Shown here piece after piece: positions 1-64,000 of a stretch of DNA of 64,000 nt. Source of the stretch: Nitrosotalea devaniterrae (GTDB taxonomy: Archaea; Thermoproteota; Nitrososphaeria; Nitrososphaerales; Nitrosopumilaceae); the NCBI GenBank assembly GCA_900065925.1, contig LN890280.1, positions 1,418,451 to 1,482,450 on the forward strand, written 5' to 3'. Each line of letters begins with the position of its first letter. Positions within the stretch are counted from its first letter, which is position 1. The notes under the pieces are model-generated. The model saw only the letters and a list, made by a program, of their open reading frames with translations, ran no database searches and was not told the origin of the DNA. The translations under genes and the position numbers were made by a program.

Positions 1-1
1 T

Positions 2-307
2 GCAAATGCAGATGACTATAGATATACAATACAAAAATTCATGGACGATCCAAACATCGACATTGTAATGCCATGGTTTGTCTTCCAAGACGATCCACTT
101 GAAGAGACAATCATAGATTATCTTGGAGAGTTCTCAAAGCAAGGCAAGAAACCATTACTTGTAGGTGGAAATGGTGGTCCTTACACAGCCAAAGTAGCTG
201 GATTAATTGAAAAGCACAATGTTCCAGTTTATGATGACTTACGAGACTGGGTAGCAGCAGCATCTGCATTATACCAGTGGGGAAAGCACCTACCAAAGGA
301 GTCTTGA
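2..307 (+). CDS. 3-hydroxypropionyl-CoA synthetase (ADP-forming), C-terminal end only
   Basis: The gene enters from the left edge; only about the last 101 residues are seen, ending in TGA. The visible part has the alternating hydrophobic beta/alpha pattern and Gly-rich turn ([13 protein letters not shown]) of the acyl-CoA synthetase (NDP-forming) superfamily. In Nitrosopumilus the 3-hydroxypropionyl-CoA synthetase gene lies directly before the crotonyl-CoA/3-hydroxypropionyl-CoA hydratase gene, which is exactly the order here (one base between them). The function is therefore inferred mainly from the neighbour: ATP-dependent activation of 3-hydroxypropionate in the 3HP/4HB CO2-fixation cycle. 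Catalytic residues lie outside the window, so a different acyl-CoA synthetase cannot be excluded. Confidence 0.75.
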
Positions 308-308
308 G

Positions 309-1070
309 ATGTCCCTAGTTCTAGTTTCAAAATCAGAAGGGATTTGTACAATCAAGATAAACAGACCTGACAAGCTCAACGCCATGAACATGGATGTTGC
401 AAATGAAATCATCACAATATTCAAAGAAATTGAGAAAGATGATTCTACCAAGGTTGTTGTCATAACAGGAGAAGGAGACAAGGCATTTTCTGCAGGTGCA
501 GATATTGCATACATGTCAACAATCACACCAATAGAATCTGAGACATATGCAAAACTTGGTCATCTTTTAACTTACACTGTAGAAAACTGTAGCAAGCCAA
601 CCATCGCTGCAATCAATGGATTTGCATTAGGTGGCGGATGTGAACTTGCACTTGCATGTGATATCAGAGTAGCTGCAGACACAGCAAGAATGGGACAGCC
701 AGAGGTAACAATCGGTGTATGCCCAGGTTGGGGTGGAACACAAAGATTGCAAAGAACAATTGGAATTTCTCAGGCAAAGGATTTGATCTTTACTGGAAGA
801 ATGGTAAAATCAGATGAAGCAAAAGAAATGGGACTAGTAAACAAGGTTGTAGAACTTTCAAAATTAATGGAAGAGACTATGAATGTTGCAAAAATGATTG
901 CTCAGAATTCATCAATGGCAGTAAGAATGTCAAAGATTGCAATAAACAAGGGAAGAAATTCAGACATTGATACAGGCCTTGCACTGGAACTATACACATG
1001 GGGTTTGTGCTTTACTCATCCAGACAGAGCAGAACGAATGACTGCTTTTGTAAACAAGTCAAAAAAGTAA
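309..1070 (+). CDS. Enoyl-CoA hydratase family; 3-hydroxypropionyl-CoA dehydratase / crotonyl-CoA hydratase
   Basis: A 253-residue crotonase-fold protein of normal family length. The oxyanion-hole segments [11 protein letters not shown] (about residues 59-69) and [14 protein letters not shown] (about 105-118) are intact. The two catalytic glutamates of true hydratases are present, E112 in GGGCELAL and E132 in [15 protein letters not shown]. The start follows one base after the stop of the acyl-CoA synthetase, so the two are co-transcribed. In thaumarchaea this enzyme is known to act twice in the 3HP/4HB cycle, dehydrating 3-hydroxypropionyl-CoA and hydrating crotonyl-CoA. The family assignment is certain from sequence; the dual role is inferred from the Nitrosopumilus ortholog and this gene pair. 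Confidence 0.9.
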
Positions 1071-1144
1071 GCTCCACCTAATCTTCAATTCCTATTATGT
1101 CAGGTATGAAAAGATTATTATAATTTAAAGGACGAATTATGGTC

Positions 1145-1495
1145 ATGAGTAATACACAGACCACAAAATTGGTCACAATTACACCAAAAGCTGCAGAAAA
1201 AGTAATAGCTTTCATGGCAGAAGAAGCCGAAAAGCCACAATTTCTCAGAGTCTACGTACAAGGTGGAGGATGTTCAGGATTATCCTATGGAATGGGATTT
1301 GAAAAGACATCTGAAGAAGACGATCTTGTGCTAGAAGAAAATGGTGTAAAGATGGTAATTGACAGTTACAGTGTCGACTATCTCAAGGGTGCAAATATTG
1401 ACTACATCGAGAGCCTAATGGGCGCAGGATTTAAAATCAACAATCCAAACGTAACCAAATCTTGCTCTTGTGGAAGTTCATTTAGCACATCCTAA
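1145..1495 (+). CDS. HesB/IscA-type iron-sulfur cluster carrier
   Basis: A 116-residue A-type carrier protein. The three conserved cysteines are at about C43 (GGGCSGLSYG) and C107/C109 (SCSCGSSF), the C-x(n)-C-x-C pattern that binds an Fe-S cluster or iron. It would hand clusters to cytosolic Fe-S enzymes such as the radical SAM protein and dihydroorotate dehydrogenase elsewhere in the window. Two ATGs are possible, 1139 and 1145. I favour 1145 because an A/T-rich TATA-like element (1114-1127) sits about 25 bases before it, fitting leaderless transcription. The gene stands alone, with a 70-base gap to the hydratase. Confidence 0.92.
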   Translation: MSNTQTTKLVTITPKAAEKVIAFMAEEAEKPQFLRVYVQGGGCSGLSYGMGFEKTSEEDDLVLEENGVKMVIDSYSVDYLKGANIDYIESLMGAGFKINNPNVTKSCSCGSSFSTS

Positions 1496-1564
1496 ATCAG
1501 AAATTTCTTTAATTTTTATTTTCCAATAAGTAGTGTAAACTCTAAGATTTTGCTATGCGGTATT

Positions 1565-1792
1565 TTAGATGACCATCAGGGTCATAGTAGTCAGTACATG
1601 TGAAATTTTTCGTACTTCTTTTGTTATAATTTTTTCAAGGGTTACAGAGTCTGGCGCTTCAACTTTTATTATTACATCATAGAGTCCTAGAGTTCCAGTA
1701 ACTTCGGACACACCTTTGATCTCCATAAGTTTTCTAATTACAGGACTTTCTTTTCCAGTCTCACAATGTATTGCTACAAAAGCCTTGCTCAT
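1565..1792 (-). CDS. Stand-alone Lrp/AsnC ligand-binding (RAM) domain protein
   Basis: A 75-residue protein that is only the C-terminal alpha-beta RAM domain of Lrp/AsnC regulators, with no helix-turn-helix. The typical pattern is seen: AFVAIHCETGKE, then VSEVTGTLGLYDVIIKVEA, then a terminal strand TTMTLMVI. Such single-domain proteins form dimers or octamers and bind amino acids; they may tune full-length AsnC regulators by forming mixed oligomers. It lies just downstream of glutamate dehydrogenase on the same strand (about 35 bases away), which makes an amino-acid-sensing role plausible, but this is inference. Confidence 0.85.
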   Translation of the reverse strand: MSKAFVAIHCETGKESPVIRKLMEIKGVSEVTGTLGLYDVIIKVEAPDSVTLEKIITKEVRKISHVLTTMTLMVI

Positions 1793-1826
1793 ATGACATT
1801 ATCACGATATCAAGTATTAGGTATTT

Positions 1827-3074
1827 CTATGGCCAGAGGCCTCGAGCCTCAAATGCTTCCAACACTCTACCTACTGCAAGAACCATACTTGCTTTTCTCA
1901 TGTCGACATTGTGTTTCTTTGAGAGAGCGTACGTATCATGGAATCCACGTACTATGTGATGTTCCATTTTACCTGCCACTTCATCAAATGTCCAGTAATA
2001 TCTTTGCAAGTTTTGTACCCACTCTAGATATGATATACACACACCTCCAGAATTTGCTAAAATATCTGGAATAACCATTATTTTTTTCTGGAATAAAACA
2101 TCGTCTGCTTCAGGTGTTGTAGGACCATTTGCAGCTTCTGCAATTATTTTACATTTTATGTTTCTTGCAATCTGTGGAGTAATTTGATTCTCAAGTGCAG
2201 CAGGTACCAATACATCACATGGAGTAGTAAGAAGTTCTTCTGTTGATACCTTTTTGCTTCCAGGATATCCAACAACACTTCCGTGTTTATTCTTGTATTC
2301 TAGAACCTTCTTTGAGTCAAGCCCCTTTGGATTAACTATGGAACCTTTAGAATCACTTACTCCAATAATCTTTCCACCCATCTTTTCAATATATCCAGCA
2401 GCATGAGTTCCCGCATTACCATAACCTTGAATAACAATTTTTGCACCCTTGAGATTTAATCCAACTTTCTTTGCACCTTCTCTTACACAATAAGCAACAC
2501 CAAGACCAGTAGCTACATCTCTTGCAAGAGAGCCTCCTGAAGGAATTGGTTTTCCCGTAATGACAGCTGGTTCTGATTGCCCATGCATTACACTATAAAC
2601 ATCCATTATCTGTGCCATTTCTTTACCAGTAGTATACACATCAGGAGCCGGAATGTCTTTGCCTGGTCCAATAATTTCAGATATAGTATATGCATATCTT
2701 CTTGTCAGTCGTTCTTTTTCTCCAGCGGAGAGTCTTTTTGGATCACAGATAATTCCTCCCTTACCGCCTCCAAATGGAACATCAACAATTGCACATTTCC
2801 ATGTCATCCACATTGAGAGTGCCTTAACCTCTTCGATTGTGACATCTGGATGATATCGAATTCCGCCTTTGTGTGGGCCTCTAAAGTCATTATGTTGTGA
2901 TCTATATCCTGTGAATACTTTGATTCTACCATCGTCCATTTTGACAGGTAGTGAAACGGTTAGAATTTTTTTTGGATTTGCAAGCATTTCATGAACGCCA
3001 GCGTCAAGTTTTAAAATTTTAGCTGCATCTGCAAGTTGTTTGAGAGCATTTTGCCAAGGATCGATTTTAGTCAA
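1827..3074 (-). CDS. gdhA: Glutamate dehydrogenase (Glu/Leu/Phe/Val dehydrogenase family)
   Basis: A 415-residue hexameric-type glutamate dehydrogenase, the usual archaeal length. Substrate-binding GPHKGGIRYHP is at about 66-76, the catalytic lysine region PFGGGKGG at 100-107 (K105), and the dinucleotide fold GYGNAG at 217-222. It interconverts 2-oxoglutarate plus ammonium and glutamate, so it links ammonia assimilation with carbon metabolism in an organism living on ammonia. Coenzyme choice (NAD or NADP) cannot be read with certainty. The ATG at 3074 is preceded by an A/T-rich stretch that could hold the promoter. The AsnC-like RAM protein follows downstream. Confidence 0.95.
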   Translation of the reverse strand: MTKIDPWQNALKQLADAAKILKLDAGVHEMLANPKKILTVSLPVKMDDGRIKVFTGYRSQHNDFRGPHKGGIRYHPDVTIEEVKALSMWMTWKCAIVDVPFGGGKGGIICDPKRLSAGEKERLTRRYAYTISEIIGPGKDIPAPDVYTTGKEMAQIMDVYSVMHGQSEPAVITGKPIPSGGSLARDVATGLGVAYCVREGAKKVGLNLKGAKIVIQGYGNAGTHAAGYIEKMGGKIIGVSDSKGSIVNPKGLDSKKVLEYKNKHGSVVGYPGSKKVSTEELLTTPCDVLVPAALENQITPQIARNIKCKIIAEAANGPTTPEADDVLFQKKIMVIPDILANSGGVCISYLEWVQNLQRYYWTFDEVAGKMEHHIVRGFHDTYALSKKHNVDMRKASMVLAVGRVLEAFEARGLWP

Positions 3075-3129
3075 TCTTAACCGATATGTCTCCCGGCATA
3101 TTGTATTTAAATTTGTTGAGGTTTATTGT

Positions 3130-3480
3130 TTATTTTTTAGGATCTTGATCGGGTTTTGCAGATCCACCAAGTTTAGAATCTACCAGGTTACGTAGATCAT
3201 CATCTGTCTTTCCCTCAACGTTAACTCCCAACGACTTGGCAAGTGTCTCTAGTTTCTGTCTCTCAGACATGACAGGTCCCGAAATATTGATGTTAAACTC
3301 CCCTTTGGCTTTCTGGATTTCTTCTTGAACCATATTTTTTGTTTTATCATATTGTGCCATAACTCGAGCAAGTTTTTTTGTTGCATCTGGCAGTCTTTTG
3401 GTTCCCAGCAATAATACCAATGCAACCAAGACAATCATTATCCAGTCATTGCCTATGATGTTGAGTGTAAAATCAAACAT
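3130..3480 (-). CDS. tatA: TatA/B-like twin-arginine translocase subunit
   Basis: A 116-residue protein with the TatA layout: a short N-terminus, one membrane helix (about residues 13-26, IMIVLVALVLLLG), the hinge GTKRLPDATKKLARV with its conserved Gly and Pro, then an amphipathic helix and a charged, poorly conserved tail. With TatC it would move folded proteins such as cofactor-containing cupredoxins over the cytoplasmic membrane. No tatC is adjacent. The long lysine-rich tail could also suit TatB, but most archaea have only TatA-type subunits. Confidence 0.88.
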   Translation of the reverse strand: MFDFTLNIIGNDWIMIVLVALVLLLGTKRLPDATKKLARVMAQYDKTKNMVQEEIQKAKGEFNINISGPVMSERQKLETLAKSLGVNVEGKTDDDLRNLVDSKLGGSAKPDQDPKK

Positions 3481-3513
3481 GGAAGAATTGAACCTGTTTC
3501 TGAAATTAAAGCT

Positions 3514-4647
3514 TTAGACCAGTATGACTTCTTTTTTCTTGAGAAATACAAATCCCAGCACAAACAGTCCTGTAACAAATAAGATAAGATATGGAATTGA
3601 ACTTCCAAAAGAATTGGCAATAACACCGATGATCAAAGGTCCAAACGCCCACCCCATTCCAAAAGTTGCCTCATATGCGCCAATTAAGGCCCCTACATTT
3701 TCTTTTGTTTTTCTCATTATGATCTCAAATGTTAATGGGAAGTACACACTGAATCCAAATCCAAGTACTAGTACTGCCACACTAAATTCCAGAATAGAAT
3801 GAGAGTAAAACAGAATCAGCATCCCAGAAGATATTGACGCTATAACAAGCAATAGACTAGTAAGAAATTTTTTCATCAAAAAGTTAGATGTCAATAGTGA
3901 AACAAGACGAGATATTCCAAATACAAAGAAGAGAAGTTCAATATTTGATTCTGAGATAGAACGTTCACTCATGTATACAGGTAGAATCGCTAAAAATACA
4001 CCAAAACTCACACTACAAAATAAAAGAATTGCAATTACTGTTGGAAATTTCATTAAATGTTTTGCAGATGCAAAAGATATGATTCCATTGCGATTTGTCT
4101 TCCCATCTTTTGATAACACTAGTGAAAAGACTAGTGAAGTCGCAATTGCAAATGCGGCAATCTGGAAAATCATTCTGTAAGTGGTATCAAAGTGTTCAAA
4201 CAAGAATGAACCAACAAGAGGTCCTATCATAAGACCTACAACAAAAAAGGCCATGAGCCGAGATATTGCTTTTACACGATTTTGTGGACTGGTAGACTGC
4301 GATATTATAGATTCGCATGGAGGCCAGAAGAAAGAATGTGCAACTCCAACCAGAGTTCTAAATATTATAACTTGTGGTACAGAATCCGCAACAGATAGCA
4401 GATAAATCGATATGGTGTCAAGAGCAAGTCCGAGTGAAAGAAGAAGACCCTTGTTGAATCTGTCAAGTAGCAGTCCAACAAAAAGTGGAATAAACATGTA
4501 AGGAATAAAATTTGCAAATCCAATTACTCCAAGATCAGAGTATGATGCACCTAGATCTTTTGAAAATAGAGGAACTATTGGATTATGCATGCCATATGAA
4601 AATCCAACAATTAGTGCTATGATGTAAACAAGAATTACTTTATTCAT
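3514..4647 (-). CDS. Major facilitator superfamily transporter
   Basis: About 377 residues with 11-12 hydrophobic segments and an MFS loop 2-3 signature (GLLLDRFNKGLLLSLGL) between helices 2 and 3. I chose the ATG at 4647 and not the longer upstream frame because the longer start lies inside the upstream methyltransferase; with 4647 the two genes are separated by one base and form a translationally coupled pair. The substrate is unknown. Its length and the PxxxxLLLDRF-type loop resemble drug/sugar efflux carriers of the YfkF/TetA kind. Confidence 0.88.
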   Translation of the reverse strand: MNKVILVYIIALIVGFSYGMHNPIVPLFSKDLGASYSDLGVIGFANFIPYMFIPLFVGLLLDRFNKGLLLSLGLALDTISIYLLSVADSVPQVIIFRTLVGVAHSFFWPPCESIISQSTSPQNRVKAISRLMAFFVVGLMIGPLVGSFLFEHFDTTYRMIFQIAAFAIATSLVFSLVLSKDGKTNRNGIISFASAKHLMKFPTVIAILLFCSVSFGVFLAILPVYMSERSISESNIELLFFVFGISRLVSLLTSNFLMKKFLTSLLLVIASISSGMLILFYSHSILEFSVAVLVLGFGFSVYFPLTFEIIMRKTKENVGALIGAYEATFGMGWAFGPLIIGVIANSFGSSIPYLILFVTGLFVLGFVFLKKKEVILV

Positions 4648-4648
4648 C

Positions 4649-5338
4649 TTACTTGTATGCGGCAACCATGATTGCGCCCCCAAGCATACCTTTTTCAAAT
4701 TCCACTCTTGCAAACTTTTCAAGCAAAAGTGACTCTAGTTTCTTGTTCTGAGGCCATAGTTTGTACGTGCCATAAAGAGTAGCAAATTTGAGACCCAATC
4801 TCCCACCTCCAATAACTGCAAGTATAGGCAGTATTGCTCGAAGATAAAATGACACACCTACTCGGATTATGGGATTATCAGGCTTGCCTAGATCTACTAT
4901 AACAAACCTTCCACCTTTTTTTAGAACTCGATGTATTTCAGATATTGCAATTCGAAGACTGATTGCATCCCTTAGTGAGTAACCTGTAAGTACAGCATCA
5001 AACTGTTCATCACGAAATGGAATGTGTTCAAAGACACCACATGTTAAAACCGGTGTTAAAGAAAATAACCTGCTAGTGTTTTTGAGCATTGGTCTTAATG
5101 GATCATACAAAGTTATGTTGATTTTATTATCGCAGATTTCTGATGCAGTTTTTGACATGTTACCAAATCCCGAACCAGCATCAAGTATCCGGTCTCCAGG
5201 ATTTACTCGTCCCTTTATCCCTCTCTGACGAAATTCAGAATCTCTTCCAAGTGAGATTAATGAATTTACTTTATCATAAACAGGAATTATTTTTTCCAAA
5301 ACATCGAGGACTTCGCCCCAATAGCTCCCAAGACCCAC
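4649..5338 (-). CDS. Class I SAM methyltransferase, UbiE-like
   Basis: A 229-residue methyltransferase. Motif I (ILDAGSGFGN, residues 51-60) binds S-adenosylmethionine, and the later VLTGYSLRDAISLRIAISE and HRVLKKGGRFVIVD segments match motifs II-III of the UbiE/COQ5 family. UbiE methylates demethylmenaquinone; thaumarchaea do make menaquinones, so this role is possible, but the enzyme is diverged and no other quinone genes are nearby. It is followed after one base by the MFS carrier, so the pair may modify and export a small molecule. I would call it only a small-molecule methyltransferase. Confidence 0.8.
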   Translation of the reverse strand: MGLGSYWGEVLDVLEKIIPVYDKVNSLISLGRDSEFRQRGIKGRVNPGDRILDAGSGFGNMSKTASEICDNKINITLYDPLRPMLKNTSRLFSLTPVLTCGVFEHIPFRDEQFDAVLTGYSLRDAISLRIAISEIHRVLKKGGRFVIVDLGKPDNPIIRVGVSFYLRAILPILAVIGGGRLGLKFATLYGTYKLWPQNKKLESLLLEKFARVEFEKGMLGGAIMVAAYK

Positions 5339-5469
5339 ACAAGTCTGGAAATAATACGATATTATATGTCATCAGGGTTTTGTACACATTTTACACTCAG
5401 AAGTTTACCCGTAATCAACACTAGATAAGAACCAAAAATTAAATCATCCAGAATCTTTCTTTTGAACTA

Positions 5470-7980
5470 GTGCATTATTGTCCCAAGTGTAAATCCAAGA
5501 TAGACGTACAACGTACTTTTAATCAGAAAATACATTTTAGTTGCCCCAAGTGCAAAATTGAAGATATTATAGATTCCAAGAAAAATTTGGATGAGGCATT
5601 TTTAGAATTTTTGATAAAATTTGACAATGATGAGTTACCAACCAAGAGTGAATCAGGATCAACTCTAGAAAAAGAAGGTATTGTGCAGACTGAAGAAGAA
5701 ATAAACAATATGGTAGGAGGTGCAAATATTGCAGAGATTACCAAGTCAGTTCTTTTCTCAAAAAGGCATTATGTATCATATTTTAAGATAATAGAAGAGC
5801 CTGAGCCTGAAATGGGTTCAACTGTAATAGATTCTGGTCTTGACCAACGCATAATCGAAGCCCTAGAATCAAAAGGCATAAAGAAATTCTACAGATTCCA
5901 AGAAGAAGCAATACACCATATTGTTTCCGGCGATAATGTCGTAATCACTGCACCCACTGCATCTGGAAAAACAGAATCATTTGTAGTACCAATCATAGAA
6001 AGAATTGGCAGTTCAAAGAATCCGGTTCCTGCAATACAAGCAATTTTTGTCTACCCAACCAAGTCTCTTTCTAGAGACCAATATCCAAAGATAAAAGAAA
6101 TTACAGACAAGATGAATATACGATGTGCAGTATTTGATGGAGACACAAAACAAGAAGAGCGTGGAGAGATTCTTGCAAATCCCCCTCAAGTAATTATAAC
6201 TAATTTTGATGTCATACACTACCATTTGTGGCATAGGACTAGATTTGCTTCTCTGTTTAGTACAACTAGGTTTCTTGCAGTTGATGAAGCTCATGTATAC
6301 TCGGGAATTTTTGGTTCCAATGTTCATTACATCATAAAAAGATTGAAGCGAATTGCACCCAAGTTGCAGATGATTGCAGCATCCGCAACTTTGGAAAATG
6401 CATTACCGTTTTGCCAGATGTTATTTGGAGTAAAAATGGTTCAGGTTTCCGGATCTGGTAAGAAAGGCAAGACAGAATTTTCAATGCTCTTTCCATCCTT
6501 GATGACTCAACGTGCATTAATGATTGACATATTAAAAAAATTAACAACAAAACAACACAAGACACTAGTGTTTAGCAATTCACATCTTAATTCTGAACTT
6601 TTGGCACTTCAAGCAAGAAGACAAAAAGTCGACATCAAGGTTCATCGAGCAGGCCTCATGGCAAATTATAGAAGATCAGTTGAAAACTTGTTCAAAACTG
6701 ACAAGTTACTTGCAATTTCTGCCACGCCTACACTTGAATTAGGAATAGATGTAGGTAATGTGGATGGGGTAATTTCATCTACAATTCCAGTCAATAGACT
6801 CACACAAAGAATAGGAAGAGCTGCAAGAAAAGGTCAGGGTGGATATGCGTTTCTAGTATTAGGTAATGACCCCATATCTCAATATTACAAGAACCACCCA
6901 GAAGATTATTTTGAAGACATTGAGCAGATTTACATTGATCCAAAAAATCCCTTTGTTGAAGAATTTCAAGTTATTGCAATGGCATGCGACAAGCCAATTG
7001 CAAAACATGAACTGCCAGAACACAAAGATGTCATTGAAAGACATGTAGGTGCAGGCAATCTTGTTTTGATTGAAAATAGATATGTTCCAAATTATGATCA
7101 AATAAAATCAATTTTAGAAGATTATAGCATACGGGGAATAGGAAGATCAGTTGACATATTCTTGAATGGTAAAAAAGTTGGAGAGCGCATATTGCCGATT
7201 GCTTTAGAAGAACTCCACCCACAGGCAGTTTATTTTTTGGCAGGAATAAGATACAAGGTCAAAGAGATTGGATATCCAGAGATGTTGACTGCAAAATTAG
7301 AATATCTTCCAAAGAACTATCCATACTATACCAAAGCACTTACAGAAGAATGGCCAACAATTGAAACAATTTTTGAAAAAAGACATGCAAATGGAATAGA
7401 AGTTGCATTCTGCAAGTTACATATTCAGAAAAGAGTCTACGGGTATGTTAACCTAGAATTGGGTCAAGAGGTAGGACAGGGGCAAAAAATAATTTTAGAG
7501 AAACCTCTTGATTATGATTTTGTCACAAAAGGTATCGTCTTCAAAGCTCCACGACCATTAAATGAGATAAGCAAAGCTGAAAATGAAGAATATGTAGAAG
7601 CAAGTGGGTATCATGCTACAGAACATGTTGTCATAGAAGGAAGCAACATGATAACAGGGGGAGTGTCACAAGACTTGGGCGGAATATCGCTTGGCACATC
7701 TGGTCTTGTCTTTGTATATGATTCTGCAATAGGCGGAAATGGTGCAAGCAAGGCGCTCTATGATAGGCTTGAAAAGGCCTTTGAGCGAAGTCTTGACATA
7801 GTAACAGAGTGTCCTTGCAAGAATGAATCTGGGTGTCCTCGCTGTACTTTTTCATACAGATGTGGAAACAACAATGAGTATCTTCACAAGTTTTCAGCAA
7901 AAGAGATCCTCCAGAGAATAATAGATGGTGAAAGTACCGAAGTCACAGAGCCTGTTGAGGGAGACAAACCCCTAGTCTAA
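5470..7980 (+). CDS. DEAD/DEAH-box DNA helicase with DUF1998 (Hrq1/MrfA-like), N-terminal zinc ribbon
   Basis: An 836-residue superfamily 2 helicase starting with GTG. It opens with two CPKC knuckles (residues 4-7 and 25-28), a zinc ribbon. The helicase core follows: Walker A TAPTASGKT (about 160-168), DEAH box (about 272-276), SAT (ASATLE), and motif VI QRIGRAARKG (about 445-454). The C-terminal third carries DUF1998 features and a four-cysteine cluster CPCKNESGCPRC (about 781-792). This order matches Hrq1/MrfA-type 3'-5' repair helicases (MrfA acts on mitomycin cross-links). Here the nuclease or other partner is not adjacent. Role in DNA repair is inferred from family. Confidence 0.88.
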   Translation: MHYCPKCKSKIDVQRTFNQKIHFSCPKCKIEDIIDSKKNLDEAFLEFLIKFDNDELPTKSESGSTLEKEGIVQTEEEINNMVGGANIAEITKSVLFSKRHYVSYFKIIEEPEPEMGSTVIDSGLDQRIIEALESKGIKKFYRFQEEAIHHIVSGDNVVITAPTASGKTESFVVPIIERIGSSKNPVPAIQAIFVYPTKSLSRDQYPKIKEITDKMNIRCAVFDGDTKQEERGEILANPPQVIITNFDVIHYHLWHRTRFASLFSTTRFLAVDEAHVYSGIFGSNVHYIIKRLKRIAPKLQMIAASATLENALPFCQMLFGVKMVQVSGSGKKGKTEFSMLFPSLMTQRALMIDILKKLTTKQHKTLVFSNSHLNSELLALQARRQKVDIKVHRAGLMANYRRSVENLFKTDKLLAISATPTLELGIDVGNVDGVISSTIPVNRLTQRIGRAARKGQGGYAFLVLGNDPISQYYKNHPEDYFEDIEQIYIDPKNPFVEEFQVIAMACDKPIAKHELPEHKDVIERHVGAGNLVLIENRYVPNYDQIKSILEDYSIRGIGRSVDIFLNGKKVGERILPIALEELHPQAVYFLAGIRYKVKEIGYPEMLTAKLEYLPKNYPYYTKALTEEWPTIETIFEKRHANGIEVAFCKLHIQKRVYGYVNLELGQEVGQGQKIILEKPLDYDFVTKGIVFKAPRPLNEISKAENEEYVEASGYHATEHVVIEGSNMITGGVSQDLGGISLGTSGLVFVYDSAIGGNGASKALYDRLEKAFERSLDIVTECPCKNESGCPRCTFSYRCGNNNEYLHKFSAKEILQRIIDGESTEVTEPVEGDKPLV

Positions 7981-8051
7981 TATTATAAAGCAAGATAAGA
8001 AAACATCTCCAGAACAATACAAATTATTAGTCTCATAGGTAAAGATCTAAC

Positions 8052-8876
8052 ATGGATAAAGTTGCAATAGTGACTGGAAGTGCAAGTGGAATAGGTTTTG
8101 AGACAGCATTAGCATTAGCACGAGAAGGATATCACACATACGCAACAATGCGTGATATCAAAAAAGGCGATAAAATTTTAGAGATTACAAAAAAAGAAAA
8201 CCTTCAGTTAAGAGTTATTGAACTTGATGTCAATAACGAGAATACCATTAAAAAAGCAGTTGAAGTCATACTAGATGAAAAAAAGAGAATTGATGTTCTA
8301 GTAAACAATGCAGGCTATTTTCTTGTAGGGTGTTTAGAAGATCTAACAATTTCAGATCTAAAGGATCAGTTTGAAACAAACTTTTTTGGAGTTGTACGAA
8401 CAATCCAAGCAGTATTACCTACAATGCGTAATCAAAAATCAGGAATAATAGTAAATGTAAGCTCAGTTGCAGGAAGAATTGGCTTTCCAGTAACTCCAGG
8501 ATACATCAGTTCCAAGTTTGCGCTAGAAGGTTTGAGTGAGTCAATGCGATACGAGTTGTTTCCATTTGGAATTAAAACAATAATCATTGAACCAGGAGTT
8601 ATCAAGACAAACTTGTTTGCAACCTTAAAAAAAGTCACAAAACCAGACTCGGCATACAAGGAGATCACTGAAAAAGTGATGAAGGGATTACTAATGATGT
8701 CAGAAATGGGAACTCCCCCACAAGAAGTAGCCAAGACCATAATCAAGGCAGTCGCATCAGATAACCCACTACCTCGTTATCCAGTAGGCAATGATGCAAT
8801 CATGTTTCTTGAAGCAAAGAAGGACAAGACAGACATTGAGTTTGAAAATTACATAAAAAAAGAGCTTTTCAGCTAA
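8052..8876 (+). CDS. Short-chain dehydrogenase/reductase
   Basis: A 274-residue classical SDR. The nucleotide-binding TGSASGIG is at residues 8-15, the NNAG motif near 89-92, the catalytic Ser in VNVSSVAGR near 137, and the YxxxK active site (Y about 151, K about 155, in GYISSKFALEG). The FELDV-like acidic residue after strand 2 is replaced by a basic segment (TMRDIKKGD), which often goes with NADP(H) use. The substrate cannot be told; length and the C-terminal segment are like the retinol/17-beta-hydroxysteroid-type group. It stands alone between a helicase and topoisomerase IB. Confidence 0.88.
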   Translation: MDKVAIVTGSASGIGFETALALAREGYHTYATMRDIKKGDKILEITKKENLQLRVIELDVNNENTIKKAVEVILDEKKRIDVLVNNAGYFLVGCLEDLTISDLKDQFETNFFGVVRTIQAVLPTMRNQKSGIIVNVSSVAGRIGFPVTPGYISSKFALEGLSESMRYELFPFGIKTIIIEPGVIKTNLFATLKKVTKPDSAYKEITEKVMKGLLMMSEMGTPPQEVAKTIIKAVASDNPLPRYPVGNDAIMFLEAKKDKTDIEFENYIKKELFS

Positions 8877-9032
8877 AATACATCTTTTTTATCAATACTT
8901 TATTAATACACAAATATTCAGGTATAAAATTCTGTGAATTTTACACTATTCTTTTGGTTAGATTGATATACGACGAAAAGACAATTTTTGTCAAAGTCAA
9001 CAGATTTAATCAAAAATTTAGTGATATCAAAA

Positions 9033-10598
9033 ATGAAATGGAAAACCCTTCAACACAATGGCATAGCGTTTCTTCCTCCCTACGAATCAAAAGGCATTAC
9101 AGTTAAGATCAAGGGAGAAAAAGTTCCTCTCAGCATTGATGCTGAAGAGATGGCTTACCAATGGGCAAAAAAGAAAGACACTCCCTATGTCAAAGATCAA
9201 GTCTTTCAAAAGAATTTTCTTTCCTATTTTGTAAAAGTACTTCCTGCAAAATTCAAAAACATTTCACTTGCAGACATTGATTTTTCTGATGCATTCAAAG
9301 TAGTTGACATGGAAAAAGATTCCAAGTTGACAATGACAAAAGAAGAAAAGAAAAAGATTGCATCCACAAGAAAGGAGATTAAAGAAAAAATGAAGTCTAT
9401 CTATGGCAAGGCAATAATTGATGGAAAGGAAGTAGATGTAGCAAATTGGATGGCAGAACCTCCAGGCCTTTTCATTGGAAGAGGTGATCATCCACTAAGA
9501 GGCAAGTGGAAGCCAAGAGTTACAGAGAAAGACGTTACACTAAATCTTGGAAAGGATGCCAAGGTACCTGCAGGTAATTGGGGCAAGATAATTCACGAGC
9601 CTGATTTTATGTGGCTTGCAAGTTGGGTAGATGTACTTACCGATAAAAGAAAGTATGTGTGGCTTTCGGATACATCAGATCTCAAGCAAGAACGTGACAA
9701 GATGAAGTATGACAAGGCAACAAAATTGGCTGCAGAAATAGACAAGGTGCTAGGCATAGTTATCAAGAAAATGTCAGACAAAGATGAGAAGGTAAGAAGT
9801 GTAGCTACTGTGTGTTATCTAATTTACAAGACTGCAATGAGAGTCGGGGATGAAAAGGATCCAGATGAAGCAGATACAGTAGGTGCTACCACATTAAGGG
9901 TAGAACACATCAATCTAAAACCAGGCATTGTAGAATTTGACTTTTTAGGAAAAGACAGTGTAAGATGGCAAAAGCCACTTCCGGTGTCAGAACAAGACAA
10001 GATGTTTTATGAGAATCTCAAAAAACTAACAGAGAAAAAGAAAAAAGACGAGCTAATATTTGATGGAATTACATCAAGACATGTAAATGAATTTCTTGGA
10101 GGAATAGTAAAGGGACTTACTGCAAAGGTATTCAGAACATATCTTGCAACCCAAGTAGTTACAAATTATCTCAAAAAAGTTGACAATCTCAAATCAAAAT
10201 CAGAAAACATCAAGATATACCATGCCAAATTAGCAAACCTAGAAGCTGCTGTAACATGCAATCACAAAAGAACAATTCCCAAGAACTTTGATGAGACTTT
10301 ACAGAAAAAACGAGAAGCAATAAAGAAACTAAAGGAGACAAAACCCAAGACAGAGAAACAATCTGATAAACTAAAACAGCGCGAAGAAAAATTAAAACTT
10401 ACACTAGAATTAACTGAAAAGACTCGAGATTATAATTTGGGAACATCACTTCGAAATTACATTGACCCAAGAGTAGTCAAGGCTTGGTCCGATGCAGTAG
10501 GACTAGAATGGGAAAAACTTTACACATCTGCATTACAAAAGAAATTCCAATGGGTATCAAAAATAGATATCAGCTGGAAACAGATTGTGCAAGTTTAA
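9033..10598 (+). CDS. DNA topoisomerase IB (eukaryotic type)
   Basis: About 521 residues from the ATG at 9033 (a TTG at 8988 would add 15). It begins KWKTLQHNGIAFLPPYES, like the core of eukaryotic Top1 (KWKxLEHxGxxFxPPY). Active-site landmarks are the first Arg in TAMRVGDEKD, the Lys in FLGKDSVRW, the second Arg in AKVFRTYLATQ, a lysine-rich coiled-coil linker, and the nucleophile Tyr in NYIDPRVV near the C-terminus. Type IB enzymes of this kind are a known mark of Thaumarchaeota within Archaea. The enzyme relaxes both positive and negative supercoils. I prefer 9033 because the homology starts there and TTTAAT lies about 26 bases upstream. Confidence 0.93.
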   Translation: MKWKTLQHNGIAFLPPYESKGITVKIKGEKVPLSIDAEEMAYQWAKKKDTPYVKDQVFQKNFLSYFVKVLPAKFKNISLADIDFSDAFKVVDMEKDSKLTMTKEEKKKIASTRKEIKEKMKSIYGKAIIDGKEVDVANWMAEPPGLFIGRGDHPLRGKWKPRVTEKDVTLNLGKDAKVPAGNWGKIIHEPDFMWLASWVDVLTDKRKYVWLSDTSDLKQERDKMKYDKATKLAAEIDKVLGIVIKKMSDKDEKVRSVATVCYLIYKTAMRVGDEKDPDEADTVGATTLRVEHINLKPGIVEFDFLGKDSVRWQKPLPVSEQDKMFYENLKKLTEKKKKDELIFDGITSRHVNEFLGGIVKGLTAKVFRTYLATQVVTNYLKKVDNLKSKSENIKIYHAKLANLEAAVTCNHKRTIPKNFDETLQKKREAIKKLKETKPKTEKQSDKLKQREEKLKLTLELTEKTRDYNLGTSLRNYIDPRVVKAWSDAVGLEWEKLYTSALQKKFQWVSKIDISWKQIVQV

Positions 10599-10641
10599 GC
10601 AAGCTACATTTAATTGCATCAAGAATTTAGGCGTTAATTAT

Positions 10642-10733
10642 GCCGGGGTAGCTCAGCCTGGCCTAGAGTGCCAGTCCACATAAGGGTAATACTCATAATC
10701 TGGAGGTCGTGGGTTCGAAACCCACCCCCGGTA
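10642..10733 (+). tRNA. tRNA-Met(CAU), elongator type, with a 16-base intron at a non-canonical site
   Basis: Acceptor stem GCCGGGG pairs with CCCCGGT (G-U at the first pair), D-arm GCTC/GAGT, T-arm GTGGG-TTCGAAA-CCCAC. The anticodon stem closes only if bases 10675-10690 are removed: this joins CCAG to ACTCATAATCTGG, giving a perfect five-pair stem (CCAGA/TCTGG) with loop CTCATAA, anticodon CAT, U33 present. The intron is thus between positions 30 and 31, in the stem, and not at the usual 37/38. The stem lacks the GGG/CCC pairs of initiator tRNA. A tRNA-Ile2 (agmatidine-modified CAT) is a less likely alternative. CCA is not encoded. Confidence 0.88.
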
Positions 10734-10793
10734 TACCCTTTTTTCATAAAAAAGGCGAATACCTTTTATTCTCAGACTCTGCAAATACTCAAA

Positions 10794-11159
10794 ATGTCTA
10801 AAAAGATTCTAGTTTTTGCAGCCCTATTTTCTCTTGCTTTAACAATGACAGTAACCCAGGAGGCTAGTGCTTTGACTAGAGGTACGGGAGATTTCAGTCG
10901 TACTACAGCAAGCTTGGATCCAAGTAGAGTTTGTGGCAATCATGTTTGCCAACCTGGAGAGATTGCCAAATGGTCATCAGCTATCATGTCATCACAACGA
11001 CAAGGTCCTGGCAAAGCTACTGGTGCACAGCATGGAAACATCATCATGCACCAAATATTTGTAAATTCAATTGCAAATCAAATGAAGATGATGTGGCTCC
11101 ATTCAAGTCCAGCGGTAATGTCAAATCAAACAAATACAAACATGACTGGATCAAAATAA
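10794..11159 (+). CDS. Small secreted protein of unknown function
   Basis: A 121-residue protein with a clear N-terminal signal peptide (KK then LVFAALFSLALTMTVTQEASA, likely cut after ASA near residue 26). The mature part is polar and methionine- and asparagine-rich at its end, with a CGNHVCQPGE segment whose two cysteines could form a disulfide or bind a metal. I chose ATG 10794; a longer frame would run into the tRNA upstream. A TATA-like CCTTTTATTC (10762-10771) lies about 27 bases before this ATG. No family recognised; it is likely an envelope or periplasm-like protein. Confidence 0.75.
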   Translation: MSKKILVFAALFSLALTMTVTQEASALTRGTGDFSRTTASLDPSRVCGNHVCQPGEIAKWSSAIMSSQRQGPGKATGAQHGNIIMHQIFVNSIANQMKMMWLHSSPAVMSNQTNTNMTGSK

Positions 11160-11263
11160 CAGAATTTCCTATAAAGACATCTTTTTGTAAATCAAGTACA
11201 ACCTAAAACACACCAATAGATCTAAAGTTAATGTTAAATTGGCAGGTCTAATCCAATCCCATA

Positions 11264-12451
11264 ATGACAGAGTTTGAAGAATTTGCATATGCCCTTTTGG
11301 ATCAGCTCTCAGTTGAGCTAAATGAGGAAAAGGAAATAACAGGTTCAAAAACAAAGGCAGAACAAGCATTTGCTTCAAAGATAAAATTTGAAGATATCGA
11401 GTCAATCTGCAACAGACTGTTTTCAGACATGTCAAAAAAAATAACAGAGTTTACTGGAATTCCAGTATCACAAACAAGAGTTGAATTTCCAGAACTTGTA
11501 GAATTTAAAAAACTCAAAGGACGTAAGGTGTATCCCACAGAAGAATCTGCAGGATTTGTAGATGAACTTTTTACTGCAATTGCACACGAAGATGTTCAAA
11601 AAATAGCAGAACTTGCAGAAAAACAGACTTTTAGATATTTGGTTTATTCGACCTATGCAAAGGGGTACATCTCACAGATATCTACCACATATGGTGACTT
11701 TTACGAGTCTACAATATACCTAAACAAGTTCATTTTATCCAGCTATCCACAGATAATACTATACAAACAGGGAGAACCCTATGAATCAAGGTTTGATCAG
11801 GTAAACTCTGGATATATTGGAGCCTTGAAGATGACTATCTTGGAGGAGCACATCCACTCCATACAGAATAATTTGTACAACATAAACAAAGCTGCAGTAT
11901 CTGAAGTAAATGCAATCAATGAAGAGCTTGCAAAAATAATCTTGGGCCTTGATGATACTGCAATAAAGAATCTTTACAACTATTTGCAGATGCCAGAAGT
12001 TCCAGACGAATATCCAATTGCAAAAAGAGCAAATCTGTTTTTCATACTAAATCCAGACAATTTCATAGTTCAAGTTCTTGGTCCAGATGTGATGACATTT
12101 ACCAAGGTAACAGTGGATCCTAAAATTTTAGAAATGATTCCGCAACTTCTTGATATCTACCAGAGATGGCTAAAACCAATACAGGCACACCATGCATCAT
12201 TTACAGCAATGGAAGGAATGGCAGAATTTGCAGTGAAAAATATTCTAAGAGAAGACAAAGATTTTCAGAATTATCTAGTTACATTTGCAAACAGTGACAT
12301 CTCATCATATCAAGTCAGAAAGAGTATGGGAACAGACTTTACAGAATATGTATTTGCAAAGTTAGGCAAAGACACATACAAAACTCTGATTGCAAATCCT
12401 CCCACAACTCGTGAACTCAAAAATCCAGAGAGTTATCTAAATCGAAAATGA
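11264..12451 (+). CDS. Conserved protein of unknown function, possible degenerate metallopeptidase fold
   Basis: A 395-residue soluble, mainly helical protein that I do not recognise firmly. In the middle, TILEEHIHSIQNNLY resembles the active helix of gluzincin peptidases (HExxH), but with Glu where the first His should be; about 120 residues later comes SFTAMEGMAEFAVKNIL, like the third-ligand EGxAEF helix. It could be a relative that lost or changed catalysis. Its stop overlaps the start of the SirB1-like gene by four bases (ATGA), so the two are translated together and probably work together. Confidence 0.7.
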   Translation: MTEFEEFAYALLDQLSVELNEEKEITGSKTKAEQAFASKIKFEDIESICNRLFSDMSKKITEFTGIPVSQTRVEFPELVEFKKLKGRKVYPTEESAGFVDELFTAIAHEDVQKIAELAEKQTFRYLVYSTYAKGYISQISTTYGDFYESTIYLNKFILSSYPQIILYKQGEPYESRFDQVNSGYIGALKMTILEEHIHSIQNNLYNINKAAVSEVNAINEELAKIILGLDDTAIKNLYNYLQMPEVPDEYPIAKRANLFFILNPDNFIVQVLGPDVMTFTKVTVDPKILEMIPQLLDIYQRWLKPIQAHHASFTAMEGMAEFAVKNILREDKDFQNYLVTFANSDISSYQVRKSMGTDFTEYVFAKLGKDTYKTLIANPPTTRELKNPESYLNRK

Positions 12452-13269
12452 GCGAATTTGATCCATTTGCAGCAGAGTGGATCTCGTATGCAAAAAATTC
12501 ACAATACACATTGGTTGAAAAGTGCCTAAAACTATCCCAAATACTAGAATTTCCCAATCTAGACATCACAGAATATGTCCAGAAATTAAGATCATATGAT
12601 CAAGGATTACGTGACCATGTATCTGATGTTAAAAATCCAATCTACCTTGTTTCCATGTTAAATGAATACATGTTTGACATCTTGGAATTCCAAGGAGACA
12701 GTGACGACTATTACAATCCAAGAAATAACTTTCTAAATGTTGTAATGGACAAGCATAGTGGAATACCAATTACATTATCAATTATTTACATCGAGGTTGC
12801 AAAAGCCATAGGTCTTGAGCTTCGCCCAGTAGGGTTCCCAGGTCATTTTCTTGTGAAATATTCAGAGGAGCTTATTTTAGATCCCTTCAACAGAGGTAGC
12901 CTGTTAGACATAGAAGATCTCCAGGACATACTTGATGCAACATATGGTGAAGGAGTAGAGTTTGAGCCAGAATATCTAAACGATATCGAGCCAGAAAAAA
13001 TACTGATCAGAATTTTAAGAAATCTAAAGAGTTCCTACACCGAGTCTTTTAGTTATGAAAAAGCAATGCATTGCATAAACATGATACTAGGCCTTGACTC
13101 AAACTCGCCAGAAGAAATAAGAGATAAAGGAATCATCCAGACAAGATTACTACAAAATGATCTTGCGCTAGTATCGCTTAACAAGTATTTGGAGATGGCA
13201 CCAGAAGCAGACGATGTTGATGATATCTTAGAGATGATAAAAAGCATTAAAGAAAAATCTAGTCAATAA
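12448..13269 (+). CDS. SirB1/transglutaminase-like superfamily protein
   Basis: A 273-residue protein with the SirB1 N-terminal (transglutaminase-like core 2) pattern: NNFLNVVMDKHSGIPITLSI followed by YIEVAKAIGLELRPVGFPGHFLVKY, with the conserved His of GFPGHF. A C-terminal stretch (about 200-270) looks like tetratricopeptide helices (FSYEKAMHCINMILGL...ALVSLNKYLEMAPEA). In bacteria such proteins lie near prfA/hemK and their chemistry is unknown. The canonical transglutaminase Cys is not evident. Coupled by a four-base overlap to the upstream unknown protein. Confidence 0.82.
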   Translation: MSEFDPFAAEWISYAKNSQYTLVEKCLKLSQILEFPNLDITEYVQKLRSYDQGLRDHVSDVKNPIYLVSMLNEYMFDILEFQGDSDDYYNPRNNFLNVVMDKHSGIPITLSIIYIEVAKAIGLELRPVGFPGHFLVKYSEELILDPFNRGSLLDIEDLQDILDATYGEGVEFEPEYLNDIEPEKILIRILRNLKSSYTESFSYEKAMHCINMILGLDSNSPEEIRDKGIIQTRLLQNDLALVSLNKYLEMAPEADDVDDILEMIKSIKEKSSQ

Positions 13270-13429
13270 TTGATTGTACGTCTTTTCCTTTTTTGATTAG
13301 TTTGTGTTCGTATCTTACAATCTTGTTTCGCATTGTTCCTTTGAGAACATCTATCTCATGTCTCAAGCTGGCAACTTCATCTTCAAGTCTAGCTACTCTT
13401 TCATAAATGGACTCGTCTTCGCCTGCCAT
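13259..13429 (-). CDS. Small coiled-coil protein, 56 residues
   Basis: Read directly from the minus strand: ATG at 13429, TAG at 13259-13261. The protein is highly charged, with a heptad-like run (SIYERVARLEDEVASLRHE, IDVLKGTMRNKIVRYEHK) and no membrane segment, so it should form a coiled coil. Codon choice and amino-acid composition are like those of the neighbours. Its last bases overlap the end of the convergent SirB1-like gene by 11 bases. Function unknown; comparable short coiled-coil proteins are common next to ribosomal or tRNA genes in archaea. Confidence 0.7.
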   Translation of the reverse strand: MAGEDESIYERVARLEDEVASLRHEIDVLKGTMRNKIVRYEHKLIKKGKDVQSIID

Positions 13430-13498
13430 ACTTAATCTTCACTGGATGTGATCTTAAAAATTTATGGTTTATTTTATTGAGGGTTTTGTCAGTATTTT

Positions 13499-13660
13499 CT
13501 ATAGTGTGAATTCGCCGTTGCATGATTGGCATTTTCCTTTCTCGCTTCCAATCAATCCTATTATCAAAATTTTTCCTATTGTACCGCATTTAGGGCAAAG
13601 GCCAGTTGTAACGTTTTTTGGACCGCTTGATCTTGGTTTAACTGATTTTCTCCTTACCAT
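13499..13660 (-). CDS. Small zinc-ribbon protein, 53 residues
   Basis: A basic protein beginning VRRKSVKPRSSGPKNV and carrying two CxxC knuckles (GLCPKCGT and GKCQSCNG), a single zinc ribbon. I use the ATG at 13660, since a longer frame runs into the tRNA-Ser gene. The basic N-terminus plus zinc ribbon is typical of small nucleic-acid- or ribosome-binding proteins in archaea. The exact partner is unknown. It lies downstream of tRNA-Ser on the same strand and could be read through from it. Confidence 0.75.
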   Translation of the reverse strand: MVRRKSVKPRSSGPKNVTTGLCPKCGTIGKILIIGLIGSEKGKCQSCNGEFTL

Positions 13661-13713
13661 TGAATAAATTCGCGAAATTCGGTTTATTAAGTTTAAGCGT
13701 AGATCGCAAAAAG

Positions 13714-13797
13714 CGCGGGGAGTGGGATTCGAACCCACGGGTCCTTACGGACATGGGATTAGCAATCCCACGCCCTACCAGGCTAGGCGACCCCCGC
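13714..13797 (-). tRNA. tRNA-Ser(GCT)
   Basis: On the minus strand, acceptor GCGGGGG pairs with TCCCCGC, discriminator G. The anticodon stem TGGGA/TCCCA closes the loop TTGCTAA, anticodon GCT (reads AGC/AGU). The long variable arm (GTCCGTAAGGAC) and G73 are serine identity marks. T-arm GTGGG-TTCGAAT-CCCAC. No intron, no encoded CCA. Confidence 0.95.
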
Positions 13798-13860
13798 ATA
13801 GATGTTGCTGAAATTTAAACTGTTATTATAACTTTGGAACCAGAGCTGGAATGGATTTTC

Positions 13861-14607
13861 CTATTCTTCGCCAAACCGTTTGTAGTTTTCTACAAGATCT
13901 TTGAGATGAATTTTCTCTCCGCCTACAATTTTCAGGTCCACTTGGATTTTGCCTTTCTCAATTGTGATGATATTGTATGTGTTGTCAAATAGTCCCCTCA
14001 TTCTTTCAGATGATACAGTTCCAGCATTTGCAATGGATAGATTTCCAAAGTTCCAAAACCAAGGTCTGTGTTTGTGACCACATATGACTAGATCTATCTT
14101 GCTTGCAAGTGCGGTACGTAGTGCATCACCAGAATCTATTACAGTGACCCTATCATTTCCAGTATCAGGAACACCAATCAAATGATGATGCATTGCAAGT
14201 ATCTTGGTTTTATTTTCATATTTTTTCATGGTCCTTTCAAGCCATAGATTTTGTCTATAGCCAATCTCACCCTCGTCCCTATCAGGTCTTGCAGTGCCAA
14301 GTGTCACAAGTACGGTATCTTCATCAAGTTCATTTACAGAGTCAAAAGGAAAGAATTTTTTGAACAAAAGATATCCGGTATTTCTATAATCGTGATTTCC
14401 ACTGATTGCAAGTATTTTTTCTGTCTCAAACTGGGAAAACTTGGCCTTACATTTTTCATATTCTTTGAGTAGCCCCTCATTTGTGAGATCACCCGTAGCT
14501 ACAATGACTGACGGCTTTAGCTGATTGATTTCTTCTACTGCCAGATCAAAGGTTTCTTCCTTGAATTGAGCACCGACATGAATATCTGAAATCTGTACTA
14601 TCTTCAC
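13861..14607 (-). CDS. Calcineurin-like metallophosphoesterase
   Basis: A 248-residue phosphoesterase with all blocks of the superfamily: DIH (D8, H10 in ISDIHVG), GDLTNEG, GNHDYRN, the late histidine MHHHLIG and GHKHRP. Two metal ions would be bound between these. The substrate cannot be deduced; related proteins act as cyclic-nucleotide phosphodiesterases (CpdA-like) or on phospholipid headgroups. It is transcribed alone, divergent from the isocitrate dehydrogenase gene. Confidence 0.9.
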   Translation of the reverse strand: MKIVQISDIHVGAQFKEETFDLAVEEINQLKPSVIVATGDLTNEGLLKEYEKCKAKFSQFETEKILAISGNHDYRNTGYLLFKKFFPFDSVNELDEDTVLVTLGTARPDRDEGEIGYRQNLWLERTMKKYENKTKILAMHHHLIGVPDTGNDRVTVIDSGDALRTALASKIDLVICGHKHRPWFWNFGNLSIANAGTVSSERMRGLFDNTYNIITIEKGKIQVDLKIVGGEKIHLKDLVENYKRFGEE

Positions 14608-14682
14608 AACAAAATATCCAATAGGTGAGAGGTTTAAGCTTTAGCATTGCGTAACAAAATTTCAAATAATTTTCTAGTTAGA

Positions 14683-14693
14683 GTTAAATATAC
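14683..14693 (+). promoter_or_regulatory. TATA-like element before the isocitrate dehydrogenase gene
   Basis: GTTAAATATAC is centred about 28 bases before the TTG start, near the spacing expected for a leaderless archaeal mRNA. This supports TTG as the real start. Confidence 0.5.
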
Positions 14694-14716
14694 AGATACT
14701 ACAATTCCCGCCTGAT

Positions 14717-15745
14717 TTGGGAAAAAAGGCTGCAATAATTAGGGGCGATGGAATAGGTCCAGAAATTGTAGATTCAATGTTAAAAGTATTGAAGGCATGT
14801 AATACTCAAACTGAATTAGTTTTATGCGAAGCAGGATCTGAACAATGGGAAAAACATGGTGGCGAAACATACATCCCAGATGCAACCATGAAGATATTAG
14901 AAAATTCAGATGCAGGCTTTAAAGGTCCTACAACAACAATCCCTAAACCAAATTCTCCAAGAAGTGTTGCAGTAACTCTACGACAAAAATTTGATCTTTA
15001 TGCAAACATTAGACCAATCAAGACATACAAGAGAATAACTCCAGATAAGACACTTGACTTTGTGTGTTTTAGAGAGGCAACAGAGGGACTTTACACCGGA
15101 ATTGAATTCAAAGTATCAGATGATGCTGCAATTGCAATTAGAAAGATTACAAGACAGGGAAGCAGTCGTTTTATCAATTCTGCACTAGCATGGGCAAAGA
15201 AATACCATATGAGTAAAATGGTTGCAATAACAAAGAGAAACATCCTCAAAGTTACTGATGGAATTTTCTGGGAAGAGGTAGAAAAAGCTGCCAAGGCAAA
15301 CCCTGGAATATCAGTCGAAGAACTCTACATAGATAACATGACACAGCAATTGGTCATAAAACCAGAACAGTTCAACGGGGCAGTTTTGGTGAGCACAAAT
15401 CTATTCATGGATATAATATCAGAGCTGGCCTCTGGTATAATTGGCTCAATTGGATTGGTCTATTCAGCAAACATGGGGGATAGATTTGCCATGTTTGAGG
15501 CAGCACATGGAAGTGCACCATCATTTAAGGGACTAAACAAGGTGAATCCAACTGCCGCAATTTTATCAGGAGCATGGATGGTAGAATATCTAGGAGAGAC
15601 TCACATCAAGGATGCAATATTTGCTGCAACAGACCAAGTAATCAATGAAGGAAAATATGTTACATTTGACATTGGCGGTAGTGCAACTACTACACAGATG
15701 ACAGATGCAATAATAGAAATTGCAAAACAAAAGTTGCAAAAATAA
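14717..15745 (+). CDS. Isocitrate/isopropylmalate dehydrogenase family, probably isocitrate dehydrogenase
   Basis: A 342-residue beta-decarboxylating dehydrogenase. It shows RGDGIGPEIVD (about 9-19), YANIRPIKTYK, FREATEGLYTGIEF, the Lys/Tyr region MTQQLVIKPEQF and the nucleotide site FEAAHGSAPSFKG. This compact form is NAD-IDH/IPMDH-like. The C-terminal FEAAHGSAP and the REATEGLY segment fit isocitrate or homoisocitrate better than isopropylmalate, and no leu genes are near, so a citric-acid-cycle role giving 2-oxoglutarate is likely. The start codon is TTG; the TATA-like TTAAATATAC (14684-14693) is about 28 bases before it. Confidence 0.85.
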   Translation: MGKKAAIIRGDGIGPEIVDSMLKVLKACNTQTELVLCEAGSEQWEKHGGETYIPDATMKILENSDAGFKGPTTTIPKPNSPRSVAVTLRQKFDLYANIRPIKTYKRITPDKTLDFVCFREATEGLYTGIEFKVSDDAAIAIRKITRQGSSRFINSALAWAKKYHMSKMVAITKRNILKVTDGIFWEEVEKAAKANPGISVEELYIDNMTQQLVIKPEQFNGAVLVSTNLFMDIISELASGIIGSIGLVYSANMGDRFAMFEAAHGSAPSFKGLNKVNPTAAILSGAWMVEYLGETHIKDAIFAATDQVINEGKYVTFDIGGSATTTQMTDAIIEIAKQKLQK

Positions 15746-16639
15746 TTATAACTTTAAACCAGACCTTGCAGACAAGACCACAATAGAGACTAGAGATATC
15801 ATCAATACAAGATAAGATGTGGTACTAAACTCTGGAACACTTGCAGTGTTATCGGATAGTGTAAAGTTTTCATGTACTATTGGAACTGGTTCATTTTGAG
15901 CAGGAGTGGATGATGGAACTGATATCAAATCAAGTGACCGGTCATCGTTTGCATTCATGTCACCTGCATTGTTGGCAGAGTTTGCATCAAAGAATAATTG
16001 GTATTGTCCACCAGGGGGATTACTCCACACAAATATTACAGGAACACTTTGTTTTGCAGGAATATCCAGCTTGACTAGACCATTGTAAAAAAGCGAGGTT
16101 TGGTTTTTTATTTTTAATGTAAATATTATGGAATCAGCATCAGCGTTTCCTGTATTTTGAATCTGTTTTGTTATAACAAGACCATTTGAAGTATAGTTTT
16201 GTTTTTCAACTGTGAGTGAATCATTAACCCAGGAAAGTTCTGCATGTGAGAATCCCTTTGATACTACAACATATCCAGAGGGCCACATGTCTGTCTTGTC
16301 ATAATACCCATACTTGCCAACCGAGCCAAAGAATTGGGTGAATGATTGACCAGGCTTGATGGTACCGCTGTCAAATATGCCTTGAGGACCATAGTTTGAT
16401 GTTCCAGTGGTAACAGTGTGGGTTCGGTTGTCTTGGTTTATCCAGGTGACAGTATCTCCAACAGAGATGTTTACCTGAAATGGACTATAGCATGAGAGGT
16501 TGGGCCTGCAATGATTTGCAGTTCCATTTATGATAGTCACCTGGGCATCATATGCCTGTGCACTTTGATATGATATAAAACAGAAGATTGTAGCAATGAC
16601 AACAACATATACCAGATGATAAAATCTCAACAATACCAA
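15746..16639 (-). CDS. Secreted, membrane-anchored degenerate cupredoxin with PEF-type C-terminal signal
   Basis: A 297-residue protein: signal peptide (about 1-29, ending AQAY), a plastocyanin-like domain (about 32-128), a CARDB-like beta domain (about 135-240) and a C-terminal anchor starting VPEFSTTSY, then a hydrophobic helix and a final Lys. The cupredoxin keeps the first ligand (H74 in NRTHTVTTG), but the C-x-x-H-x-x-M ligand loop, normally YYCxxHxxM, reads YYDKTDMWP, so Cys and His are both Asp and Met is Pro. Blue-copper binding is therefore unlikely. The PEF motif followed by a transmembrane helix and a basic end resembles PEF-CTERM sorting signals. It ends directly at the stop of the convergent dehydrogenase. 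Confidence 0.82.
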   Translation of the reverse strand: MVLLRFYHLVYVVVIATIFCFISYQSAQAYDAQVTIINGTANHCRPNLSCYSPFQVNISVGDTVTWINQDNRTHTVTTGTSNYGPQGIFDSGTIKPGQSFTQFFGSVGKYGYYDKTDMWPSGYVVVSKGFSHAELSWVNDSLTVEKQNYTSNGLVITKQIQNTGNADADSIIFTLKIKNQTSLFYNGLVKLDIPAKQSVPVIFVWSNPPGGQYQLFFDANSANNAGDMNANDDRSLDLISVPSSTPAQNEPVPIVHENFTLSDNTASVPEFSTTSYLVLMISLVSIVVLSARSGLKL

Positions 16640-16701
16640 TTATTCTCCTTTACAGATAAACCAGATGTACTTTTTGTGAGAAAATCATATTAGGATTCAT
16701 G

Positions 16702-17235
16702 TCAGTTTTTTGTACATTCTACAATTATTAGCTCTTCATAGAATAATTTCTTTTTTGCTGCAACATTTGCATCAAATCCAAGAGACTTGCATAGCTGTAT
16801 CAAGATGTCATAATTTGCAAGAGAAGAGGTAAGAAATACTAGTTTGCCATTTTTTTTAATTAAATTACTGGCAGATTTTATTATCATACTTGGGATATCA
16901 ACACCATCATGCAATCCATCTACCGTAGGATCAAGTAATTCATCAGATGGCAAATATGGCAAGTTGCATACAATCAGATCAAAACTAGAATAAAGTGCAT
17001 CTGCTGCATTGCAGCATATACAGTTGTCAATAGTTTCATGCGCTTGTCTCAAAGCAGAAATGCTAATGTCAGTTGCAACAACAAGTGAAAAATTCTTTGA
17101 CAGTGTTTTTGCAATTATTCCAGAGCCTGTACCAATGTCAAGTGCAGATGATCCTTTTTTATTTTCAATATAATCAGCAAGAAAGAACGAGTCCTCTGCT
17201 GGCACATAGTAGCTATTTTGCGATTCTTTTTGCAA
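16702..17235 (-). CDS. HemK/Mtq2-like class I methyltransferase
   Basis: A 177-residue methyltransferase. Motif I is ALDIGTGSGII (31-41) and the catalytic motif is NLPY (91-94), the form seen in archaeal HemK2/Mtq2 (bacterial PrmC has NPPY). Mtq2-type enzymes methylate the glutamine of the GGQ loop of release factor aRF1. It is short because it lacks the N-terminal domain of bacterial PrmC, as usual for archaea. The start overlaps the end of ksgA by 23 bases, so it is in the ksgA operon. Confidence 0.87.
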   Translation of the reverse strand: MQKESQNSYYVPAEDSFFLADYIENKKGSSALDIGTGSGIIAKTLSKNFSLVVATDISISALRQAHETIDNCICCNAADALYSSFDLIVCNLPYLPSDELLDPTVDGLHDGVDIPSMIIKSASNLIKKNGKLVFLTSSLANYDILIQLCKSLGFDANVAAKKKLFYEELIIVECTKN

Positions 17236-17917
17236 TGTCTATTATCTCTCCATCTGGCATCTCTTCGAGTCTTTTGTCAGAGTCAATTTCTATTCCCATT
17301 TTTTTTCCAATGTGTCGTATGGTCTTTCTCTTGAATGAAAAAAGTTTGTTTACAGTATGTACAATCTGTTCTGACAGTACATGCTTTGGAACAATTGATA
17401 TGACAACTGAATCAACCTTTGGAGGAGGTCTGAAATTTGTTTTTTTCACATTTAGGATATTTTCAATGTCAAGGCAATAGCTTGCAAGAACAGATATGGC
17501 TCGTCTCTCTTTGCCATCCTTTTTGGCCAGTTTTTGGGCAAATTCCTTTTGAACCATTACAACAGCACACTTGAATTTTCTTTGGACAAGCCATTCTATT
17601 GTAGTACGGCTCTCAGAATAGGGAAGATTTGAGACTAGTATTGTAAACTCGATATCTTTCTTGAAAGCATCACCTTTTTCTAGAGTCAAGTTTGACACAT
17701 GAGAAAAAGCATCTCTTGCTTTTGAGTATAATACGGGGTCTTTTTCAACTGAGATGACCTGTTTTGCATCATTGCAGAGAAGTTGTGTAAGGACACCATG
17801 ACCTGTTCCTATCTCAAGAACAATGTCATCTTTTGATATATGTGCAGAATCAACTATTGATTTGGCAATTGAATTTGATGTCAAAAAGTGCTGTCCAAGC
17901 GACCTACGCTTGATCAT
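17213..17917 (-). CDS. ksgA: 16S rRNA dimethyladenosine transferase (KsgA/Dim1)
   Basis: A 234-residue enzyme with SAM-binding VLEIGTGHGVLTQLL (about 33-47) and the target-adenosine motif NLPYSESRTTIEW (about 97-109). It dimethylates two adjacent adenosines in the 3'-terminal hairpin of 16S rRNA during small-subunit maturation. It is somewhat shorter than the E. coli enzyme (273), with a reduced C-terminal domain. The start overlaps the DUF655 stop by four bases, the usual archaeal gene order DUF655-ksgA-hemK. Confidence 0.95.
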   Translation of the reverse strand: MIKRRSLGQHFLTSNSIAKSIVDSAHISKDDIVLEIGTGHGVLTQLLCNDAKQVISVEKDPVLYSKARDAFSHVSNLTLEKGDAFKKDIEFTILVSNLPYSESRTTIEWLVQRKFKCAVVMVQKEFAQKLAKKDGKERRAISVLASYCLDIENILNVKKTNFRPPPKVDSVVISIVPKHVLSEQIVHTVNKLFSFKRKTIRHIGKKMGIEIDSDKRLEEMPDGEIIDIAKRIAK

Positions 17918-18474
17918 TTTCTAACAAAGAGACTCATCCTTGTTTCTCCGGTTATCTCTTCGATGATTCTCTTTGCAATTTGTTTTGCTGGCTCTTTTAG
18001 TCCGACTCTTTCTTGCAAGTCCTTAAAGTCTGTAAACTGTTTCTTTTCCCTTTCTTCTAGCATTGTCTTCATGTAGGTTTTTCCAATTCCTGGGATTAGT
18101 TCAAGTGCATGTATCCTTGGAGTAAGTGGTTGTGCATTGTTAAGATAATCAATGAATCGTTTTTCATTTTGCATAACAATTTTTTCTACCACTGCATTTA
18201 GTTCACTCTGGGCAGAAGAAGATATTTGATCATGTTCTAGTCTACCAAGAACTGAAAGAATTTTTGTTCTTCCTTCTTTTCCAATGTATACTCGTTCTCC
18301 TATCTCAAAGGTAGAGTTTGGTAATGCTAACAATTCAAGTATAGTAAGTCGCTCTTCTCCAATAGCTGTAACAATAATTCCATCCCTGCCCCGTACTGTA
18401 GTCGACTTGCCTCTTGTAACAAAATCTAATACGTATGCGTATTCCTCATACTTTCTAGTTTGAGTGTGTTCCAA
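17914..18474 (-). CDS. DUF655 family protein, probable RNA-binding with helix-hairpin-helix
   Basis: A 186-residue protein with an N-terminal beta-rich OB-like half (YEEYAYVLDFVTRGKST...EERLTILELLALP) and a C-terminal helix-hairpin-helix (ELIPGIGKTYMKTMLEERE). This matches DUF655, an archaeal family almost always coded beside ksgA and rpoF. A nucleic-acid-binding role in ribosome assembly is inferred from domain and context; no activity is known to me. Overlaps ksgA by four bases. Confidence 0.9.
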   Translation of the reverse strand: MEHTQTRKYEEYAYVLDFVTRGKSTTVRGRDGIIVTAIGEERLTILELLALPNSTFEIGERVYIGKEGRTKILSVLGRLEHDQISSSAQSELNAVVEKIVMQNEKRFIDYLNNAQPLTPRIHALELIPGIGKTYMKTMLEEREKKQFTDFKDLQERVGLKEPAKQIAKRIIEEITGETRMSLFVRK

Positions 18475-18493
18475 GAAAACCGGACTCCTAAAC

Positions 18494-18820
18494 TTAAGAG
18501 TTCTCCTTGATTATCTTTAGCATCTTGTCGAGTGTCTCAGCAAGAATTAATTTCTTCCAGCCAAAAGTAAATGCTCGCAATTCAGCTTCAGTACTTGGGA
18601 GATTATTTACAATTTCTACTGCTTCTTCTTCTAGTATACCACATTCTTTTACTAGTTGTTGCTTGAGCTTCTTTGCAGCCTTTGCATCAATTTTTGAAAA
18701 TTTGGTAACATAATCATATGTCCATCTTTGAATTTGGTCCATTGATTCGGTATCAACTTTTTCCATAATTTCTTTTACTTCTGGAATTGAGATACCTTGT
18801 TTCTTCTTTACTTCTTCCAT
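18494..18820 (-). CDS. rpoF: RNA polymerase subunit Rpo4 (RpoF)
   Basis: A 108-residue HRDC-like protein matching archaeal RpoF/Rpb4: conserved central TYDYVTKFSKIDAKAAKKL and EAVEIVNNLPSTEAELRAF. With Rpo7 it forms the stalk of RNA polymerase, helping open-complex formation and RNA binding. The gene begins directly after the eL21 stop (18821), showing one operon with eL21, DUF655 and ksgA. This order is widely conserved in archaea. Confidence 0.95.
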   Translation of the reverse strand: MEEVKKKQGISIPEVKEIMEKVDTESMDQIQRWTYDYVTKFSKIDAKAAKKLKQQLVKECGILEEEAVEIVNNLPSTEAELRAFTFGWKKLILAETLDKMLKIIKENS

Positions 18821-19123
18821 CTATACAACACCAAATGGTTTGATATGGTCTAACCTTGTGATTAAGGTTTTTGACTTGTTACCAAGATTTACTGCAAGTT
18901 TTACAGTTCTTCTACCAACAGTTCTGACAGTTCCCACCTTTCCATGATATCTTCTGTGTGGCAATGCCTTGTGTTGTGAAGGATCTATAATTACCAAAAC
19001 TTTGTCCCCTACGGCATATTCTCTTAGCAGAAAAGATACACCTCGGACTTTATCCTTAGTCATGACTGATCGTGACTTGTGCATAAAGCCATGTGAACGA
19101 CCCTTTGGTTTCTTAGTAGTCAT
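18821..19123 (-). CDS. rpl21e: Large ribosomal subunit protein eL21
   Basis: A 100-residue basic protein. The start KKPKGRSHGFMHKSRSVM and the SH3-like core YAVGDKVLVIIDPSQHKALPHRRYHGKVGTV are diagnostic of eL21 (L21e). It is the first gene of the eL21-rpoF-DUF655-ksgA-hemK-like cluster. A TTAAATTA element on the minus strand (about 19150-19158) lies about 30 bases before the ATG and is the likely TATA box. Confidence 0.96.
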   Translation of the reverse strand: MTTKKPKGRSHGFMHKSRSVMTKDKVRGVSFLLREYAVGDKVLVIIDPSQHKALPHRRYHGKVGTVRTVGRRTVKLAVNLGNKSKTLITRLDHIKPFGVV

Positions 19124-19192
19124 TAATCGTTAAGACTTGAGATGACCATAATTTAACACTTACTGGATATAAAGGAAAAAATTAGTACGGAG

Positions 19193-19210
19193 TGGAAGGC
19201 TACACTTCCA
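19193..19210. terminator. Short inverted repeat downstream of radA
   Basis: TGGAAG and CTTCCA are separated by six bases in the gap between radA and eL21, just after the radA stop. It could be a minor hairpin at the mRNA end; archaeal terminators are mostly T-tracts, so this is weak. Confidence 0.25.
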
Positions 19211-19231
19211 TCCGGGGACAGGATGACAGAC

Positions 19232-20230
19232 CTATTCTTCAGGTTCTTCTTTCTTTTTCTTCTTTGTCTCATCCTCTGGATCTGCAACACCACCTTCGGT
19301 TAGTGTGTACAGAACCTCTTGTTCTGGATGATGTGGGCTGTCAACCATTCTGGCAATTCGTTTCTTACCTGATTTCTTGAGGTATACACGGTATGTTGAG
19401 GCGTGTGCCACAACGTTTCCTCCAACAGGTCTTGTTGGGTCACCAAAGAATTGGTCAGGCGATGACTGGACTTGGTTTGTTGCAATTGCTGCAATATTGT
19501 ATGTTTCAGCAGTTCTTGAAAGCAAATGCATGAATTTGTTCAATCTCTGTTGTCTTACAGAGAGAGTACCTCTGCCAAGGAATTCTGCTCTGAACAAGCC
19601 AACTGCAGAGTCTACAACAAGCAATTTTATTTTATTTTCCTCAATTACAGGACCTGCTTCTTGTAAAATTAGTTCCTGGTGAGCACTATTGTATGCTCTT
19701 GCTACCATAATTCTGTCAAGAACTTTTTCTGGATCAAGTCCCTTGGATTTTGCAATTGAAACAATTCTTTCTGGTCTGAATGTGTGCTCTGTATCAATAT
19801 ACAACACACCACCGTCCAAGCCACCTTCTTCTTTTGGTTTTTGAACAGTTACACATAATGTGTGGCAAAGTTGTGTTTTGCCTGCACCAAATTCACCATA
19901 AACCTCTGTTACGGCTTGCGTCTCTATGCCGCCATCAAATAAAGTATCAAGGGCATTGGTTCCAGTTGTGATCTTTCCAATATCTTGTCTTCTTTTATAG
20001 ATCTCAGTTGCGGTGACAAATTCTTTAGCAATTTGACCATTGTCAATTAGCTGTTGTCTTGCCTTATTTACAAGATTTACAGCAGCGTCAAGATCCATAC
20101 CAGTAATTTCTGATATGTCCACTGGTCCTCTTATTACAAGATCCATTATGTTATGGATTCCTGCATCACTTAGCTTCTTGGAAGTTACTGGGCCTACCCC
20201 ATCTAGATTTTCTAATCTTAAATCGTCCAT
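19232..20230 (-). CDS. radA: DNA repair and recombination protein RadA
   Basis: A 332-residue RecA/Rad51-family recombinase. The N-terminal helix-hairpin-helix domain (LDGVGPVTSKKLSDAGI, about 9-25), Walker A GEFGAGKT (112-119), the GVLYIDTEHTF strand, Walker B LLVVDSAVGLF (203-213) and L2 region NQVQSSPDQFFGD are all intact. The tail is an acidic/lysine mix (EDETKKKKKEEPEE). It forms filaments on single-stranded DNA for homologous pairing. The promoter holds striking palindromes, described separately. Confidence 0.97.
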   Translation of the reverse strand: MDDLRLENLDGVGPVTSKKLSDAGIHNIMDLVIRGPVDISEITGMDLDAAVNLVNKARQQLIDNGQIAKEFVTATEIYKRRQDIGKITTGTNALDTLFDGGIETQAVTEVYGEFGAGKTQLCHTLCVTVQKPKEEGGLDGGVLYIDTEHTFRPERIVSIAKSKGLDPEKVLDRIMVARAYNSAHQELILQEAGPVIEENKIKLLVVDSAVGLFRAEFLGRGTLSVRQQRLNKFMHLLSRTAETYNIAAIATNQVQSSPDQFFGDPTRPVGGNVVAHASTYRVYLKKSGKKRIARMVDSPHHPEQEVLYTLTEGGVADPEDETKKKKKEEPEE

Positions 20231-20233
20231 CTT

Positions 20234-20266
20234 ACCGTATGGTACGGTACCGGTACCTAATAAATC
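20234..20266 (-). promoter_or_regulatory. radA promoter with overlapping palindromes
   Basis: On the minus strand a TATA-like TTTATTAG (20259-20266) lies 32 bases before the ATG. Directly downstream is GGTACCGGTACC (20247-20258), a perfect 12-base palindrome, and then TACGGTA-tgg/cca-TACCGTA (20234-20250), a 7-base inverted repeat around the expected start of transcription. The position between TATA box and transcription start is typical of repressor operators in archaea. Confidence 0.55.
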
Positions 20267-20332
20267 TACTGTATCAAGGTTCTGTACAAACGGTGGGACA
20301 TAGTTTAACCTGTTTTTTGTCGGGACATGAGA

Positions 20333-20665
20333 TTATAGATGATACTTTGTCCCGTTTTGCACGTCTATTACTTCATGTAAAAGATTATTCTCCCTGACCT
20401 GAATGTAACTGCCATCATCAAAGTAAAATTGAATGGTTATGTCTGTACCACGGGGGTCATAATTTTTAACAAACGAATCCACGATTTCAACATGATAATG
20501 CTTGTCATCAAGTGCGTGTTTCACTCTTGAATCTGATAATGCAAGTCTAATTAGTTGGTCATTAAGATTCTCAGGCATGAATGGATTTTCATTGATTACT
20601 GTGATTATTACAACAATAGCAACAATAACTATTGCAGGAATGATTATTACATATCTGACCTTCAC
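20333..20665 (-). CDS. Small membrane-anchored protein of unknown function
   Basis: A 110-residue protein with one N-terminal membrane helix (about residues 5-24, VIIIPAIVIVAIVVIITVI) and an outside domain of about 85 residues with alternating beta strands (DSRVKHALDDKHYHVEIVDSF...IQFYFDDGSYIQVRE). The domain resembles small PepSY-like or periplasmic beta domains, but I cannot assign a family. It lies in the small-gene island downstream of radA. Confidence 0.7.
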   Translation of the reverse strand: MKVRYVIIIPAIVIVAIVVIITVINENPFMPENLNDQLIRLALSDSRVKHALDDKHYHVEIVDSFVKNYDPRGTDITIQFYFDDGSYIQVRENNLLHEVIDVQNGTKYHL

Positions 20666-20725
20666 ATATTCCTAAAAACCGATTCTCGATAAGTAAATTG
20701 CGATAGAAAAATACTAAACAATTTT

Positions 20726-20875
20726 CTAGTTTTTACTAGCGTTCTGTATCAAGGTGGTCATCCATTTGTTATCCCCAGCGATCTTTATTCCACAAGCTTC
20801 ACTTGGTGTTTTTCCATCTAATCCCATATGCGGTCTAGACGCGGTACAATCAGATGGACACAAATTAACTAATTC
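20726..20875 (-). pseudogene. Transposase-like C-terminal remnant, copy A
   Basis: The minus-strand frame reads RPHMGLDGKTPSEACGIKI, then AGDNKWMTTLIQNASKN and a stop. The RPH-GLDGKTP-E pattern is the end of DDE integrase-core transposases of IS elements. Only about 48 codons are left before an in-frame TGA, with no start or catalytic residues. Two further diverged copies of the same end lie at 21157-21270 and 21700-21790. Confidence 0.55.
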
Positions 20876-20904
20876 TCAGTGTCAAATGTCGGGACATAAG
20901 ATCA

Positions 20905-21114
20905 TTACGTGTTCTTACTAAGAACATATAGGATATTGATCAGTATGACTACACCAAAAATAACAAAGAGTAATGGTAGTTTTGTCTTTAAATTATCTAC
21001 TTTTGATTGATACCTTCGTATAATAAAGTAAGAAATTATCGAGAAGATGGCAGTAATAGCAATACATCTTGTAACAAGTTCCTTAGCAAGAACAGATGAT
21101 AAAATATCTACCAT
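20905..21114 (-). CDS. Small two-helix membrane protein
   Basis: A 69-residue protein with two membrane helices (CIAITAIFSIISYFII and LPLLFVIFGVVILINILYVL) joined by a basic loop (RRYQSKVDNLKTK), which would lie in the cytoplasm. No family recognised. Sits between two transposase-like remnants; the TGTCGGGACAT repeat is just past its stop. Confidence 0.6.
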   Translation of the reverse strand: MVDILSSVLAKELVTRCIAITAIFSIISYFIIRRYQSKVDNLKTKLPLLFVIFGVVILINILYVLSKNT

Positions 21115-21156
21115 AAAGAGAATGGTGTGTACAGGGATAATGAAGATACCGTATGA

Positions 21157-21270
21157 TTATTTTTTACTAGCATTCGGAATCAATGTAATCCACTTATCTC
21201 CTTCGATCTCTATTCCACATTTTTCCAGAGTTTTACCATCTAAATCCCATATGAAGTCTAATTGTAATAC
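21157..21270 (-). pseudogene. Transposase-like C-terminal remnant, copy B (frameshifted)
   Basis: The minus strand reads LDGKTLEKCGIEIEGDKWITLIPNASKK then stop, matching copy A. Upstream, the residues RLHMG, equal to RPHMG of copy A, are in a different frame, so a frameshift separates the two parts. This is clear decay of the same ancestral end. Confidence 0.5.
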
Positions 21271-21344
21271 ATTTGCTATCCATCAAACACGACTGAATCT
21301 TGATTTTTTATTTTTCTGGCTGTTACTTTTAGTTTGGTAGAAAT

Positions 21345-21479
21345 TTATGAACGACGAGTTTTCTTCTTCTTTCTGTTTTTACTAGATTGGTAGGCAAAAA
21401 AGCCAAGCACTATGCCAATAATTACAGTCGCTGCAACCATCCCGGTTAAGATTGATGGATTGACATGAGAAATATCCAT
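21345..21479 (-). CDS. Single-helix membrane peptide, 44 residues
   Basis: Read from sequence: ATG at 21479, TAA at 21345-21347. A short outside N-terminus (MDISHVNPSIL) is followed by one membrane helix (TGMVAATVIIGIVLGFFAY) and a strongly basic end (KNRKKKKTRRS), giving a clear N-out/C-in single-pass topology. Small proteins of this shape are common in thaumarchaeal genomes; function unknown. Confidence 0.6.
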   Translation of the reverse strand: MDISHVNPSILTGMVAATVIIGIVLGFFAYQSSKNRKKKKTRRS

Positions 21480-21550
21480 AGAAATCAGGTATCAAAACCA
21501 AGTTAATTAAGATTGATCATGAACTAAATCGAGTCTGCAATTTTCTAATT

Positions 21551-21703
21551 TCAGATTATTGATATAACATTCCAACCTGTCAAGTATCTAGTAAGCTTGA
21601 TTCTACAACTAGGACACCATTCATACCTTAATGTATAATCATCACATGCAGGATTAAGGCAAGTAGATTCTTTTCTACAACGAGGACAGATGTGATTTTT
21701 CAA
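21551..21703 (-). CDS. Possible small zinc-ribbon protein, 50 residues, TTG start
   Basis: A minus-strand frame from TTG 21703 to TGA 21551 encodes two clean CPxC knuckles (HICPRCRKES and EWCPSCRIKL), with two more cysteines between them (TCLNPACDD), so one or two zinc sites. An in-frame stop lies just before the TTG, so this is the only start. Cysteine spacing argues for real coding, but the place next to a decayed transposase end leaves open that it is also a remnant. Confidence 0.45.
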   Translation of the reverse strand: MKNHICPRCRKESTCLNPACDDYTLRYEWCPSCRIKLTRYLTGWNVISII

Positions 21704-21790
21704 GATTCTATCCTACTTGTGTTCTGTATCAATGTCATCCATTTGCTATTGTCTGGAATATAATTTACATTGAGCATGACTCCGCCAGGT
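21700..21790 (-). pseudogene. Transposase-like C-terminal remnant, copy C
   Basis: The frame ends in IPDNSKWMTLIQNTSRIES, parallel to DNKWMTTLIQNASKN of copy A. At the nucleotide level TTCTGTATCAA-GT-ATCCATTTG is shared with copy A. It overlaps the TTG of the small zinc-ribbon frame and stops just short of the secreted protein gene. Confidence 0.45.
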
Positions 21791-21800
21791 TTAGGATTTG

Positions 21801-22049
21801 TTAGTTGAGGTTGTGGATTACATGGTGACGCCCTGCTACTCCCCATACTATGGCAAATCCAGCTATGCTTGCCACTAATATGGCGCCGACCATTTGTGCC
21901 GTATCTAGTGGAAGACATCCTACATTGTATACGTAAGCTTGCTCTCCACAGGATGGTTGTTGTGCAAATGCTAAGTTAGTACCTGCCATGGCAAGTATAC
22001 CTAGCGTCATAACGAGTCCAGCTAGTTTTGCTGTACCTACGCTAACCAT
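21801..22049 (-). CDS. Small exported membrane protein
   Basis: An 82-residue protein with a signal peptide (AKLAGLVMTLGILAMAGTNLAFAQQ, cut probably after AFA), a short outside loop with two cysteines (PSCGEQAYVYNVGCLP), and a second membrane helix (AQMVGAILVASIAGFAIVWGVAG). The cysteines may form a disulfide. The pattern of a processed N-terminus plus C-terminal helix resembles small subunits of membrane complexes; family not recognised. A TAAATATTA element on the minus strand lies about 30 bases before the ATG. Confidence 0.7.
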   Translation of the reverse strand: MVSVGTAKLAGLVMTLGILAMAGTNLAFAQQPSCGEQAYVYNVGCLPLDTAQMVGAILVASIAGFAIVWGVAGRHHVIHNLN

Positions 22050-22134
22050 GTATCATATACGACATTGTAATATTTACGGATGACTAGAATTTCTCCGCAG
22101 GATCGTATCGTCTTATCTAGTGCAAGGTCTACGA

Positions 22135-22491
22135 TCAACTCAACATAACTTTGAAAAAATTAGATTTTAGTTCATCAATATCAGATAACCGGTCAGATTC
22201 AGACCTAATTTCATCTACAACAGTATAGTAATCATTCACATACACTTCTTTGAGTACAGTTCGCAAGTATTCTGGATTATCTATGCATTGGAGAATCCAA
22301 CAGTTGTAAAGAGATTGAAGTTTTGCAAGAACTAGATTATAGTTTGTATCTCCCCGTCTCATCAGCACTACCTCGATACAAGTTATGAAAGCTATCTTGT
22401 TTTCTCCTTCTATTGAAACCATCAAAAAAAGCCTAATTTCTGACGTTATATCATTTTGTATCACAGAATTATGAATTAGTGATGAAAACAA
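22135..22491 (-). CDS. Small protein of a two-copy family (NitrOD5-like), member 1
   Basis: A 118-residue soluble protein. Its last 50 residues (NPEYLRTVLKEVYVNDYYTVVDEIR...DIDELKSNFFKVM) line up with the C-terminus of the next gene upstream (22641-22925), so the two are paralogs. The pattern reminds me of the thaumarchaeal NitrOD5 output-domain family, sometimes fused to response regulators; this is a resemblance, not a proven match. The N-terminal half has diverged and looks unlike its sister. Confidence 0.6.
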   Translation of the reverse strand: MFSSLIHNSVIQNDITSEIRLFLMVSIEGENKIAFITCIEVVLMRRGDTNYNLVLAKLQSLYNCWILQCIDNPEYLRTVLKEVYVNDYYTVVDEIRSESDRLSDIDELKSNFFKVMLS

Positions 22492-22640
22492 GCGAAACTA
22501 TTATCCTTAGTTGATTTGCGTGTAGTTTACGTATTTTTCAAATTATAGGTACAATATTGCCACATGGTTTAACCATAACCCGAACATAGATTACAGCACT
22601 CTAGACGTTATCATTACAAATACCATAAAACAACCTAATT

Positions 22641-22925
22641 CTATTCTTCACTAATCAATTCAATGAATGCATCAATCTTGTTGTCCTCTTCAAGACCGGT
22701 TAGCTCATTTTTGATCTTTTCCACAGGTACAAGGTATTTACCATCAAACACTTCTTTTAATGCAAAATTTAGCACACCAGGTTTGCGATAACAATCTGAG
22801 AACGTCATGTGGTGAGAACCAAGTATTTCTGCTATTTTACTATGGTTACTGACGCCAAATTCCATTAGGATTTTTTCTATAATGACACCAACTGCATTAC
22901 CAATCAGTTTTTCACTATCGCCCAT
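22641..22925 (-). CDS. Small protein of a two-copy family (NitrOD5-like), member 2
   Basis: A 94-residue helical protein: AVGVIIEKILMEFGVSNHSKI, a central HHMTFSDCYRKP segment, then VLNFALKEVFDGKYLVPVEKI, and an acidic end. It aligns with the C-terminus of the gene at 22135-22491. In thaumarchaea such short stand-alone domains are expanded and thought to act as output or adaptor modules in signalling. No DNA-binding motif can be seen with certainty. Confidence 0.65.
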   Translation of the reverse strand: MGDSEKLIGNAVGVIIEKILMEFGVSNHSKIAEILGSHHMTFSDCYRKPGVLNFALKEVFDGKYLVPVEKIKNELTGLEEDNKIDAFIELISEE

Positions 22926-23007
22926 TCCAGGTAATCATTGTACAGGATATCAGGTCATTAAAAAAGAATGTGTGCAGTTATAATTCCAGGAACATAGTTA
23001 ATCGAGT

Positions 23008-23016
23008 CTTTTATAC
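23008..23016 (+). promoter_or_regulatory. TATA box of the candidate hairpin RNA
   Basis: CTTTTATAC, a good archaeal TATA box, centred 25 bases before the G at 23037 where the candidate RNA would begin. No protein frame starts behind it. Confidence 0.5.
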
Positions 23017-23036
23017 GATAAAGTCCAATTATCTAT

Positions 23037-23112
23037 GGAACCGTGGATGTGTCTTCCTAGTGTACGATCACACCATCACTATGACACAAGTCCCTAATAT
23101 CCACGGTTTCAT
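23037..23112 (+). ncRNA. Candidate structured small RNA of about 75 bases
   Basis: In a gap of 353 bases without a gene, AACCGTGGAT (23039-23048) pairs perfectly with ATCCACGGTT (23099-23108). Inside it, GTGTC (23049-23053) pairs with GACAC (23083-23087) and GTGT/ACAC closes an apical loop (about 23060-23073). The outer stem starts almost at the transcription start predicted from the TATA box, and a T-rich run (TTTCATTTTA) follows. No known RNA family recognised: not a tRNA, 5S or C/D box RNA. An operator made of two distant half-sites is the alternative. Confidence 0.45.
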
Positions 23113-23237
23113 TTTACAATAAAAAATCTACCAGGTTTTGCATACCCAGGACAGATTTGCCAGTTCAAAATGAACGAACACATTCTTTTCAATCTAGATA
23201 TCATAGTAAATATTGCAGATTCTATACTGGCGGAATG

Positions 23238-23258
23238 TTCTTTGGGGTAAAACCCAAA
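23238..23258. other. Hairpin CTTTGGG/CCCAAAG in the same gap
   Basis: A perfect 7-base stem with a short A-rich loop, in the non-coding stretch between the hairpin RNA and the convergent membrane-protein gene. On the plus strand a long T-run (TTATTTTTTTATTTTA) follows about 20 bases later, so it may belong to a transcript end. Confidence 0.3.
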
Positions 23259-23278
23259 GGGCGACCGCTAGAATCTGA

Positions 23279-23527
23279 TTATTTTTTTATTTTATTTACC
23301 AGTGATTGGACCAGGTGTCCTTTGAACAGAAAATCAGAAATCTTGTATGCAGACACTGCAAGAGCTATGAATAGTCCACCTGTAGGAAGGACTAGAAGCG
23401 TATTCTCTAAAACTAGGATAGATTTAACCGAGGCATAGCCTGAAAACATTACAAAGACTAGCAAGGCAAACCCCATTGCCTCAAGGGCAATCGTTCTATG
23501 AGATAATATAGTGGGATTTATTGTCAA
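23279..23527 (-). CDS. Small two-helix membrane protein
   Basis: An 82-residue protein with two membrane helices (AMGFALLVFVMFSGYASV and LVLPTGGLFIALAVSAYKI) and a basic end (NKIKK) placing both termini in the cytoplasm. Composition and codon use are like real membrane proteins of this genome; the overlapping plus-strand frame lacks such features. Function unknown. Confidence 0.6.
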   Translation of the reverse strand: MTINPTILSHRTIALEAMGFALLVFVMFSGYASVKSILVLENTLLVLPTGGLFIALAVSAYKISDFLFKGHLVQSLVNKIKK

Positions 23528-23659
23528 GAGAAAATCATGATAATTTCCAGATTAAAGCACCCGGGTAGATAATTTTTGACACAGGGTCAGATCAGACTAG
23601 TTTTAAAATTAATCAACAACAAGATGATGATATGATACCTGACAGATAACTTGTAAAAT

Positions 23660-23839
23660 CTACTTTCTTTTTCTTTGGCCTGGTTTGTTTTGGCCTGGGA
23701 CTCTTTTTAGGATGAATCTTTTTCTAAAATTGTCTTTGTTTCGTGTAATGGATATAGTTCCATGTCTTTCTCTTGATGGAACCTTTGGAGTTTGTCCTCT
23801 TACTTTTCCTGCTTTAGTAAGCGATCCGTGAGTTGGCAC
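23660..23839 (-). CDS. rps30e: Small ribosomal subunit protein eS30
   Basis: Read from sequence: GTG at 23839, TAG at 23660-23662, 59 residues. The start PTHGSLTKAGKVRGQTPKV and the basic end FILKRVPGQNKPGQRKRK are diagnostic of eS30 (S30e). An A/T-rich AATTAAAAAAG stretch on the minus strand about 25 bases upstream is a likely TATA box. Its small size and GTG start make it easy to miss. It lies just downstream of the radical SAM gene on the same strand. Confidence 0.93.
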   Translation of the reverse strand: MPTHGSLTKAGKVRGQTPKVPSRERHGTISITRNKDNFRKRFILKRVPGQNKPGQRKRK

Positions 23840-23888
23840 GAATAAACTCTTTTTTAATTCAATTTATGTATTTGGTTTAGGAAAAGAT

Positions 23889-25607
23889 TTACCAGTATTT
23901 TGCCTTGATGGTCTCAATGACTCGCTCGTGTTCTGGACCCTTTCTTCTTGCATATTTTTCCATTGCAGTTAATGGAACACCACCCAATGTTCTTGCAAGA
24001 CCTGTGAATGCTTTTTTCTTCAAGGTGTTGTTGCTTCCGGTTTTATCCATGAATTTCTGGATACCATACTTGAAGTTGTGTTGCCATGTCTTGTACATGA
24101 CACCAAGTTGTGGTGCAGTCAATTCATTTCCAATATCAAAGAACTCTGATTTTTCAAGTAATCCAATTGGAACAAATGTCAATGGAGTTACGGTGAACTG
24201 GGATTCTGGCTGTTCTAGTTCTAGTTCATTGATGAGTCGTATTGTATCCCATCCATCCTCTTCTGTCTCTGCATTATCAAGACCCATGATTAGTGTAAAT
24301 GCTGGAATCCAGTGATTCTCGTTTAGTGTCTTTACTCCTTCCTTGACTACCCAGTGCCATTCTTCTGGCTTGTATGGAGCAAGTTTTCTGTCTGCGTATT
24401 TTCCAATCAATCTTAGGCTTCCAGTCTCAAATCCACATTGGACTCCGGTCTTGTTGTTAGGACCTGACTTGATTATCTTTGAAAGATTTGGTAATAGTTT
24501 TTCATCAGCAATTGCACCAGCCAAAGTACCATGAGTTGGGTTTGTATGCTCAATTCCACAAGACATGACTGCCTTGAAGAGTTCCTCCAGTGCATCTCTG
24601 TTTGGAGCCATGTTCTTGGTCTTTCTTGGGTCAAGGCCGTAAACGAAGATATCATCACTGTGAAGCCATGCGTTTCGTTGTCCTCCTTTCTTTATGTTTA
24701 CCTCAATCTCTTGTTTTACTTTTTCAGGTGAATAGTATCTTAATGGTCGTAGTGTAACATCACAGAACTTGCAACCTCTTCCACAGCCTCGCATGACCTC
24801 TACCATTCCGTGCATGCTTGGCTCTACAATGTTTGGTATGCTTTCAACATCTGGCTCATCCCAATAGTGGATAAACCTACCATGGAATTTGTTTTCATCT
24901 TTTCCAAATTCTTTTACTTCAACTTTGAAATCACTCTTGACAAATGGATTCATGTTTTCAAAGTCTCCAGCAATTAGTTTATTGAAAAATTCTCCAGCAT
25001 GTCCGTCAATCTCTGGTGCAATTCCACCAAGTTCTCCTTCTAGTACTGCATACAATCCATATTCTTGGATCTTCTTTGGATCATAGTTGTACTGCCAAGT
25101 TCCAGAAGCTCCTGCAATAACTTTAGCATGACTTCCGTTTTTCTTTTTAGCAGCATTAATCTTCATGTGTAAATCGCGATTGTAAAATTCATCATATGAT
25201 GTCTGTTTTCTTCCATAAGTAAATGTCATAGTTACAGGACCCATTCCAAGAGGATCCATTTCATAAGTTCCAACAACTTCAGTTTCAGGACCAATGAACT
25301 TGTCCACATGATCAGGATGTGCCACTACAACTTCGTTTCTCTTGTATCCATCTCGTAGAAGAGCTGCCTCTACTTTTCTTAATCCATATGGAGCATAGTT
25401 TGCAATACCGTTTTTGTGTCCTATTGGATTACAGATAAAGTCAAAGAGAACTTTAGGTGTAACTTGGTCTTTTAGGATATAGTACCAGAAACTGTTTTTT
25501 GGTCTATGTGGATCTACTGCAGGAGCACAACCAAAGAAGGTTGCAAGTGATATCCCACGATAAGGCGACATCAAAGTGCGGTCTGCAGTTAGTACAATCT
25601 TGGCCAA
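23889..25607 (-). CDS. Radical SAM protein, B12-binding-type layout
   Basis: A 572-residue protein with the radical SAM cluster CGRGCKFC (about 272-279, in VMRGCGRGCKFCDVTLRP), which binds the 4Fe-4S cluster that cleaves SAM. The first 200 residues lack cysteine clusters and include an alternating region similar to the cobalamin-type N-terminal domain of this superfamily. Later TLIMGLDNAETEEDGW is the typical GxIxGLPxET segment. The family is conserved in thaumarchaea, but I know no defined reaction. It is transcribed alone, with eS30 behind it. Confidence 0.85.
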   Translation of the reverse strand: MAKIVLTADRTLMSPYRGISLATFFGCAPAVDPHRPKNSFWYYILKDQVTPKVLFDFICNPIGHKNGIANYAPYGLRKVEAALLRDGYKRNEVVVAHPDHVDKFIGPETEVVGTYEMDPLGMGPVTMTFTYGRKQTSYDEFYNRDLHMKINAAKKKNGSHAKVIAGASGTWQYNYDPKKIQEYGLYAVLEGELGGIAPEIDGHAGEFFNKLIAGDFENMNPFVKSDFKVEVKEFGKDENKFHGRFIHYWDEPDVESIPNIVEPSMHGMVEVMRGCGRGCKFCDVTLRPLRYYSPEKVKQEIEVNIKKGGQRNAWLHSDDIFVYGLDPRKTKNMAPNRDALEELFKAVMSCGIEHTNPTHGTLAGAIADEKLLPNLSKIIKSGPNNKTGVQCGFETGSLRLIGKYADRKLAPYKPEEWHWVVKEGVKTLNENHWIPAFTLIMGLDNAETEEDGWDTIRLINELELEQPESQFTVTPLTFVPIGLLEKSEFFDIGNELTAPQLGVMYKTWQHNFKYGIQKFMDKTGSNNTLKKKAFTGLARTLGGVPLTAMEKYARRKGPEHERVIETIKAKYW

Positions 25608-25662
25608 TTTTCAATTTGGATGGATTTTTATAGCATTTTAAGTTTTCCGGAATTTCCAGAAT

Positions 25663-26490
25663 TTAATAATTATCAAGTATGCCTGATTTGCTTCTATGAG
25701 TGTATCCAAACTCTTTGTTTGCAAGAAGAGTCACACCATCAAAGACAGTACCATCTTTGCATGCCATTACATCACCAAAGCAACAACTTCCACAGATTCC
25801 AATCCCACACTTCATCATCCTTTCAATGCTTGCCTCAACATGTGTCTTGTTCTCAGATGCAATCTGTACAACTTTGTGCATCATTTTTTCAGGACCGCAT
25901 GTATACACTGCATCAAATTTATTTTCTTGGAATAATTTTGTCATAACATCTGTGACAAGACCTTTTTCGCCATAGCTTCCATCTTCTGTTGCAACAATCA
26001 CTTTGTGTTTTGTCCCTTCAAGCAATTTGTTTGCAAGACCTTCAAAAAAGACTTCAAGTTTGGTCTTGGCGCCCATCACCAGAGTGACATTATCACTTTT
26101 TTTGAGAAATGTTATCATTCGTATTAAAGGAACAAGCCCTGTTCCTCCACCCACAAGAAGCAGATTGCCCTGTTTGATTGTAAACGAATTTCCATAAGGC
26201 CCACGAATACCTATCTGGTCTCCAACTTTTTTAGAGAACAGTTCAGTTGTGGCAAGCCCATGTTTTCGTACTGTAAATGCAGCTTTTCCATTTTCTTGGG
26301 ATACCATCACACTCATCGGAATCTCATTTATTCCGGGTATCCACACCATTGCAAATTGTCCTGGAAGAACTTTGGATAGCATCTCATCAGAGAAAAATAT
26401 AGTACGAACTGTGGGAGTCTCATCGACCACTTTTTCTATTGTTACAATTTTTGGAGTATCAAAACTTTTTTGCAATTCCAACCATCTCAC
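25663..26490 (-). CDS. pyrK: Dihydroorotate dehydrogenase electron-transfer subunit (PyrK)
   Basis: A 275-residue ferredoxin-reductase-fold protein: FAD-binding segment GLATTELFSKKVGDQIGIRGP, NAD-binding LVGGGTGLVPLIRM, and the C-terminal 2Fe-2S cysteine cluster GIGICGSCCFGDVMAC with a last Cys before KDGTVFDG. It passes electrons from dihydroorotate in PyrD to NAD+. Its start lies inside the pyrD end (32-base overlap), so pyrD-pyrK are co-translated. Confidence 0.93.
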   Translation of the reverse strand: MRWLELQKSFDTPKIVTIEKVVDETPTVRTIFFSDEMLSKVLPGQFAMVWIPGINEIPMSVMVSQENGKAAFTVRKHGLATTELFSKKVGDQIGIRGPYGNSFTIKQGNLLLVGGGTGLVPLIRMITFLKKSDNVTLVMGAKTKLEVFFEGLANKLLEGTKHKVIVATEDGSYGEKGLVTDVMTKLFQENKFDAVYTCGPEKMMHKVVQIASENKTHVEASIERMMKCGIGICGSCCFGDVMACKDGTVFDGVTLLANKEFGYTHRSKSGILDNY

Positions 26491-27367
26491 TTATTTTTCC
26501 ATAATTCTTTTTTTCCATATACTTTGAAATTCCATTGTTTATCTCAGAGAAGACACCGGTCCATTTTTCTCCAACAGCACTGCCAATCTGTACAGCACTT
26601 GCACCAGCAAGTAAAAATTCTACTGCATCTTCCCAGCTTGAGATTCCACCGCAACCAATAACAGGAATATCAAACTTGGAAGAAATTTCATAGACACATC
26701 TTACCGCAACAGGTTTTATCGGAGGTCCAGACAAGCCACCAATTTTATGGCTCAGAATGGGCCTTGCAGTTTCAACATCAATTGCCATGGCCCGAAGTGT
26801 GTTTATTGCAGTTATACCATCAATGCCGCTTTCACATGCAGTTCTCACGGTTTCAAGATAATCAGAAGAGCCAAGGCCTACTTTTGCAAGCACTGGCACC
26901 TTTGATTCTTTTTTTACTGATTTTATTATTGTGTGGACAAGTTCAGGATCATCACCCACCTCTAGTCCAACTTTTTCAACATGGGGGCATGACAGATTAA
27001 GTTCGTATCCTAGGATCTTTACATTTTCAAATTGTTTTATCATAAATGTAAAGTCTTCAGGAATTGAACCAACAAGACTAACGATTATTGGAATGGTTTG
27101 ATTTTGAGATAACATTTTTGCAAAATATGGAGCACCGGGATTTGAGAGTCCAACGGCATTTAGATATCCATTTTTTAGTCCAATGATTGTAGGATTTGGG
27201 TATCCGTCCCATGGTTCTTTGCTAAGCGATTTTGTAACAAGTGCACCTGCTCCCTCTTTATATAGACGGCCAAAAACATCAAGCGATATTCCAAGAATGC
27301 CAGAGGCAAGCATTGTGGGTCTCTCAAGTGCAATTTGACCCACACGAGTTGAAATGTCAGGACTCAC
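26459..27367 (-). CDS. pyrD: Dihydroorotate dehydrogenase catalytic subunit, class 1B (PyrD)
   Basis: A 302-residue TIM-barrel flavoprotein. The NLSCPHVEK segment carries the catalytic cysteine of class 1 enzymes, and NTLRAMAIDVETARP and the C-terminal GCGGISSWEDAVEFLLAGASAVQIG bind substrate and FMN phosphate. Class 1B enzymes are PyrD2-PyrK2 heterotetramers using NAD+, which agrees with the adjacent pyrK. It acts in pyrimidine synthesis before OMP decarboxylase, whose gene is at 54.2 kb. Confidence 0.94.
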   Translation of the reverse strand: MSPDISTRVGQIALERPTMLASGILGISLDVFGRLYKEGAGALVTKSLSKEPWDGYPNPTIIGLKNGYLNAVGLSNPGAPYFAKMLSQNQTIPIIVSLVGSIPEDFTFMIKQFENVKILGYELNLSCPHVEKVGLEVGDDPELVHTIIKSVKKESKVPVLAKVGLGSSDYLETVRTACESGIDGITAINTLRAMAIDVETARPILSHKIGGLSGPPIKPVAVRCVYEISSKFDIPVIGCGGISSWEDAVEFLLAGASAVQIGSAVGEKWTGVFSEINNGISKYMEKKNYGKISEMVGIAKKF

Positions 27368-27444
27368 TTCTAATAATAAAAAATAGTTGTCTTATAACGT
27401 TTGATGCAGTTCTAGATCTATAATGTTACATTTTTTAGTAAGCC

Positions 27445-28743
27445 ATGGAAATGCACTCTATGCATTCTGTCATTTTAACAGAGTTGGGTATTGCAGTTTT
27501 TGACGATAACAAATGTGTAAAGTCATTTCCATTTTCAAACCCAGCAATTCAGTATGTTGATGTAAAAAAAGAACAAGCCAGTTTCAATGAACTAGAGCAT
27601 TTTCTTACTAGTTTGGGAACTGTTGTACTAGTAAATGATTCATCATTGCTGAAACTTTTTAGAAAAAGATCCATAGAGTCAGACCTCATGGAGGAGAAAA
27701 ACATTGAAACAATACAATCTTCAAAATTACGTGTTCTTGTAGATTCAGGTTTTGCCACAAATGAAGGAGACGCAAGAGGTAAATTACGAGACTTTGCACT
27801 TAGCCTTTCATCATCTAGAGTAACAGAGATTTCTGAGAGTCCTGATTTGCACATAATTCAGGCAATTAACACACTAGATGAAACTGACAAGATGATCAAC
27901 CTACTGAGCTCCCGAGTAAGAGAGTGGTACGGATTACACTTTCCAGAGCTTGACAATATGATTGATACAATTAACGGATATTCAAAAATTGTAATGGCTG
28001 GAAGAAGAGACAGCTTTACTCAGAGCACATACACTGATGCAGGTTTTCCAGAGGAAAAAGCCGAGATGCTGTCCTTGTTGCAAAAAAAGAGCAGAGGTGG
28101 ACAAATCTCAGATGAAAATCTAGTCATTGTTCAAAGCATTGCAAAACAAATTTTGGAACTTTTTGAGCTAAGACAATCATTGGAAAAACACATTGAATCA
28201 CAAATGCAAATAATTGCACCAAACATTTCAGTCATACTAGGTTCTGCAGTAGGAGCAAGAATTCTTGCCAAGGCAGGAAGTCTAAAGAGACTTTCATCAA
28301 TGCCTGCTAGTACAATTCAAGTTCTTGGTGCTGAAAAGGCATTATTTAGAGCACTCAAGACTGGCGCACAACCGCCAAAACACGGTTTACTATTTCAACA
28401 TCAACTAGTTCATGCCGCCCCACGATGGCAAAGAGGCAAGATTGCAAGAGCAATTGCTGCAAAAGCTGCAATTGGTGCAAGAGTAGATGTCTTTGGAGCG
28501 GGAAGAAATGATACATTACTTGAGAAACTCAACATACGAGTTACCGAGATAGGAGTAAAGTACAAGGACCAGCCAGAGAGACCAGCTTTCCAGCCACGAA
28601 GAAATGATGAACAAAGAGACAGAAGGTTTGGCGGAGGAGGAGATAGAAGATACGGCGGTGGTGGAGGAAGAGGTGGCGGCGGAGAGAAGAGAAATGACTG
28701 GCAAAAGAGCAAGAGAAAAAAGTTTGGAAAACGAAGAAGATAA
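27445..28743 (+). CDS. nop5: Nop5 (Nop56/58), C/D box RNP core protein
   Basis: A 432-residue protein: N-terminal domain, central coiled coil, and NOP domain with the diagnostic GSAVGARILAKAGSLKRLSSMPASTIQVLGAEKALFRALKTGAQPPKHG run (parts quoted only). It binds L7Ae-kink-turn C/D RNA and fibrillarin to 2'-O-methylate rRNA and tRNA. Oddly, the tail (about residues 390-425) is Gly/Arg-rich (RRFGGGGDRRYGGGGGRGGG) in place of the usual plain lysine tail. The fibrillarin gene overlaps its 3' end, as usual for archaea. Confidence 0.95.
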   Translation: MEMHSMHSVILTELGIAVFDDNKCVKSFPFSNPAIQYVDVKKEQASFNELEHFLTSLGTVVLVNDSSLLKLFRKRSIESDLMEEKNIETIQSSKLRVLVDSGFATNEGDARGKLRDFALSLSSSRVTEISESPDLHIIQAINTLDETDKMINLLSSRVREWYGLHFPELDNMIDTINGYSKIVMAGRRDSFTQSTYTDAGFPEEKAEMLSLLQKKSRGGQISDENLVIVQSIAKQILELFELRQSLEKHIESQMQIIAPNISVILGSAVGARILAKAGSLKRLSSMPASTIQVLGAEKALFRALKTGAQPPKHGLLFQHQLVHAAPRWQRGKIARAIAAKAAIGARVDVFGAGRNDTLLEKLNIRVTEIGVKYKDQPERPAFQPRRNDEQRDRRFGGGGDRRYGGGGGRGGGGEKRNDWQKSKRKKFGKRRR

Positions 28744-29398
28744 TATTTTTTGGGTAAAAATTGAAGGGGAAAAGAGACTTGCAACCATAAATCTTGTACC
28801 CGGAAATCAAGTCTACAGAGAAAAATTAGTCAAGATAGATGATGAAGAGTTTAGGGCATGGGATCCATATCGCAGTAAACTTGGCGCTGCAATAATGAAT
28901 GGTCTTGAGTTTTTACCCATTGTCAGAAAATCCAAAGTTCTCTACCTTGGAGTATCCACTGGAACAACTGCAAGCCACGTATCAGACATTGTTGGTCCAA
29001 ACGGAATTGTTTTTGCAGTAGAGCATTCAAGCAGGGTTGCTAGAGATTTTTTGGAAAGAGTTGCCTCGTTTAGATCAAACATTGTTCCAATATTACAGGA
29101 TGCCCGAAGTCCCAAGGAATATTTTTCAGTGTATGGCCCTGTCGATGTTGTCTACGTAGACATTGCCCAGCCAGACCAGACAGAGATTGCAATACTAAAC
29201 TGCAAGACATATTTGAAAAAAGATGGATACATTATGCTAGTGGTAAAAACACGAAGTATTGATGTTACAAGAGAACCATCACAGGTTATGCGCTCAGAGG
29301 CCAAGAAATTATCTGTCAACTTTGAGATAGTCCAAGAGATAAACCTGGAACCATATGAAGGCGACCACGGCATGATTGTAGCAAGATATCTAGGTTGA
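28694..29398 (+). CDS. flpA: Fibrillarin-like rRNA/tRNA 2'-O-methyltransferase
   Basis: About 234 residues from ATG 28694 (a start at 28604 would give 264 but extends far into nop5). SAM motif VLYLGVSTGTTASHVSDIVG, then AVEHSSRVARDFL and VDVVYVDIAQPDQTEIA are standard fibrillarin segments, with the K-D-K-H type catalytic residues in the later strands (MLVVKTRSID). It is the methyltransferase of C/D box RNPs, and it overlaps nop5 by 50 bases in another frame, so translation is coupled. Confidence 0.94.
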   Translation: MTGKRAREKSLENEEDNIFWVKIEGEKRLATINLVPGNQVYREKLVKIDDEEFRAWDPYRSKLGAAIMNGLEFLPIVRKSKVLYLGVSTGTTASHVSDIVGPNGIVFAVEHSSRVARDFLERVASFRSNIVPILQDARSPKEYFSVYGPVDVVYVDIAQPDQTEIAILNCKTYLKKDGYIMLVVKTRSIDVTREPSQVMRSEAKKLSVNFEIVQEINLEPYEGDHGMIVARYLG

Positions 29399-30013
29399 AG
29401 ATTTTAGCAAAATTTTAACTGGTTTCCAGCTTTTTCTGACAAATATAGGCACGTCTCCATTTTGAGATACCCAATTTTTGATAAACCCCATAGTTTTAGA
29501 GTCAGACGGATATCCACTTCCCAAATCATGGTTTTTTCGTAGTTTTTCTATTTCCCTATCCCTGCTTACTTTGGCAATGATAGAGGCAGCAGAGACCACA
29601 GGATATTTTCTATCAGCATGATGACTTGAGATGATTTTTCCAGTCTTGGCAATGTTTGAAATGTATAAACCAAATCGTTTTGGGTTTACATCACACGAGT
29701 CAACATATGAAGAACCTGCCTCTAGTTTTTTTATCACTTTGGCCATATAGTTTGCCTCAAGTTGGTTTAGCAAATTTTTATTTACGTTCTTATCGATCAT
29801 TTTAGGAGAAATCTTTGCAACATAATATCCATCCACAATAGACAAAATTTTTTCATACAATCTCTCCCTTGATTGTGGGCTGAGTTGTTTTGAATCTTTT
29901 ACGCCAATCTTAACAAGTTGTTTTATCTTGTTTTTTTCAATCGATATTCCAGCTATAACAAGTGGACCCAAGACTGAACCCCTACCTGCATCATCTACTC
30001 CACAGACTAGCAT
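29390..30013 (-). CDS. rnhB: Ribonuclease HII
   Basis: A 207-residue type 2 RNase H. The first catalytic block reads GVDDAGRGSVLGP: D7 is conserved, but residue 8, normally Glu in the DEAGRG motif, is Asp. The other acidic residues, in SYVDSCDVNP and near SKTMGF, are present, as is ASIIAKVSRDREI. It cuts RNA in RNA-DNA hybrids and at single ribonucleotides. It converges with fibrillarin, overlapping by nine bases. Confidence 0.92.
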   Translation of the reverse strand: MLVCGVDDAGRGSVLGPLVIAGISIEKNKIKQLVKIGVKDSKQLSPQSRERLYEKILSIVDGYYVAKISPKMIDKNVNKNLLNQLEANYMAKVIKKLEAGSSYVDSCDVNPKRFGLYISNIAKTGKIISSHHADRKYPVVSAASIIAKVSRDREIEKLRKNHDLGSGYPSDSKTMGFIKNWVSQNGDVPIFVRKSWKPVKILLKSST

Positions 30014-30108
30014 TTGAGTTGTTCTTGTGTTAGATGTATTAAATCATTTTTAGGAGATGAATTCAGGCGATCATGATATCATTTCATGAAAAAGAGATGA
30101 AAGAAACC

Positions 30109-30372
30109 TCAAACGCATGAAAAGTCGCCATACTTTCCTTCTAGACCAGCTGCTCTTGCTATGCCAGCATCTGATTGGTCATTTTGTATCATAAGGTGAC
30201 ATATTCCATTTTTGTCAGAGTTGTCACGAAGATTGCTGGTAAATGCAATTGCTGCATTCACAGACGAATCAGATGGGTGAGATTTCTCAAACAGAGTATG
30301 ACCAACTGCTTCTGGTACAGCTATCATCAAGATAACCAGAATAGCAAATTTGTTGATTGATTTTTTATTCAT
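30109..30372 (-). CDS. Small exported protein of unknown function
   Basis: An 87-residue protein from ATG 30372: basic N-terminus KKSINK, hydrophobic FAILVILMIAVPEAVGH and then a polar part with two cysteines (GICHLMIQ and a C-terminal SCV). The N-terminus looks like a signal peptide. A longer frame to 30480 exists but would begin in the promoter region of the divergent AsnC-GAF gene. No family recognised. Confidence 0.6.
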   Translation of the reverse strand: MNKKSINKFAILVILMIAVPEAVGHTLFEKSHPSDSSVNAAIAFTSNLRDNSDKNGICHLMIQNDQSDAGIARAAGLEGKYGDFSCV

Positions 30373-30478
30373 GATGTACATATGTAATCCATCTCTATAT
30401 TCAGGCTGGAAGAGGTTTTCTTTGAAAATTTCCACTTTGGAAGTAAATAATATTATATTATCATCAGTATGGTATATC

Positions 30479-30507
30479 AATTTCCGATTCGGAAATTAAT
30501 ATTAATA
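30479..30507 (+). promoter_or_regulatory. AsnC-GAF promoter with palindromic operator
   Basis: AATTTCCGATTCGGAAATT (30479-30497) is a perfect palindrome with nine-base arms around a single T. It abuts the TATA box TTAATATTAATA (30496-30507), which is centred 25 bases before the ATG 30527. A regulator bound here would block TBP/TFB, and the downstream gene is itself an AsnC-type regulator, so autoregulation is likely. Confidence 0.6.
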
Positions 30508-30526
30508 ACAGGTTTCAATATACAAC

Positions 30527-31546
30527 ATGCTCGATGAAATAGACAAGGTCATACTTTCACACCTAGGAAGAAATGCAAGGGTTTCTTCACAGGAAATATC
30601 CAATACACTTCAAGGTATGGGTTTTACAATTACGGATAGAGCGGTAAGACAAAGACTTGCAAGGTTAGAGAAAAATAAAGCTATTTTAGGATATTCCACC
30701 ATTTTGAATCCTAGTCTAGTGTCAGAAAAAGTAAACAGAACAATACTTATCAAATTCAAATTTTCAAAAAATGTTTCAGATGGAATTGACAGGTTAACAA
30801 GATATCTAAACGAGTCACCTTTTTGCATTTATTCAGCAAGAATGAGTGGTGATTTTGACTGGGCTTGTCACTTTGTCTTTGCTTCAATAGAGCAATATGA
30901 TCTTGAAACAAACAATTTTCTAAACAGATTTTCAGATATAATTTCAGATCTTCGTTCCTACGAGTCAAAGGCAACAAAGTCTTCTCCTTATGTTTTATTT
31001 GACGAGTATGCCACTAATGAAAAAAAATTACAAGTGTACACAATATTAAATTCCATAAAAAAACATGATAACCTAAATGATCGACTCCAATCAATAGTTG
31101 AAAGTCTTGTAAAATATTTTAATGCCAAGTTTTCAAGAATCTGGTTTTATGACAAGAAATCAAAGACGTTAATTCTAAAATACAGTGCAGGCAAGTACAA
31201 AAACATAGACGGCGAATTCTCCAGAATACCGTTAAATTCACTAAAAATTGGCTCTATTGCAAAAACAAGAAATCCCGTGGTTTCAAATGATGTTGTACAT
31301 GACCCAAGGATAAAACACCACGAATGGGCAAAAAAAGAGAAACTCAAGTCTTTTGCAGGATACCCAATATTGTACAAGGGTGAGGTTGTGGCTGTTTTAG
31401 CCATTTTCAGTGAGAAATCCCTCTCACCGAGTGATTTTGAGATTTTAGGGATATTCTCAGATCAGCTCTCAAAAGAGCTTTCAGGCTTTTTTGAGGCAAA
31501 GGATTTCCTGCTCATACAACCTGAAGAAAAACTAGTCATTTCATGA
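30527..31546 (+). CDS. AsnC/Lrp-type winged-helix regulator fused to a GAF domain
   Basis: A 339-residue protein in three parts: an AsnC-like helix-turn-helix (LDEIDKVILSHLGRNARVSS...DRAVRQRLARLEKNKAILG, about 1-60), a RAM-like linker domain (about 70-150) and a C-terminal GAF domain (about 180-325; SRIWFYDKKSKTLILKYSAG...FAGYPILYKGEVVAVLAIFS). GAF domains bind small ligands or sense redox or light. The fusion of an Lrp-type DNA-binding half with GAF is unusual. It overlaps trm1 by four bases and has a palindrome at its own promoter. Confidence 0.85.
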   Translation: MLDEIDKVILSHLGRNARVSSQEISNTLQGMGFTITDRAVRQRLARLEKNKAILGYSTILNPSLVSEKVNRTILIKFKFSKNVSDGIDRLTRYLNESPFCIYSARMSGDFDWACHFVFASIEQYDLETNNFLNRFSDIISDLRSYESKATKSSPYVLFDEYATNEKKLQVYTILNSIKKHDNLNDRLQSIVESLVKYFNAKFSRIWFYDKKSKTLILKYSAGKYKNIDGEFSRIPLNSLKIGSIAKTRNPVVSNDVVHDPRIKHHEWAKKEKLKSFAGYPILYKGEVVAVLAIFSEKSLSPSDFEILGIFSDQLSKELSGFFEAKDFLLIQPEEKLVIS

Positions 31547-32742
31547 GAGATGTCCAGAGCATCCAACAGATACATTTCAATTTATTAAATCATTTTAGAC
31601 AGGAAAATCCATTGGAGTCTGAGCTTGCAGAGATAGTTGAGGGAAGCACAAGGCTTCTAGTACCAAAGGAATCATTATCAGAAAAAGTTCCGCCAAAAGA
31701 ACCAGCTTTTTTCAATCCAAGGGCAAGAGTCAGTAGAGATTTTTCCATAATAGCATACTCAGCATTTCTTAAGAACTTCAAGGGGCCAAAGATTTTTTTG
31801 GATTCACTTGCAGGAATAGGTGCAAGAAGTATAAGAGTTGCAAATGAAATTAGTTCAATAGAAAAAGTTGTTGTAAACGATGTCAATCCACAAGCACTTG
31901 AGATTGGAAAAAGCATTGCAGAATTAAACCAAGTTACAAAATGTGAGTTTTCTGAAAATGAGGCCTGTAGGTTTCTGAGTCTTCATTCAACAAGAGATGG
32001 ACGTGGTGCCATCGTAGATGTAGATCCATTTGGCGCACCTTCTCGTTATCTTGATTGTGCGATAAGAGCCACTTTTCATGGTGGACTATTGTCAGTGACA
32101 GCTACTGACATGACTGTTTTGCATGGAATATTTCCAGAAGCATGTCAACGCAAGTATTATGGAACTCCAGTTAGAACAACATATGGAAACGAGATTGCAC
32201 TGAGATTAATTCTTGGGTGCATGAATATTGTTGCAGGGAGACTGGATATCATGATAGTTCCACTATTTGTCCAGCACAGCATGCATTACTACAAGGCATA
32301 TACCAAGATACTAGTTAAAACAAACACCAAAAATTGTATGGGGTATATCTTACATTGCGATAATTGTGGAAACAGAAAAGTTGTACATGAGGTAGAATAC
32401 ACATGCAATATTTGTAATTCAAAGGCAAAACTTGCAGGCCCATTGTGGACAGAGAGTCTACATGACAAGGACTTTGTTGATTCCATGATATCAGAAGAAA
32501 AGAACTTGACAGTTGACAAGTCATGCATAACATTTCTTGAAAAATGCCAGGGAGAAATAGACATGCCACCTGCCTATTTCACACTAGATGAAATTGCACA
32601 CAGAAAACAATCAGCGCCACCATCTCTTGCAAATATAATAGAAAAGATCAAAGGAATTGGGCACAGAGCCACAAAAACAAGCATGAATCCAACGGGATTC
32701 AAGACAGATGCTGCCATAGATGAAATATTATCTCTAGTTTAA
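31543..32742 (+). CDS. trm1: tRNA (guanine26-N2)-dimethyltransferase Trm1
   Basis: A 399-residue enzyme. The N-terminal AFFNPRARVSRDFS, SAM segment LDSLAGIGARSIRVANE and the catalytic VDPFGAPSRYLD are diagnostic of Trm1. A zinc-binding segment CDNCGNRKVVHEVEYTCNIC (about 266-285) is intact. It makes m2,2-G26 in tRNAs. ATG at 31543 overlaps the stop of the AsnC-GAF regulator (ATGA), so a housekeeping tRNA gene is translated from the regulator's mRNA. Confidence 0.95.
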   Translation: MRDVQSIQQIHFNLLNHFRQENPLESELAEIVEGSTRLLVPKESLSEKVPPKEPAFFNPRARVSRDFSIIAYSAFLKNFKGPKIFLDSLAGIGARSIRVANEISSIEKVVVNDVNPQALEIGKSIAELNQVTKCEFSENEACRFLSLHSTRDGRGAIVDVDPFGAPSRYLDCAIRATFHGGLLSVTATDMTVLHGIFPEACQRKYYGTPVRTTYGNEIALRLILGCMNIVAGRLDIMIVPLFVQHSMHYYKAYTKILVKTNTKNCMGYILHCDNCGNRKVVHEVEYTCNICNSKAKLAGPLWTESLHDKDFVDSMISEEKNLTVDKSCITFLEKCQGEIDMPPAYFTLDEIAHRKQSAPPSLANIIEKIKGIGHRATKTSMNPTGFKTDAAIDEILSLV

Positions 32743-33335
32743 TTTCCAAGATATCCCAAGCAGACATAGTATAATTCGCTACTTGATTTTCTGCTTGCTT
32801 GAGGTTTTCTTAATTGCACTTTGGCAAATTTCTTTCTGATATAGTCTCTGAATTCAATTGAATATTGTCCATCAAAGACTTTGAAGAGTGCATTGCCTTT
32901 TTTTGCCAATACTTGATCCATTATCTTACTTGCAGCATAATTTAGTGAGATTTGTCTTGAATGGTCTACATCCCACATTCCAGTAACTGTTGGTGAGAGA
33001 TCACAGATTACAGCATTTACCTTACCTCCAAAATATTCAAAAATTTGCTCTATAACAGATTCATCCTCAATGTCTCCCCTAATGAGATTAACTTCAGGAA
33101 TTTCTTCAACAAACGATTTGTCAATTCCCATGACTTGTCCCTTGTTTCCAGAAAGTTCATGTGCAACCTGGGTCCATCCACCTGGAGCACAACCAAGATC
33201 CAAGACAAAAAATCCAGGACCTATTATTCTGTAAGATGTGTTTAGTTCTTTTAGTTTGTATGCAGCTCTGCTTCGATAGCCTTCCTTGTGTGCTAATCGC
33301 CTATACAAGTCACGCCTTGCATCGATTAATTTCAT
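32739..33335 (-). CDS. rlmE: rRNA 2'-O-methyltransferase, RlmE/FtsJ family
   Basis: A 198-residue FtsJ-type enzyme: RSRAAYKLKELNTSYRII, SAM motif FVLDLGCAPGGWTQVA, then VICDLSPTVTG and the catalytic Lys in LFKVFDGQ. It should methylate the ribose of U2552 (E. coli numbering) in the 23S A-loop. Its stop overlaps the convergent trm1 stop by four bases, and its start overlaps the TFE-beta stop by four, so those two are an operon. Confidence 0.94.
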   Translation of the reverse strand: MKLIDARRDLYRRLAHKEGYRSRAAYKLKELNTSYRIIGPGFFVLDLGCAPGGWTQVAHELSGNKGQVMGIDKSFVEEIPEVNLIRGDIEDESVIEQIFEYFGGKVNAVICDLSPTVTGMWDVDHSRQISLNYAASKIMDQVLAKKGNALFKVFDGQYSIEFRDYIRKKFAKVQLRKPQASRKSSSELYYVCLGYLGN

Positions 33336-33919
33336 TTCTTTGCCTTCTTTGTAGAAAGTTCAGTTAAGACCCATTGTTCAATCAAAGGACAAGTCCTAGG
33401 GCTAATCTCTCCTTCAAGTGTACACTTTGATTCCACAGGACAAATCAGACAAGGAGCAGATTCTATTGATTGCGTTGTTACAGGAACATGTGCAATTTTT
33501 AACTTGTAAGTCCAACGTCCATTTTCAAGAATTTTTTCTCTTTTCACAAGATGTTGTCTTTCAAGCTTTAGTGCAAGTCTTGAACCATCTCTGCTTGAGA
33601 GTTTGAGTTTTTTCCAGAGTTCACTTTGAAACATACCATTGTCACCACGTTTTGCCACCAAGCCCAAAACAGTTGTTTTCAATTTTTCCATGTCAAGTCC
33701 CTCAATCTGGAAGTTTTCTATCTCTTTTTCATCAATTGCCTCTAGTTCTTCCTCTGAGAGTTCAGCATCCTTTTTCTTGCCTTCTTTGGATTTTTTCTTC
33801 TCTAGTTTGTCAGATTCTGTTTTCTTGACAAGTTTAGGTGATTCCTTCTTTTTTTCTGCCTTGGTCACTTCTTTTTTCTCTTCAGCTTTTTTGGTTGGTT
33901 TTTTTTCTTTTTTGGCCAT
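33332..33919 (-). CDS. TFE-beta / RPC34-like transcription factor with Fe-S cluster
   Basis: A 195-residue protein. Residues 1-60 are lysine- and glutamate-rich (repeats of KKKE type), followed by a winged helix (about 75-145; FQSELWKKLKLSSRDGSRLALKLERQHLVKRE) and a C-terminal cysteine cluster C157, C160, C166, C177 with CLICPVESKCTLEG and SPRTCPLIEQW. This winged helix plus 4Fe-4S cluster is that of archaeal TFE-beta, the ortholog of RNA polymerase III subunit RPC34/hRPC39, known from Crenarchaeota and Thaumarchaeota. With TFE-alpha it helps promoter opening. The charged N-terminal extension is unusual. Confidence 0.85.
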   Translation of the reverse strand: MAKKEKKPTKKAEEKKEVTKAEKKKESPKLVKKTESDKLEKKKSKEGKKKDAELSEEELEAIDEKEIENFQIEGLDMEKLKTTVLGLVAKRGDNGMFQSELWKKLKLSSRDGSRLALKLERQHLVKREKILENGRWTYKLKIAHVPVTTQSIESAPCLICPVESKCTLEGEISPRTCPLIEQWVLTELSTKKAKK

Positions 33920-33994
33920 GCTTAATCAATGATAACTAGAACGTTACTCCTCACTAGTACAAACGCGTGTGCAATATAATAACATATTATTTTC

Positions 33995-34504
33995 TTATTG
34001 TACCCTAAAGTTGGCTGATACACTAATGCTATTTTGATTAGTCTTGTCCTTCATTTCTGCCACAATCTGATATATTCCTGCTTTGTCAATTACAGGCGAA
34101 AATGTATCTTGGATCGGAAGATTAGAGTTGGTTTGTGCAAAACACTGTGTAAAATAGGCATGTTGAACAACCACCTGTTTTGGAGATGTACTTGGATCGT
34201 ATATTGTCAAGTACAAGTCACCGCAATCAAATGAAGTGTTGTTTACCATTACGCCAAAGTTCATCGGTGTTGATATTGTATAATTGCTGACAAGGTTCAA
34301 CAATCTGATTTGTTTATCTCCTACTTGCTGTCCAATGTCTGACGTAAACTTGTATTGCCACATGTTCAATTGTCTTCCAGGTTGTCCCAAAACATCAGAC
34401 AGTACATATCCTCCAAAAATCAGCGATACAATAACAGGAAAGACAAAAACAAGATAAGCAATTTTTTTTACTGCCAATTGTAGTATAACCGCTCTAGTTC
34501 CCAT
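33995..34504 (-). CDS. Membrane-anchored outside protein of unknown function
   Basis: A 169-residue protein with one N-terminal membrane helix (IAYLVFVFPVIVSLIFGGYVL, about 14-34) and an outside beta-rich domain (about 40-169) of the immunoglobulin-like or blue-copper-like fold (DLYLTIYDPSTSPKQVVV...AGIYQIVAEMKD). Two cysteines (FDCGDLYL and TQCFAQT) may form a disulfide. I do not recognise the family. Divergent from the OLD-like ATPase gene. Confidence 0.7.
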   Translation of the reverse strand: MGTRAVILQLAVKKIAYLVFVFPVIVSLIFGGYVLSDVLGQPGRQLNMWQYKFTSDIGQQVGDKQIRLLNLVSNYTISTPMNFGVMVNNTSFDCGDLYLTIYDPSTSPKQVVVQHAYFTQCFAQTNSNLPIQDTFSPVIDKAGIYQIVAEMKDKTNQNSISVSANFRVQ

Positions 34505-34582
34505 ATATCTATTTGGTCAAAAAAGTTCCAAGTAACAAATTTGACGAATAAGTTAAATCACAGCCAAGCCAATAGCCGCTAG

Positions 34583-36664
34583 ATGCGACTTAGAAAATTT
34601 AGAGTTCAAGGTTATCGTTGCATTCATGATTCTGGCGAAATCAAAGTAGGAGATCTTGCAGCATTTGTAGGACGAAACGAAAGTGGCAAGACCACAATTT
34701 TAGAGGCCCTTACATTACTTAACAAGGATACAAAACTTTCTGATTTGGATTTGTGTGATGAAATGACAGAGGAACTAAAATCAGAGATAAGATTAGCTGA
34801 AGGAGACTTTGTACTAAATGATAAAGAGACTGCGTTGATTCGAGAAAAGTTCCCAAATCTTCAAGACATAAGGACAATGAAGATCTACAGAACAAACAAG
34901 CATCCAAGAGTACAATATGATTTTGGAGAGGTAAAAATCAGCGGAGAAGCAAGTAAGAGACTCAACTCTTGGGAAAACTTTGTAGATAGAATCAAGTCTT
35001 TTGTGGCAGCCATGCCAAACCCTATACGAATTAGAGTTGATACCAAGTTTCTAAGTGCCCCTCCGCCACGAACTCGTGAAGTATTCATGGACATGATGGC
35101 CGAATTTAACAACAACATCTACCTACTTGCATCACAAGAGCCGCAGATAATTTCAGAGTGGAAAAACATCTACCAAGATCTGGAAAGCATATTTGACAAC
35201 ATGCTAATAGGAACAAACGAACGCTCTGCACTAGACAATTTCATTGAAGACAAGCTACATCCCAGATTTGTGTACTTTTCAGACTATAAGAAAATACTTG
35301 GAAATATTGATCTTGAGGAATTTATCAGGGAGACAAAAGGAATCAGGGCAAAAGGATTAGAGTATGTTGAAGAATTCGACAAGGCAGAGACTGTAAATAA
35401 TCTATTTTATTTGGCAGAGCTTGATGCTCAGAAACTTGAAGAGGCTCAGAATAGTCCATCAAGATTGATAAAATTACTGCACACTTCTAGTAGAAGACTC
35501 AGTGAGAGACTCAACCCTGCATGGAAGGGAGACCCCATTCATGTTGAATTGAGATGGAATCCAGGAAATGTTTTGAGTGTTGTAATATCAGACGTACACA
35601 GAGACGGCACTGTTACAAATACAGGATTGCTCAACAGAAGAGCAGAAGGATTCAAGTGGACTTTTTCATTTATTGTAAACTTTGCAGCAGAAACACAAAA
35701 AGCAGAATTAAAAGAAGCAATATTGTTACTTGACGAACCAGCAAGAAACTTACACCCTGCACAGCAAAGAGGAATTTCAGATCTACTAAGGGGTCTTGCA
35801 GGTTCCAACCAGATACTGTATGCAACTCACTCACCGTTTATGATATTTGATTATACACAAGGAAATCTGCTAGTAGTAGAACTTGATAAGAGAAGACATC
35901 TAAGTAAGATCTATTACGATTATTGGAATGCAGATGATCAGACCCTTATTCCAATACTATATGGCCTATCAAGAGGTCTTGTAGAATCAATAGTGGATAA
36001 GCAGATCGGATTTAACTCAAGACCTGTAATAATAGTTGAAACCATGTCTGATTGCATGTACCTTAATGCATTTGATAGATTCCTAAAAGATCCAAACCTT
36101 TCCATGAATCCACTTAACATAGTTGCAGCATACAACAAAAATTCAGTCATGTCACTTGCAATATTTTACAAAAATCATGGCTATGACACTTTTATTTTAT
36201 TGGACAATACCGAAGAATCAAGAAAAATTGCCTCAGAGCTCCAGTCCAATGAATTCAAGTCTGTACAAATGGTCTTCTTTGAGTTATCAGGCCAGCCCAA
36301 ACTTTTCATAGAAGATCTCTTGATGGATGACGATTATCTTTATGCAGTAAACCAAACTTATGAAGTCAGATTACGAAAAGAGGGATACGTAACTCTTACC
36401 AAAGACCAAGTGGCAAGCAAGGGCAAAAAGAGCATAATAGACAACCTAAATGAGATTTGGAAAGAGAATCAGCATTTGGGCTGGGAAAAATTTGACAGAG
36501 AAGACATTTGTAGATACATTTGTGAAAAAATAGTGTTAGGTGAGACGGACTTTTTATCAGACAAGACAAAGGACCAGTTCAGGTCATTATACAGATTGAT
36601 TGCTGAGAGAATAAGACAGAATCAGAATCTGGGTATCCAGTCATCTGCAACCAGTAATAGATGA
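34583..36664 (+). CDS. AAA ATPase of the OLD family with a C-terminal Toprim-like domain
   Basis: A 693-residue protein. Walker A GRNESGKT (30-37) follows an SMC-like N-terminus (RKFRVQGYRCIHDSGEI); signature and Walker B ILLLDEPARNLHP (about 377-389) follow a long helical insert. At about 478-500 is a Toprim-like start PVIIVETMSDCMYLNAF, and the later acidic IFILLDNTEES could be the second metal site. Overall this is the OLD (overcoming lysogenisation defect) nuclease layout; some such proteins act in phage defence, others in repair. No partner gene (such as UvrD-like GajB) is adjacent. The ATG is preceded by AAGTTAAAT, about 27 bases upstream. Confidence 0.83.
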   Translation: MRLRKFRVQGYRCIHDSGEIKVGDLAAFVGRNESGKTTILEALTLLNKDTKLSDLDLCDEMTEELKSEIRLAEGDFVLNDKETALIREKFPNLQDIRTMKIYRTNKHPRVQYDFGEVKISGEASKRLNSWENFVDRIKSFVAAMPNPIRIRVDTKFLSAPPPRTREVFMDMMAEFNNNIYLLASQEPQIISEWKNIYQDLESIFDNMLIGTNERSALDNFIEDKLHPRFVYFSDYKKILGNIDLEEFIRETKGIRAKGLEYVEEFDKAETVNNLFYLAELDAQKLEEAQNSPSRLIKLLHTSSRRLSERLNPAWKGDPIHVELRWNPGNVLSVVISDVHRDGTVTNTGLLNRRAEGFKWTFSFIVNFAAETQKAELKEAILLLDEPARNLHPAQQRGISDLLRGLAGSNQILYATHSPFMIFDYTQGNLLVVELDKRRHLSKIYYDYWNADDQTLIPILYGLSRGLVESIVDKQIGFNSRPVIIVETMSDCMYLNAFDRFLKDPNLSMNPLNIVAAYNKNSVMSLAIFYKNHGYDTFILLDNTEESRKIASELQSNEFKSVQMVFFELSGQPKLFIEDLLMDDDYLYAVNQTYEVRLRKEGYVTLTKDQVASKGKKSIIDNLNEIWKENQHLGWEKFDREDICRYICEKIVLGETDFLSDKTKDQFRSLYRLIAERIRQNQNLGIQSSATSNR

Positions 36665-36773
36665 GACAAAAAATATCAGCATTTGTACTTTACTCATAAA
36701 TTATACTGAGATACAAGATAGGAAAAGTAGAATTTCTTATTAAGATTTAATTGAGAGAAAGGTTTGGAAGTGG

Positions 36774-38960
36774 ATGAGTAACGTGTTATTAAAATCAGTC
36801 ATTATTATTGCCCTACTTGTCGGTAGCATATTTACAACATATTCTGGACACTCTGCTTATGCAGCTCCAGGATTTGTAACTGTAACTGCTACAAACACAT
36901 CAGGTACAACGGTTATTTCAGTGAGTAATAGTGCAAACAATACTGCAAATATTGTTTCATTTATTTTACAGATAAACAATGGTGGTACTTTCAAATCATT
37001 TAAAATTCAAAACGGTTGGGCAGGTATGAAGACTTCACAAACTACATTGGCATTTAGTGCAATAGTACCATTGGCACCAGGAAAGACAACATCATTTGAA
37101 ATCACAACTGATCAACAAGCACCAACCTTAACCTGGAAGACATCAGATGCAAACAATATAGATAGAGAATCAGGAGATATTGGAGTTCAACAATCTACTA
37201 CCAACCCCAATAATGGTAGTACACAGACAACTAACAATGATAACAACGGTGGCAAATCACAAGGTAGTACTCAGACAACTCAAGCTCCTAGAGGCGTACT
37301 TGACACATCAACATTTAGAATAATTCCTTCAACTCCATCACCAGGTTCTCACATCCGTGTAGTTGGTCTAAGTTTTTCAGCACTAGCGAGTCTTGATCTG
37401 TATGTAGGCAATGACAAGATAGACACATTTTCATCTAATGATAAAGGAAACTTTGTAACAACCGTAGTCTTGCCAGAATCAGAACAATCTGGAAGTGTTA
37501 ACTTTGTTCTAAAGGATCAACAGGGTAACGAAAAATCATTTTCTACAAATATCAAGCCACAAGGAAATAACCATGTGAATACACAACAAAATATTCCGCT
37601 CACACTAGATGTTGATCCCATATACCATAGAGGAGATACAAAAACAATTTCCGGCATGGCTAGTCCTGAAAATACTATAACCATAACTCTTCTTGATTCA
37701 AAAGGAAATCCAATAACAACTTCTACAGTACAAGCAGACAAGGATGGAAAATACTCGATGAGTGATGTAGTGCCAATTGATAGAGACTTTGGCAAGTATA
37801 CAGTTACAGCTTCTGATGGAAAAACTCAGGTAACCAAGCAATATAGCATTGTTACTACTCATAATGTCTCAGTTGCACCATCTGCAACAAGATATGAGCC
37901 TGGACAGACAGTTTCCATAAACGGCACTTCAATTTCAAATCAAATTGTACATTTTGTCATCATGGACCCCACCAATCACCAGGTCTACGCAAAGGATGCA
38001 AATGTAACATCTAATGGTACAGTTTCCATGTCATACAAACTAGAAGATTCATCCATGAAAGGAACCTATGCTGCAGACATAACACAAGGTAATGATCTTG
38101 TAGTGGTATTCTTTGGAGTAGGTGAAGACCCATCCCCACCCATAACAGCAACACTAGACAAACTCAGTTATCAAAATACAGACAAGCCTGTTGTTAGTGT
38201 CACAGGTCCGTCAGCTTCAACTATCAACTTGATCATAGTAGATCCATCAGATAAACAAAAGTTTGCAGATATTATCAATCTAGGATCAGATGGACAAGCA
38301 TCCTATTCTTTTAATTTGACATCATATACTCCAGGAATTTATTCTGCCGTAGTATCGCATGCAGAAGAAAAAGTTGAAAAATCATTTGCAGTAGGACTTT
38401 CAACAAGCACAGGAAAAATATCACTTAACACAGTCAAGGATTCATACCTACCAGGAGACAATATCATAATTATTGGAACTGCCAATGCAAACAGTCTACT
38501 CCAAATTTCATTGACTGATCCAAATGGACAAGTAGTAAAATCAGTACAAACATTCTCAGACAAGACGGGTCACTTTTCTTCGTTTGATTTTACCATACCA
38601 TCTATTGCAGTTCCAGGAACATGGAAACTTGATGGCACCAGTGGAGTAAACCACTCATCTGTACCATTAATTGTAAAATCATCCAAACAAGCAATCACAG
38701 TTCACCTAGATAGAGCTTCAGGAGTATACACAAGAGGAGATATTGTACAAGTCTCTGGAACTGATGCCGGCATTACTGCATCAGTAAAGATTACCATCAA
38801 TAGCAACAGTACAATTATTGATACCCTACCAACCTCGGCAACAAACAGAGGTGACTTTGACACAGCATGGCAAGTTCCACGTAATGTTAATCCAGGCCAA
38901 TACACAATTCAGGCATCTTCCATCACAGGCAAAGCAGTAATCAGCATAACAATTCAATAA
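36774..38960 (+). CDS. Large secreted protein with Ig-like repeats
   Basis: A 728-residue protein with signal peptide (LKSVIIIALLVGSIFTTYSGHSAYAAPG, cut near 34). After a Thr/Asn-rich linker (about 140-180, STQTTNNDNNGGKSQGSTQT) come at least five repeats of about 95 residues, each starting like SFxPGxTVxIxGxA...ITLLDSKGNP and ending YTVTAS or similar, typical bacterial-Ig/MG2-like extracellular domains. It is likely cell-surface or S-layer-associated. It ends without an anchor helix, so it is released or bound by others. Adhesion is an inference. Confidence 0.8.
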   Translation: MSNVLLKSVIIIALLVGSIFTTYSGHSAYAAPGFVTVTATNTSGTTVISVSNSANNTANIVSFILQINNGGTFKSFKIQNGWAGMKTSQTTLAFSAIVPLAPGKTTSFEITTDQQAPTLTWKTSDANNIDRESGDIGVQQSTTNPNNGSTQTTNNDNNGGKSQGSTQTTQAPRGVLDTSTFRIIPSTPSPGSHIRVVGLSFSALASLDLYVGNDKIDTFSSNDKGNFVTTVVLPESEQSGSVNFVLKDQQGNEKSFSTNIKPQGNNHVNTQQNIPLTLDVDPIYHRGDTKTISGMASPENTITITLLDSKGNPITTSTVQADKDGKYSMSDVVPIDRDFGKYTVTASDGKTQVTKQYSIVTTHNVSVAPSATRYEPGQTVSINGTSISNQIVHFVIMDPTNHQVYAKDANVTSNGTVSMSYKLEDSSMKGTYAADITQGNDLVVVFFGVGEDPSPPITATLDKLSYQNTDKPVVSVTGPSASTINLIIVDPSDKQKFADIINLGSDGQASYSFNLTSYTPGIYSAVVSHAEEKVEKSFAVGLSTSTGKISLNTVKDSYLPGDNIIIIGTANANSLLQISLTDPNGQVVKSVQTFSDKTGHFSSFDFTIPSIAVPGTWKLDGTSGVNHSSVPLIVKSSKQAITVHLDRASGVYTRGDIVQVSGTDAGITASVKITINSNSTIIDTLPTSATNRGDFDTAWQVPRNVNPGQYTIQASSITGKAVISITIQ

Positions 38961-39008
38961 AAAATCCAATTAGTAATATTTTTTATATCCACTACTTGTC
39001 AACGATTT

Positions 39009-39521
39009 GTGAACCTAAAAGACAAGATAGCTGAGATACCAGACTTTCCAAAAAAAGGAATATTATTCAGAGATATCAGTCCGCTCTTAAGAGATCCATC
39101 AGCTTTGTCTCTTGTCATAGATGAATTTACAAAAATAATCCATCCAAATGATGTGGACGTTTTTGCAGGAATAGAATCAAGAGGTTTCCCACTGGCTTGT
39201 GCAATGGCCCTCAAATACAACAAGGGTATGATCATGATTAGAAAACAAGGAAAATTACCAGGTCCCACTCACAAAGTATCGTACAGTATTGAATATGGTT
39301 CTGCAACAATGGAGATACAAGCTAATGCAGTAAAAAAAGGTCAGAAGGTGTACATTTGCGATGATTTGCTTGCAACTGGGGGTACTGCAAAGGCCGCTGC
39401 AAAATTAGTTGAAAAGATAGGAGGTAAAGTATCAGGTTTTGCGTTCATGGTAGAATTAACTGATCTAAAGGGATCAAAAGCAATCAAGGGTTACAAATAC
39501 AATTCATTGGTGAAATATTGA
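39009..39521 (+). CDS. apt: Adenine phosphoribosyltransferase
   Basis: A 170-residue PRTase with GTG start: [29 protein letters not shown] (pyrophosphate loop) and the PRPP motif [16 protein letters not shown] with the two acidic residues. It makes AMP from adenine. Its stop overlaps the start of the MTA phosphorylase (TTGA), a meaningful pair because that enzyme produces the adenine used here. Conserved nearby genes elsewhere agree with purine/methionine salvage. Confidence 0.94.
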
Positions 39522-40312
39522 CCGAACAAGCAGAGATAGGAATTTTTGGTGGAACCGGAATATATGATTCAGGTCTTCTCACAGAGAGTAAAGAGGTTAC
39601 AATAGATACCCCATTTGGCAAAACTTCAGATTCCATAACAGTTGGAATGTACAAGGGAAGAAAAGTTGCATTCATGCCAAGACATGGCAAAAAACATACA
39701 ATTCCACCTCATTTGATAAATTTTAGAGCAAATATTTGGGCATTCAAAGAGATGGGGATTAAAAGAATTATTGCACCGTCTGCAGTTGGAAGCTTAAAGG
39801 AGGAATTAAAACCAGGAGATGTTGTACTTCCATCCCAATTCATAGATTTTACAAAATCAAGAAAGTATACGCTGTATGAAGAAAGCAAGGTCATTCACAT
39901 ATCTGTAGCAGATCCATTTTGTCCTGAGCTTCAAAATGTTGTCTTAGATGTAGCAAAAAAAATGAACTTGCACATACACAAGGATGCTACATACATCTGC
40001 ATTGAGGGACCAAGATTTTCAACAAGAGCAGAGTCCAAGTTTTACAAAAACGTTATTGGTGCAGATATCATTGGAATGACACTAGTTCCAGAATGTCAAC
40101 TTGCAAGAGAGGCTCAGATGTGTTATGTATCAATTTCAACAGTAACAGATTATGATGTATGGGCAGACAAGCCAGTTACTGCAAAAGAGGTTCTAGAGAC
40201 TTTATCTAAAAATGTAGGAACTACAAAGAACATACTTTCATTGCTTTTTGATTCCATACCACAACAACGCGGTTGTTTGTGTCACAAGGCATTTGAAGAA
40301 GCACAGTTCTAG
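39518..40312 (+). CDS. mtnP: S-methyl-5'-thioadenosine phosphorylase
   Basis: A 264-residue purine nucleoside phosphorylase-family protein, TTG start. It has the phosphate site GGTGIYDSG, the [20 protein letters not shown] segment, SAVGSL, and [10 protein letters not shown]. These are typical of MTA phosphorylase II. It splits methylthioadenosine from polyamine synthesis into adenine and methylthioribose-1-phosphate. The overlap with apt by four bases suggests coupled translation. The C-terminal CLCHKAF cysteines match the disulfide-stabilised archaeal form. Confidence 0.93.
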
Positions 40313-40593
40313 CCGTCTGCAAACGAATCTTTTGTGAGTCCTTCTGGGAGAGTAATATCACCGCGAACAAGCTTTTGTTGCAGTTCGTTTATCACATCAT
40401 CCACATCATAGCCAAGTTTTACAAGACTTTTTTCAACAGTCTTTGAGATCTTGGCACCTATGTTATGCCCACCAATTCTGCCAAAAGCTATTGCAGTAAA
40501 CTTGAATGGATGACTATCAATAGTAAAAGTGCCAGTTATCTTGGCAGCTATTTGACTGCCGCGTACATTGTTAATATGAACTTGAATGTCCAT
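40309..40593 (-). CDS. Conserved small protein of unknown function
   Basis: A 94-residue protein with an N-terminal beta part ([40 protein letters not shown]) and a helical end ([28 protein letters not shown]). No cysteines, no membrane helix. Not recognised. Convergent with mtnP, overlapping by four bases, and on the same strand as the next two genes. Confidence 0.65.
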
Positions 40594-40600
40594 CTAAGAT

Positions 40601-41044
40601 TTAGATCTCTATTGCTTTGTTAATGGAGTTTTCGATAAGAAAGTTCCAGTGTTTATCATCTTCAATCTTAAAGTCTTTTACCTTGAGTTTTATTACTTTT
40701 TCATCAACACATTCATGTTGAATTTCGTCATCTTGCTTTATCTTGACTAGTTTCCACTTGTCCTTGTGTTTTTTAAGATTACATAATAGTACAGCCCATT
40801 TTTGATCTGGGGATATTTTTGGCATGCCAACATAGTCTACTATGCTTTCAATTCCAAGTTGTTTTTCTTCACAGAAAATTTTCTTGCACTTGACGCATCT
40901 CCACGTATCAACAGAACCTATAGTTCTTCTTTCATAGTTTACATTTGTAACTCCAAAGTATACTATTTCATGATTACAAGAGGACTCTTCGTCTAGAGAC
41001 ATGTTTCCTCCTCCATTATTGGTTATATTTAGTTCTTGCATCAT
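40601..41044 (-). CDS. Possible zinc-binding small protein
   Basis: A 147-residue protein. The N-terminal SSCNHEIVYFGV and VDTWRCVKCKKIFCEEKQLG give cysteine/histidine groups compatible with one zinc site; the second half (LLCNLKKHKDKWKLVKIKQDD...KVIKLKVKDFKI) is mixed alpha-beta. Family not recognised. Its start overlaps the end of the TrmB-like regulator by 29 bases, so they share an mRNA. Confidence 0.6.
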   Translation of the reverse strand: MMQELNITNNGGGNMSLDEESSCNHEIVYFGVTNVNYERRTIGSVDTWRCVKCKKIFCEEKQLGIESIVDYVGMPKISPDQKWAVLLCNLKKHKDKWKLVKIKQDDEIQHECVDEKVIKLKVKDFKIEDDKHWNFLIENSINKAIEI

Positions 41045-41408
41045 CGTACGGTTTTTCTAAAATAATTGAAATGTTATCTACCAAAAGATTCTTCTTAAAT
41101 GGAATATTTTCTCGTTCACACATTCTTCTGTACATATTGACAACCGCAAATCTTGGATGCATCGATTCAAACTCTGTCTTTGTAATATCAATAAATCCCC
41201 CATTTTGGATAAGACTTGTTGCTACTTGATGCGCCTCATCTTCAGATATACCCAGATTCTTTGCAATATCATGAGCAGACATTTTGCCTGTCTTAACCAC
41301 CAAGACGTAAACTTTGGATTGAATCACAGACAGTCTGAGTTCTGAAACAATATTTTCTTCAACGGTATCAATATTGACACTCATAAACATTGAGACTTGT
41401 AATGCCAT
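41016..41408 (-). CDS. TrmB-like transcription regulator
   Basis: A 130-residue protein with a winged helix (about residues 21-76; ELRLSVIQSKVYVLVVKTGKMSAHDIAKNLGISEDEAHQVATSLI) then GFIDITKTEFESMHPRFAVVNMYRR, the classic TrmB wHTH pattern without the sugar-binding domain. Thaumarchaea have many of these short forms. It probably controls itself and the neighbour genes; divergently oriented from ubiX. Confidence 0.8.
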   Translation of the reverse strand: MALQVSMFMSVNIDTVEENIVSELRLSVIQSKVYVLVVKTGKMSAHDIAKNLGISEDEAHQVATSLIQNGGFIDITKTEFESMHPRFAVVNMYRRMCERENIPFKKNLLVDNISIILEKPYDDARTKYNQ

Positions 41409-41464
41409 AAATAAACATGCTAAGCCACAGTTGAAATTAAATATGGAACGCGGTCAATCTTCTC

Positions 41465-42022
41465 ATGAGATTAATCATAGGATTAACTGGAAGTTCAGGA
41501 ATTCTATATGGTGTAAGAATGCTAGAGGTTCTCAAACAATGCAAGGTCGATGTCCATTTAATCATGACAGAATGGGCAAAGAAATGTTTGGCATTAGAAA
41601 CTGATTATGATTTAAAATATGTAAAATCACTGGTAGACCATTATTCTGATGATTCAAACATGGCTGCAAGTGTTTCAAGTGGAACACACAAGACAGATGG
41701 TATGATAGTAATTCCTTGCACCATGAAAACGCTTTCAAGTATTGCCAACGGATATGAAGAAACTCTGGTGGCTCGAGCAGCTGGTGTTACAATGAAAGAG
41801 TCTCGCAAATTGGTTCTGGTTCCAAGAGAGACTCCACTTACTAGCATACATCTTGAAAATATGCTCAAGCTTTCTAGAATTGGAGTTGTCATGTTGCCTG
41901 CCATGCCAGGCTTTTACAACAGGCCAAAAAATATTGATGACATTTTAAACCACGTGGTAGGAAAATGCCTGGATCAATTCGGAATTGAGCATAACTTGTT
42001 CAAAAGATGGGAAACTACCTGA
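41465..42022 (+). CDS. ubiX: Flavin prenyltransferase UbiX
   Basis: A 185-residue flavoprotein: GLTGSSGILYGVRMLEVL (FMN site) and the SSGTHKTDGMIVIPCTMKTLSSIANG segment are diagnostic. It makes prenylated FMN, the cofactor of UbiD-type decarboxylases. The C-terminal LPAMPGFYNRPKNIDD matches the family. No ubiD is adjacent. ATG 41465; separated by 56 bases from the divergent regulator. Confidence 0.92.
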   Translation: MRLIIGLTGSSGILYGVRMLEVLKQCKVDVHLIMTEWAKKCLALETDYDLKYVKSLVDHYSDDSNMAASVSSGTHKTDGMIVIPCTMKTLSSIANGYEETLVARAAGVTMKESRKLVLVPRETPLTSIHLENMLKLSRIGVVMLPAMPGFYNRPKNIDDILNHVVGKCLDQFGIEHNLFKRWETT

Positions 42023-42133
42023 GACTCAAAAGTAGTTTCTTTTGTATAGTTACAAAATAGTTGCACATTTGATTTTGATTAAAATTCTACGAGTGTTTAT
42101 ATTTGGAGCATAGTTAAATCAAACAGAATATCT

Positions 42134-42607
42134 TTGGCAAGCTACAAAAGCAGATACTCTAATGACAAATCACTTGATTTTATAATTCCCTTAATGGTCT
42201 TGCTGTTTCTGGGCGTTGTTTACATGCTCTCATTGAGATCATCACAAGGATACGTTAGTTTCATACTAATTGGAATTGCTGCAATGATTATGATTTACTG
42301 GGTAAAAGTATTAAAGAAGATGACAGTCGAAAGTAGTACTCCACAATATACACCAAAAGAAGCAGACACAAAGAACTGGGTATATGACCTCATCAAGGGT
42401 GAAAAAGAGACAATATTTGTAGCCGAGGTACCAGGCCCAGAAGATCAAGTTACAGTAAGACTGATTGATGGAATTCTATACGTACGAGGCTCAGCACATT
42501 TTTCAAAAGAAGTGCCAATTGAAACAACACCAGACATGGGAATTCATGATTTCAAGTATAGAAACGGTGTTCTTACTCTACGAATTAAAAAATTAGAAAC
42601 TCTTTGA
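42134..42607 (+). CDS. Membrane-anchored HSP20-like protein
   Basis: A 157-residue protein with TTG start. Two membrane helices (LVFLFIIPLMVLLF-type, about 17-34, and FILIGIAAMIMIYWV, about 43-57) are followed by a cytosolic domain (about 75-157) whose VTVRLIDGILYVRGSAHFSKEVP and YRNGVLTLRIKKLE segments look like the alpha-crystallin domain (including the GVLTLRI end motif). A membrane-bound small chaperone would be unusual. It converges with top6A, overlapping by 15 bases. Confidence 0.7.
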   Translation: MASYKSRYSNDKSLDFIIPLMVLLFLGVVYMLSLRSSQGYVSFILIGIAAMIMIYWVKVLKKMTVESSTPQYTPKEADTKNWVYDLIKGEKETIFVAEVPGPEDQVTVRLIDGILYVRGSAHFSKEVPIETTPDMGIHDFKYRNGVLTLRIKKLETL

Positions 42608-43696
42608 TTCTTCTAGCTTTGCTGGAAGATACTTGTCTGTAATATTAGTAAGACCATACTTTGAGAATGCCTCAAGTTCTGCTTTTCTTTTCAATTTGAG
42701 AAATACTTCGAGTTGTTTTTTCCAGTTTCCTTCTTGATATCTAGGGTCTTTTTGAAGATCATAGATTCTCTTTATGTCAGATTCTGTCATTGGAATTGTT
42801 GGAAGTTTGTATTTTTCAATATCTGTTGCCCAAACACCTAACCACTTGGCATCTGGTACAGTTAGTTCTCTCAAGTGAGCAGCGTTTGCAGAGCCAGATT
42901 TTATGACCATTGCAATGTGTTCACCATACACATCACCGTCTGCTAATATCACAACAGGCAATCCCATTTCTGAATTCAGTCTTCTCAAAAGATTTCTTGT
43001 CGAACGCGGGGCTTGACCTGCAGTATCAACAATTATAGCTTTGAATTTTTTGTGAACTTTTTCTTCAACAAATCTTGTAAAAAGACCACCCTTTTCTATT
43101 GCAATAACAAGTTCTGCACTAGTATCAACAAGTTCAGCACTACTCAAACTTGGACCTATCAAATACCCATCAGGGTGATCCGACAGATTCATTCTCTTTC
43201 CCTCATATCCTGGAACAGTGTATTCAATTGTCAAATCTCCAAAGACACTGCTTCTTTCTTCAGGAAATATGTGAAATTCTTCACGTGGACTTGTGAGCAC
43301 CGCCTCTAGATCCACTATAATATTGTCAGATTCTGGCTGATCCTCAAAATCAATGCTAAACGCTTGTGATGAATAGTAAATGTCTCTTAATGTGGATGAT
43401 TTTCCCTCACGTACGAGTCTATTGACAAAAAAAGCAAGCCAGGCAAGTTGTGTATAGGAACGCAATTGCGACATGTTTCTTGAGCTTCGGACAGCACTTG
43501 CACTACCCAAGATGTATTGTCGTATTTTTTTATCATAAACGATGTTGCTTACAGATCTACTGGGTATTACAAACTGTGGAAATTTTCCTTTGTCAAGATG
43601 ATCATAGATGCTAATACCTTGTTGTTCAAGTAATGACAGTAATCTTTTCTTTCTTGTCTCTGCGGTTTTTGCATTAGACTTGTTCTTCAATCTCAC
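42593..43696 (-). CDS. top6A: DNA topoisomerase VI subunit A (Spo11-like)
   Basis: A 367-residue protein: winged-helix 5Y-CAP domain with the catalytic tyrosine in TLRDIYYSS (Y107 or Y108, the latter fits), and Toprim motif VVILADGDVYGEHI (about 249-262) with DxD-type acidic residues. It breaks both DNA strands as part of the A2B2 enzyme. Last gene of the 43-48 kb operon; overlaps top6B by 23 bases. Confidence 0.95.
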   Translation of the reverse strand: MRLKNKSNAKTAETRKKRLLSLLEQQGISIYDHLDKGKFPQFVIPSRSVSNIVYDKKIRQYILGSASAVRSSRNMSQLRSYTQLAWLAFFVNRLVREGKSSTLRDIYYSSQAFSIDFEDQPESDNIIVDLEAVLTSPREEFHIFPEERSSVFGDLTIEYTVPGYEGKRMNLSDHPDGYLIGPSLSSAELVDTSAELVIAIEKGGLFTRFVEEKVHKKFKAIIVDTAGQAPRSTRNLLRRLNSEMGLPVVILADGDVYGEHIAMVIKSGSANAAHLRELTVPDAKWLGVWATDIEKYKLPTIPMTESDIKRIYDLQKDPRYQEGNWKKQLEVFLKLKRKAELEAFSKYGLTNITDKYLPAKLEESKSF

Positions 43697-45518
43697 TTCC
43701 CATCCTTATTAGTTGGTTATAATTTGGTTCTTTTTTCTTGCCAGCAAGTTCAGTGGCAAATTGTGCAATGAGTGGTACATATTTTGAATAAAGATTGGCT
43801 CTCTTTTTTGCCATGTCAGCTGCGCCTTGTCTTGACATGTGAACAGCCAATTTTCTTGCCAAATATTGTAATGCGTTCTTTAGTTCTCTTTCAAGTTCAG
43901 GTCTATCTGCTACATTTTCTTTTCCTACTGTTTTGTATGGAATTCTTGTAGAACAGATGTGTGATACAATAACAAGGGGCGGATCTCCTTTTATTTTATA
44001 TCTGGCCCATTCAGTCTCGTTAACTATTTTGAGTACTACGTCACTACCTTCATCATACAAGAGCGGTATACGATTTGCAAAACGGTAAACCTTGAGGCCA
44101 CTTGGAGGAATATCTCCGCCATAAGCAATTCCCATTTCAACTACAAATGGAAATCCAGAATATGCCGATGCGTTGCGTTGCCAGACAGCTGCAAACTCTG
44201 GATTGAAAAACTTCATAATTCCTTTTGAGAGCGGTTCTTCTCCCAAGGGTGCCAAGCAGCTAGGATCTGGTGCAAGGAACTCTTCAAATTTTTGAAGTGC
44301 ATCTGCTAGTTTTACCAATTCCTCGTTTGTCATGCTGCCTATTCTCTTGTCTGGCTTGAATTTGGCAAACTCACAGAATTTTTCTGCGGTGGTTGGTCCA
44401 ACCCTTTGGAATCTCTTTGTTAGAAATGTGAGAAGCGTATCTCCTTGAACAGTGCTTGCAAGTTGCTTGTAATAGGGACTTTCTGGGTCCAAGTCTACTG
44501 CATGAGTCTGAGATTCACCAAAGTCCCAAAATGTAATGGTCTTGTTTGCAATGTCAATATCGTCAATTCTAATTTTTTTGAGCCCCTCAAAATCAATATT
44601 TAGAAATGACATGACTGAGATCACGGTTCTTACCGGTCTTGATATGTCAGACCAACGTTTCTGTGCACGCTCTAGAATCTCTTTTGGAGTGAGATTTTTT
44701 TTCAAGCTCAGTTCTTTTTTGACTTTATCAATCATCTTGTTATCGATAGTTGGAATCTGATAATGTGTGTCAGTTATCATACGTCTAATGGTTTCAACAT
44801 CAATACCATGTGGATGAGGTTTGATTACTGTCGGTGGACGTGGCATGTCTTTTACAATTCTTGCATAATGGAATTTTTCTCCACTTGGATCTTCAAATGT
44901 TATTGTTGCATAAGGTGTGATAAGTGAAGTCTGATACACATAATCTCTAATTTTTGATCCTGCTTTGGAGTAATCACCTTCAAGAACAATACTTACTGCA
45001 AGACCTGTTTTTGATCCTTCTTTTGTTGTATGTTTTTGGATGACTGGTTTATTTTTCTGAATATCAAGTAACATTACAAATTCATCAATTGTTTTACCAT
45101 CTGAGCAGCTCTTTACAGTGACGGGTTTGTTTGTAGTGATTTGACCATACAGTATTGCCATGGTTGCACCAAGACCAAACATTCCTCTGGCTTGTTTGAG
45201 ACCAAATTTAGAACCATAAAGAACAGTACCAAAAGCAAGCGGAATATGTTCAGAATCAATTCCAGGTCCGTTATCTTTTACAGTTAAGATGTAATGTTTC
45301 GGATCTGCTTTCTCAGGATCCACTGCCTTTATTGAAAGATGAATATCAGGAAGTATTTTCTTTTGATCACATGCATCAAGTGCATTTTCTACAAATTCCC
45401 TAACTGAGGTGTAAAGTGATCTAGTTGGATTACTAAATCCTGCAAGGTCTCTGTTCCTGTAAAAGAACTCACTAGGAGATATTTGGCTGAAAACTTCTTT
45501 ACTCAAGGATATTTCCAC
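43674..45518 (-). CDS. top6B: DNA topoisomerase VI subunit B
   Basis: A 614-residue GHKL ATPase subunit: ENALDACDQKKILP, DNGPGIDSEHIPLAFGTVLYG, GMFGLGATMAILYGQ are the Bergerat ATP-binding motifs, followed by the helix-two-turn-helix and transducer domains. It provides ATP-driven strand capture with Top6A. Overlaps the KH protein by 20 bases and Top6A by 23. Co-occurs with topoisomerase IB at 9 kb. Confidence 0.96.
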   Translation of the reverse strand: MEISLSKEVFSQISPSEFFYRNRDLAGFSNPTRSLYTSVREFVENALDACDQKKILPDIHLSIKAVDPEKADPKHYILTVKDNGPGIDSEHIPLAFGTVLYGSKFGLKQARGMFGLGATMAILYGQITTNKPVTVKSCSDGKTIDEFVMLLDIQKNKPVIQKHTTKEGSKTGLAVSIVLEGDYSKAGSKIRDYVYQTSLITPYATITFEDPSGEKFHYARIVKDMPRPPTVIKPHPHGIDVETIRRMITDTHYQIPTIDNKMIDKVKKELSLKKNLTPKEILERAQKRWSDISRPVRTVISVMSFLNIDFEGLKKIRIDDIDIANKTITFWDFGESQTHAVDLDPESPYYKQLASTVQGDTLLTFLTKRFQRVGPTTAEKFCEFAKFKPDKRIGSMTNEELVKLADALQKFEEFLAPDPSCLAPLGEEPLSKGIMKFFNPEFAAVWQRNASAYSGFPFVVEMGIAYGGDIPPSGLKVYRFANRIPLLYDEGSDVVLKIVNETEWARYKIKGDPPLVIVSHICSTRIPYKTVGKENVADRPELERELKNALQYLARKLAVHMSRQGAADMAKKRANLYSKYVPLIAQFATELAGKKKEPNYNQLIRMGSEIEEQV

Positions 45519-46071
45519 CCTCCCAAAGTTGAAGTCTTTCTAACTTTTGTCTTCTTCTTGATTCTTGAAGATCATTGTAGACCTTTCCATGAGTACTACC
45601 ACTTGAAATAGACGTTATTGCATTTACGGCAGACTTTAGCTGGGTCCCATCTCCAATTATGGCAACAGTTCTGCCATAGACAGACACCTTTGCGCCACTT
45701 AGATCCTCAATGTTTTTTCTAACACGACCACCTTCCCCTATTATTCTGCTCTTTATCCTCTCAATCTGGGCAGATGATCTACCAACAAATTGACGTAAAT
45801 CCATAATGTGCAATGAAGTTTCCTCCTGAACAAGACGCAGTGCATTCTCTGCCGAGAATCCACGACCTATAGCCATAACAATTTCTTCAGCCTTAAACGG
45901 CATTATATTTTCAACGTCGCCCACTCCCTTTATGACTGTCTCGCCTGTTTGACCGTCAATTGACAGTGAGACGGAACAAATTTTTTCTATTTTGGCTTTT
46001 ATCTTTCCGGATTTGCCAATTAATACTCCAACACGATCAACTGGAATTAGTATAATTTTTTCAAAGATCAT
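45499..46071 (-). CDS. KH-domain RNA-binding protein, Dim2/Pno1-like
   Basis: A 190-residue protein with two KH domains: VDRVGVLIGKSGKIKAKIEK (GxxG about 17-20) and RIIGEGGRVRKNIEDLSG (about 110-127). This two-KH layout is the archaeal Dim2/Pno1/Krr1 family, which binds the 3' end of 16S pre-rRNA. Its start overlaps the RIO1 stop by four bases; in eukaryotes RIO1 and Pno1 act at the same step of 40S maturation, so gene order agrees with function. Confidence 0.92.
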   Translation of the reverse strand: MIFEKIILIPVDRVGVLIGKSGKIKAKIEKICSVSLSIDGQTGETVIKGVGDVENIMPFKAEEIVMAIGRGFSAENALRLVQEETSLHIMDLRQFVGRSSAQIERIKSRIIGEGGRVRKNIEDLSGAKVSVYGRTVAIIGDGTQLKSAVNAITSISSGSTHGKVYNDLQESRRRQKLERLQLWEGGNILE

Positions 46072-47003
46072 TTTGTAACCCTCTTAAACACATCAATTGG
46101 ATTGTCCACCGTTAGTCCTCTCTTAACAAAGAATCTAGTAATATTACTAATATCTCTTTCAAGAAATTCTTTTGTTTTAGGATGCCTTATATCTACCGCA
46201 GAGCCAAAATCAAAAACTACAGGTCCATTCTCTGTCTTGAAAATATTATATTCTGAAAGATCAGCATGAACAAGTTCTGCTTTTTGATATAGATCTGAAA
46301 TGATTTCTATTGACTTTTCATAATCAGTATAATTTACTTCAGATTCAACCAATGTTGGAGATGGTACACCATTAGTTCCCACAAATTTCATTAGTAGAAT
46401 ATTTTTCACCACAGTTATTGGTTCTGGACATGGAATTTCAGAGTTAAAAGACTTGCTTAGATTACGAAATTCTTTTTTTGCCCATAACTCTACAAGAGAT
46501 CTAGTACCTCTTTTTATTCGGGTAAATCTCGGATCTCCAATAAGGTAAGGGTAACGCTTCTTAAAATTCGATGTAGTTACAAGATAAATTTTTACAGCAA
46601 GGTCTTGGCCTGAAGGATCAACTGCCCAGTACATTTGTGATTCTTTTCCTGCACCAACTGCACCATTAACATATGAAATAATGCCATTATTTATCATCCG
46701 TGAGAGAATCATCACTGTTGATTTATCAAAGACTGCCTCGAGCACTTTATTTTTATCAAATACATCTTTCTCGGTTTTTTGCTCTCTTGCTTTTCCAGCA
46801 AGCCTAATGTTCATCTTTTTTGCCAATTTGCCCCGGAGTTCAAAATTAGATTCTTCTGTAGGAGAATCTTCGGATTCGTCAGTGATAGAATCTTCAGATT
46901 CATCAATTATTTCTGATAAATCTAGATCGTTTTCTTCTATGACCTCATCGTTGAGTTCATCTGCAGAAGTTTTATTCACTTTAGATTTTGCTCCTAATGA
47001 CAA
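46068..47003 (-). CDS. rio1: RIO1-type protein kinase
   Basis: A 311-residue kinase. After an acidic N-terminus (about 15-50, DLSEIIDESEDSITDESEDS) come the ATP-binding loop GAVGAGKESQMYWA, the catalytic loop LVHADLSEYNIF, and the metal-binding FDFGSAVDIRHP, typical of RIO1. RIO1 is an ATPase/kinase in late small-subunit biogenesis. The gene lies between aIF1A and the KH protein, a widely conserved archaeal order. Acidic N-terminal extension is longer than in most archaeal RIO1 enzymes. Confidence 0.93.
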   Translation of the reverse strand: MSLGAKSKVNKTSADELNDEVIEENDLDLSEIIDESEDSITDESEDSPTEESNFELRGKLAKKMNIRLAGKAREQKTEKDVFDKNKVLEAVFDKSTVMILSRMINNGIISYVNGAVGAGKESQMYWAVDPSGQDLAVKIYLVTTSNFKKRYPYLIGDPRFTRIKRGTRSLVELWAKKEFRNLSKSFNSEIPCPEPITVVKNILLMKFVGTNGVPSPTLVESEVNYTDYEKSIEIISDLYQKAELVHADLSEYNIFKTENGPVVFDFGSAVDIRHPKTKEFLERDISNITRFFVKRGLTVDNPIDVFKRVTK

Positions 47004-47041
47004 TATAGTTTGTAATACGAACCTTGTAAAATTGATTGCTG

Positions 47042-47353
47042 TTAGAAATCTTGTGGTAACAGTCCCTTTTGTTTCAACATTTCAACTTGTGAGAGTGTAT
47101 ATCTCCAAGTGATATCTCCACGGTCATCTGATCTAAAATCCCAAGGAGCGATTGTTACAACATCATTATCTCGTATCCAGATTTTTCTTTTTAGTTTTCC
47201 TCTAATTCTACCCATTCTTGTCTTATCATCAGTACATCGTACAAGTATGTGATCACTACCCAAAAGTTTTACAACTCGTCCTAACATCTCGCCTTCTCCA
47301 GGCAACTGCATTTCCTTTAATTCACTTTCGTTTAGTACTTTTCGCTTACCCAA
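47042..47353 (-). CDS. eif1A: Translation initiation factor aIF1A
   Basis: A 103-residue OB-fold protein: GEMLGRVVKLLGSDHILVRCTDDKTRMGRIRGKLKRKIWI is the S1-like core, followed by DVVTIAPWDFRSDDRGDITWRYT. It occupies the A site of the small subunit during initiation. First in the direction of RIO1, 38 bases before the RIO1 start; the previous gene is DUF424. Confidence 0.95.
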   Translation of the reverse strand: MGKRKVLNESELKEMQLPGEGEMLGRVVKLLGSDHILVRCTDDKTRMGRIRGKLKRKIWIRDNDVVTIAPWDFRSDDRGDITWRYTLSQVEMLKQKGLLPQDF

Positions 47354-47400
47354 AATTCTCAGACAACAATGTGTTCAGTATGTATATAATCGTTGTATTT

Positions 47401-47697
47401 TCAAAATTTGAAAACAATAAGAAAAGGAATTCCCTCAATTTCTTTTACGCCTTTTCCAGTTCCGACTCCTATTTTTATTGAAAGATCAATTGTTTTTTTA
47501 CCAACCATATTGATTATTGAAGAGGTTCGTAGAAGAGATTCTGCCTCTTTTTCATCAACTATACGGTCTCCATAGTAACTCTTGGTGATTTTTATCTCTA
47601 GATCAGATTGCTTGACGGTTCTGCCAACCAATTCAGCGTCACAGATATTCAGCATCCTATTGCGCTGTTGATTCACTTGTTTAACGGCAAAATTCAT
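47401..47697 (-). CDS. DUF424 domain protein
   Basis: A 98-residue protein with LNICDAELVGRTVKQSDLEIKITKSYYG and a C-terminal VGKKTIDLSIKIGVG, the archaeal DUF424 family, usually coded beside aIF2-beta. It starts one base before the aIF2-beta stop region (47697 against 47698), so the two are tightly coupled. Function unknown; link to translation inferred from context. Confidence 0.88.
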   Translation of the reverse strand: MNFAVKQVNQQRNRMLNICDAELVGRTVKQSDLEIKITKSYYGDRIVDEKEAESLLRTSSIINMVGKKTIDLSIKIGVGTGKGVKEIEGIPFLIVFKF

Positions 47698-48120
47698 TTA
47701 CGCATATTGACCCTTTAGCGGAGACCTGGCTCCACATGCTTCACATTTGAGAAGGGTCACCCTGTTTTCTTTTTCGACTCTAGTATCAGGACTTTTACAT
47801 GTAGGACATTCCACATATTCCTTAAGGTATCTATTCAAAAGAGCTGAAAATTCATGAGGATCTTTTTTGCCAACAAAGACTGCTTTGTCGCCTCCAAATT
47901 GTGCAGGAGTTGCAAATTCCTTTGAGAGGTATTGAAGAAGTTTTTCTGGATCTCTTCTTAGTATTTTTGGAAATTCTGAAAAGTTTCTGAAAAATGTTCT
48001 ATTTCCCTGCCACATGATATCGACTTTGGGAAGTTCAAATCTTGATGTAGAACCAGTCTTGGTTTGAGATACTTTATCCTGAATGTTTTTTAGTAATTTT
48101 TCATATTCGGCTTTTGTCAA
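47698..48120 (-). CDS. eif2b: Translation initiation factor aIF2 subunit beta
   Basis: A 140-residue protein: N-terminal helix, MWQGNRTFFRNFSEFPKILRRDPEKLLQYL central domain and C-terminal zinc ribbon CPTCKSPDTRVEKENRVTLLKC plus CGA. It is part of aIF2, which brings Met-tRNA to the small subunit. First gene of the aIF2b-DUF424-aIF1A-rio1-KH-top6B-top6A series on the minus strand. Confidence 0.96.
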   Translation of the reverse strand: MTKAEYEKLLKNIQDKVSQTKTGSTSRFELPKVDIMWQGNRTFFRNFSEFPKILRRDPEKLLQYLSKEFATPAQFGGDKAVFVGKKDPHEFSALLNRYLKEYVECPTCKSPDTRVEKENRVTLLKCEACGARSPLKGQYA

Positions 48121-48313
48121 CTATTTCAGTATGAGAATCGCTACCTATATTGATTTACATGACAAATTTGCTTGCTTTGTAGTACGATACAGTATGCAAT
48201 TATGCGTGAAGGTCACTTTCAAAATTAATAATTTTATTCTTTATTGTAAATATCACATATTTTTTACAAATTTTTGTATCAACTAGACATACAGTTTTTT
48301 GTTATTTTTAGCC

Positions 48314-48640
48314 TTAGAACTGTTTAAGAAAGGACCTAGAATGACTTTTGTCCACTAATATTCTAAAACGACTCAGCATCATTTCAAGTCCCATTTGTCT
48401 TGTTCTTGCGTCTTTCACCCCTTTAAATAACTCAATTAGCATTTTCGAATTTAGTTCAAGATCAGCATCTTGGAGGAACTTTGCACCGCCTCGGATCACA
48501 TCAGCAGCGTTAACCATTCTTTCTATCATATCAGGATCGGATGGTTTTTTCTCTAGTTTTTGTAGACAGTCAAAAACGAGCATGGTTAACCGTGAACACT
48601 CCTCAAGGAACAAGTTTTTGTGTGTTTCAATGAGAGCCAT
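48314..48640 (-). CDS. Hpt-like (CheA P1-like) protein with Asp at the phospho-histidine position
   Basis: About 108 residues from ATG 48640 (an ATG at 48664 would add eight). FLEECSRLTMLVFDCLQKLE then KKPSDPDMIERMVNAADVIRGGAKFLQ follows the CheA P1/Hpt pattern (FLxE..E.L..L...LE.xPxDxxLIxxxFRAAHTLKGGA). In true Hpt the HTLKG histidine is phosphorylated; here AADVIRGGA has Asp47 at that place, so phosphotransfer by His is lost. The shorter start is favoured since the TATA-like TTTTATATC lies at about 48680-48688. It is divergent from a DNA-binding-like gene and near a histidine kinase. Confidence 0.7.
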   Translation of the reverse strand: MALIETHKNLFLEECSRLTMLVFDCLQKLEKKPSDPDMIERMVNAADVIRGGAKFLQDADLELNSKMLIELFKGVKDARTRQMGLEMMLSRFRILVDKSHSRSFLKQF

Positions 48641-48678
48641 ACCATAGTACCGTACATTCCCCATTTAAGGTAATCGTC

Positions 48679-48752
48679 GATATAAAATTCCCTCATATGG
48701 ATAACTACATCATTTGTTACCATAAAAATTCTACCAAGGACTTATCCATATG
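48679..48752. promoter_or_regulatory. Divergent promoter region with 11-base inverted repeat
   Basis: GATATAAAAT (48679-48688) can serve as TATA box in either direction. CATATGGATAA (48694-48704) and TTATCCATATG (48742-48752) are perfect inverted copies 37 bases apart, lying between TATA and the likely plus-strand coding start at 48772. This could be a two-site operator or a stem in a leader of about 60 bases. Confidence 0.5.
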
Positions 48753-48771
48753 TCCCGGACAAGTAAATCAA

Positions 48772-48933
48772 TTGCCAAGAAAAGAATACAAAACAATTAC
48801 AGTAAAAACTGAGGCGTTTCAAAAGTTTGTGAAAGCCATAAGGGAAGCAAAAAAGGATGATCCTTTGCTTGATAATAGTACATTTCTAAATTCGCTTGTT
48901 ACAAGACATCAGAAAACTAGGCGGTTGTCCTAA
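48772..48933 (+). CDS. Short DNA-binding-like protein, possible ribbon-helix-helix
   Basis: 53 residues if it starts at TTG 48772: LPRKEYKTITVKTEAFQKFVKAIREAKKDDP, then LLDNSTFLNSLVTRHQK. A basic strand (KTITVKTEAF) followed by two helices is the ribbon-helix-helix layout of short archaeal repressors. An ATG at 48697 is in frame, but it would lie before the predicted transcription start, so I favour TTG. It may bind the 11-base inverted repeat upstream (inference). Confidence 0.6.
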   Translation: MPRKEYKTITVKTEAFQKFVKAIREAKKDDPLLDNSTFLNSLVTRHQKTRRLS

Positions 48934-48958
48934 TGAAAGCAACTGGCTTTGTCGGATC

Positions 48959-49285
48959 ATGGTCAAAATAAAGATAAACATGTCTATTGGTGAGCTAATG
49001 ATTGAATTTACTGACACAGCAGACTTGGAAAATCAATTAAAAAACATTGATCTTTCTGAGATAGAGTCAGTACTTGAGAGAAAATGCAGAAATCAATTAG
49101 ATACAAAAGAATCTAGAAAGGCCACTCCAAACGAGAGTAAGATTGTAGAAGAACTCGGTACTGTAAACCTCTTGAAGGTATCAGAAGGAGGCCAAGATGC
49201 CACAAAGCTTGCCATATTCTTGTCTGCAAATAATATGAGTCATGAGGATGTCAAAAGGATAACTGGCATAACGATATTGAGTTGA
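48959..49285 (+). CDS. Unknown protein, 108 residues
   Basis: From ATG 48959: VKIKINMSIGELMIEFTDTADLENQLKNIDLSEIESVLERKCRN (quoted in part), then a polar linker and a small helical C-terminus (TKLAIFLSANNMSHEDVKRITGI) that could be a winged-helix-like or UBA-like three-helix unit. A frame start at 48896 would overlap the preceding gene. Family not recognised. Four bases separate it from the next gene on the same strand. Confidence 0.6.
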   Translation: MVKIKINMSIGELMIEFTDTADLENQLKNIDLSEIESVLERKCRNQLDTKESRKATPNESKIVEELGTVNLLKVSEGGQDATKLAIFLSANNMSHEDVKRITGITILS

Positions 49286-49289
49286 GAAC

Positions 49290-49523
49290 ATGTCGGTCAT
49301 AGAAAATCAAAACACCCCTTCACTTGGAGAAATGTGGCAATTCATCAATAAGAATTTGAGTCCAATTGGCATGATGCCAGACAAGGCAAGTTTAGACTAT
49401 TCGCAGACTTTTTGGTTGTATCGAGAATTGAGAAAGTTGGACAATACGTTCAGAGATGTAGTACAGGTGCATGTGCTAAAAAATGAATTGTCATATTCTT
49501 TGTTAGAAACACTGGTAAATTAG
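49290..49523 (+). CDS. Unknown small protein, 77 residues
   Basis: SLGEMWQFINKNLSPIGMMPDKASLDYSQTFWLYRELRKLDNTFRD, soluble and probably helical, without cysteines. It directly follows the preceding unknown protein (gap of four bases), so they are one transcription unit, and precedes the histidine kinase by 113 bases. No family recognised; the last helix VQVHVLKNELSYSLLETLV could be an interaction helix. Confidence 0.55.
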   Translation: MSVIENQNTPSLGEMWQFINKNLSPIGMMPDKASLDYSQTFWLYRELRKLDNTFRDVVQVHVLKNELSYSLLETLVN

Positions 49524-49636
49524 AAAAAGTCATCTTACAATAACTAAAAAATATAGAGTTGTGGAGCAAGTCCCTGTAACCAATAAGACTTTCATCTTAA
49601 TTTATTAAACGAGAGCGACTAGGGGATACTGAAAAA

Positions 49637-50758
49637 GTGATAGAAAACAAAAACGAATCATATGATTACAAAGAAGAGGACCTCAACATTCTGTTAGAAC
49701 GTTATGAAAAGATGGCTGAAAAATATAGAAACTTGTATGACAACTCACCTGATCTTTATCGAACAATTAACCTAGATGGCATTATTTTAGATTGTAACAA
49801 GACCTATGCAGACAAGTTAGGATATACAAAAGAAGAGATTATTGGAAAAACAATTTTTGATCACGTGGCAGAAAATAGTCTCAGATTATTACAAGATGCA
49901 TACCACACATGGAAAATGACAGGAACTGTATCAAGTAGAGAAGTATGGTTAAGGCGAAAGGATCAGACAATATTTCCAGTTTTACTTAGTGCTGCCAATC
50001 TTTATGGAAATGATGGTACATTGGTAGGAAGTAATACTGCAATAAGAGACATGACTGAAATTCACAATGTAAAAAAAGAAGTTGAAGAACACAAGCTGAA
50101 AAGTCTCAATGTCATAGGAGATCTTTCTGCAAGAATATCACATGACTTTCGAAATCCCATATCAATAATCAGAAACAGTCTAGAATTAATGAAGATACAA
50201 AACCCTGACCTCAATGAAAAAAATAAAAATCACATAACAATGATGGAGAGAGCCATTGCCAGAATATCTCATCAGTTGGAAGAGGTTCTTGACTATGTCT
50301 TGCCAAGACCTCTAAATCTTGAGACTCATTCTCTGTGCAGCATTTTAGATTCCTCACTGTCCAAGATAGACCTCGGAGAAGTAAAAGTGAATGTTCCAGA
50401 AAAAGACCAGGTTATAGAGTGCGATGGATCAAAAATAGAGATTGTTTTCTCCAATCTCATATTAAATGCAGTTCAGGCCATGGAAAAAAAAGGTAATATC
50501 CAGATAAGGATCAATGACAAACCAGATTCTACAATAATAGAGATAGAAGACACGGGCCCAGGCATACCAAAACATTTGATAGAAAAAATGTTTGAACCAT
50601 TATTTACAACTAGACAGATTGGGACAGGTTTGGGATTGGTAAGCTGTAAGAGTATCGTAGAAAAACATGGTGGAACAATTGAAATAAGAACTCAGATCAA
50701 AAAAGGTACCGCGTTTATCATAACACTTCCAAAATTCAAATCAACCAAAACTAGCTGA
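49637..50758 (+). CDS. PAS-domain histidine kinase, soluble
   Basis: A 373-residue protein (GTG start) without membrane helices: PAS domain (about 30-135; YDNSPDLYRTINLDGIILDCNKTYADKLGYTKEEIIGKTIFDHV), HisKA dimerisation helix with H-box SARISHDFRNPISII (His about 170), then the HATPase: N-box NLILNAVQAM, G1 DTGPGIP, G2 TGLGL. It should autophosphorylate in response to a PAS-sensed signal. No response regulator is adjacent. The PAS chemistry (haem or flavin) cannot be read. Confidence 0.9.
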   Translation: MIENKNESYDYKEEDLNILLERYEKMAEKYRNLYDNSPDLYRTINLDGIILDCNKTYADKLGYTKEEIIGKTIFDHVAENSLRLLQDAYHTWKMTGTVSSREVWLRRKDQTIFPVLLSAANLYGNDGTLVGSNTAIRDMTEIHNVKKEVEEHKLKSLNVIGDLSARISHDFRNPISIIRNSLELMKIQNPDLNEKNKNHITMMERAIARISHQLEEVLDYVLPRPLNLETHSLCSILDSSLSKIDLGEVKVNVPEKDQVIECDGSKIEIVFSNLILNAVQAMEKKGNIQIRINDKPDSTIIEIEDTGPGIPKHLIEKMFEPLFTTRQIGTGLGLVSCKSIVEKHGGTIEIRTQIKKGTAFIITLPKFKSTKTS

Positions 50759-50829
50759 ACTTTAGCCAAATAAACAAAAATACGGTCATTACTTTTTTGA
50801 ATAAATTTTAGAAAAAGAAGAAAATTGTA

Positions 50830-50973
50830 CTATGGCTTTCCTATTCGGAAGACATTAGTACTACATTTCGGGCATGTACCCTTTACCGCAGGTCGTCCGT
50901 TCTTTAGCTTAACTTCCTTTGGATTTGAGATGTCGACTTTTTTTCTGCATTTTACGCAGTATGCTTGAGTCAT
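50830..50973 (-). CDS. DUF5679 small zinc-ribbon protein, 47 residues
   Basis: Read from sequence, ATG 50973 to TAG 50830. AYCVKCRKKVDI and GTCPKCSTNVFRI carry two CxxC knuckles around an LKNGRPAVKG loop, the pattern of the DUF5679 family common in archaea and phages. Such short zinc ribbons are often found loose between larger genes. The role is unknown; a nucleic-acid or ribosome link is speculative. Confidence 0.82.
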   Translation of the reverse strand: MTQAYCVKCRKKVDISNPKEVKLKNGRPAVKGTCPKCSTNVFRIGKP

Positions 50974-51090
50974 TTCAACTTCTTACGAAGGAAGTGGTAT
51001 ATAGCAAGACGCTGTAAAAATTATTTCACTATACGCTAGAGGGTGTTAAATTTTTACATGGTCTAATTCAGATCGTATATCTAGTTTTTA

Positions 51091-51112
51091 CATAAAAATA
51101 TGTATTTTTATG
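51091..51112. repeat. Palindrome CATAAAAATA-TG-TATTTTTATG
   Basis: Perfect ten-base arms around TG, at the start of the possible 41-residue gene. May be a protein-binding site, or just the A/T-rich promoter region. Confidence 0.35.
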
Positions 51113-51225
51113 ATATTTCTTATGAGGAACTGATCCAACACCATGAAATTAACAAATTGCTCATGAGAATGATCAAATTGTTGAATGCAGTTATGCTTTT
51201 AAAAGCCACAAAGAGACTCAGTTAA
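51100..51225 (+). CDS. Possible 41-residue peptide, stop directly before the next start
   Basis: ATG 51100, TAA 51223-51225, the next gene's ATG at 51226. The product (ISYEELIQHHEINKLLMRMI then KLLNAVMLLKATKRLS) is one long amphipathic, basic helix. A GTATATCT element precedes it by about 22 bases, a bit close. No family. In favour: exact junction with the next gene and helix-like periodicity; against: short length and a palindrome at its start. Confidence 0.35.
   Translation: MYFYDISYEELIQHHEINKLLMRMIKLLNAVMLLKATKRLS
51195..51206 (+). promoter_or_regulatory. TATA box of the gene at 51226
   Basis: GCTTTTAAAAGC, itself a perfect 12-base palindrome, centred 25 bases before the ATG: leaderless promoter. 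Confidence 0.6.
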
Positions 51226-51723
51226 ATGGCGACCAAAAAAGGCATCATTATCACGGCTGTTATATTAGCAGTCATCGCCGGAGCAAGCTCTCTAGTGTGG
51301 TTCCTTCCACAAAACCATGGTTCTTCTTTTGTTGTCTCAGACTACAAAAGTGAGTTAGATAGCGTAAAAGAGAGACATTCCCTCATCATTGCAGATACAG
51401 AGTCAAATCTCAAAGGATTATCAGACAAGACCTTATCTCCAGATAATTTTACCAGTCAGGCTCAAATCTCATCATCTCAGATCACCTCATTGATAAGTGA
51501 ACTAGTAGAGAGCAACCCACCAGTAGAATGGAAGCAAAGCTATGGAGCATATTTTGAGGGACTCAAAAAATACAATGATTACTTGACTGAGATAATATCA
51601 CTTGCAAACAAGATCAAGAGCGGATCATCCTCTAGTGATATCAGCGATGAGATGTCAAAGATTGACTCACTCAAGCAAGAGTCAGACTCTTTGGTGTCAA
51701 AATCAAATCAAACTCGTCCATAG
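51226..51723 (+). CDS. Membrane-anchored coiled-coil protein
   Basis: A 165-residue protein with a short cytoplasmic N-terminus (ATKKG), one membrane helix (IIITAVILAVIAGASSLVWFL) and an outside helical part (about 35-165; VSDYKSELDSVKERHSLIIADTES...SKIDSLKQESDSLVSKSNQ) that should be a helical bundle. Ser-rich with few hydrophobic strands. Function unknown; a cell-surface or envelope role is inferred from topology alone. Confidence 0.72.
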   Translation: MATKKGIIITAVILAVIAGASSLVWFLPQNHGSSFVVSDYKSELDSVKERHSLIIADTESNLKGLSDKTLSPDNFTSQAQISSSQITSLISELVESNPPVEWKQSYGAYFEGLKKYNDYLTEIISLANKIKSGSSSSDISDEMSKIDSLKQESDSLVSKSNQTRP

Positions 51724-51825
51724 AATCACCAAAGAACATGAGATTGGAGTGATACATCTTGAAGCTTTTGTAAAAATTGATAGAAACTACATTAATTAAT
51801 AGGAAATGCGATTTTCGTCTATACA

Positions 51826-52971
51826 ATGTCAACAAAAGAAGCCAGATTACAAAATGGAACAACTGAGACTAAGACTAGTAGACTCTTGGTAATTTGTGTT
51901 GATAGAGATGATGACATAGGAATTAAGGCAGGTGTTGTGACTCCAGTGGTTGGACGCAATGCATGCATTGAGGCAGCTCAGAGACTTGCATTAGAGGATC
52001 CAGAAGATGCAGATTCTAACTCAATTTTTGCAGCTGTTAAGACATTTGAGGATTTGACAAGTAAGGGATACCAAGCAGAGGTCGCATTGGTTTCCGGTAC
52101 TGAACACAAAGGTGTACAAGGAGATGAAAAAATAGTTTCTCAAGTAAAGACAATTGCAATGACATTTGCAGCAAATGGAGCTGTTATAGTATCAGATGGA
52201 GAGGATGACGAAAGTGTAATACCAATAATTCAAAATGTTTTGCCAATAGTTTCTGTAAAAAGAGTAGTCATGAGAGCAAGCAGAACAGTAGAATATTCCT
52301 ATGCAGTGTTAGGAAGATATCTTAAGACAATTGCTTTTGATTCAAAATATTCAAAGTTCTTTTTAGGCGTTCCAGGAATGCTCTTGCTAATAGGCGGAGT
52401 AGCTACAGTTCTTGGATTAACCAGAGAAATATTTGCAGTTCTAGTTAGCATACTTGGGGGAGCATTTCTAATCAGAGCCTTTGATATTGATAGAGCATGG
52501 ACAAATTGGAACAAACCTACACCAGGAGGATTCATACGCACATTCACACTCGTAGCAGGAATTGTAATGATTCTTGCATCGCTAACAGCTGGTATAGGTG
52601 CAGCAGTACCTGGCATTACAACAAAACCTGATAGTATTTTGAAATTGGTTTTGAATCAGCAAACAACTGGACTCTTCATATCAGGAATGTTACCTTTCCT
52701 GTGGATGGGAATAGGATGTATTTTTGGAGGCTCGTTATTGAGCAGTTGGTTCAAGGGAAGCATCAGATCAATTACAGATATCCTAAGACTCATTGTACTA
52801 GTCACACTATATCCAGTTGTTTCCCAATTTACCACAATCATGATAAAAGGAGAAAGTCCGTTTACTCTTCTCCCACCGTTACTAATCGGTCTTGCAGTAA
52901 TACTGATATCAGCATCCTTACTCTTCCATAAATACAGAAAGAAGAAGGGTGGCGAAGTATTATCAGAATAA
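51826..52971 (+). CDS. DUF373 family membrane protein
   Basis: A 381-residue protein. The first 170 residues are a cytosolic domain (RLLVICVDRDDDIGIKAGV...IEAAQRLALEDPEDADSNSIFAAVKTF...DGEDDESVIPII), typical of DUF373, and the rest holds five to six membrane helices (LGVPGMLLLIGGVATVLGL and onward). The acidic DRDDDIG start suggests metal binding. It is widespread in archaea; no reaction is known. Followed after 26 bases by the prenyl synthase, so an isoprenoid or membrane role is possible but unproven. Confidence 0.9.
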   Translation: MSTKEARLQNGTTETKTSRLLVICVDRDDDIGIKAGVVTPVVGRNACIEAAQRLALEDPEDADSNSIFAAVKTFEDLTSKGYQAEVALVSGTEHKGVQGDEKIVSQVKTIAMTFAANGAVIVSDGEDDESVIPIIQNVLPIVSVKRVVMRASRTVEYSYAVLGRYLKTIAFDSKYSKFFLGVPGMLLLIGGVATVLGLTREIFAVLVSILGGAFLIRAFDIDRAWTNWNKPTPGGFIRTFTLVAGIVMILASLTAGIGAAVPGITTKPDSILKLVLNQQTTGLFISGMLPFLWMGIGCIFGGSLLSSWFKGSIRSITDILRLIVLVTLYPVVSQFTTIMIKGESPFTLLPPLLIGLAVILISASLLFHKYRKKKGGEVLSE

Positions 52972-52997
52972 AAGACAAAGTTCTCAACTTAGGCGGT

Positions 52998-53750
52998 TTG
53001 TACAGCCTATACTCTAGAAGGTTAGAAAACGACATTCAGAGCGGAGAGATGCCAAAGCACATTGCAATAATTTTGGATGGCAATAGAAGATGGGCAAAAC
53101 GTAATCTGATTATGAAGATAGATGGTCATTTCAGAGGGGCCGATGCCGTAGAAAAGTTGCTGGATTGGTGTGAAGAGCTAAATATCAAAATAATTACCTT
53201 GTATGTATTATCATCAGAAAATCTCAACAGAAAAGATGACGAATTAGATTACCTTTATGAATTGATAAATGAAAGATTACACAAGTTATACAACGATCCA
53301 AGAATACACAAGAACCGCATGAAGGTAAAGGCAATTGGTAGTATAGAATTACTGCCAGACTTTCTAAGAGAAATTCTCAACAAGCTTGAGGAAGTTACAA
53401 AAGATTACGATAATCACTACCTAAACATTGCAATAGCCTACGGAGGACAAAATGAACTTGTTGATGCAATCAAAAAGATCGGCTCCAAAATAAAAGATGG
53501 TTCACTTGATGTAGACCAGATAGACAAGGAAGTAATAGAATCAAGCCTGTATACTTCACACTTGCCACAATCATCTCCAGACATGATATTAAGAACATCA
53601 GGTGAAAAGCGATTGAGTGGCTTTCTACTTTGGCAAAGTGCCTACAGTGAGCTTGTCTTTATGGATGTATATTGGCCTGAATTCAGAAAGATAGATCTCA
53701 TGCGTGCAATCAGAACTTTTCAAAAAAGAGGCCGTAGGCTTGGAAAATAG
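52998..53750 (+). CDS. uppS: cis-Prenyltransferase (undecaprenyl diphosphate synthase family)
   Basis: A 250-residue enzyme with TTG start: HIAIILDGNRRWAKRN (first Asp binds Mg), GHFRGADAVEKLLDWC, LYVLSSENLNRK and the C-terminal DMILRTSGEKRLSGFLLWQSAYSELVF are all family blocks. It makes long-chain Z,E-polyprenyl diphosphate used as a sugar carrier for glycosylation. Chain length cannot be predicted here. Confidence 0.95.
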   Translation: MYSLYSRRLENDIQSGEMPKHIAIILDGNRRWAKRNLIMKIDGHFRGADAVEKLLDWCEELNIKIITLYVLSSENLNRKDDELDYLYELINERLHKLYNDPRIHKNRMKVKAIGSIELLPDFLREILNKLEEVTKDYDNHYLNIAIAYGGQNELVDAIKKIGSKIKDGSLDVDQIDKEVIESSLYTSHLPQSSPDMILRTSGEKRLSGFLLWQSAYSELVFMDVYWPEFRKIDLMRAIRTFQKRGRRLGK

Positions 53751-53781
53751 AAATACAGGACACAAGAAACTCTTTTTGTAA

Positions 53782-54186
53782 ATGTTAGAAGAAAGATCTG
53801 CAGGTTCAGTCATTTATCGTGAATCATCAAAAGGCAAGATGTACTTGCTTTTGAATTACCCTTCAGGTCATTGGGATTTTGTCAAAGGAAACATCGAGGA
53901 AGGAGAGACTTTCAAGCAAACTGTTCTAAGAGAGATAAGAGAAGAAACTGGAATAACAGACATTACATTTGTAGAAGGATTTGAAGACAAGGTAGAGTAT
54001 CATTATCAACGAGACGGTCAAGTAATACACAAAGAAGTTGTCTTCTTTTTATCAAATACAAAAACAGATGAAGTTATTCTATCATATGAGCACCGCGACT
54101 ATACATGGCTAAGCTTTGATGATGCACTTGCCAAATTGACTTACAAAACGGCACAAAAATTATTCAAAAAAATCAAAGATCTATGA
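53782..54186 (+). CDS. Nudix hydrolase, Ap4A-type
   Basis: A 134-residue protein with a perfect Nudix box GNIEEGETFKQTVLREIREE plus TG-I (about residues 36-58), fitting GX5EX7REUXEEXGU. The short form and the start EERSAGSVIYRESSKGKMYLLL match bis(5'-nucleosyl)-tetraphosphatases (MutT/ApaH-like). It would clean up dinucleoside polyphosphates or damaged nucleotides. Converges with pyrF, overlapping by six bases. Confidence 0.9.
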   Translation: MLEERSAGSVIYRESSKGKMYLLLNYPSGHWDFVKGNIEEGETFKQTVLREIREETGITDITFVEGFEDKVEYHYQRDGQVIHKEVVFFLSNTKTDEVILSYEHRDYTWLSFDDALAKLTYKTAQKLFKKIKDL

Positions 54187-54930
54187 TCTAAGTGTTAACT
54201 CTTGAAGTTTTTTTGCTTCGAGTTGAGGATTTTTTGAATTCAAAATTGTCCTTCCAACAATCAAATATTTTGAGCCAGCATCTAATGCATCTTTAGGATC
54301 TCCACCTTGGGTCCCAACCCCAGGTGAGTAGATATCAAGTCTACCCTTTACTTTCTTATGTGATAGTTCTATGAGTTTTGGAACAGTTGCACCAACAACA
54401 ATACCATCAACATGTAGGGAATAAGACCATTTTAGAAAAAGATCATGAATGTTTGACATTTTTCCACTGGTTGGATCTTGTACTCGAAGACCATATCCTA
54501 GCTTTGCTCCAGGATGACTCATGTGAACTAGTGTTATGACACCTCGGTCATCATCATGAGCATTTTTCACAAGCTGCGACAAGTTTTCTGGTCCCATTAT
54601 CGGGTTTGCTATTACAGCATCAAAACCACTGTGCCAGAGCCTTTGCAAGGTTACCATGTTTGTATTTCCAATATCATTTAGTTTGATGTCAGCTATTGTT
54701 TGCAATCCAGAATCATGTGCAGCCTTGTTTATTTTTTTGATGCTTTTCTCACCCAATGGTAACAAGAGATGAAAATTAAATTTAATAGCACATAGATAAT
54801 TTCCAAGCATTTTGATATTTTTCAGAGTATGTTTTTCGAGTAGCTCTAGGTTTACACTATCAAGATCATTTGCTAATATTACAGAACTTTTTGAGGATGA
54901 ATCTTTTATTCTCTTTCTAAAACTACTCAT
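54181..54930 (-). CDS. pyrF: Orotidine 5'-phosphate decarboxylase
   Basis: A 249-residue TIM-barrel enzyme. The catalytic Asp-Lys-Asp array is in TIADIKLNDIGNTN, with ILANDLD at the first strand and the C-terminal phosphate site YSPGVGTQGGDPKDALDAGSKYLIVGRTI. It makes UMP from OMP, completing the pathway of pyrD/pyrK at 26 kb. The start overlaps the stop of the upstream unknown gene by four bases. Confidence 0.95.
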   Translation of the reverse strand: MSSFRKRIKDSSSKSSVILANDLDSVNLELLEKHTLKNIKMLGNYLCAIKFNFHLLLPLGEKSIKKINKAAHDSGLQTIADIKLNDIGNTNMVTLQRLWHSGFDAVIANPIMGPENLSQLVKNAHDDDRGVITLVHMSHPGAKLGYGLRVQDPTSGKMSNIHDLFLKWSYSLHVDGIVVGATVPKLIELSHKKVKGRLDIYSPGVGTQGGDPKDALDAGSKYLIVGRTILNSKNPQLEAKKLQELTLRS

Positions 54931-55583
54931 AGCTTGACTAGAGGATGCTTACCTTTGAGTTTTATCACTTTGAGGTACGAGTATCCATGGTCATTTACGG
55001 TATTAACAAAAGATGGTTCTGCGCCATCTTTGCTAGAATATCTTAGAAATGGTTTTGTTGGTTCAGAGTCAAGTTTGATATGACAAAAGTATGAAGATTC
55101 ATCGGATTCGTTGAAATTCATGAATACACCTACATTCCATTTATCACCATCTGGAAAAGCAAAGAGTGGAAACGGAGACTCTTCAAAACCATAACTTAGT
55201 TTGATTAAACTTGTAAGATCCTCAAGCTCAATTGGTTGGTATACAACTTCAGGAAGTGATGCTGTTTCAGGTTTAAGAGTTTCAGGAAGTGACTTTACGC
55301 GTATAATTGGTGAATATATGTACATAGGATTTGAGACCGTATTGACAACATCAAAGTCTTCTTTTCCTGCCTTAAAGCCATACGAAAGATAATGTCCACT
55401 TTTGTCTGTCTCTACATAGTAATTGACAGATCTTTCCTTGAGAAGATCCATCTGAACTGAGATTATTTTTTTTCCATCAAGTTCAAAGGAAAATGCAGTG
55501 CGTGGAACTCTTTCCAAGGCACACACCATTCTTGAAAATTCAGTCATGTCAGACACTTCAATGTAAAAAGGAAGTTTTGCCAT
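54927..55583 (-). CDS. Conserved protein of unknown function upstream of pyrF
   Basis: A 218-residue protein starting MAKLPFYIEVSDMTEFSRMVCALERV (quoted in part). Strand-rich with few charged helices, in two similar halves, each with ...SYGF... segments (LSYGFKAGKEDF; LSYGFEESPFPL), suggesting an internal duplication. It looks like a beta-sandwich or sliding-clamp-like fold, but I cannot assign it. Coupled to pyrF by overlap. A start at 55595 would add four residues. Confidence 0.62.
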   Translation of the reverse strand: MAKLPFYIEVSDMTEFSRMVCALERVPRTAFSFELDGKKIISVQMDLLKERSVNYYVETDKSGHYLSYGFKAGKEDFDVVNTVSNPMYIYSPIIRVKSLPETLKPETASLPEVVYQPIELEDLTSLIKLSYGFEESPFPLFAFPDGDKWNVGVFMNFNESDESSYFCHIKLDSEPTKPFLRYSSKDGAEPSFVNTVNDHGYSYLKVIKLKGKHPLVKL

Positions 55584-55638
55584 GTGATTTCTCAAAAACC
55601 ATCCACATTAAAAGTAGTCGTTTATGATTCTCTGTTAC

Positions 55639-56640
55639 TTACTGTCTTCGGTCAATTATGTCATTTACATCAGGTCCAGTACCAATTAGTGTGACAGGTA
55701 CTTTGAGTTGGTCTTCAATATTTTTAATAAAATACTTGGCAGGAGAACTCAAATCTGAAAATGACTGCATGTGTGCGCATTCAGGAAAGACCACATCAAG
55801 TTTTGTGATTCCCAACTGTGTTGCACTGTTTAACATGATTGATCTTTTTGCAAGATCAAAATCAAATTCAGCTGCTCGTCTTTGGCGTCCAGTTACTGTT
55901 CCCACTTCTTGCCATCCTTTTGCAACTGCCTTTTCGGGAGCAATTTCATTTTTCAGAGGACCTTCTCCAACGCGGGTAACAAAAGATTTGAAAACAACAA
56001 GAACTTCATCAACACTTTTGGGTCCAATTCCAACATCTGCACATATTGCAGATGCAGTAACATCTTTTGATGTAACAAATGGATATGTGCCATGCCATAA
56101 CGAAAGAAATGTTCCTTGGGTTCCTTCCACTATTACATTTTCTTTCCTATCAAGGGCAAAATTCACCTGATTTGGAATATCATCAAGATACAAAGTAAGA
56201 GAATCAATGTCTTTTGCAAGTTTTAGTGTACGCATGGCTCTATCTGCATTAGCAGGGCCCGTACCTGTTCCAGTACTACCGATTGATTGCTTTAAGCGTC
56301 CAGCAGAGTCAGTTGTTCTATGAGACTCCTCAATTATGCCACATTGAAAATCTACAAATGACCTATCATGAGTTCCAAATTCTTCTATTTCTTTTAAGAG
56401 TACTTCAGGACTCACTACAACTCCAGGACCAATGAGTAGTCTTGTGCCAGGATTCAGAAAAGCACTTGGCAACATTCTAACTTTGTATTTTTTATTTTCG
56501 TGTTCAATGGTATGTCCGGCATTAGGCCCAACTCCACCTCTAACAGCTACTGTCGGGTTGTCTTTCATTGCAAGATAGGAGACAATTTTTCCTTTTCCCT
56601 CATCACCATAAAAACCACCAACGATAACTGTAGAAGGCAT
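55639..56640 (-). CDS. purA: Adenylosuccinate synthetase
   Basis: About 333 residues; I take the ATG at 56640, giving PSTVIVGGFYGDEGKGKIVS (GTP loop). GPNAGHTI, QSIGSTGTGTGPANADR and the C-terminal TGRQRRAAEFDFDL are diagnostic. It makes adenylosuccinate from IMP, aspartate and GTP, the first step to AMP. About 100 residues shorter than bacterial enzymes, as known for archaeal PurA. Stands alone on the minus strand. Confidence 0.95.
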   Translation of the reverse strand: MPSTVIVGGFYGDEGKGKIVSYLAMKDNPTVAVRGGVGPNAGHTIEHENKKYKVRMLPSAFLNPGTRLLIGPGVVVSPEVLLKEIEEFGTHDRSFVDFQCGIIEESHRTTDSAGRLKQSIGSTGTGTGPANADRAMRTLKLAKDIDSLTLYLDDIPNQVNFALDRKENVIVEGTQGTFLSLWHGTYPFVTSKDVTASAICADVGIGPKSVDEVLVVFKSFVTRVGEGPLKNEIAPEKAVAKGWQEVGTVTGRQRRAAEFDFDLAKRSIMLNSATQLGITKLDVVFPECAHMQSFSDLSSPAKYFIKNIEDQLKVPVTLIGTGPDVNDIIDRRQ

Positions 56641-56721
56641 ACACATGGAGAGCATAACCGGAGATATTTAAGCCAAATCTTAGCAATACGATTTTAGAAG
56701 AGATCTAAGCCCTAGACTCAC

Positions 56722-57183
56722 ATGTCTTCTCCAAATCATGCGGGAAATATCATAGTAAATTTGGCAGGCCTTCCTGAATTTCTAAGAAAGCCAATACTAC
56801 GCAAGAGATTAACAGAATTTTTTTCCATGAACCAAGAGGACAAGAAAGAGATTGTAAACAATGCATTACAGGCAGGGCCTACAATACCATTTGACAAATT
56901 TTCTACCCTGTTTAAGACTTGGCTTGAAACTCTTTGTAACATGTCTGAAGAACAAAGAACTATCATGTTTTCAAACTACATAACTGAGATCACACATCAT
57001 CCAGAAAAACTAATTGCTTTCAACTTAGATGGAATTTTTGAAATTTATATGTCATTAACAACAGATCAGAAATCCACACTCTCTGTAACTATCAGGAATA
57101 TACTAGGAACATTTTCTGAGAATGATAGAAAAAAACTTTACATGATAATTCCAAAAATGGCAAAAAATGAGATTGGTATCTAG
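56722..57183 (+). CDS. Helical protein of unknown function
   Basis: A 153-residue all-helical protein: LPEFLRKPILRKRLTEFFSM, FDKFSTLFKTWLETLCNMSEEQR, TDQKSTLSVTIRNILGTFSEND, IIPKMAKNEIGI. Three similar stretches of about 40 residues (each ending in an ...EEQR/TDQK/ENDR charged turn and the word M or F plus ...KL) suggest internal repeats. Family not recognised. Converges with the YggX-like gene, overlapping by four bases. Confidence 0.6.
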   Translation: MSSPNHAGNIIVNLAGLPEFLRKPILRKRLTEFFSMNQEDKKEIVNNALQAGPTIPFDKFSTLFKTWLETLCNMSEEQRTIMFSNYITEITHHPEKLIAFNLDGIFEIYMSLTTDQKSTLSVTIRNILGTFSENDRKKLYMIIPKMAKNEIGI

Positions 57184-57455
57184 GTTGGTTTTTCAGGTTT
57201 TCTTTGACTCTCATCGGCAAAATTGACAACGTCTCCTTCAGGAGTCAAAACACCTACAAACACTTTCTCATACTTTTTTACTACTTTTCTATGATCTGGC
57301 ATTGACATGTCTAGTTTCATTTCGTTCATGACCATGACTCTATACTGTTTCCATTCAGCCCAACACTCATTGCAGCATGGATATGTAGAAGCAAATGGAT
57401 CAAGTTCAACACCATCGGGAATTTCCTTTTTACATTTGGTACATGTTCTTACCAT
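57180..57455 (-). CDS. Possible Fe(II)-trafficking-like protein with N-terminal zinc knuckle
   Basis: A 91-residue protein from ATG 57455. The first part, RTCTKCKKEIPDG then YPCCNECWAEWKQYR, has five to six cysteines, one zinc or Fe-S site. The second part, EWKQYRVMVMNEMKLDMSMP then DHRKVVKKYEKVFVGV, looks like YggX of bacteria (WQxWLKHQTMLINENRLN..DPRARKYLEEQMEKFFFG). YggX protects Fe-S enzymes against oxidative damage. A knuckle of this kind is absent from bacterial YggX, so the function is tentative. Confidence 0.6.
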   Translation of the reverse strand: MVRTCTKCKKEIPDGVELDPFASTYPCCNECWAEWKQYRVMVMNEMKLDMSMPDHRKVVKKYEKVFVGVLTPEGDVVNFADESQRKPEKPT

Positions 57456-57612
57456 ACAAAACAACAAAAATGTAGCAATTTAATTCTTTAAGAAATTAAC
57501 ACGTACAAATTGTATCAGTTTGAGTATAACCAGTTAGAATTACTCTAGGCAATACAATCAAGATATTAACAAAAACAATCTTTTCCAGTATTTTTGGATA
57601 TTTACTGGAGAA

Positions 57613-59112
57613 TTAGGTAATCTTGGAATCAGGATTTTGGGTTTTAGGCAACTGAATGATGAATGTGGTAGGATTATTTTTCACCCAAATTTTCCCCCCA
57701 TGATTTTTTATTATTGTCATGCAGCTGGCCAATCCCAGACCGGTTCCTCGTTGTTTTGTTGTAAACAATGGCTCAAATATTTTAGTCATGTATTTTTCAG
57801 GTATTCCAGGACCCGTATCTGTTATACTAATTACAAATGTATCCAGTTTGTTTTCTATGGATATTGTAATCGTACCTGATTCTCCCATTGCATGAATTGA
57901 GTTGATAATTATATTAGATAAGACAATTTCTAACTGAGCAAAATCACCCGTTATAGATACATCTTGTTCAGGAGTTACAATCTTGATCCCATCAGGAACT
58001 GAGATATTTTCAACAGTATTAGATATCAATGCATGTGATGAGAATGTCTCAATTTTCAATGGCCTCTCCCTGACAAAATCCAAGACTCCTCCAATTTGAT
58101 GATCCATCTTGTCAATTGCATGTGTCAAATGTCGCAATCTTTCATTCATTTTTTCATCCTTGACATCTTGGAAAGAGATTAGAGAGACTTCGCTTTTGAT
58201 TACTGTAAGCGTATTTCTCAGATCATGAGATATACGTGCAGAAAGATTTCCTACCGCAGACAGCTTTTCATTTTTTATCAGAACTTCATTGGATTGCTTG
58301 AGACTATTTCGTAAAATGAAGATCAGATTGATTCCAATAGTCAAAGAAGCTAGTAACGCTGGCATGATTTTTCTATTATAATTATATTCATCAATTGTGG
58401 ATTTGGCAGTCTGTGACAAAATAAATGAAGAATAAGTAGTGGTTTTTTTCCAGCCTTTTTCATTAATTGCTATTGTTTTATTGTCTTGTACCTGATAATC
58501 TTCCCAGCTTTTTTCAAACTTTACCAAATCTCCAGTTATCGGCTCAACCCAGAAAGTTGAATTGGTGTTAGATAAAACGTGTACATTTGCGTATTGTGGA
58601 AAACTGTCACTAATGTCTACGTTATGTGTCTCGGCTCTGAAAACATAGACATCAAGTCCATTAATTACATCTGTTTTTTGGTAAACAAGTGGAGCATCTG
58701 CAAAAACCAATGGGTGGACAAAGTCATAATTTTGCTTTTGTACTCCAGGTTTAAACGCAAATTGTTTTTCAGGCATGTCCTTGTATGTCTGAGTGTATGC
58801 GTTAACTTGATAGAATCGCTCAGAATGAAAGACCTCTTTTTCTGCATCTTCATTTAGTCCACTCACTACGGATGAAATTGTTACATAATCCCCATCTGTA
58901 CTGGTCACCTTTTGTATCAAAGATTCTCTCAAGTCAAATGGTTGGGATAAGTCACCTCCAACTTTATTTGCAATCTGATCCTCACCTTCTTGTTCCAGAT
59001 AAATTTGAAAATTACTTTGTAGTTTCTCAGATTCTGGAATGTATAATGCAAGCCAAATCACAACTACAGCAATTGTGGATATGGCCATAAAAGAAATTCT
59101 CTTCGGTGACAT
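57613..59112 (-). CDS. Membrane histidine kinase with DUF3068-like sensor
   Basis: A 499-residue kinase: first membrane helix (ISFMAISTIAVVVIWLALYI, 5-25), outside sensor (about 30-245) with DFVHPLVFADAPLVYQ, FWVEPITGDLVKFEKSWEDY and KTTTYSSFILSQTAKSTIDE, which look like DUF3068/PorA domains of actinobacteria, second helix (about 252-270), then HisKA (SARISHDLRNTLTVI) and HATPase (NIIINSIHAM, DTGPGIP, GTGLGLAS). The signal is unknown; the sensor domain being shared with a cell-wall channel family hints at an envelope signal. No regulator gene beside it. Confidence 0.85.
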   Translation of the reverse strand: MSPKRISFMAISTIAVVVIWLALYIPESEKLQSNFQIYLEQEGEDQIANKVGGDLSQPFDLRESLIQKVTSTDGDYVTISSVVSGLNEDAEKEVFHSERFYQVNAYTQTYKDMPEKQFAFKPGVQKQNYDFVHPLVFADAPLVYQKTDVINGLDVYVFRAETHNVDISDSFPQYANVHVLSNTNSTFWVEPITGDLVKFEKSWEDYQVQDNKTIAINEKGWKKTTTYSSFILSQTAKSTIDEYNYNRKIMPALLASLTIGINLIFILRNSLKQSNEVLIKNEKLSAVGNLSARISHDLRNTLTVIKSEVSLISFQDVKDEKMNERLRHLTHAIDKMDHQIGGVLDFVRERPLKIETFSSHALISNTVENISVPDGIKIVTPEQDVSITGDFAQLEIVLSNIIINSIHAMGESGTITISIENKLDTFVISITDTGPGIPEKYMTKIFEPLFTTKQRGTGLGLASCMTIIKNHGGKIWVKNNPTTFIIQLPKTQNPDSKIT

Positions 59113-59294
59113 ACTTGAAAAAAAATTATGAAATGTCTATTAAGGTTCTTCTACAAAAATCACATTCAAGAACAAGCCACTTAAAAAGTCACATTTTGCG
59201 GCACACAATTAAGCACCATTTTATTTGTTAAAATGCACGTCATTTTTCTGCTTCCTTAAGAAGAGATATAGGTCTTGTAGACAACATATAACTT
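59113..59294. other. Intergenic stretch without a recognised feature
   Basis: A/T-rich gap of 182 bases between the divergent histidine kinase and the zinc-ribbon gene. It must hold both promoters; I see no clear palindrome or repeat. Confidence 0.5.
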
Positions 59295-59501
59295 GTGAAA
59301 ATAAAATGCCCCAAGTGTGACAAGATAGCAGAATTGGGGGATGATTTTTCATATGTCAAATGTTCCAATTGTTCACTTGACGTATCATATGGCGAATATG
59401 TGAAACTAATAGCATACAAGGATGCAAGATATACAGACATCCTGGGAGATTATGCTAAAGACACTAGTGGTACTACATCCGGAACTCTTGATGATTGGTA
59501 G
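59295..59501 (+). CDS. Small zinc-ribbon protein, 68 residues
   Basis: A GTG-start protein with two CxxC knuckles (IKCPKCDKIAEL and VKCSNCSLDVSY), one zinc site, followed by a polar tail rich in Thr/Gly/Asp (DTSGTTSGTLDD). No membrane segment. Unknown role; the kind is typical for small archaeal adaptor or RNA-binding proteins. It lies 50 bases before the multi-spanning membrane protein on the same strand. Confidence 0.7.
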   Translation: MKIKCPKCDKIAELGDDFSYVKCSNCSLDVSYGEYVKLIAYKDARYTDILGDYAKDTSGTTSGTLDDW

Positions 59502-59551
59502 AAAAAAATCCACTACAAGGCTTATGTAATTTCAGAAGGCAGCAATACTAG

Positions 59552-60196
59552 TTGGAATTTATAACTTTTGCAGAGTCAGCACTTAATCTTTTAGGCTTTG
59601 CAGTTGGCTTGATCTTGGGAATCTTTGCATATATCGGATTCAGAAATACTGGCAGCCCGACACTGTTTAGACTGAATATTTCATTTTTCTCAATTAGCAT
59701 AGGATTTGGGGTTGTAGGATTTGGATACATGTTTGAGTCTCTTGTATTAGGTTATGTCAAAACAGATACTTGGATTCAAACTTTAGGCATAGCAATTCAA
59801 ACGGTGGGATATTTCTTCATAGCATTCTCTCATGGAATAAAATCATTTTTTCCAAAGTCAAGATACTTCAAGTCTATTGTAGCTCCGCTTTTCATCATTC
59901 CTGCTAATTCAATTGAGCATATTATAAGGTCAATTTCTTTTATCCTACTGGTATATGGGACAATTGAAACAATAATGTCCTATATGGAAAATAGGAAGCG
60001 GAGCACTATTTTCGTAGCTGCGGGCCTAGGATTACTTGCGTTAGGCGAATTTTTAGGATGGTATTCAATCGTATTTCCAAAATCAGTATTGTATTTTGTT
60101 TCAGTTTCTACAAAGATAGTTGGATTGGGAGCACTCTTTGTCCCAATTTCTCAGGTCCCATTAAGAGGAGGAGTGAGATTTGGCAATAACATATAG
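59552..60196 (+). CDS. Multi-spanning membrane protein
   Basis: A 214-residue protein (TTG start) with about seven membrane helices (AVGLILGIFAYIGF, ISIGFGVVGFGYMFESL, GIAIQTVGYFFIAFSHGI, FILLVYGTIETIM, VAAGLGLLALGEFLGWYSIV, VSVSTKIVGLGALFVPI). The seven-helix layout resembles membrane sensor modules of archaeal signalling (MASE-like), and it directly precedes a winged-helix protein, so it may be its membrane sensor. This is inference. Confidence 0.7.
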   Translation: MEFITFAESALNLLGFAVGLILGIFAYIGFRNTGSPTLFRLNISFFSISIGFGVVGFGYMFESLVLGYVKTDTWIQTLGIAIQTVGYFFIAFSHGIKSFFPKSRYFKSIVAPLFIIPANSIEHIIRSISFILLVYGTIETIMSYMENRKRSTIFVAAGLGLLALGEFLGWYSIVFPKSVLYFVSVSTKIVGLGALFVPISQVPLRGGVRFGNNI

Positions 60197-60203
60197 AACT
60201 CAT

Positions 60204-60470
60204 ATGAGTATAATTGGAGACATACTTTCTACTACACGAGATGAGGTACCTGATGAATCAGGAGCTAGTGTAACATACCTAATCCGAAAAGCAAATGTCT
60301 CATATGCTAGACTTTCAAAGATTTTAGAAACACTGGTGTCACAAGGTCTTTTGGAACAGACCAGTTCTGAGAGAGCATGTAAATATAGAATCAGTGAGAG
60401 AGGTAGAGAGTTTCTTCAGGCATATCGTGGATTCAGAGAATTTGCAGATTCATTTGGATTGAGAATTTAG
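60204..60470 (+). CDS. Winged-helix transcription regulator, short form
   Basis: An 88-residue protein from ATG 60204 (a TTG at 60180 would overlap the previous gene). SVTYLIRKANVSYARLSKILETLVSQGLLEQ is a clear winged helix, followed by RACKYRISERGREFLQAYR, the wing plus dimer helix of the archaeal HTH_45 (YrhO-like) family. It is in an operon with the seven-helix protein. Probably senses a signal through that partner. Confidence 0.8.
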   Translation: MSIIGDILSTTRDEVPDESGASVTYLIRKANVSYARLSKILETLVSQGLLEQTSSERACKYRISERGREFLQAYRGFREFADSFGLRI

Positions 60471-60571
60471 GTTTCACTTTCATCGACAACCTCGTCATTT
60501 TCATCCTCAACATCATCACTTGGGTCATCGTCAAATTCATCTTCAAAATCATTTTCAAAGTCATCTGACAT
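60467..60571 (-). CDS. Very acidic small protein, 34 residues
   Basis: ATG 60571 to TAA 60467 on the minus strand. More than half the residues are Asp or Glu (SDDFENDFEDEFDDDPSDD...), with almost no hydrophobic core, so it is disordered and could act as nucleic-acid mimic or charged tail. Real coding is uncertain because of the simple sequence. Overlaps the convergent regulator's stop by four bases. Confidence 0.45.
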   Translation of the reverse strand: MSDDFENDFEDEFDDDPSDDVEDENDEVVDESET

Positions 60572-60634
60572 AACAATCAGAGAAAATATTTTACTATAAA
60601 AGACTTACACGTCCCAATACAATTAACATCAGAT

Positions 60635-60745
60635 CTAGTTAGTTGGTCCTACCCAGCCACTACATGAAACACAAATTTGCATTCCATCTTCATTTACGTA
60701 TGTTTCTCCACCTGGAGGACATTGACATTGAGGTATCTCATCCAT
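60635..60745 (-). CDS. Small cysteine-rich protein, 36 residues
   Basis: ATG 60745 to TAG 60635. QCQCPPGGETYVNEDGMQICVSCSGW has two pairs of cysteines (CxC and CxxC), enough for one zinc site, as in short zinc-ribbon domains. A GATATAAGA element on the minus strand about 30 bases upstream gives a promoter. Family not recognised. Confidence 0.6.
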   Translation of the reverse strand: MDEIPQCQCPPGGETYVNEDGMQICVSCSGWVGPTN

Positions 60746-60822
60746 GGTACTATAGTACGTGCATCAATCTTATATCATTTTCATAAAAAGAGATAATTTA
60801 CTATTAAACACCAAGAAAAATC

Positions 60823-61413
60823 ATGATTTTACCGTGCACTGACAGTGAAATTAAACAAGCTTATGAAATTATACAAAAAGGTGGAGTTGTTGCATTTCCT
60901 ACAGATACAGTTTACGGCATAGGATGTGATCCACGTAATCAAGATGCAGTCAACAAGGTATATACAATAAAAGGCAGAGAGCGAACAAAAAATCTTCCAG
61001 TATTAGCATATTCAAAAAAAGACATTGAAGATATCGCATTTTTTGATAAGATCTCTGAAAAAATAGCAGACAAGTTTTGGCCTGGTCCAGTTACATTAAT
61101 TCTCAGAATCAGGGATGAAAAAATCGAAAAAACACTTGATTTGAAAGGCAAAATTGCAGTAAGAGTTCCAAATCATCCCTGTATACTTGGCCTTTTAGAA
61201 AAATCGCGGATATTGGTAGGTACTAGTGCAAATTTTTCCGGTCAGTCATCATTTAGCAATTCAAGTGAATTGGCAGAAAAATTCTCAGGTTATGATTTGT
61301 TACTTGACGGAGGACAAATTGCCAATTCTTGTGAATCTACCATCGTAGAAGTTGTAGGTAATGAATTAAAAATAGTAAGAGAGGGCAAAATAAAATCGGA
61401 GTTATTAGCGTGA
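60823..61413 (+). CDS. sua5: L-threonylcarbamoyladenylate synthase (Sua5/YrdC)
   Basis: A 196-residue YrdC-domain enzyme: GGVVAFPTDTVYGIGCD, YTIKGRERTKNLPVL (Lys/Arg active site), WPGPVTLIL and GTSANFSG are all present. It makes threonylcarbamoyl-AMP, used by the KEOPS complex for t6A37 on tRNAs. It lacks the C-terminal Sua5 domain, so it is a YrdC-only form. The Cgi121-containing KEOPS gene is two genes away on the opposite strand. Confidence 0.94.
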   Translation: MILPCTDSEIKQAYEIIQKGGVVAFPTDTVYGIGCDPRNQDAVNKVYTIKGRERTKNLPVLAYSKKDIEDIAFFDKISEKIADKFWPGPVTLILRIRDEKIEKTLDLKGKIAVRVPNHPCILGLLEKSRILVGTSANFSGQSSFSNSSELAEKFSGYDLLLDGGQIANSCESTIVEVVGNELKIVREGKIKSELLA

Positions 61414-61931
61414 ATTTAATTGCAACTTGTAGCAGGCACCTTGAGGAAGAGGCATGTGATGAAATTTCTGATATCATAGAAGAACTAGGAGATGATTCTC
61501 CAAGAATAGGAAAATCAAGCTTCTCAGGAATAATTTGGGCAGACACATCCATTGATCCATTTGTTGCAATAACCAATATTAAAAAAATAATTCTAGATGA
61601 ACCGTGGAGGATGCGATATTGTCACAGATTTATTCCAATTAGACATACCACTTCGGCAAGCCTTGAGGACATAGTTGAAAGTGTAAAAAATCAAATCAAA
61701 ATCATGAAAGATACAGATACTTATCGAATTACAATTGAGAAAAGAGGTTCTGACATATCCTCAAAAGAATTGATAGATTCTATTGCAGGTATAATTCCAA
61801 ACAAGGTATCTCTAGAATCTTATGATTGGAACGTAATGATTCAGATAATGGGCGGCATTGTGGGTGTTTCCATACTAAAAGAAGAAGACATCATAAGCAC
61901 ATTAAAACTCAAGCGAGATTCAATGGAATAA
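61410..61931 (+). CDS. THUMP-domain RNA-modification protein, Tan1-like
   Basis: A 173-residue protein with GTG start: ATCSRHLEEEACDEISDIIEELGDD, then WRMRYCHRFIPIRHTTSASLEDI and YRITIEKRGSDISSKELIDSIAGIIPNKVSLESYDW, the THUMP fold. Alone and without a catalytic domain, it resembles Tan1, the partner of the tRNA acetylase (ac4C12). Its start overlaps sua5 by four bases (GTGA), so tRNA modification genes are coupled. Converges with the Cgi121 fusion gene, overlapping by 12 bases. Confidence 0.85.
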   Translation: MNLIATCSRHLEEEACDEISDIIEELGDDSPRIGKSSFSGIIWADTSIDPFVAITNIKKIILDEPWRMRYCHRFIPIRHTTSASLEDIVESVKNQIKIMKDTDTYRITIEKRGSDISSKELIDSIAGIIPNKVSLESYDWNVMIQIMGGIVGVSILKEEDIISTLKLKRDSME

Positions 61932-62699
61932 AGTTGCAGATCTTTCTGCAAGCAAGTCTTCCAATGGAGTTTTAGACATAACACAGCCAAGTTCCTTTTG
62001 CGTTATTCCAAATTCTTTTTTGATCAACTTTGAATTGTTCTTTGAAAATACAGTATTCTCTAAAAGATCTTCAATTTCACAGAATAATTTTTCAAGTGAT
62101 GGTTTCTTGCCAAGCAGTATTAGTATAAAATCAGCATTTATTTTTACACCTACTTTAGATATCGCATCGCTAATTTGTCTGGTACATGCAAATCGCATGA
62201 GAATATCAGTCTCAATTTTATTTGAAAGCATTGTATCTGCCTTTTTGGCAGATAAAGAAATCGCAATGGTCTTTTTTGCATGTTCTGCATTCAAAATATA
62301 CAAGGCATGAATTCCTTGGATGATAAGACTGGGATATTTTTCTCGCAGCAATTCAAGAAATCTGATTGGATCTTTTATGGTTTTTTTGAGTCGGACAAGT
62401 TCTACATTAGTATTCATCAAACTAAATTGGACCCTTTTTGATTTTCCCCCATGAACTAATGGAATTATACTAACAATATCTCCATTTTTTAACATAGTTT
62501 CCTTGCCCTGCAATGCAGATGAATCCACACCGTTTATTGCAACAAGAATATTTGCTGGATCAATCTGTGGCCTGTCTTGTGGAATTGAAGACTTGAGATG
62601 ATCTAATAGACCAGATATTGTCATGGTATCGTTTTGAATTTCAAGTTTATCAGATAGGAAAGATTTTCTTGCTCCTCCCAATAGCTTGACTATTATCAT
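61920..62699 (-). CDS. Fusion of ubiquitin-like (MoaD/ThiS-type) domain with KEOPS subunit Cgi121
   Basis: A 259-residue protein. Residues 1-86 are a beta-grasp domain (IIVKLLGGARKSFLSDKLEI, ILVAINGVDSSALQGKETML, NGDIVSIIPLVHGGK) with the GG (84-85) where MoaD/ThiS/Urm1-type proteins end. Residues about 90-259 match Cgi121 (LREKYPSLIIQGIHALYILN, NKIETDILMRFACTRQI, LENTVFSKNNSKLIKKEFGI, LLAERSATLFH). Cgi121 is the fourth core subunit of KEOPS, which makes t6A in tRNA, binding Bud32. The GG followed by KSKR suggests either a linker or a site for proteolytic release. Sua5 is coded nearby on the other strand. Confidence 0.85.
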   Translation of the reverse strand: MIIVKLLGGARKSFLSDKLEIQNDTMTISGLLDHLKSSIPQDRPQIDPANILVAINGVDSSALQGKETMLKNGDIVSIIPLVHGGKSKRVQFSLMNTNVELVRLKKTIKDPIRFLELLREKYPSLIIQGIHALYILNAEHAKKTIAISLSAKKADTMLSNKIETDILMRFACTRQISDAISKVGVKINADFILILLGKKPSLEKLFCEIEDLLENTVFSKNNSKLIKKEFGITQKELGCVMSKTPLEDLLAERSATLFH

Positions 62700-62732
62700 A
62701 TTATCAAAAGAGTGCTATAGGATTTTAGTGTG

Positions 62733-62993
62733 CTAGTTGAGTATTTGCTCTTCAATTTCTTCAGTCTCATCAACTGACTCATTTTGAGCAACCACTTCGG
62801 ATTCTTTTTCTTCTCGTTCCTCTAATTCGCGTCTAAGATAAGAAGAGATGTAACCTGCAATTTCATTCTTTAGACCTTTGGATCTTACAATTGCAATCTC
62901 GTTTAGAACCTGTTTGTTGTGTGCAAAATCAGTATCAAACTTTCCTTTATAAGCAGTCATTAGCTCTGTGGAAATTCGTCTGATTCTATTCAC
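62733..62993 (-). CDS. rps17e: Small ribosomal subunit protein eS17
   Basis: An 86-residue protein: NRIRRISTELMTAYKGKFDTDFAHNKQVLNEIAIVRSKGLKNEIAGY (quoted as one core in part) is the eS17 (S17e) fold, with an extra acidic tail (EEREEKESEVVAQNESVDETEE) absent from most archaeal members. The ATG is at 62993. The next gene upstream is the Cgi121 fusion's opposite end; the gap is 33 bases, so they may be co-transcribed. Confidence 0.9.
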   Translation of the reverse strand: MNRIRRISTELMTAYKGKFDTDFAHNKQVLNEIAIVRSKGLKNEIAGYISSYLRRELEEREEKESEVVAQNESVDETEEIEEQILN

Positions 62994-63024
62994 AAGTTGG
63001 ATTGGCTAAAGGGGTTTTTTATAC

Positions 63025-63780
63025 CTATACACCAAGATACGAATCAACATTATTTTCTGCAATAAGCAACATCTCATCATATGATTTCCTGAGGATATTA
63101 GCTGCACAGAAAAGAACACTTGGAAGGAATGTTATTTGTGCAGTTTTAAGACCAAAGCATCTGGAGAACTTCACAGGTCCATCAGTTTCTAACAATATTT
63201 TGTCCATACGAGTTTCTGAAAGAAGAACTTGTTTGTCACCAGCGTAAATCATTGCGGGCCCATATGATACAAAACAATTCAATTCCATCGCTTTTTGCAA
63301 TTGTTTTTTACTGCCAGAAAACCAGTGAAGCAAAACCCCTTTTATGGAATAAGAAGGGAGTATTGAAAATATTTCATCTAGTGTTTTTCTTGAGTGAATA
63401 GAGACAGGCTTGTCTAGTTTTTCTGCAAGCGAAAGTAGTTCTTGGAAGACCAACACTTGTCTTGAGAATCCGGCTTCATCTGAGACATATGTTTTATCAA
63501 GACCAATCTCACCTATACCAGATAGTTTGCTAGAGTTTTGAGTAATTAGATCCACCATTGCGTTTAGATCATCATCTGCTTTTTCAGGATGGATTCCAAT
63601 GAACGGTAGAACCAGTGAACTACGTTGACTTAGATCAAGCGTAGACTTTGAGCTTGAATTATCCATAGATACACAACAAGCCTTAATCTTCATTTTATCC
63701 ATCGCAGTAAGTATGTATTCCATGTCACCAGAATACTCGTTGTCTGATAGATGGATGTGAGCATCAGTCAGCCAGGCCAT
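63025..63780 (-). CDS. TatD-family metal-dependent hydrolase
   Basis: A 251-residue TIM-barrel amidohydrolase: TDAHIHLSD (first His pair), FIGIHPEKADD, IGEIGLDKTYV (Glu ligand), SIHSRKTLDEIF, LLHWFSGSKKQ and ILLETDGPVKF are all there. TatD enzymes are DNases or quality-control hydrolases. The gene converges with nothing; the promoter lies before 63780 in the gap shared with the histone gene. Confidence 0.9.
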   Translation of the reverse strand: MAWLTDAHIHLSDNEYSGDMEYILTAMDKMKIKACCVSMDNSSSKSTLDLSQRSSLVLPFIGIHPEKADDDLNAMVDLITQNSSKLSGIGEIGLDKTYVSDEAGFSRQVLVFQELLSLAEKLDKPVSIHSRKTLDEIFSILPSYSIKGVLLHWFSGSKKQLQKAMELNCFVSYGPAMIYAGDKQVLLSETRMDKILLETDGPVKFSRCFGLKTAQITFLPSVLFCAANILRKSYDEMLLIAENNVDSYLGV

Positions 63781-63849
63781 TAGTCACACATCTGACCATG
63801 AAATAGTGTGTATAAATCGATCCTTGCATAGTTTTTTTCCACTCAAAGT

Positions 63850-63857
63850 CTTTTATC
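63850..63857 (+). promoter_or_regulatory. TATA box of the histone gene
   Basis: CTTTTATC, centred 25 bases before the ATG 63879: leaderless transcript. Confidence 0.55.
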
Positions 63858-63878
63858 AAGGGTTTTCTGATTTATGGC

Positions 63879-64000
63879 ATGGTAACATCCGAATTTGGTC
63901 TTTCTGTGATGTATAGGATTTTGAAAAAAGCAGGTGCTGAAAGAGTAAGTGATGAATCGGCTAACGAGCTCAGAAGAATACTAGAAGAAATTGGTGTTTC
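63879..64000 (+). CDS. Archaeal histone, N-terminal part only
   Basis: About 40 residues are visible before the window ends: TSEFGLSVMYRILKKAGAER, VSDESANELRRILEEIGVS. The pattern KKAGAERVSDES...LRRILEEIG is the histone-fold first helix and loop of HMf-type archaeal histones. Histones wrap DNA into nucleosome-like fibres. The full protein should have about 68 residues, so roughly half is missing at the right edge. Confidence 0.9.
   Translation, partial: MVTSEFGLSVMYRILKKAGAERVSDESANELRRILEEIGV

Follow-up and report, generated by a model that had tools for sequence, protein, structure and literature searches.

The genome of Nitrosotalea devaniterrae contains a short inverted repeat behind a TATA box, an arrangement that could mark either the gene of a structured RNA or a DNA site bound by a protein. 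We asked which of these the locus, here called A1, represents and how its product might act. Our analysis started from a 64,000-nucleotide stretch (the window) of this genome, which is a single contig of 1,805,304 bases, and extended to related genomes.

Promoter and hairpin of A1

An earlier note on this DNA had described a strong TATA box followed by a segment whose ends pair over ten bases. We confirmed the box as TTTTATA (Table 1), and the core arms, AACCGTGGAT (23039-23048) and ATCCACGGTT (23099-23108), pair perfectly, with pairing extending outward to 23035-23048/23099-23112 (13 of 14 positions paired). The second 5-bp stem and small apical stem that the note had drawn are both predicted in the RNA fold, where a UGU/ACA-type stem closes the apical ACGAUC loop. 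The predicted free energy is -27.7 kcal/mol, where shuffled sequences average -14.9 (z -4.4; none of 200 shuffles as good), and the reverse strand folds too (z -3.2). Across the 64-kb window, six perfect 10-bp inverted repeats were found against 7.9 expected, and one with at least five G+C per arm against 0.4 expected. Since a single repeat of this length is at chance level, the fold alone is insufficient and the case depends on comparison; what raises A1 above chance is that promoter and hairpin are conserved jointly from genome to genome. The tail after the hairpin is T-rich in most A1 orthologues and not in the copies of a second form, A2, described below.

Table 1. Features of the A1 locus and of the neighbouring RNA B, in window coordinates
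Feature	Position	Strand	Basis
Upstream promoter element of A, ACATAGTTAATCGAGTC (BRE-like plus upstream box)	22991..23008	+	conserved; 76-91% identity, TATA region included, in 13 orthologues
TATA box, TTTTATA	23009..23015	+	sequence; found in all A1 orthologues
RNA A1	23035..23112	+	predicted 13-pair outer stem, 5-bp inner stem GUGUC/GACAC, apical ACGAUC loop, 3' bulge AAGUCCCUAAU
A/T-rich tail, possible termination region (weak, no clear U-tract)	23113..23130	+	sequence
Promoter-like motif of RNA B, AACGAACACATTCTTTTCAAT	23171..23193	+	recurs among B copies from different genomes and loci
RNA B, predicted separate structured RNA with U-tract end	23213..23291	+	fold z -5.8; model R2; covariation

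Conservation and genomic context

At the DNA level, close A1 orthologues were recovered from 14 of the 37 genomes of the genus that were searched, the source genome included. Compared to the window, the 13 orthologues are 89-97% identical in the RNA part and 76-91% in the promoter part, while DNA upstream of the block falls to 50-59%, close to what shuffled sequence gives, as does DNA downstream except where RNA B comes next. Promoter, spacing and hairpin are thus kept as one block amid flanks that cannot be aligned, in agreement with the note's proposal of a free-standing RNA gene with its own promoter. A covariance model of family A (R1), run against 250 genomes of the taxonomic family, found it in 15 genomes, all of the single genus, and gave nothing in the 213 other genomes of that family. 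All genuine homologues that carry names come from Nitrosotalea or Thaumarchaeota assemblies. One match from Rhodobacteraceae (L083) was set aside as chance since it sits within apparent coding sequence (aldehyde-dehydrogenase-like by eye) and has nothing else in common with A. Given this conservation, we take the hairpin to be, very probably, a genuine small RNA gene that about fifteen acid-soil ammonia-oxidising archaea retain together with its own promoter.

The upstream element of A1 has no second site in its own genome at up to three mismatches, and the box is thus unique there rather than the mark of a shared regulon. A similar box (AACAATGTTAAGCGAGTCTTTTAT) occurs in two other genomes, G002 (L182, 2496-2519) and, at the matching place, G033 (L183), where the gene that follows is conserved and encodes a small membrane protein. 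A1 adjoins the gene for ribosomal protein eS30 in genomes of the genus, wherever the contig was read far enough. The small flanking ORFs had no Pfam match, and neither A nor B was found in viral contigs.

Substitutions in the stem

The earlier note had named arms that change without compensating pairs as the sign of a DNA operator. We tallied the ten core stem positions in 29 distinct members of A (all forms) and found 267 Watson-Crick cells, 23 G-U cells and no C-A cells. The G-U cells arise from changes at four positions: A became G at three of them, all in the 5' arm, and C became U at the fourth, in the 3' arm. It is these four positions rather than the 23 cells that count as independent evidence, since the cells include related sequences. 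A bias towards G-U with no C-A is unexpected for a DNA palindrome or for an RNA from the opposite strand, and is as would be expected of an RNA made from the + strand. The changes therefore keep pairing on the + strand only, the reverse of what the note had associated with an operator.

In the stem alignment of A, 96.5% of cells are paired, and its covariation score was reached by none of 500 shuffles. Two-sided changes are confined to one outer and one apical pair, and counts of such pairs are not above those in shuffles; with nine of the 13 outer pairs invariant, the formal covariation signal is modest. This invariance suggests that the sequence of the stem is recognized as well as its shape.

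Other forms of A

The earlier note did not include the paralogues of A1 or the adjacent RNA B. The second form, A2, is found in several genomes in the interval between pgk and a divergent gene, and in two (G033 and G028) it has decayed. A1 and A2 have in common the stem, GUGUC/GACAC, UGUACGAUCACA and CCCUAA, and differ in their promoters, that of A2 reading GTTTATC...ATGATAATCAT upstream of TTTTTTAT. The separate promoters of the copies suggest that their expression may be regulated. In the seven A2-carrying genomes scanned, near-perfect matches (0-1 mismatch) to a palindrome-like element that precedes A2, GTTTATCnnnAnATGATAATCAT (L062-L070), occur only at A2, which makes a dedicated regulator possible. 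We considered a Fur box, as the upstream element of A2 contains ATGATAATCAT, and dropped the idea because the N. devaniterrae genome, itself without A2, has no FUR domain and the near-perfect site is not common to other genes. The third form, A', keeps the outer stem only; a copy of RNA B follows it about 200 bases downstream.

The neighbouring RNA B

RNA B starts 100 bases downstream of A1. Model R2 found it in 15 of 250 genomes; one of the 14 other than the source genome belongs to another genus, and there the match is marginal. The source genome has three copies, with the other two at 955437-955516 (+) and 653165-653247 (-) of its contig (G000:C1), and close relatives have two to three clear loci per genome. 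Its stems covary strongly, with ten pairs showing two-sided changes, a count reached by none of 500 shuffles. Because the alignment had been fitted to the structure, this count is biased, but a plain alignment also contains a U-A to C-G change in the basal stem. By these comparisons, RNA B is a predicted multi-copy structured RNA, so far undescribed, with its own promoter motif.

At the A'/B locus (L107, about 1300-1580; also L100, L108, L109, L113, L114 and L102), conservation covers the full stretch of about 270 bases, and the alignment of upstream DNA ends sharply at A'. A third small hairpin, of the GTGTGTTTGGTTCAAACATAC type, lies between A' and B, and its arms seem to covary. The A' loop (L107) and B also have TGCAGATT..CTCTACA in common (GCAGAUU..CUCUACA in RNA), which means that A' could compete with the 5' arm of B for pairing with B's 3' arm (GAATCTG).

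Comparison with known RNA classes

The earlier note had recognized no known family in A1, and an Rfam search (4227 families) bears this out: at the gathering threshold, the window gave two tRNAs only and no match for A1, and a permissive search of the A1 locus gave chance-level matches only. ARAGORN placed two tRNA genes in the window, neither at A1, and A1 has no tRNA or tmRNA cloverleaf. H/ACA guide RNAs are, like A1, hairpins with an internal unpaired stretch, but the bulge of A1 is one-sided (0 x 11 nt), with no two-sided pseudouridylation pocket, and it lacks a conserved ACA box, the TTTACA of the window not being conserved in orthologues. C/D box guides are of similar length, but the + strand of the A1 sequences holds no C box (RUGAUGA) and no D box (CUGA) other than one CUGA within a stem in L020.

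Closer parallels are the archaeal intergenic trans-acting sRNAs (such as Haloferax s479, PMC8155600; review, PMC5867862). Both they and A1 are free-standing intergenic genes with their own promoter (in A1, conserved along with the RNA), a compact stem-loop and no conserved reading frame. A1 differs in being restricted to one genus, in its nearly invariant stem and in occurring in several copies with distinct promoters; no sequence relation between the two is known. We therefore consider A, as judged from its sequences, best filed as a candidate new family within this known kind. Our search of the literature found no described small or regulatory RNA of ammonia-oxidising archaea. The relevant passage of the Nitrosotalea devanaterra genome paper counts seven small RNA genes without naming them there, and A1 may be among them (PMC4836417).

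Function and alternative explanations

We consider it probable that A1 stands on its own as a gene, with a TATA promoter that drives + strand transcription of an untranslated RNA about 75-85 nt long. This RNA would act in trans and is probably bound by protein. Most likely, a protein would bind the nearly invariant stem (CCACGGUUUC arm) together with the conserved apical ACGAUC loop, and the resulting small RNP would present this loop, the CCCUAA bulge or both to a target, with separate promoters switching on separate copies of A. Protein binding is favoured by the invariance of the double-stranded stem. Other archaea have sRNAs that act by base pairing, and A1 could instead be an antisense regulator whose ACGAUC loop or CCCUAA bulge pairs with mRNAs, both segments being highly conserved. 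This we consider possible but rather unlikely: antisense pairing alone does not account for a double-stranded stem conserved to the same degree as the loops, and long or near-perfect complements of the two exposed segments in the source genome, the gene itself aside, are no more common than for reversed-pattern controls. The null complement search makes antisense action through short seeds less likely but conceivable; for a trans-acting A1 RNA, the protein-bound form appears more likely.

Readings without a trans-acting RNA fit the data less well. Near-invariant arms would suit a protein site, and the two 10-bp arms might thus be an operator or recombination site bound as DNA. We find this improbable, since core asymmetries always give G-U in the + transcript and never C-A, conservation extends to parts of the loop while the distance between arms differs among members by more than ten bases, the TATA spacing is maintained in A1, and there is no viral association. 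The earlier note's statement that there is no reading frame needs amending, as a 20-codon frame (ATG 23035 to TAA 23097) begins at the predicted start site; what stands is that no frame is conserved. Leaderless genes are common in archaea, and an ATG, GTG or TTG lies about 25 bases past the TATA box in all A1 members, as if A1 were a leaderless mRNA encoding a micro-peptide (MEPWMCLPSVRSHHHYDTSP) or leader peptide with its start codon at the predicted transcription start. However, the TG of this codon is accounted for by its position in the stem, A2 copies have TAG in its place, and one-base indels break the frame in seven of the 12 distinct A1 sequences. The frameshifts exclude a conserved peptide, and a coding role is very unlikely. 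Least likely of all is a role in cis, as the leader or attenuator of an adjacent gene. Such a role might be imagined from A2, since most genomes with A2 have it on the pgk strand, upstream of that gene. In G019, A2 is about 1.4 kb from pgk with another gene in between and so is not a pgk leader, the source genome carries pgk with no A2 at that locus, and A1 is convergent with eS30 in the window and hence not its leader.

Implications

It is conceivable, although we think it unlikely, that A and B work together in acidophilic ammonia oxidisers as components of a single RNA system specific to this lineage. If so, the A1/B pair, the A'/B pairs and the sequence common to A' and B would reflect a direct RNA-RNA interaction or a shared partner protein. 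With A and B, an acidophile that is in culture and has its genome sequenced gains two putative new families of conserved RNA, whose genes can be tested directly by northern blot.
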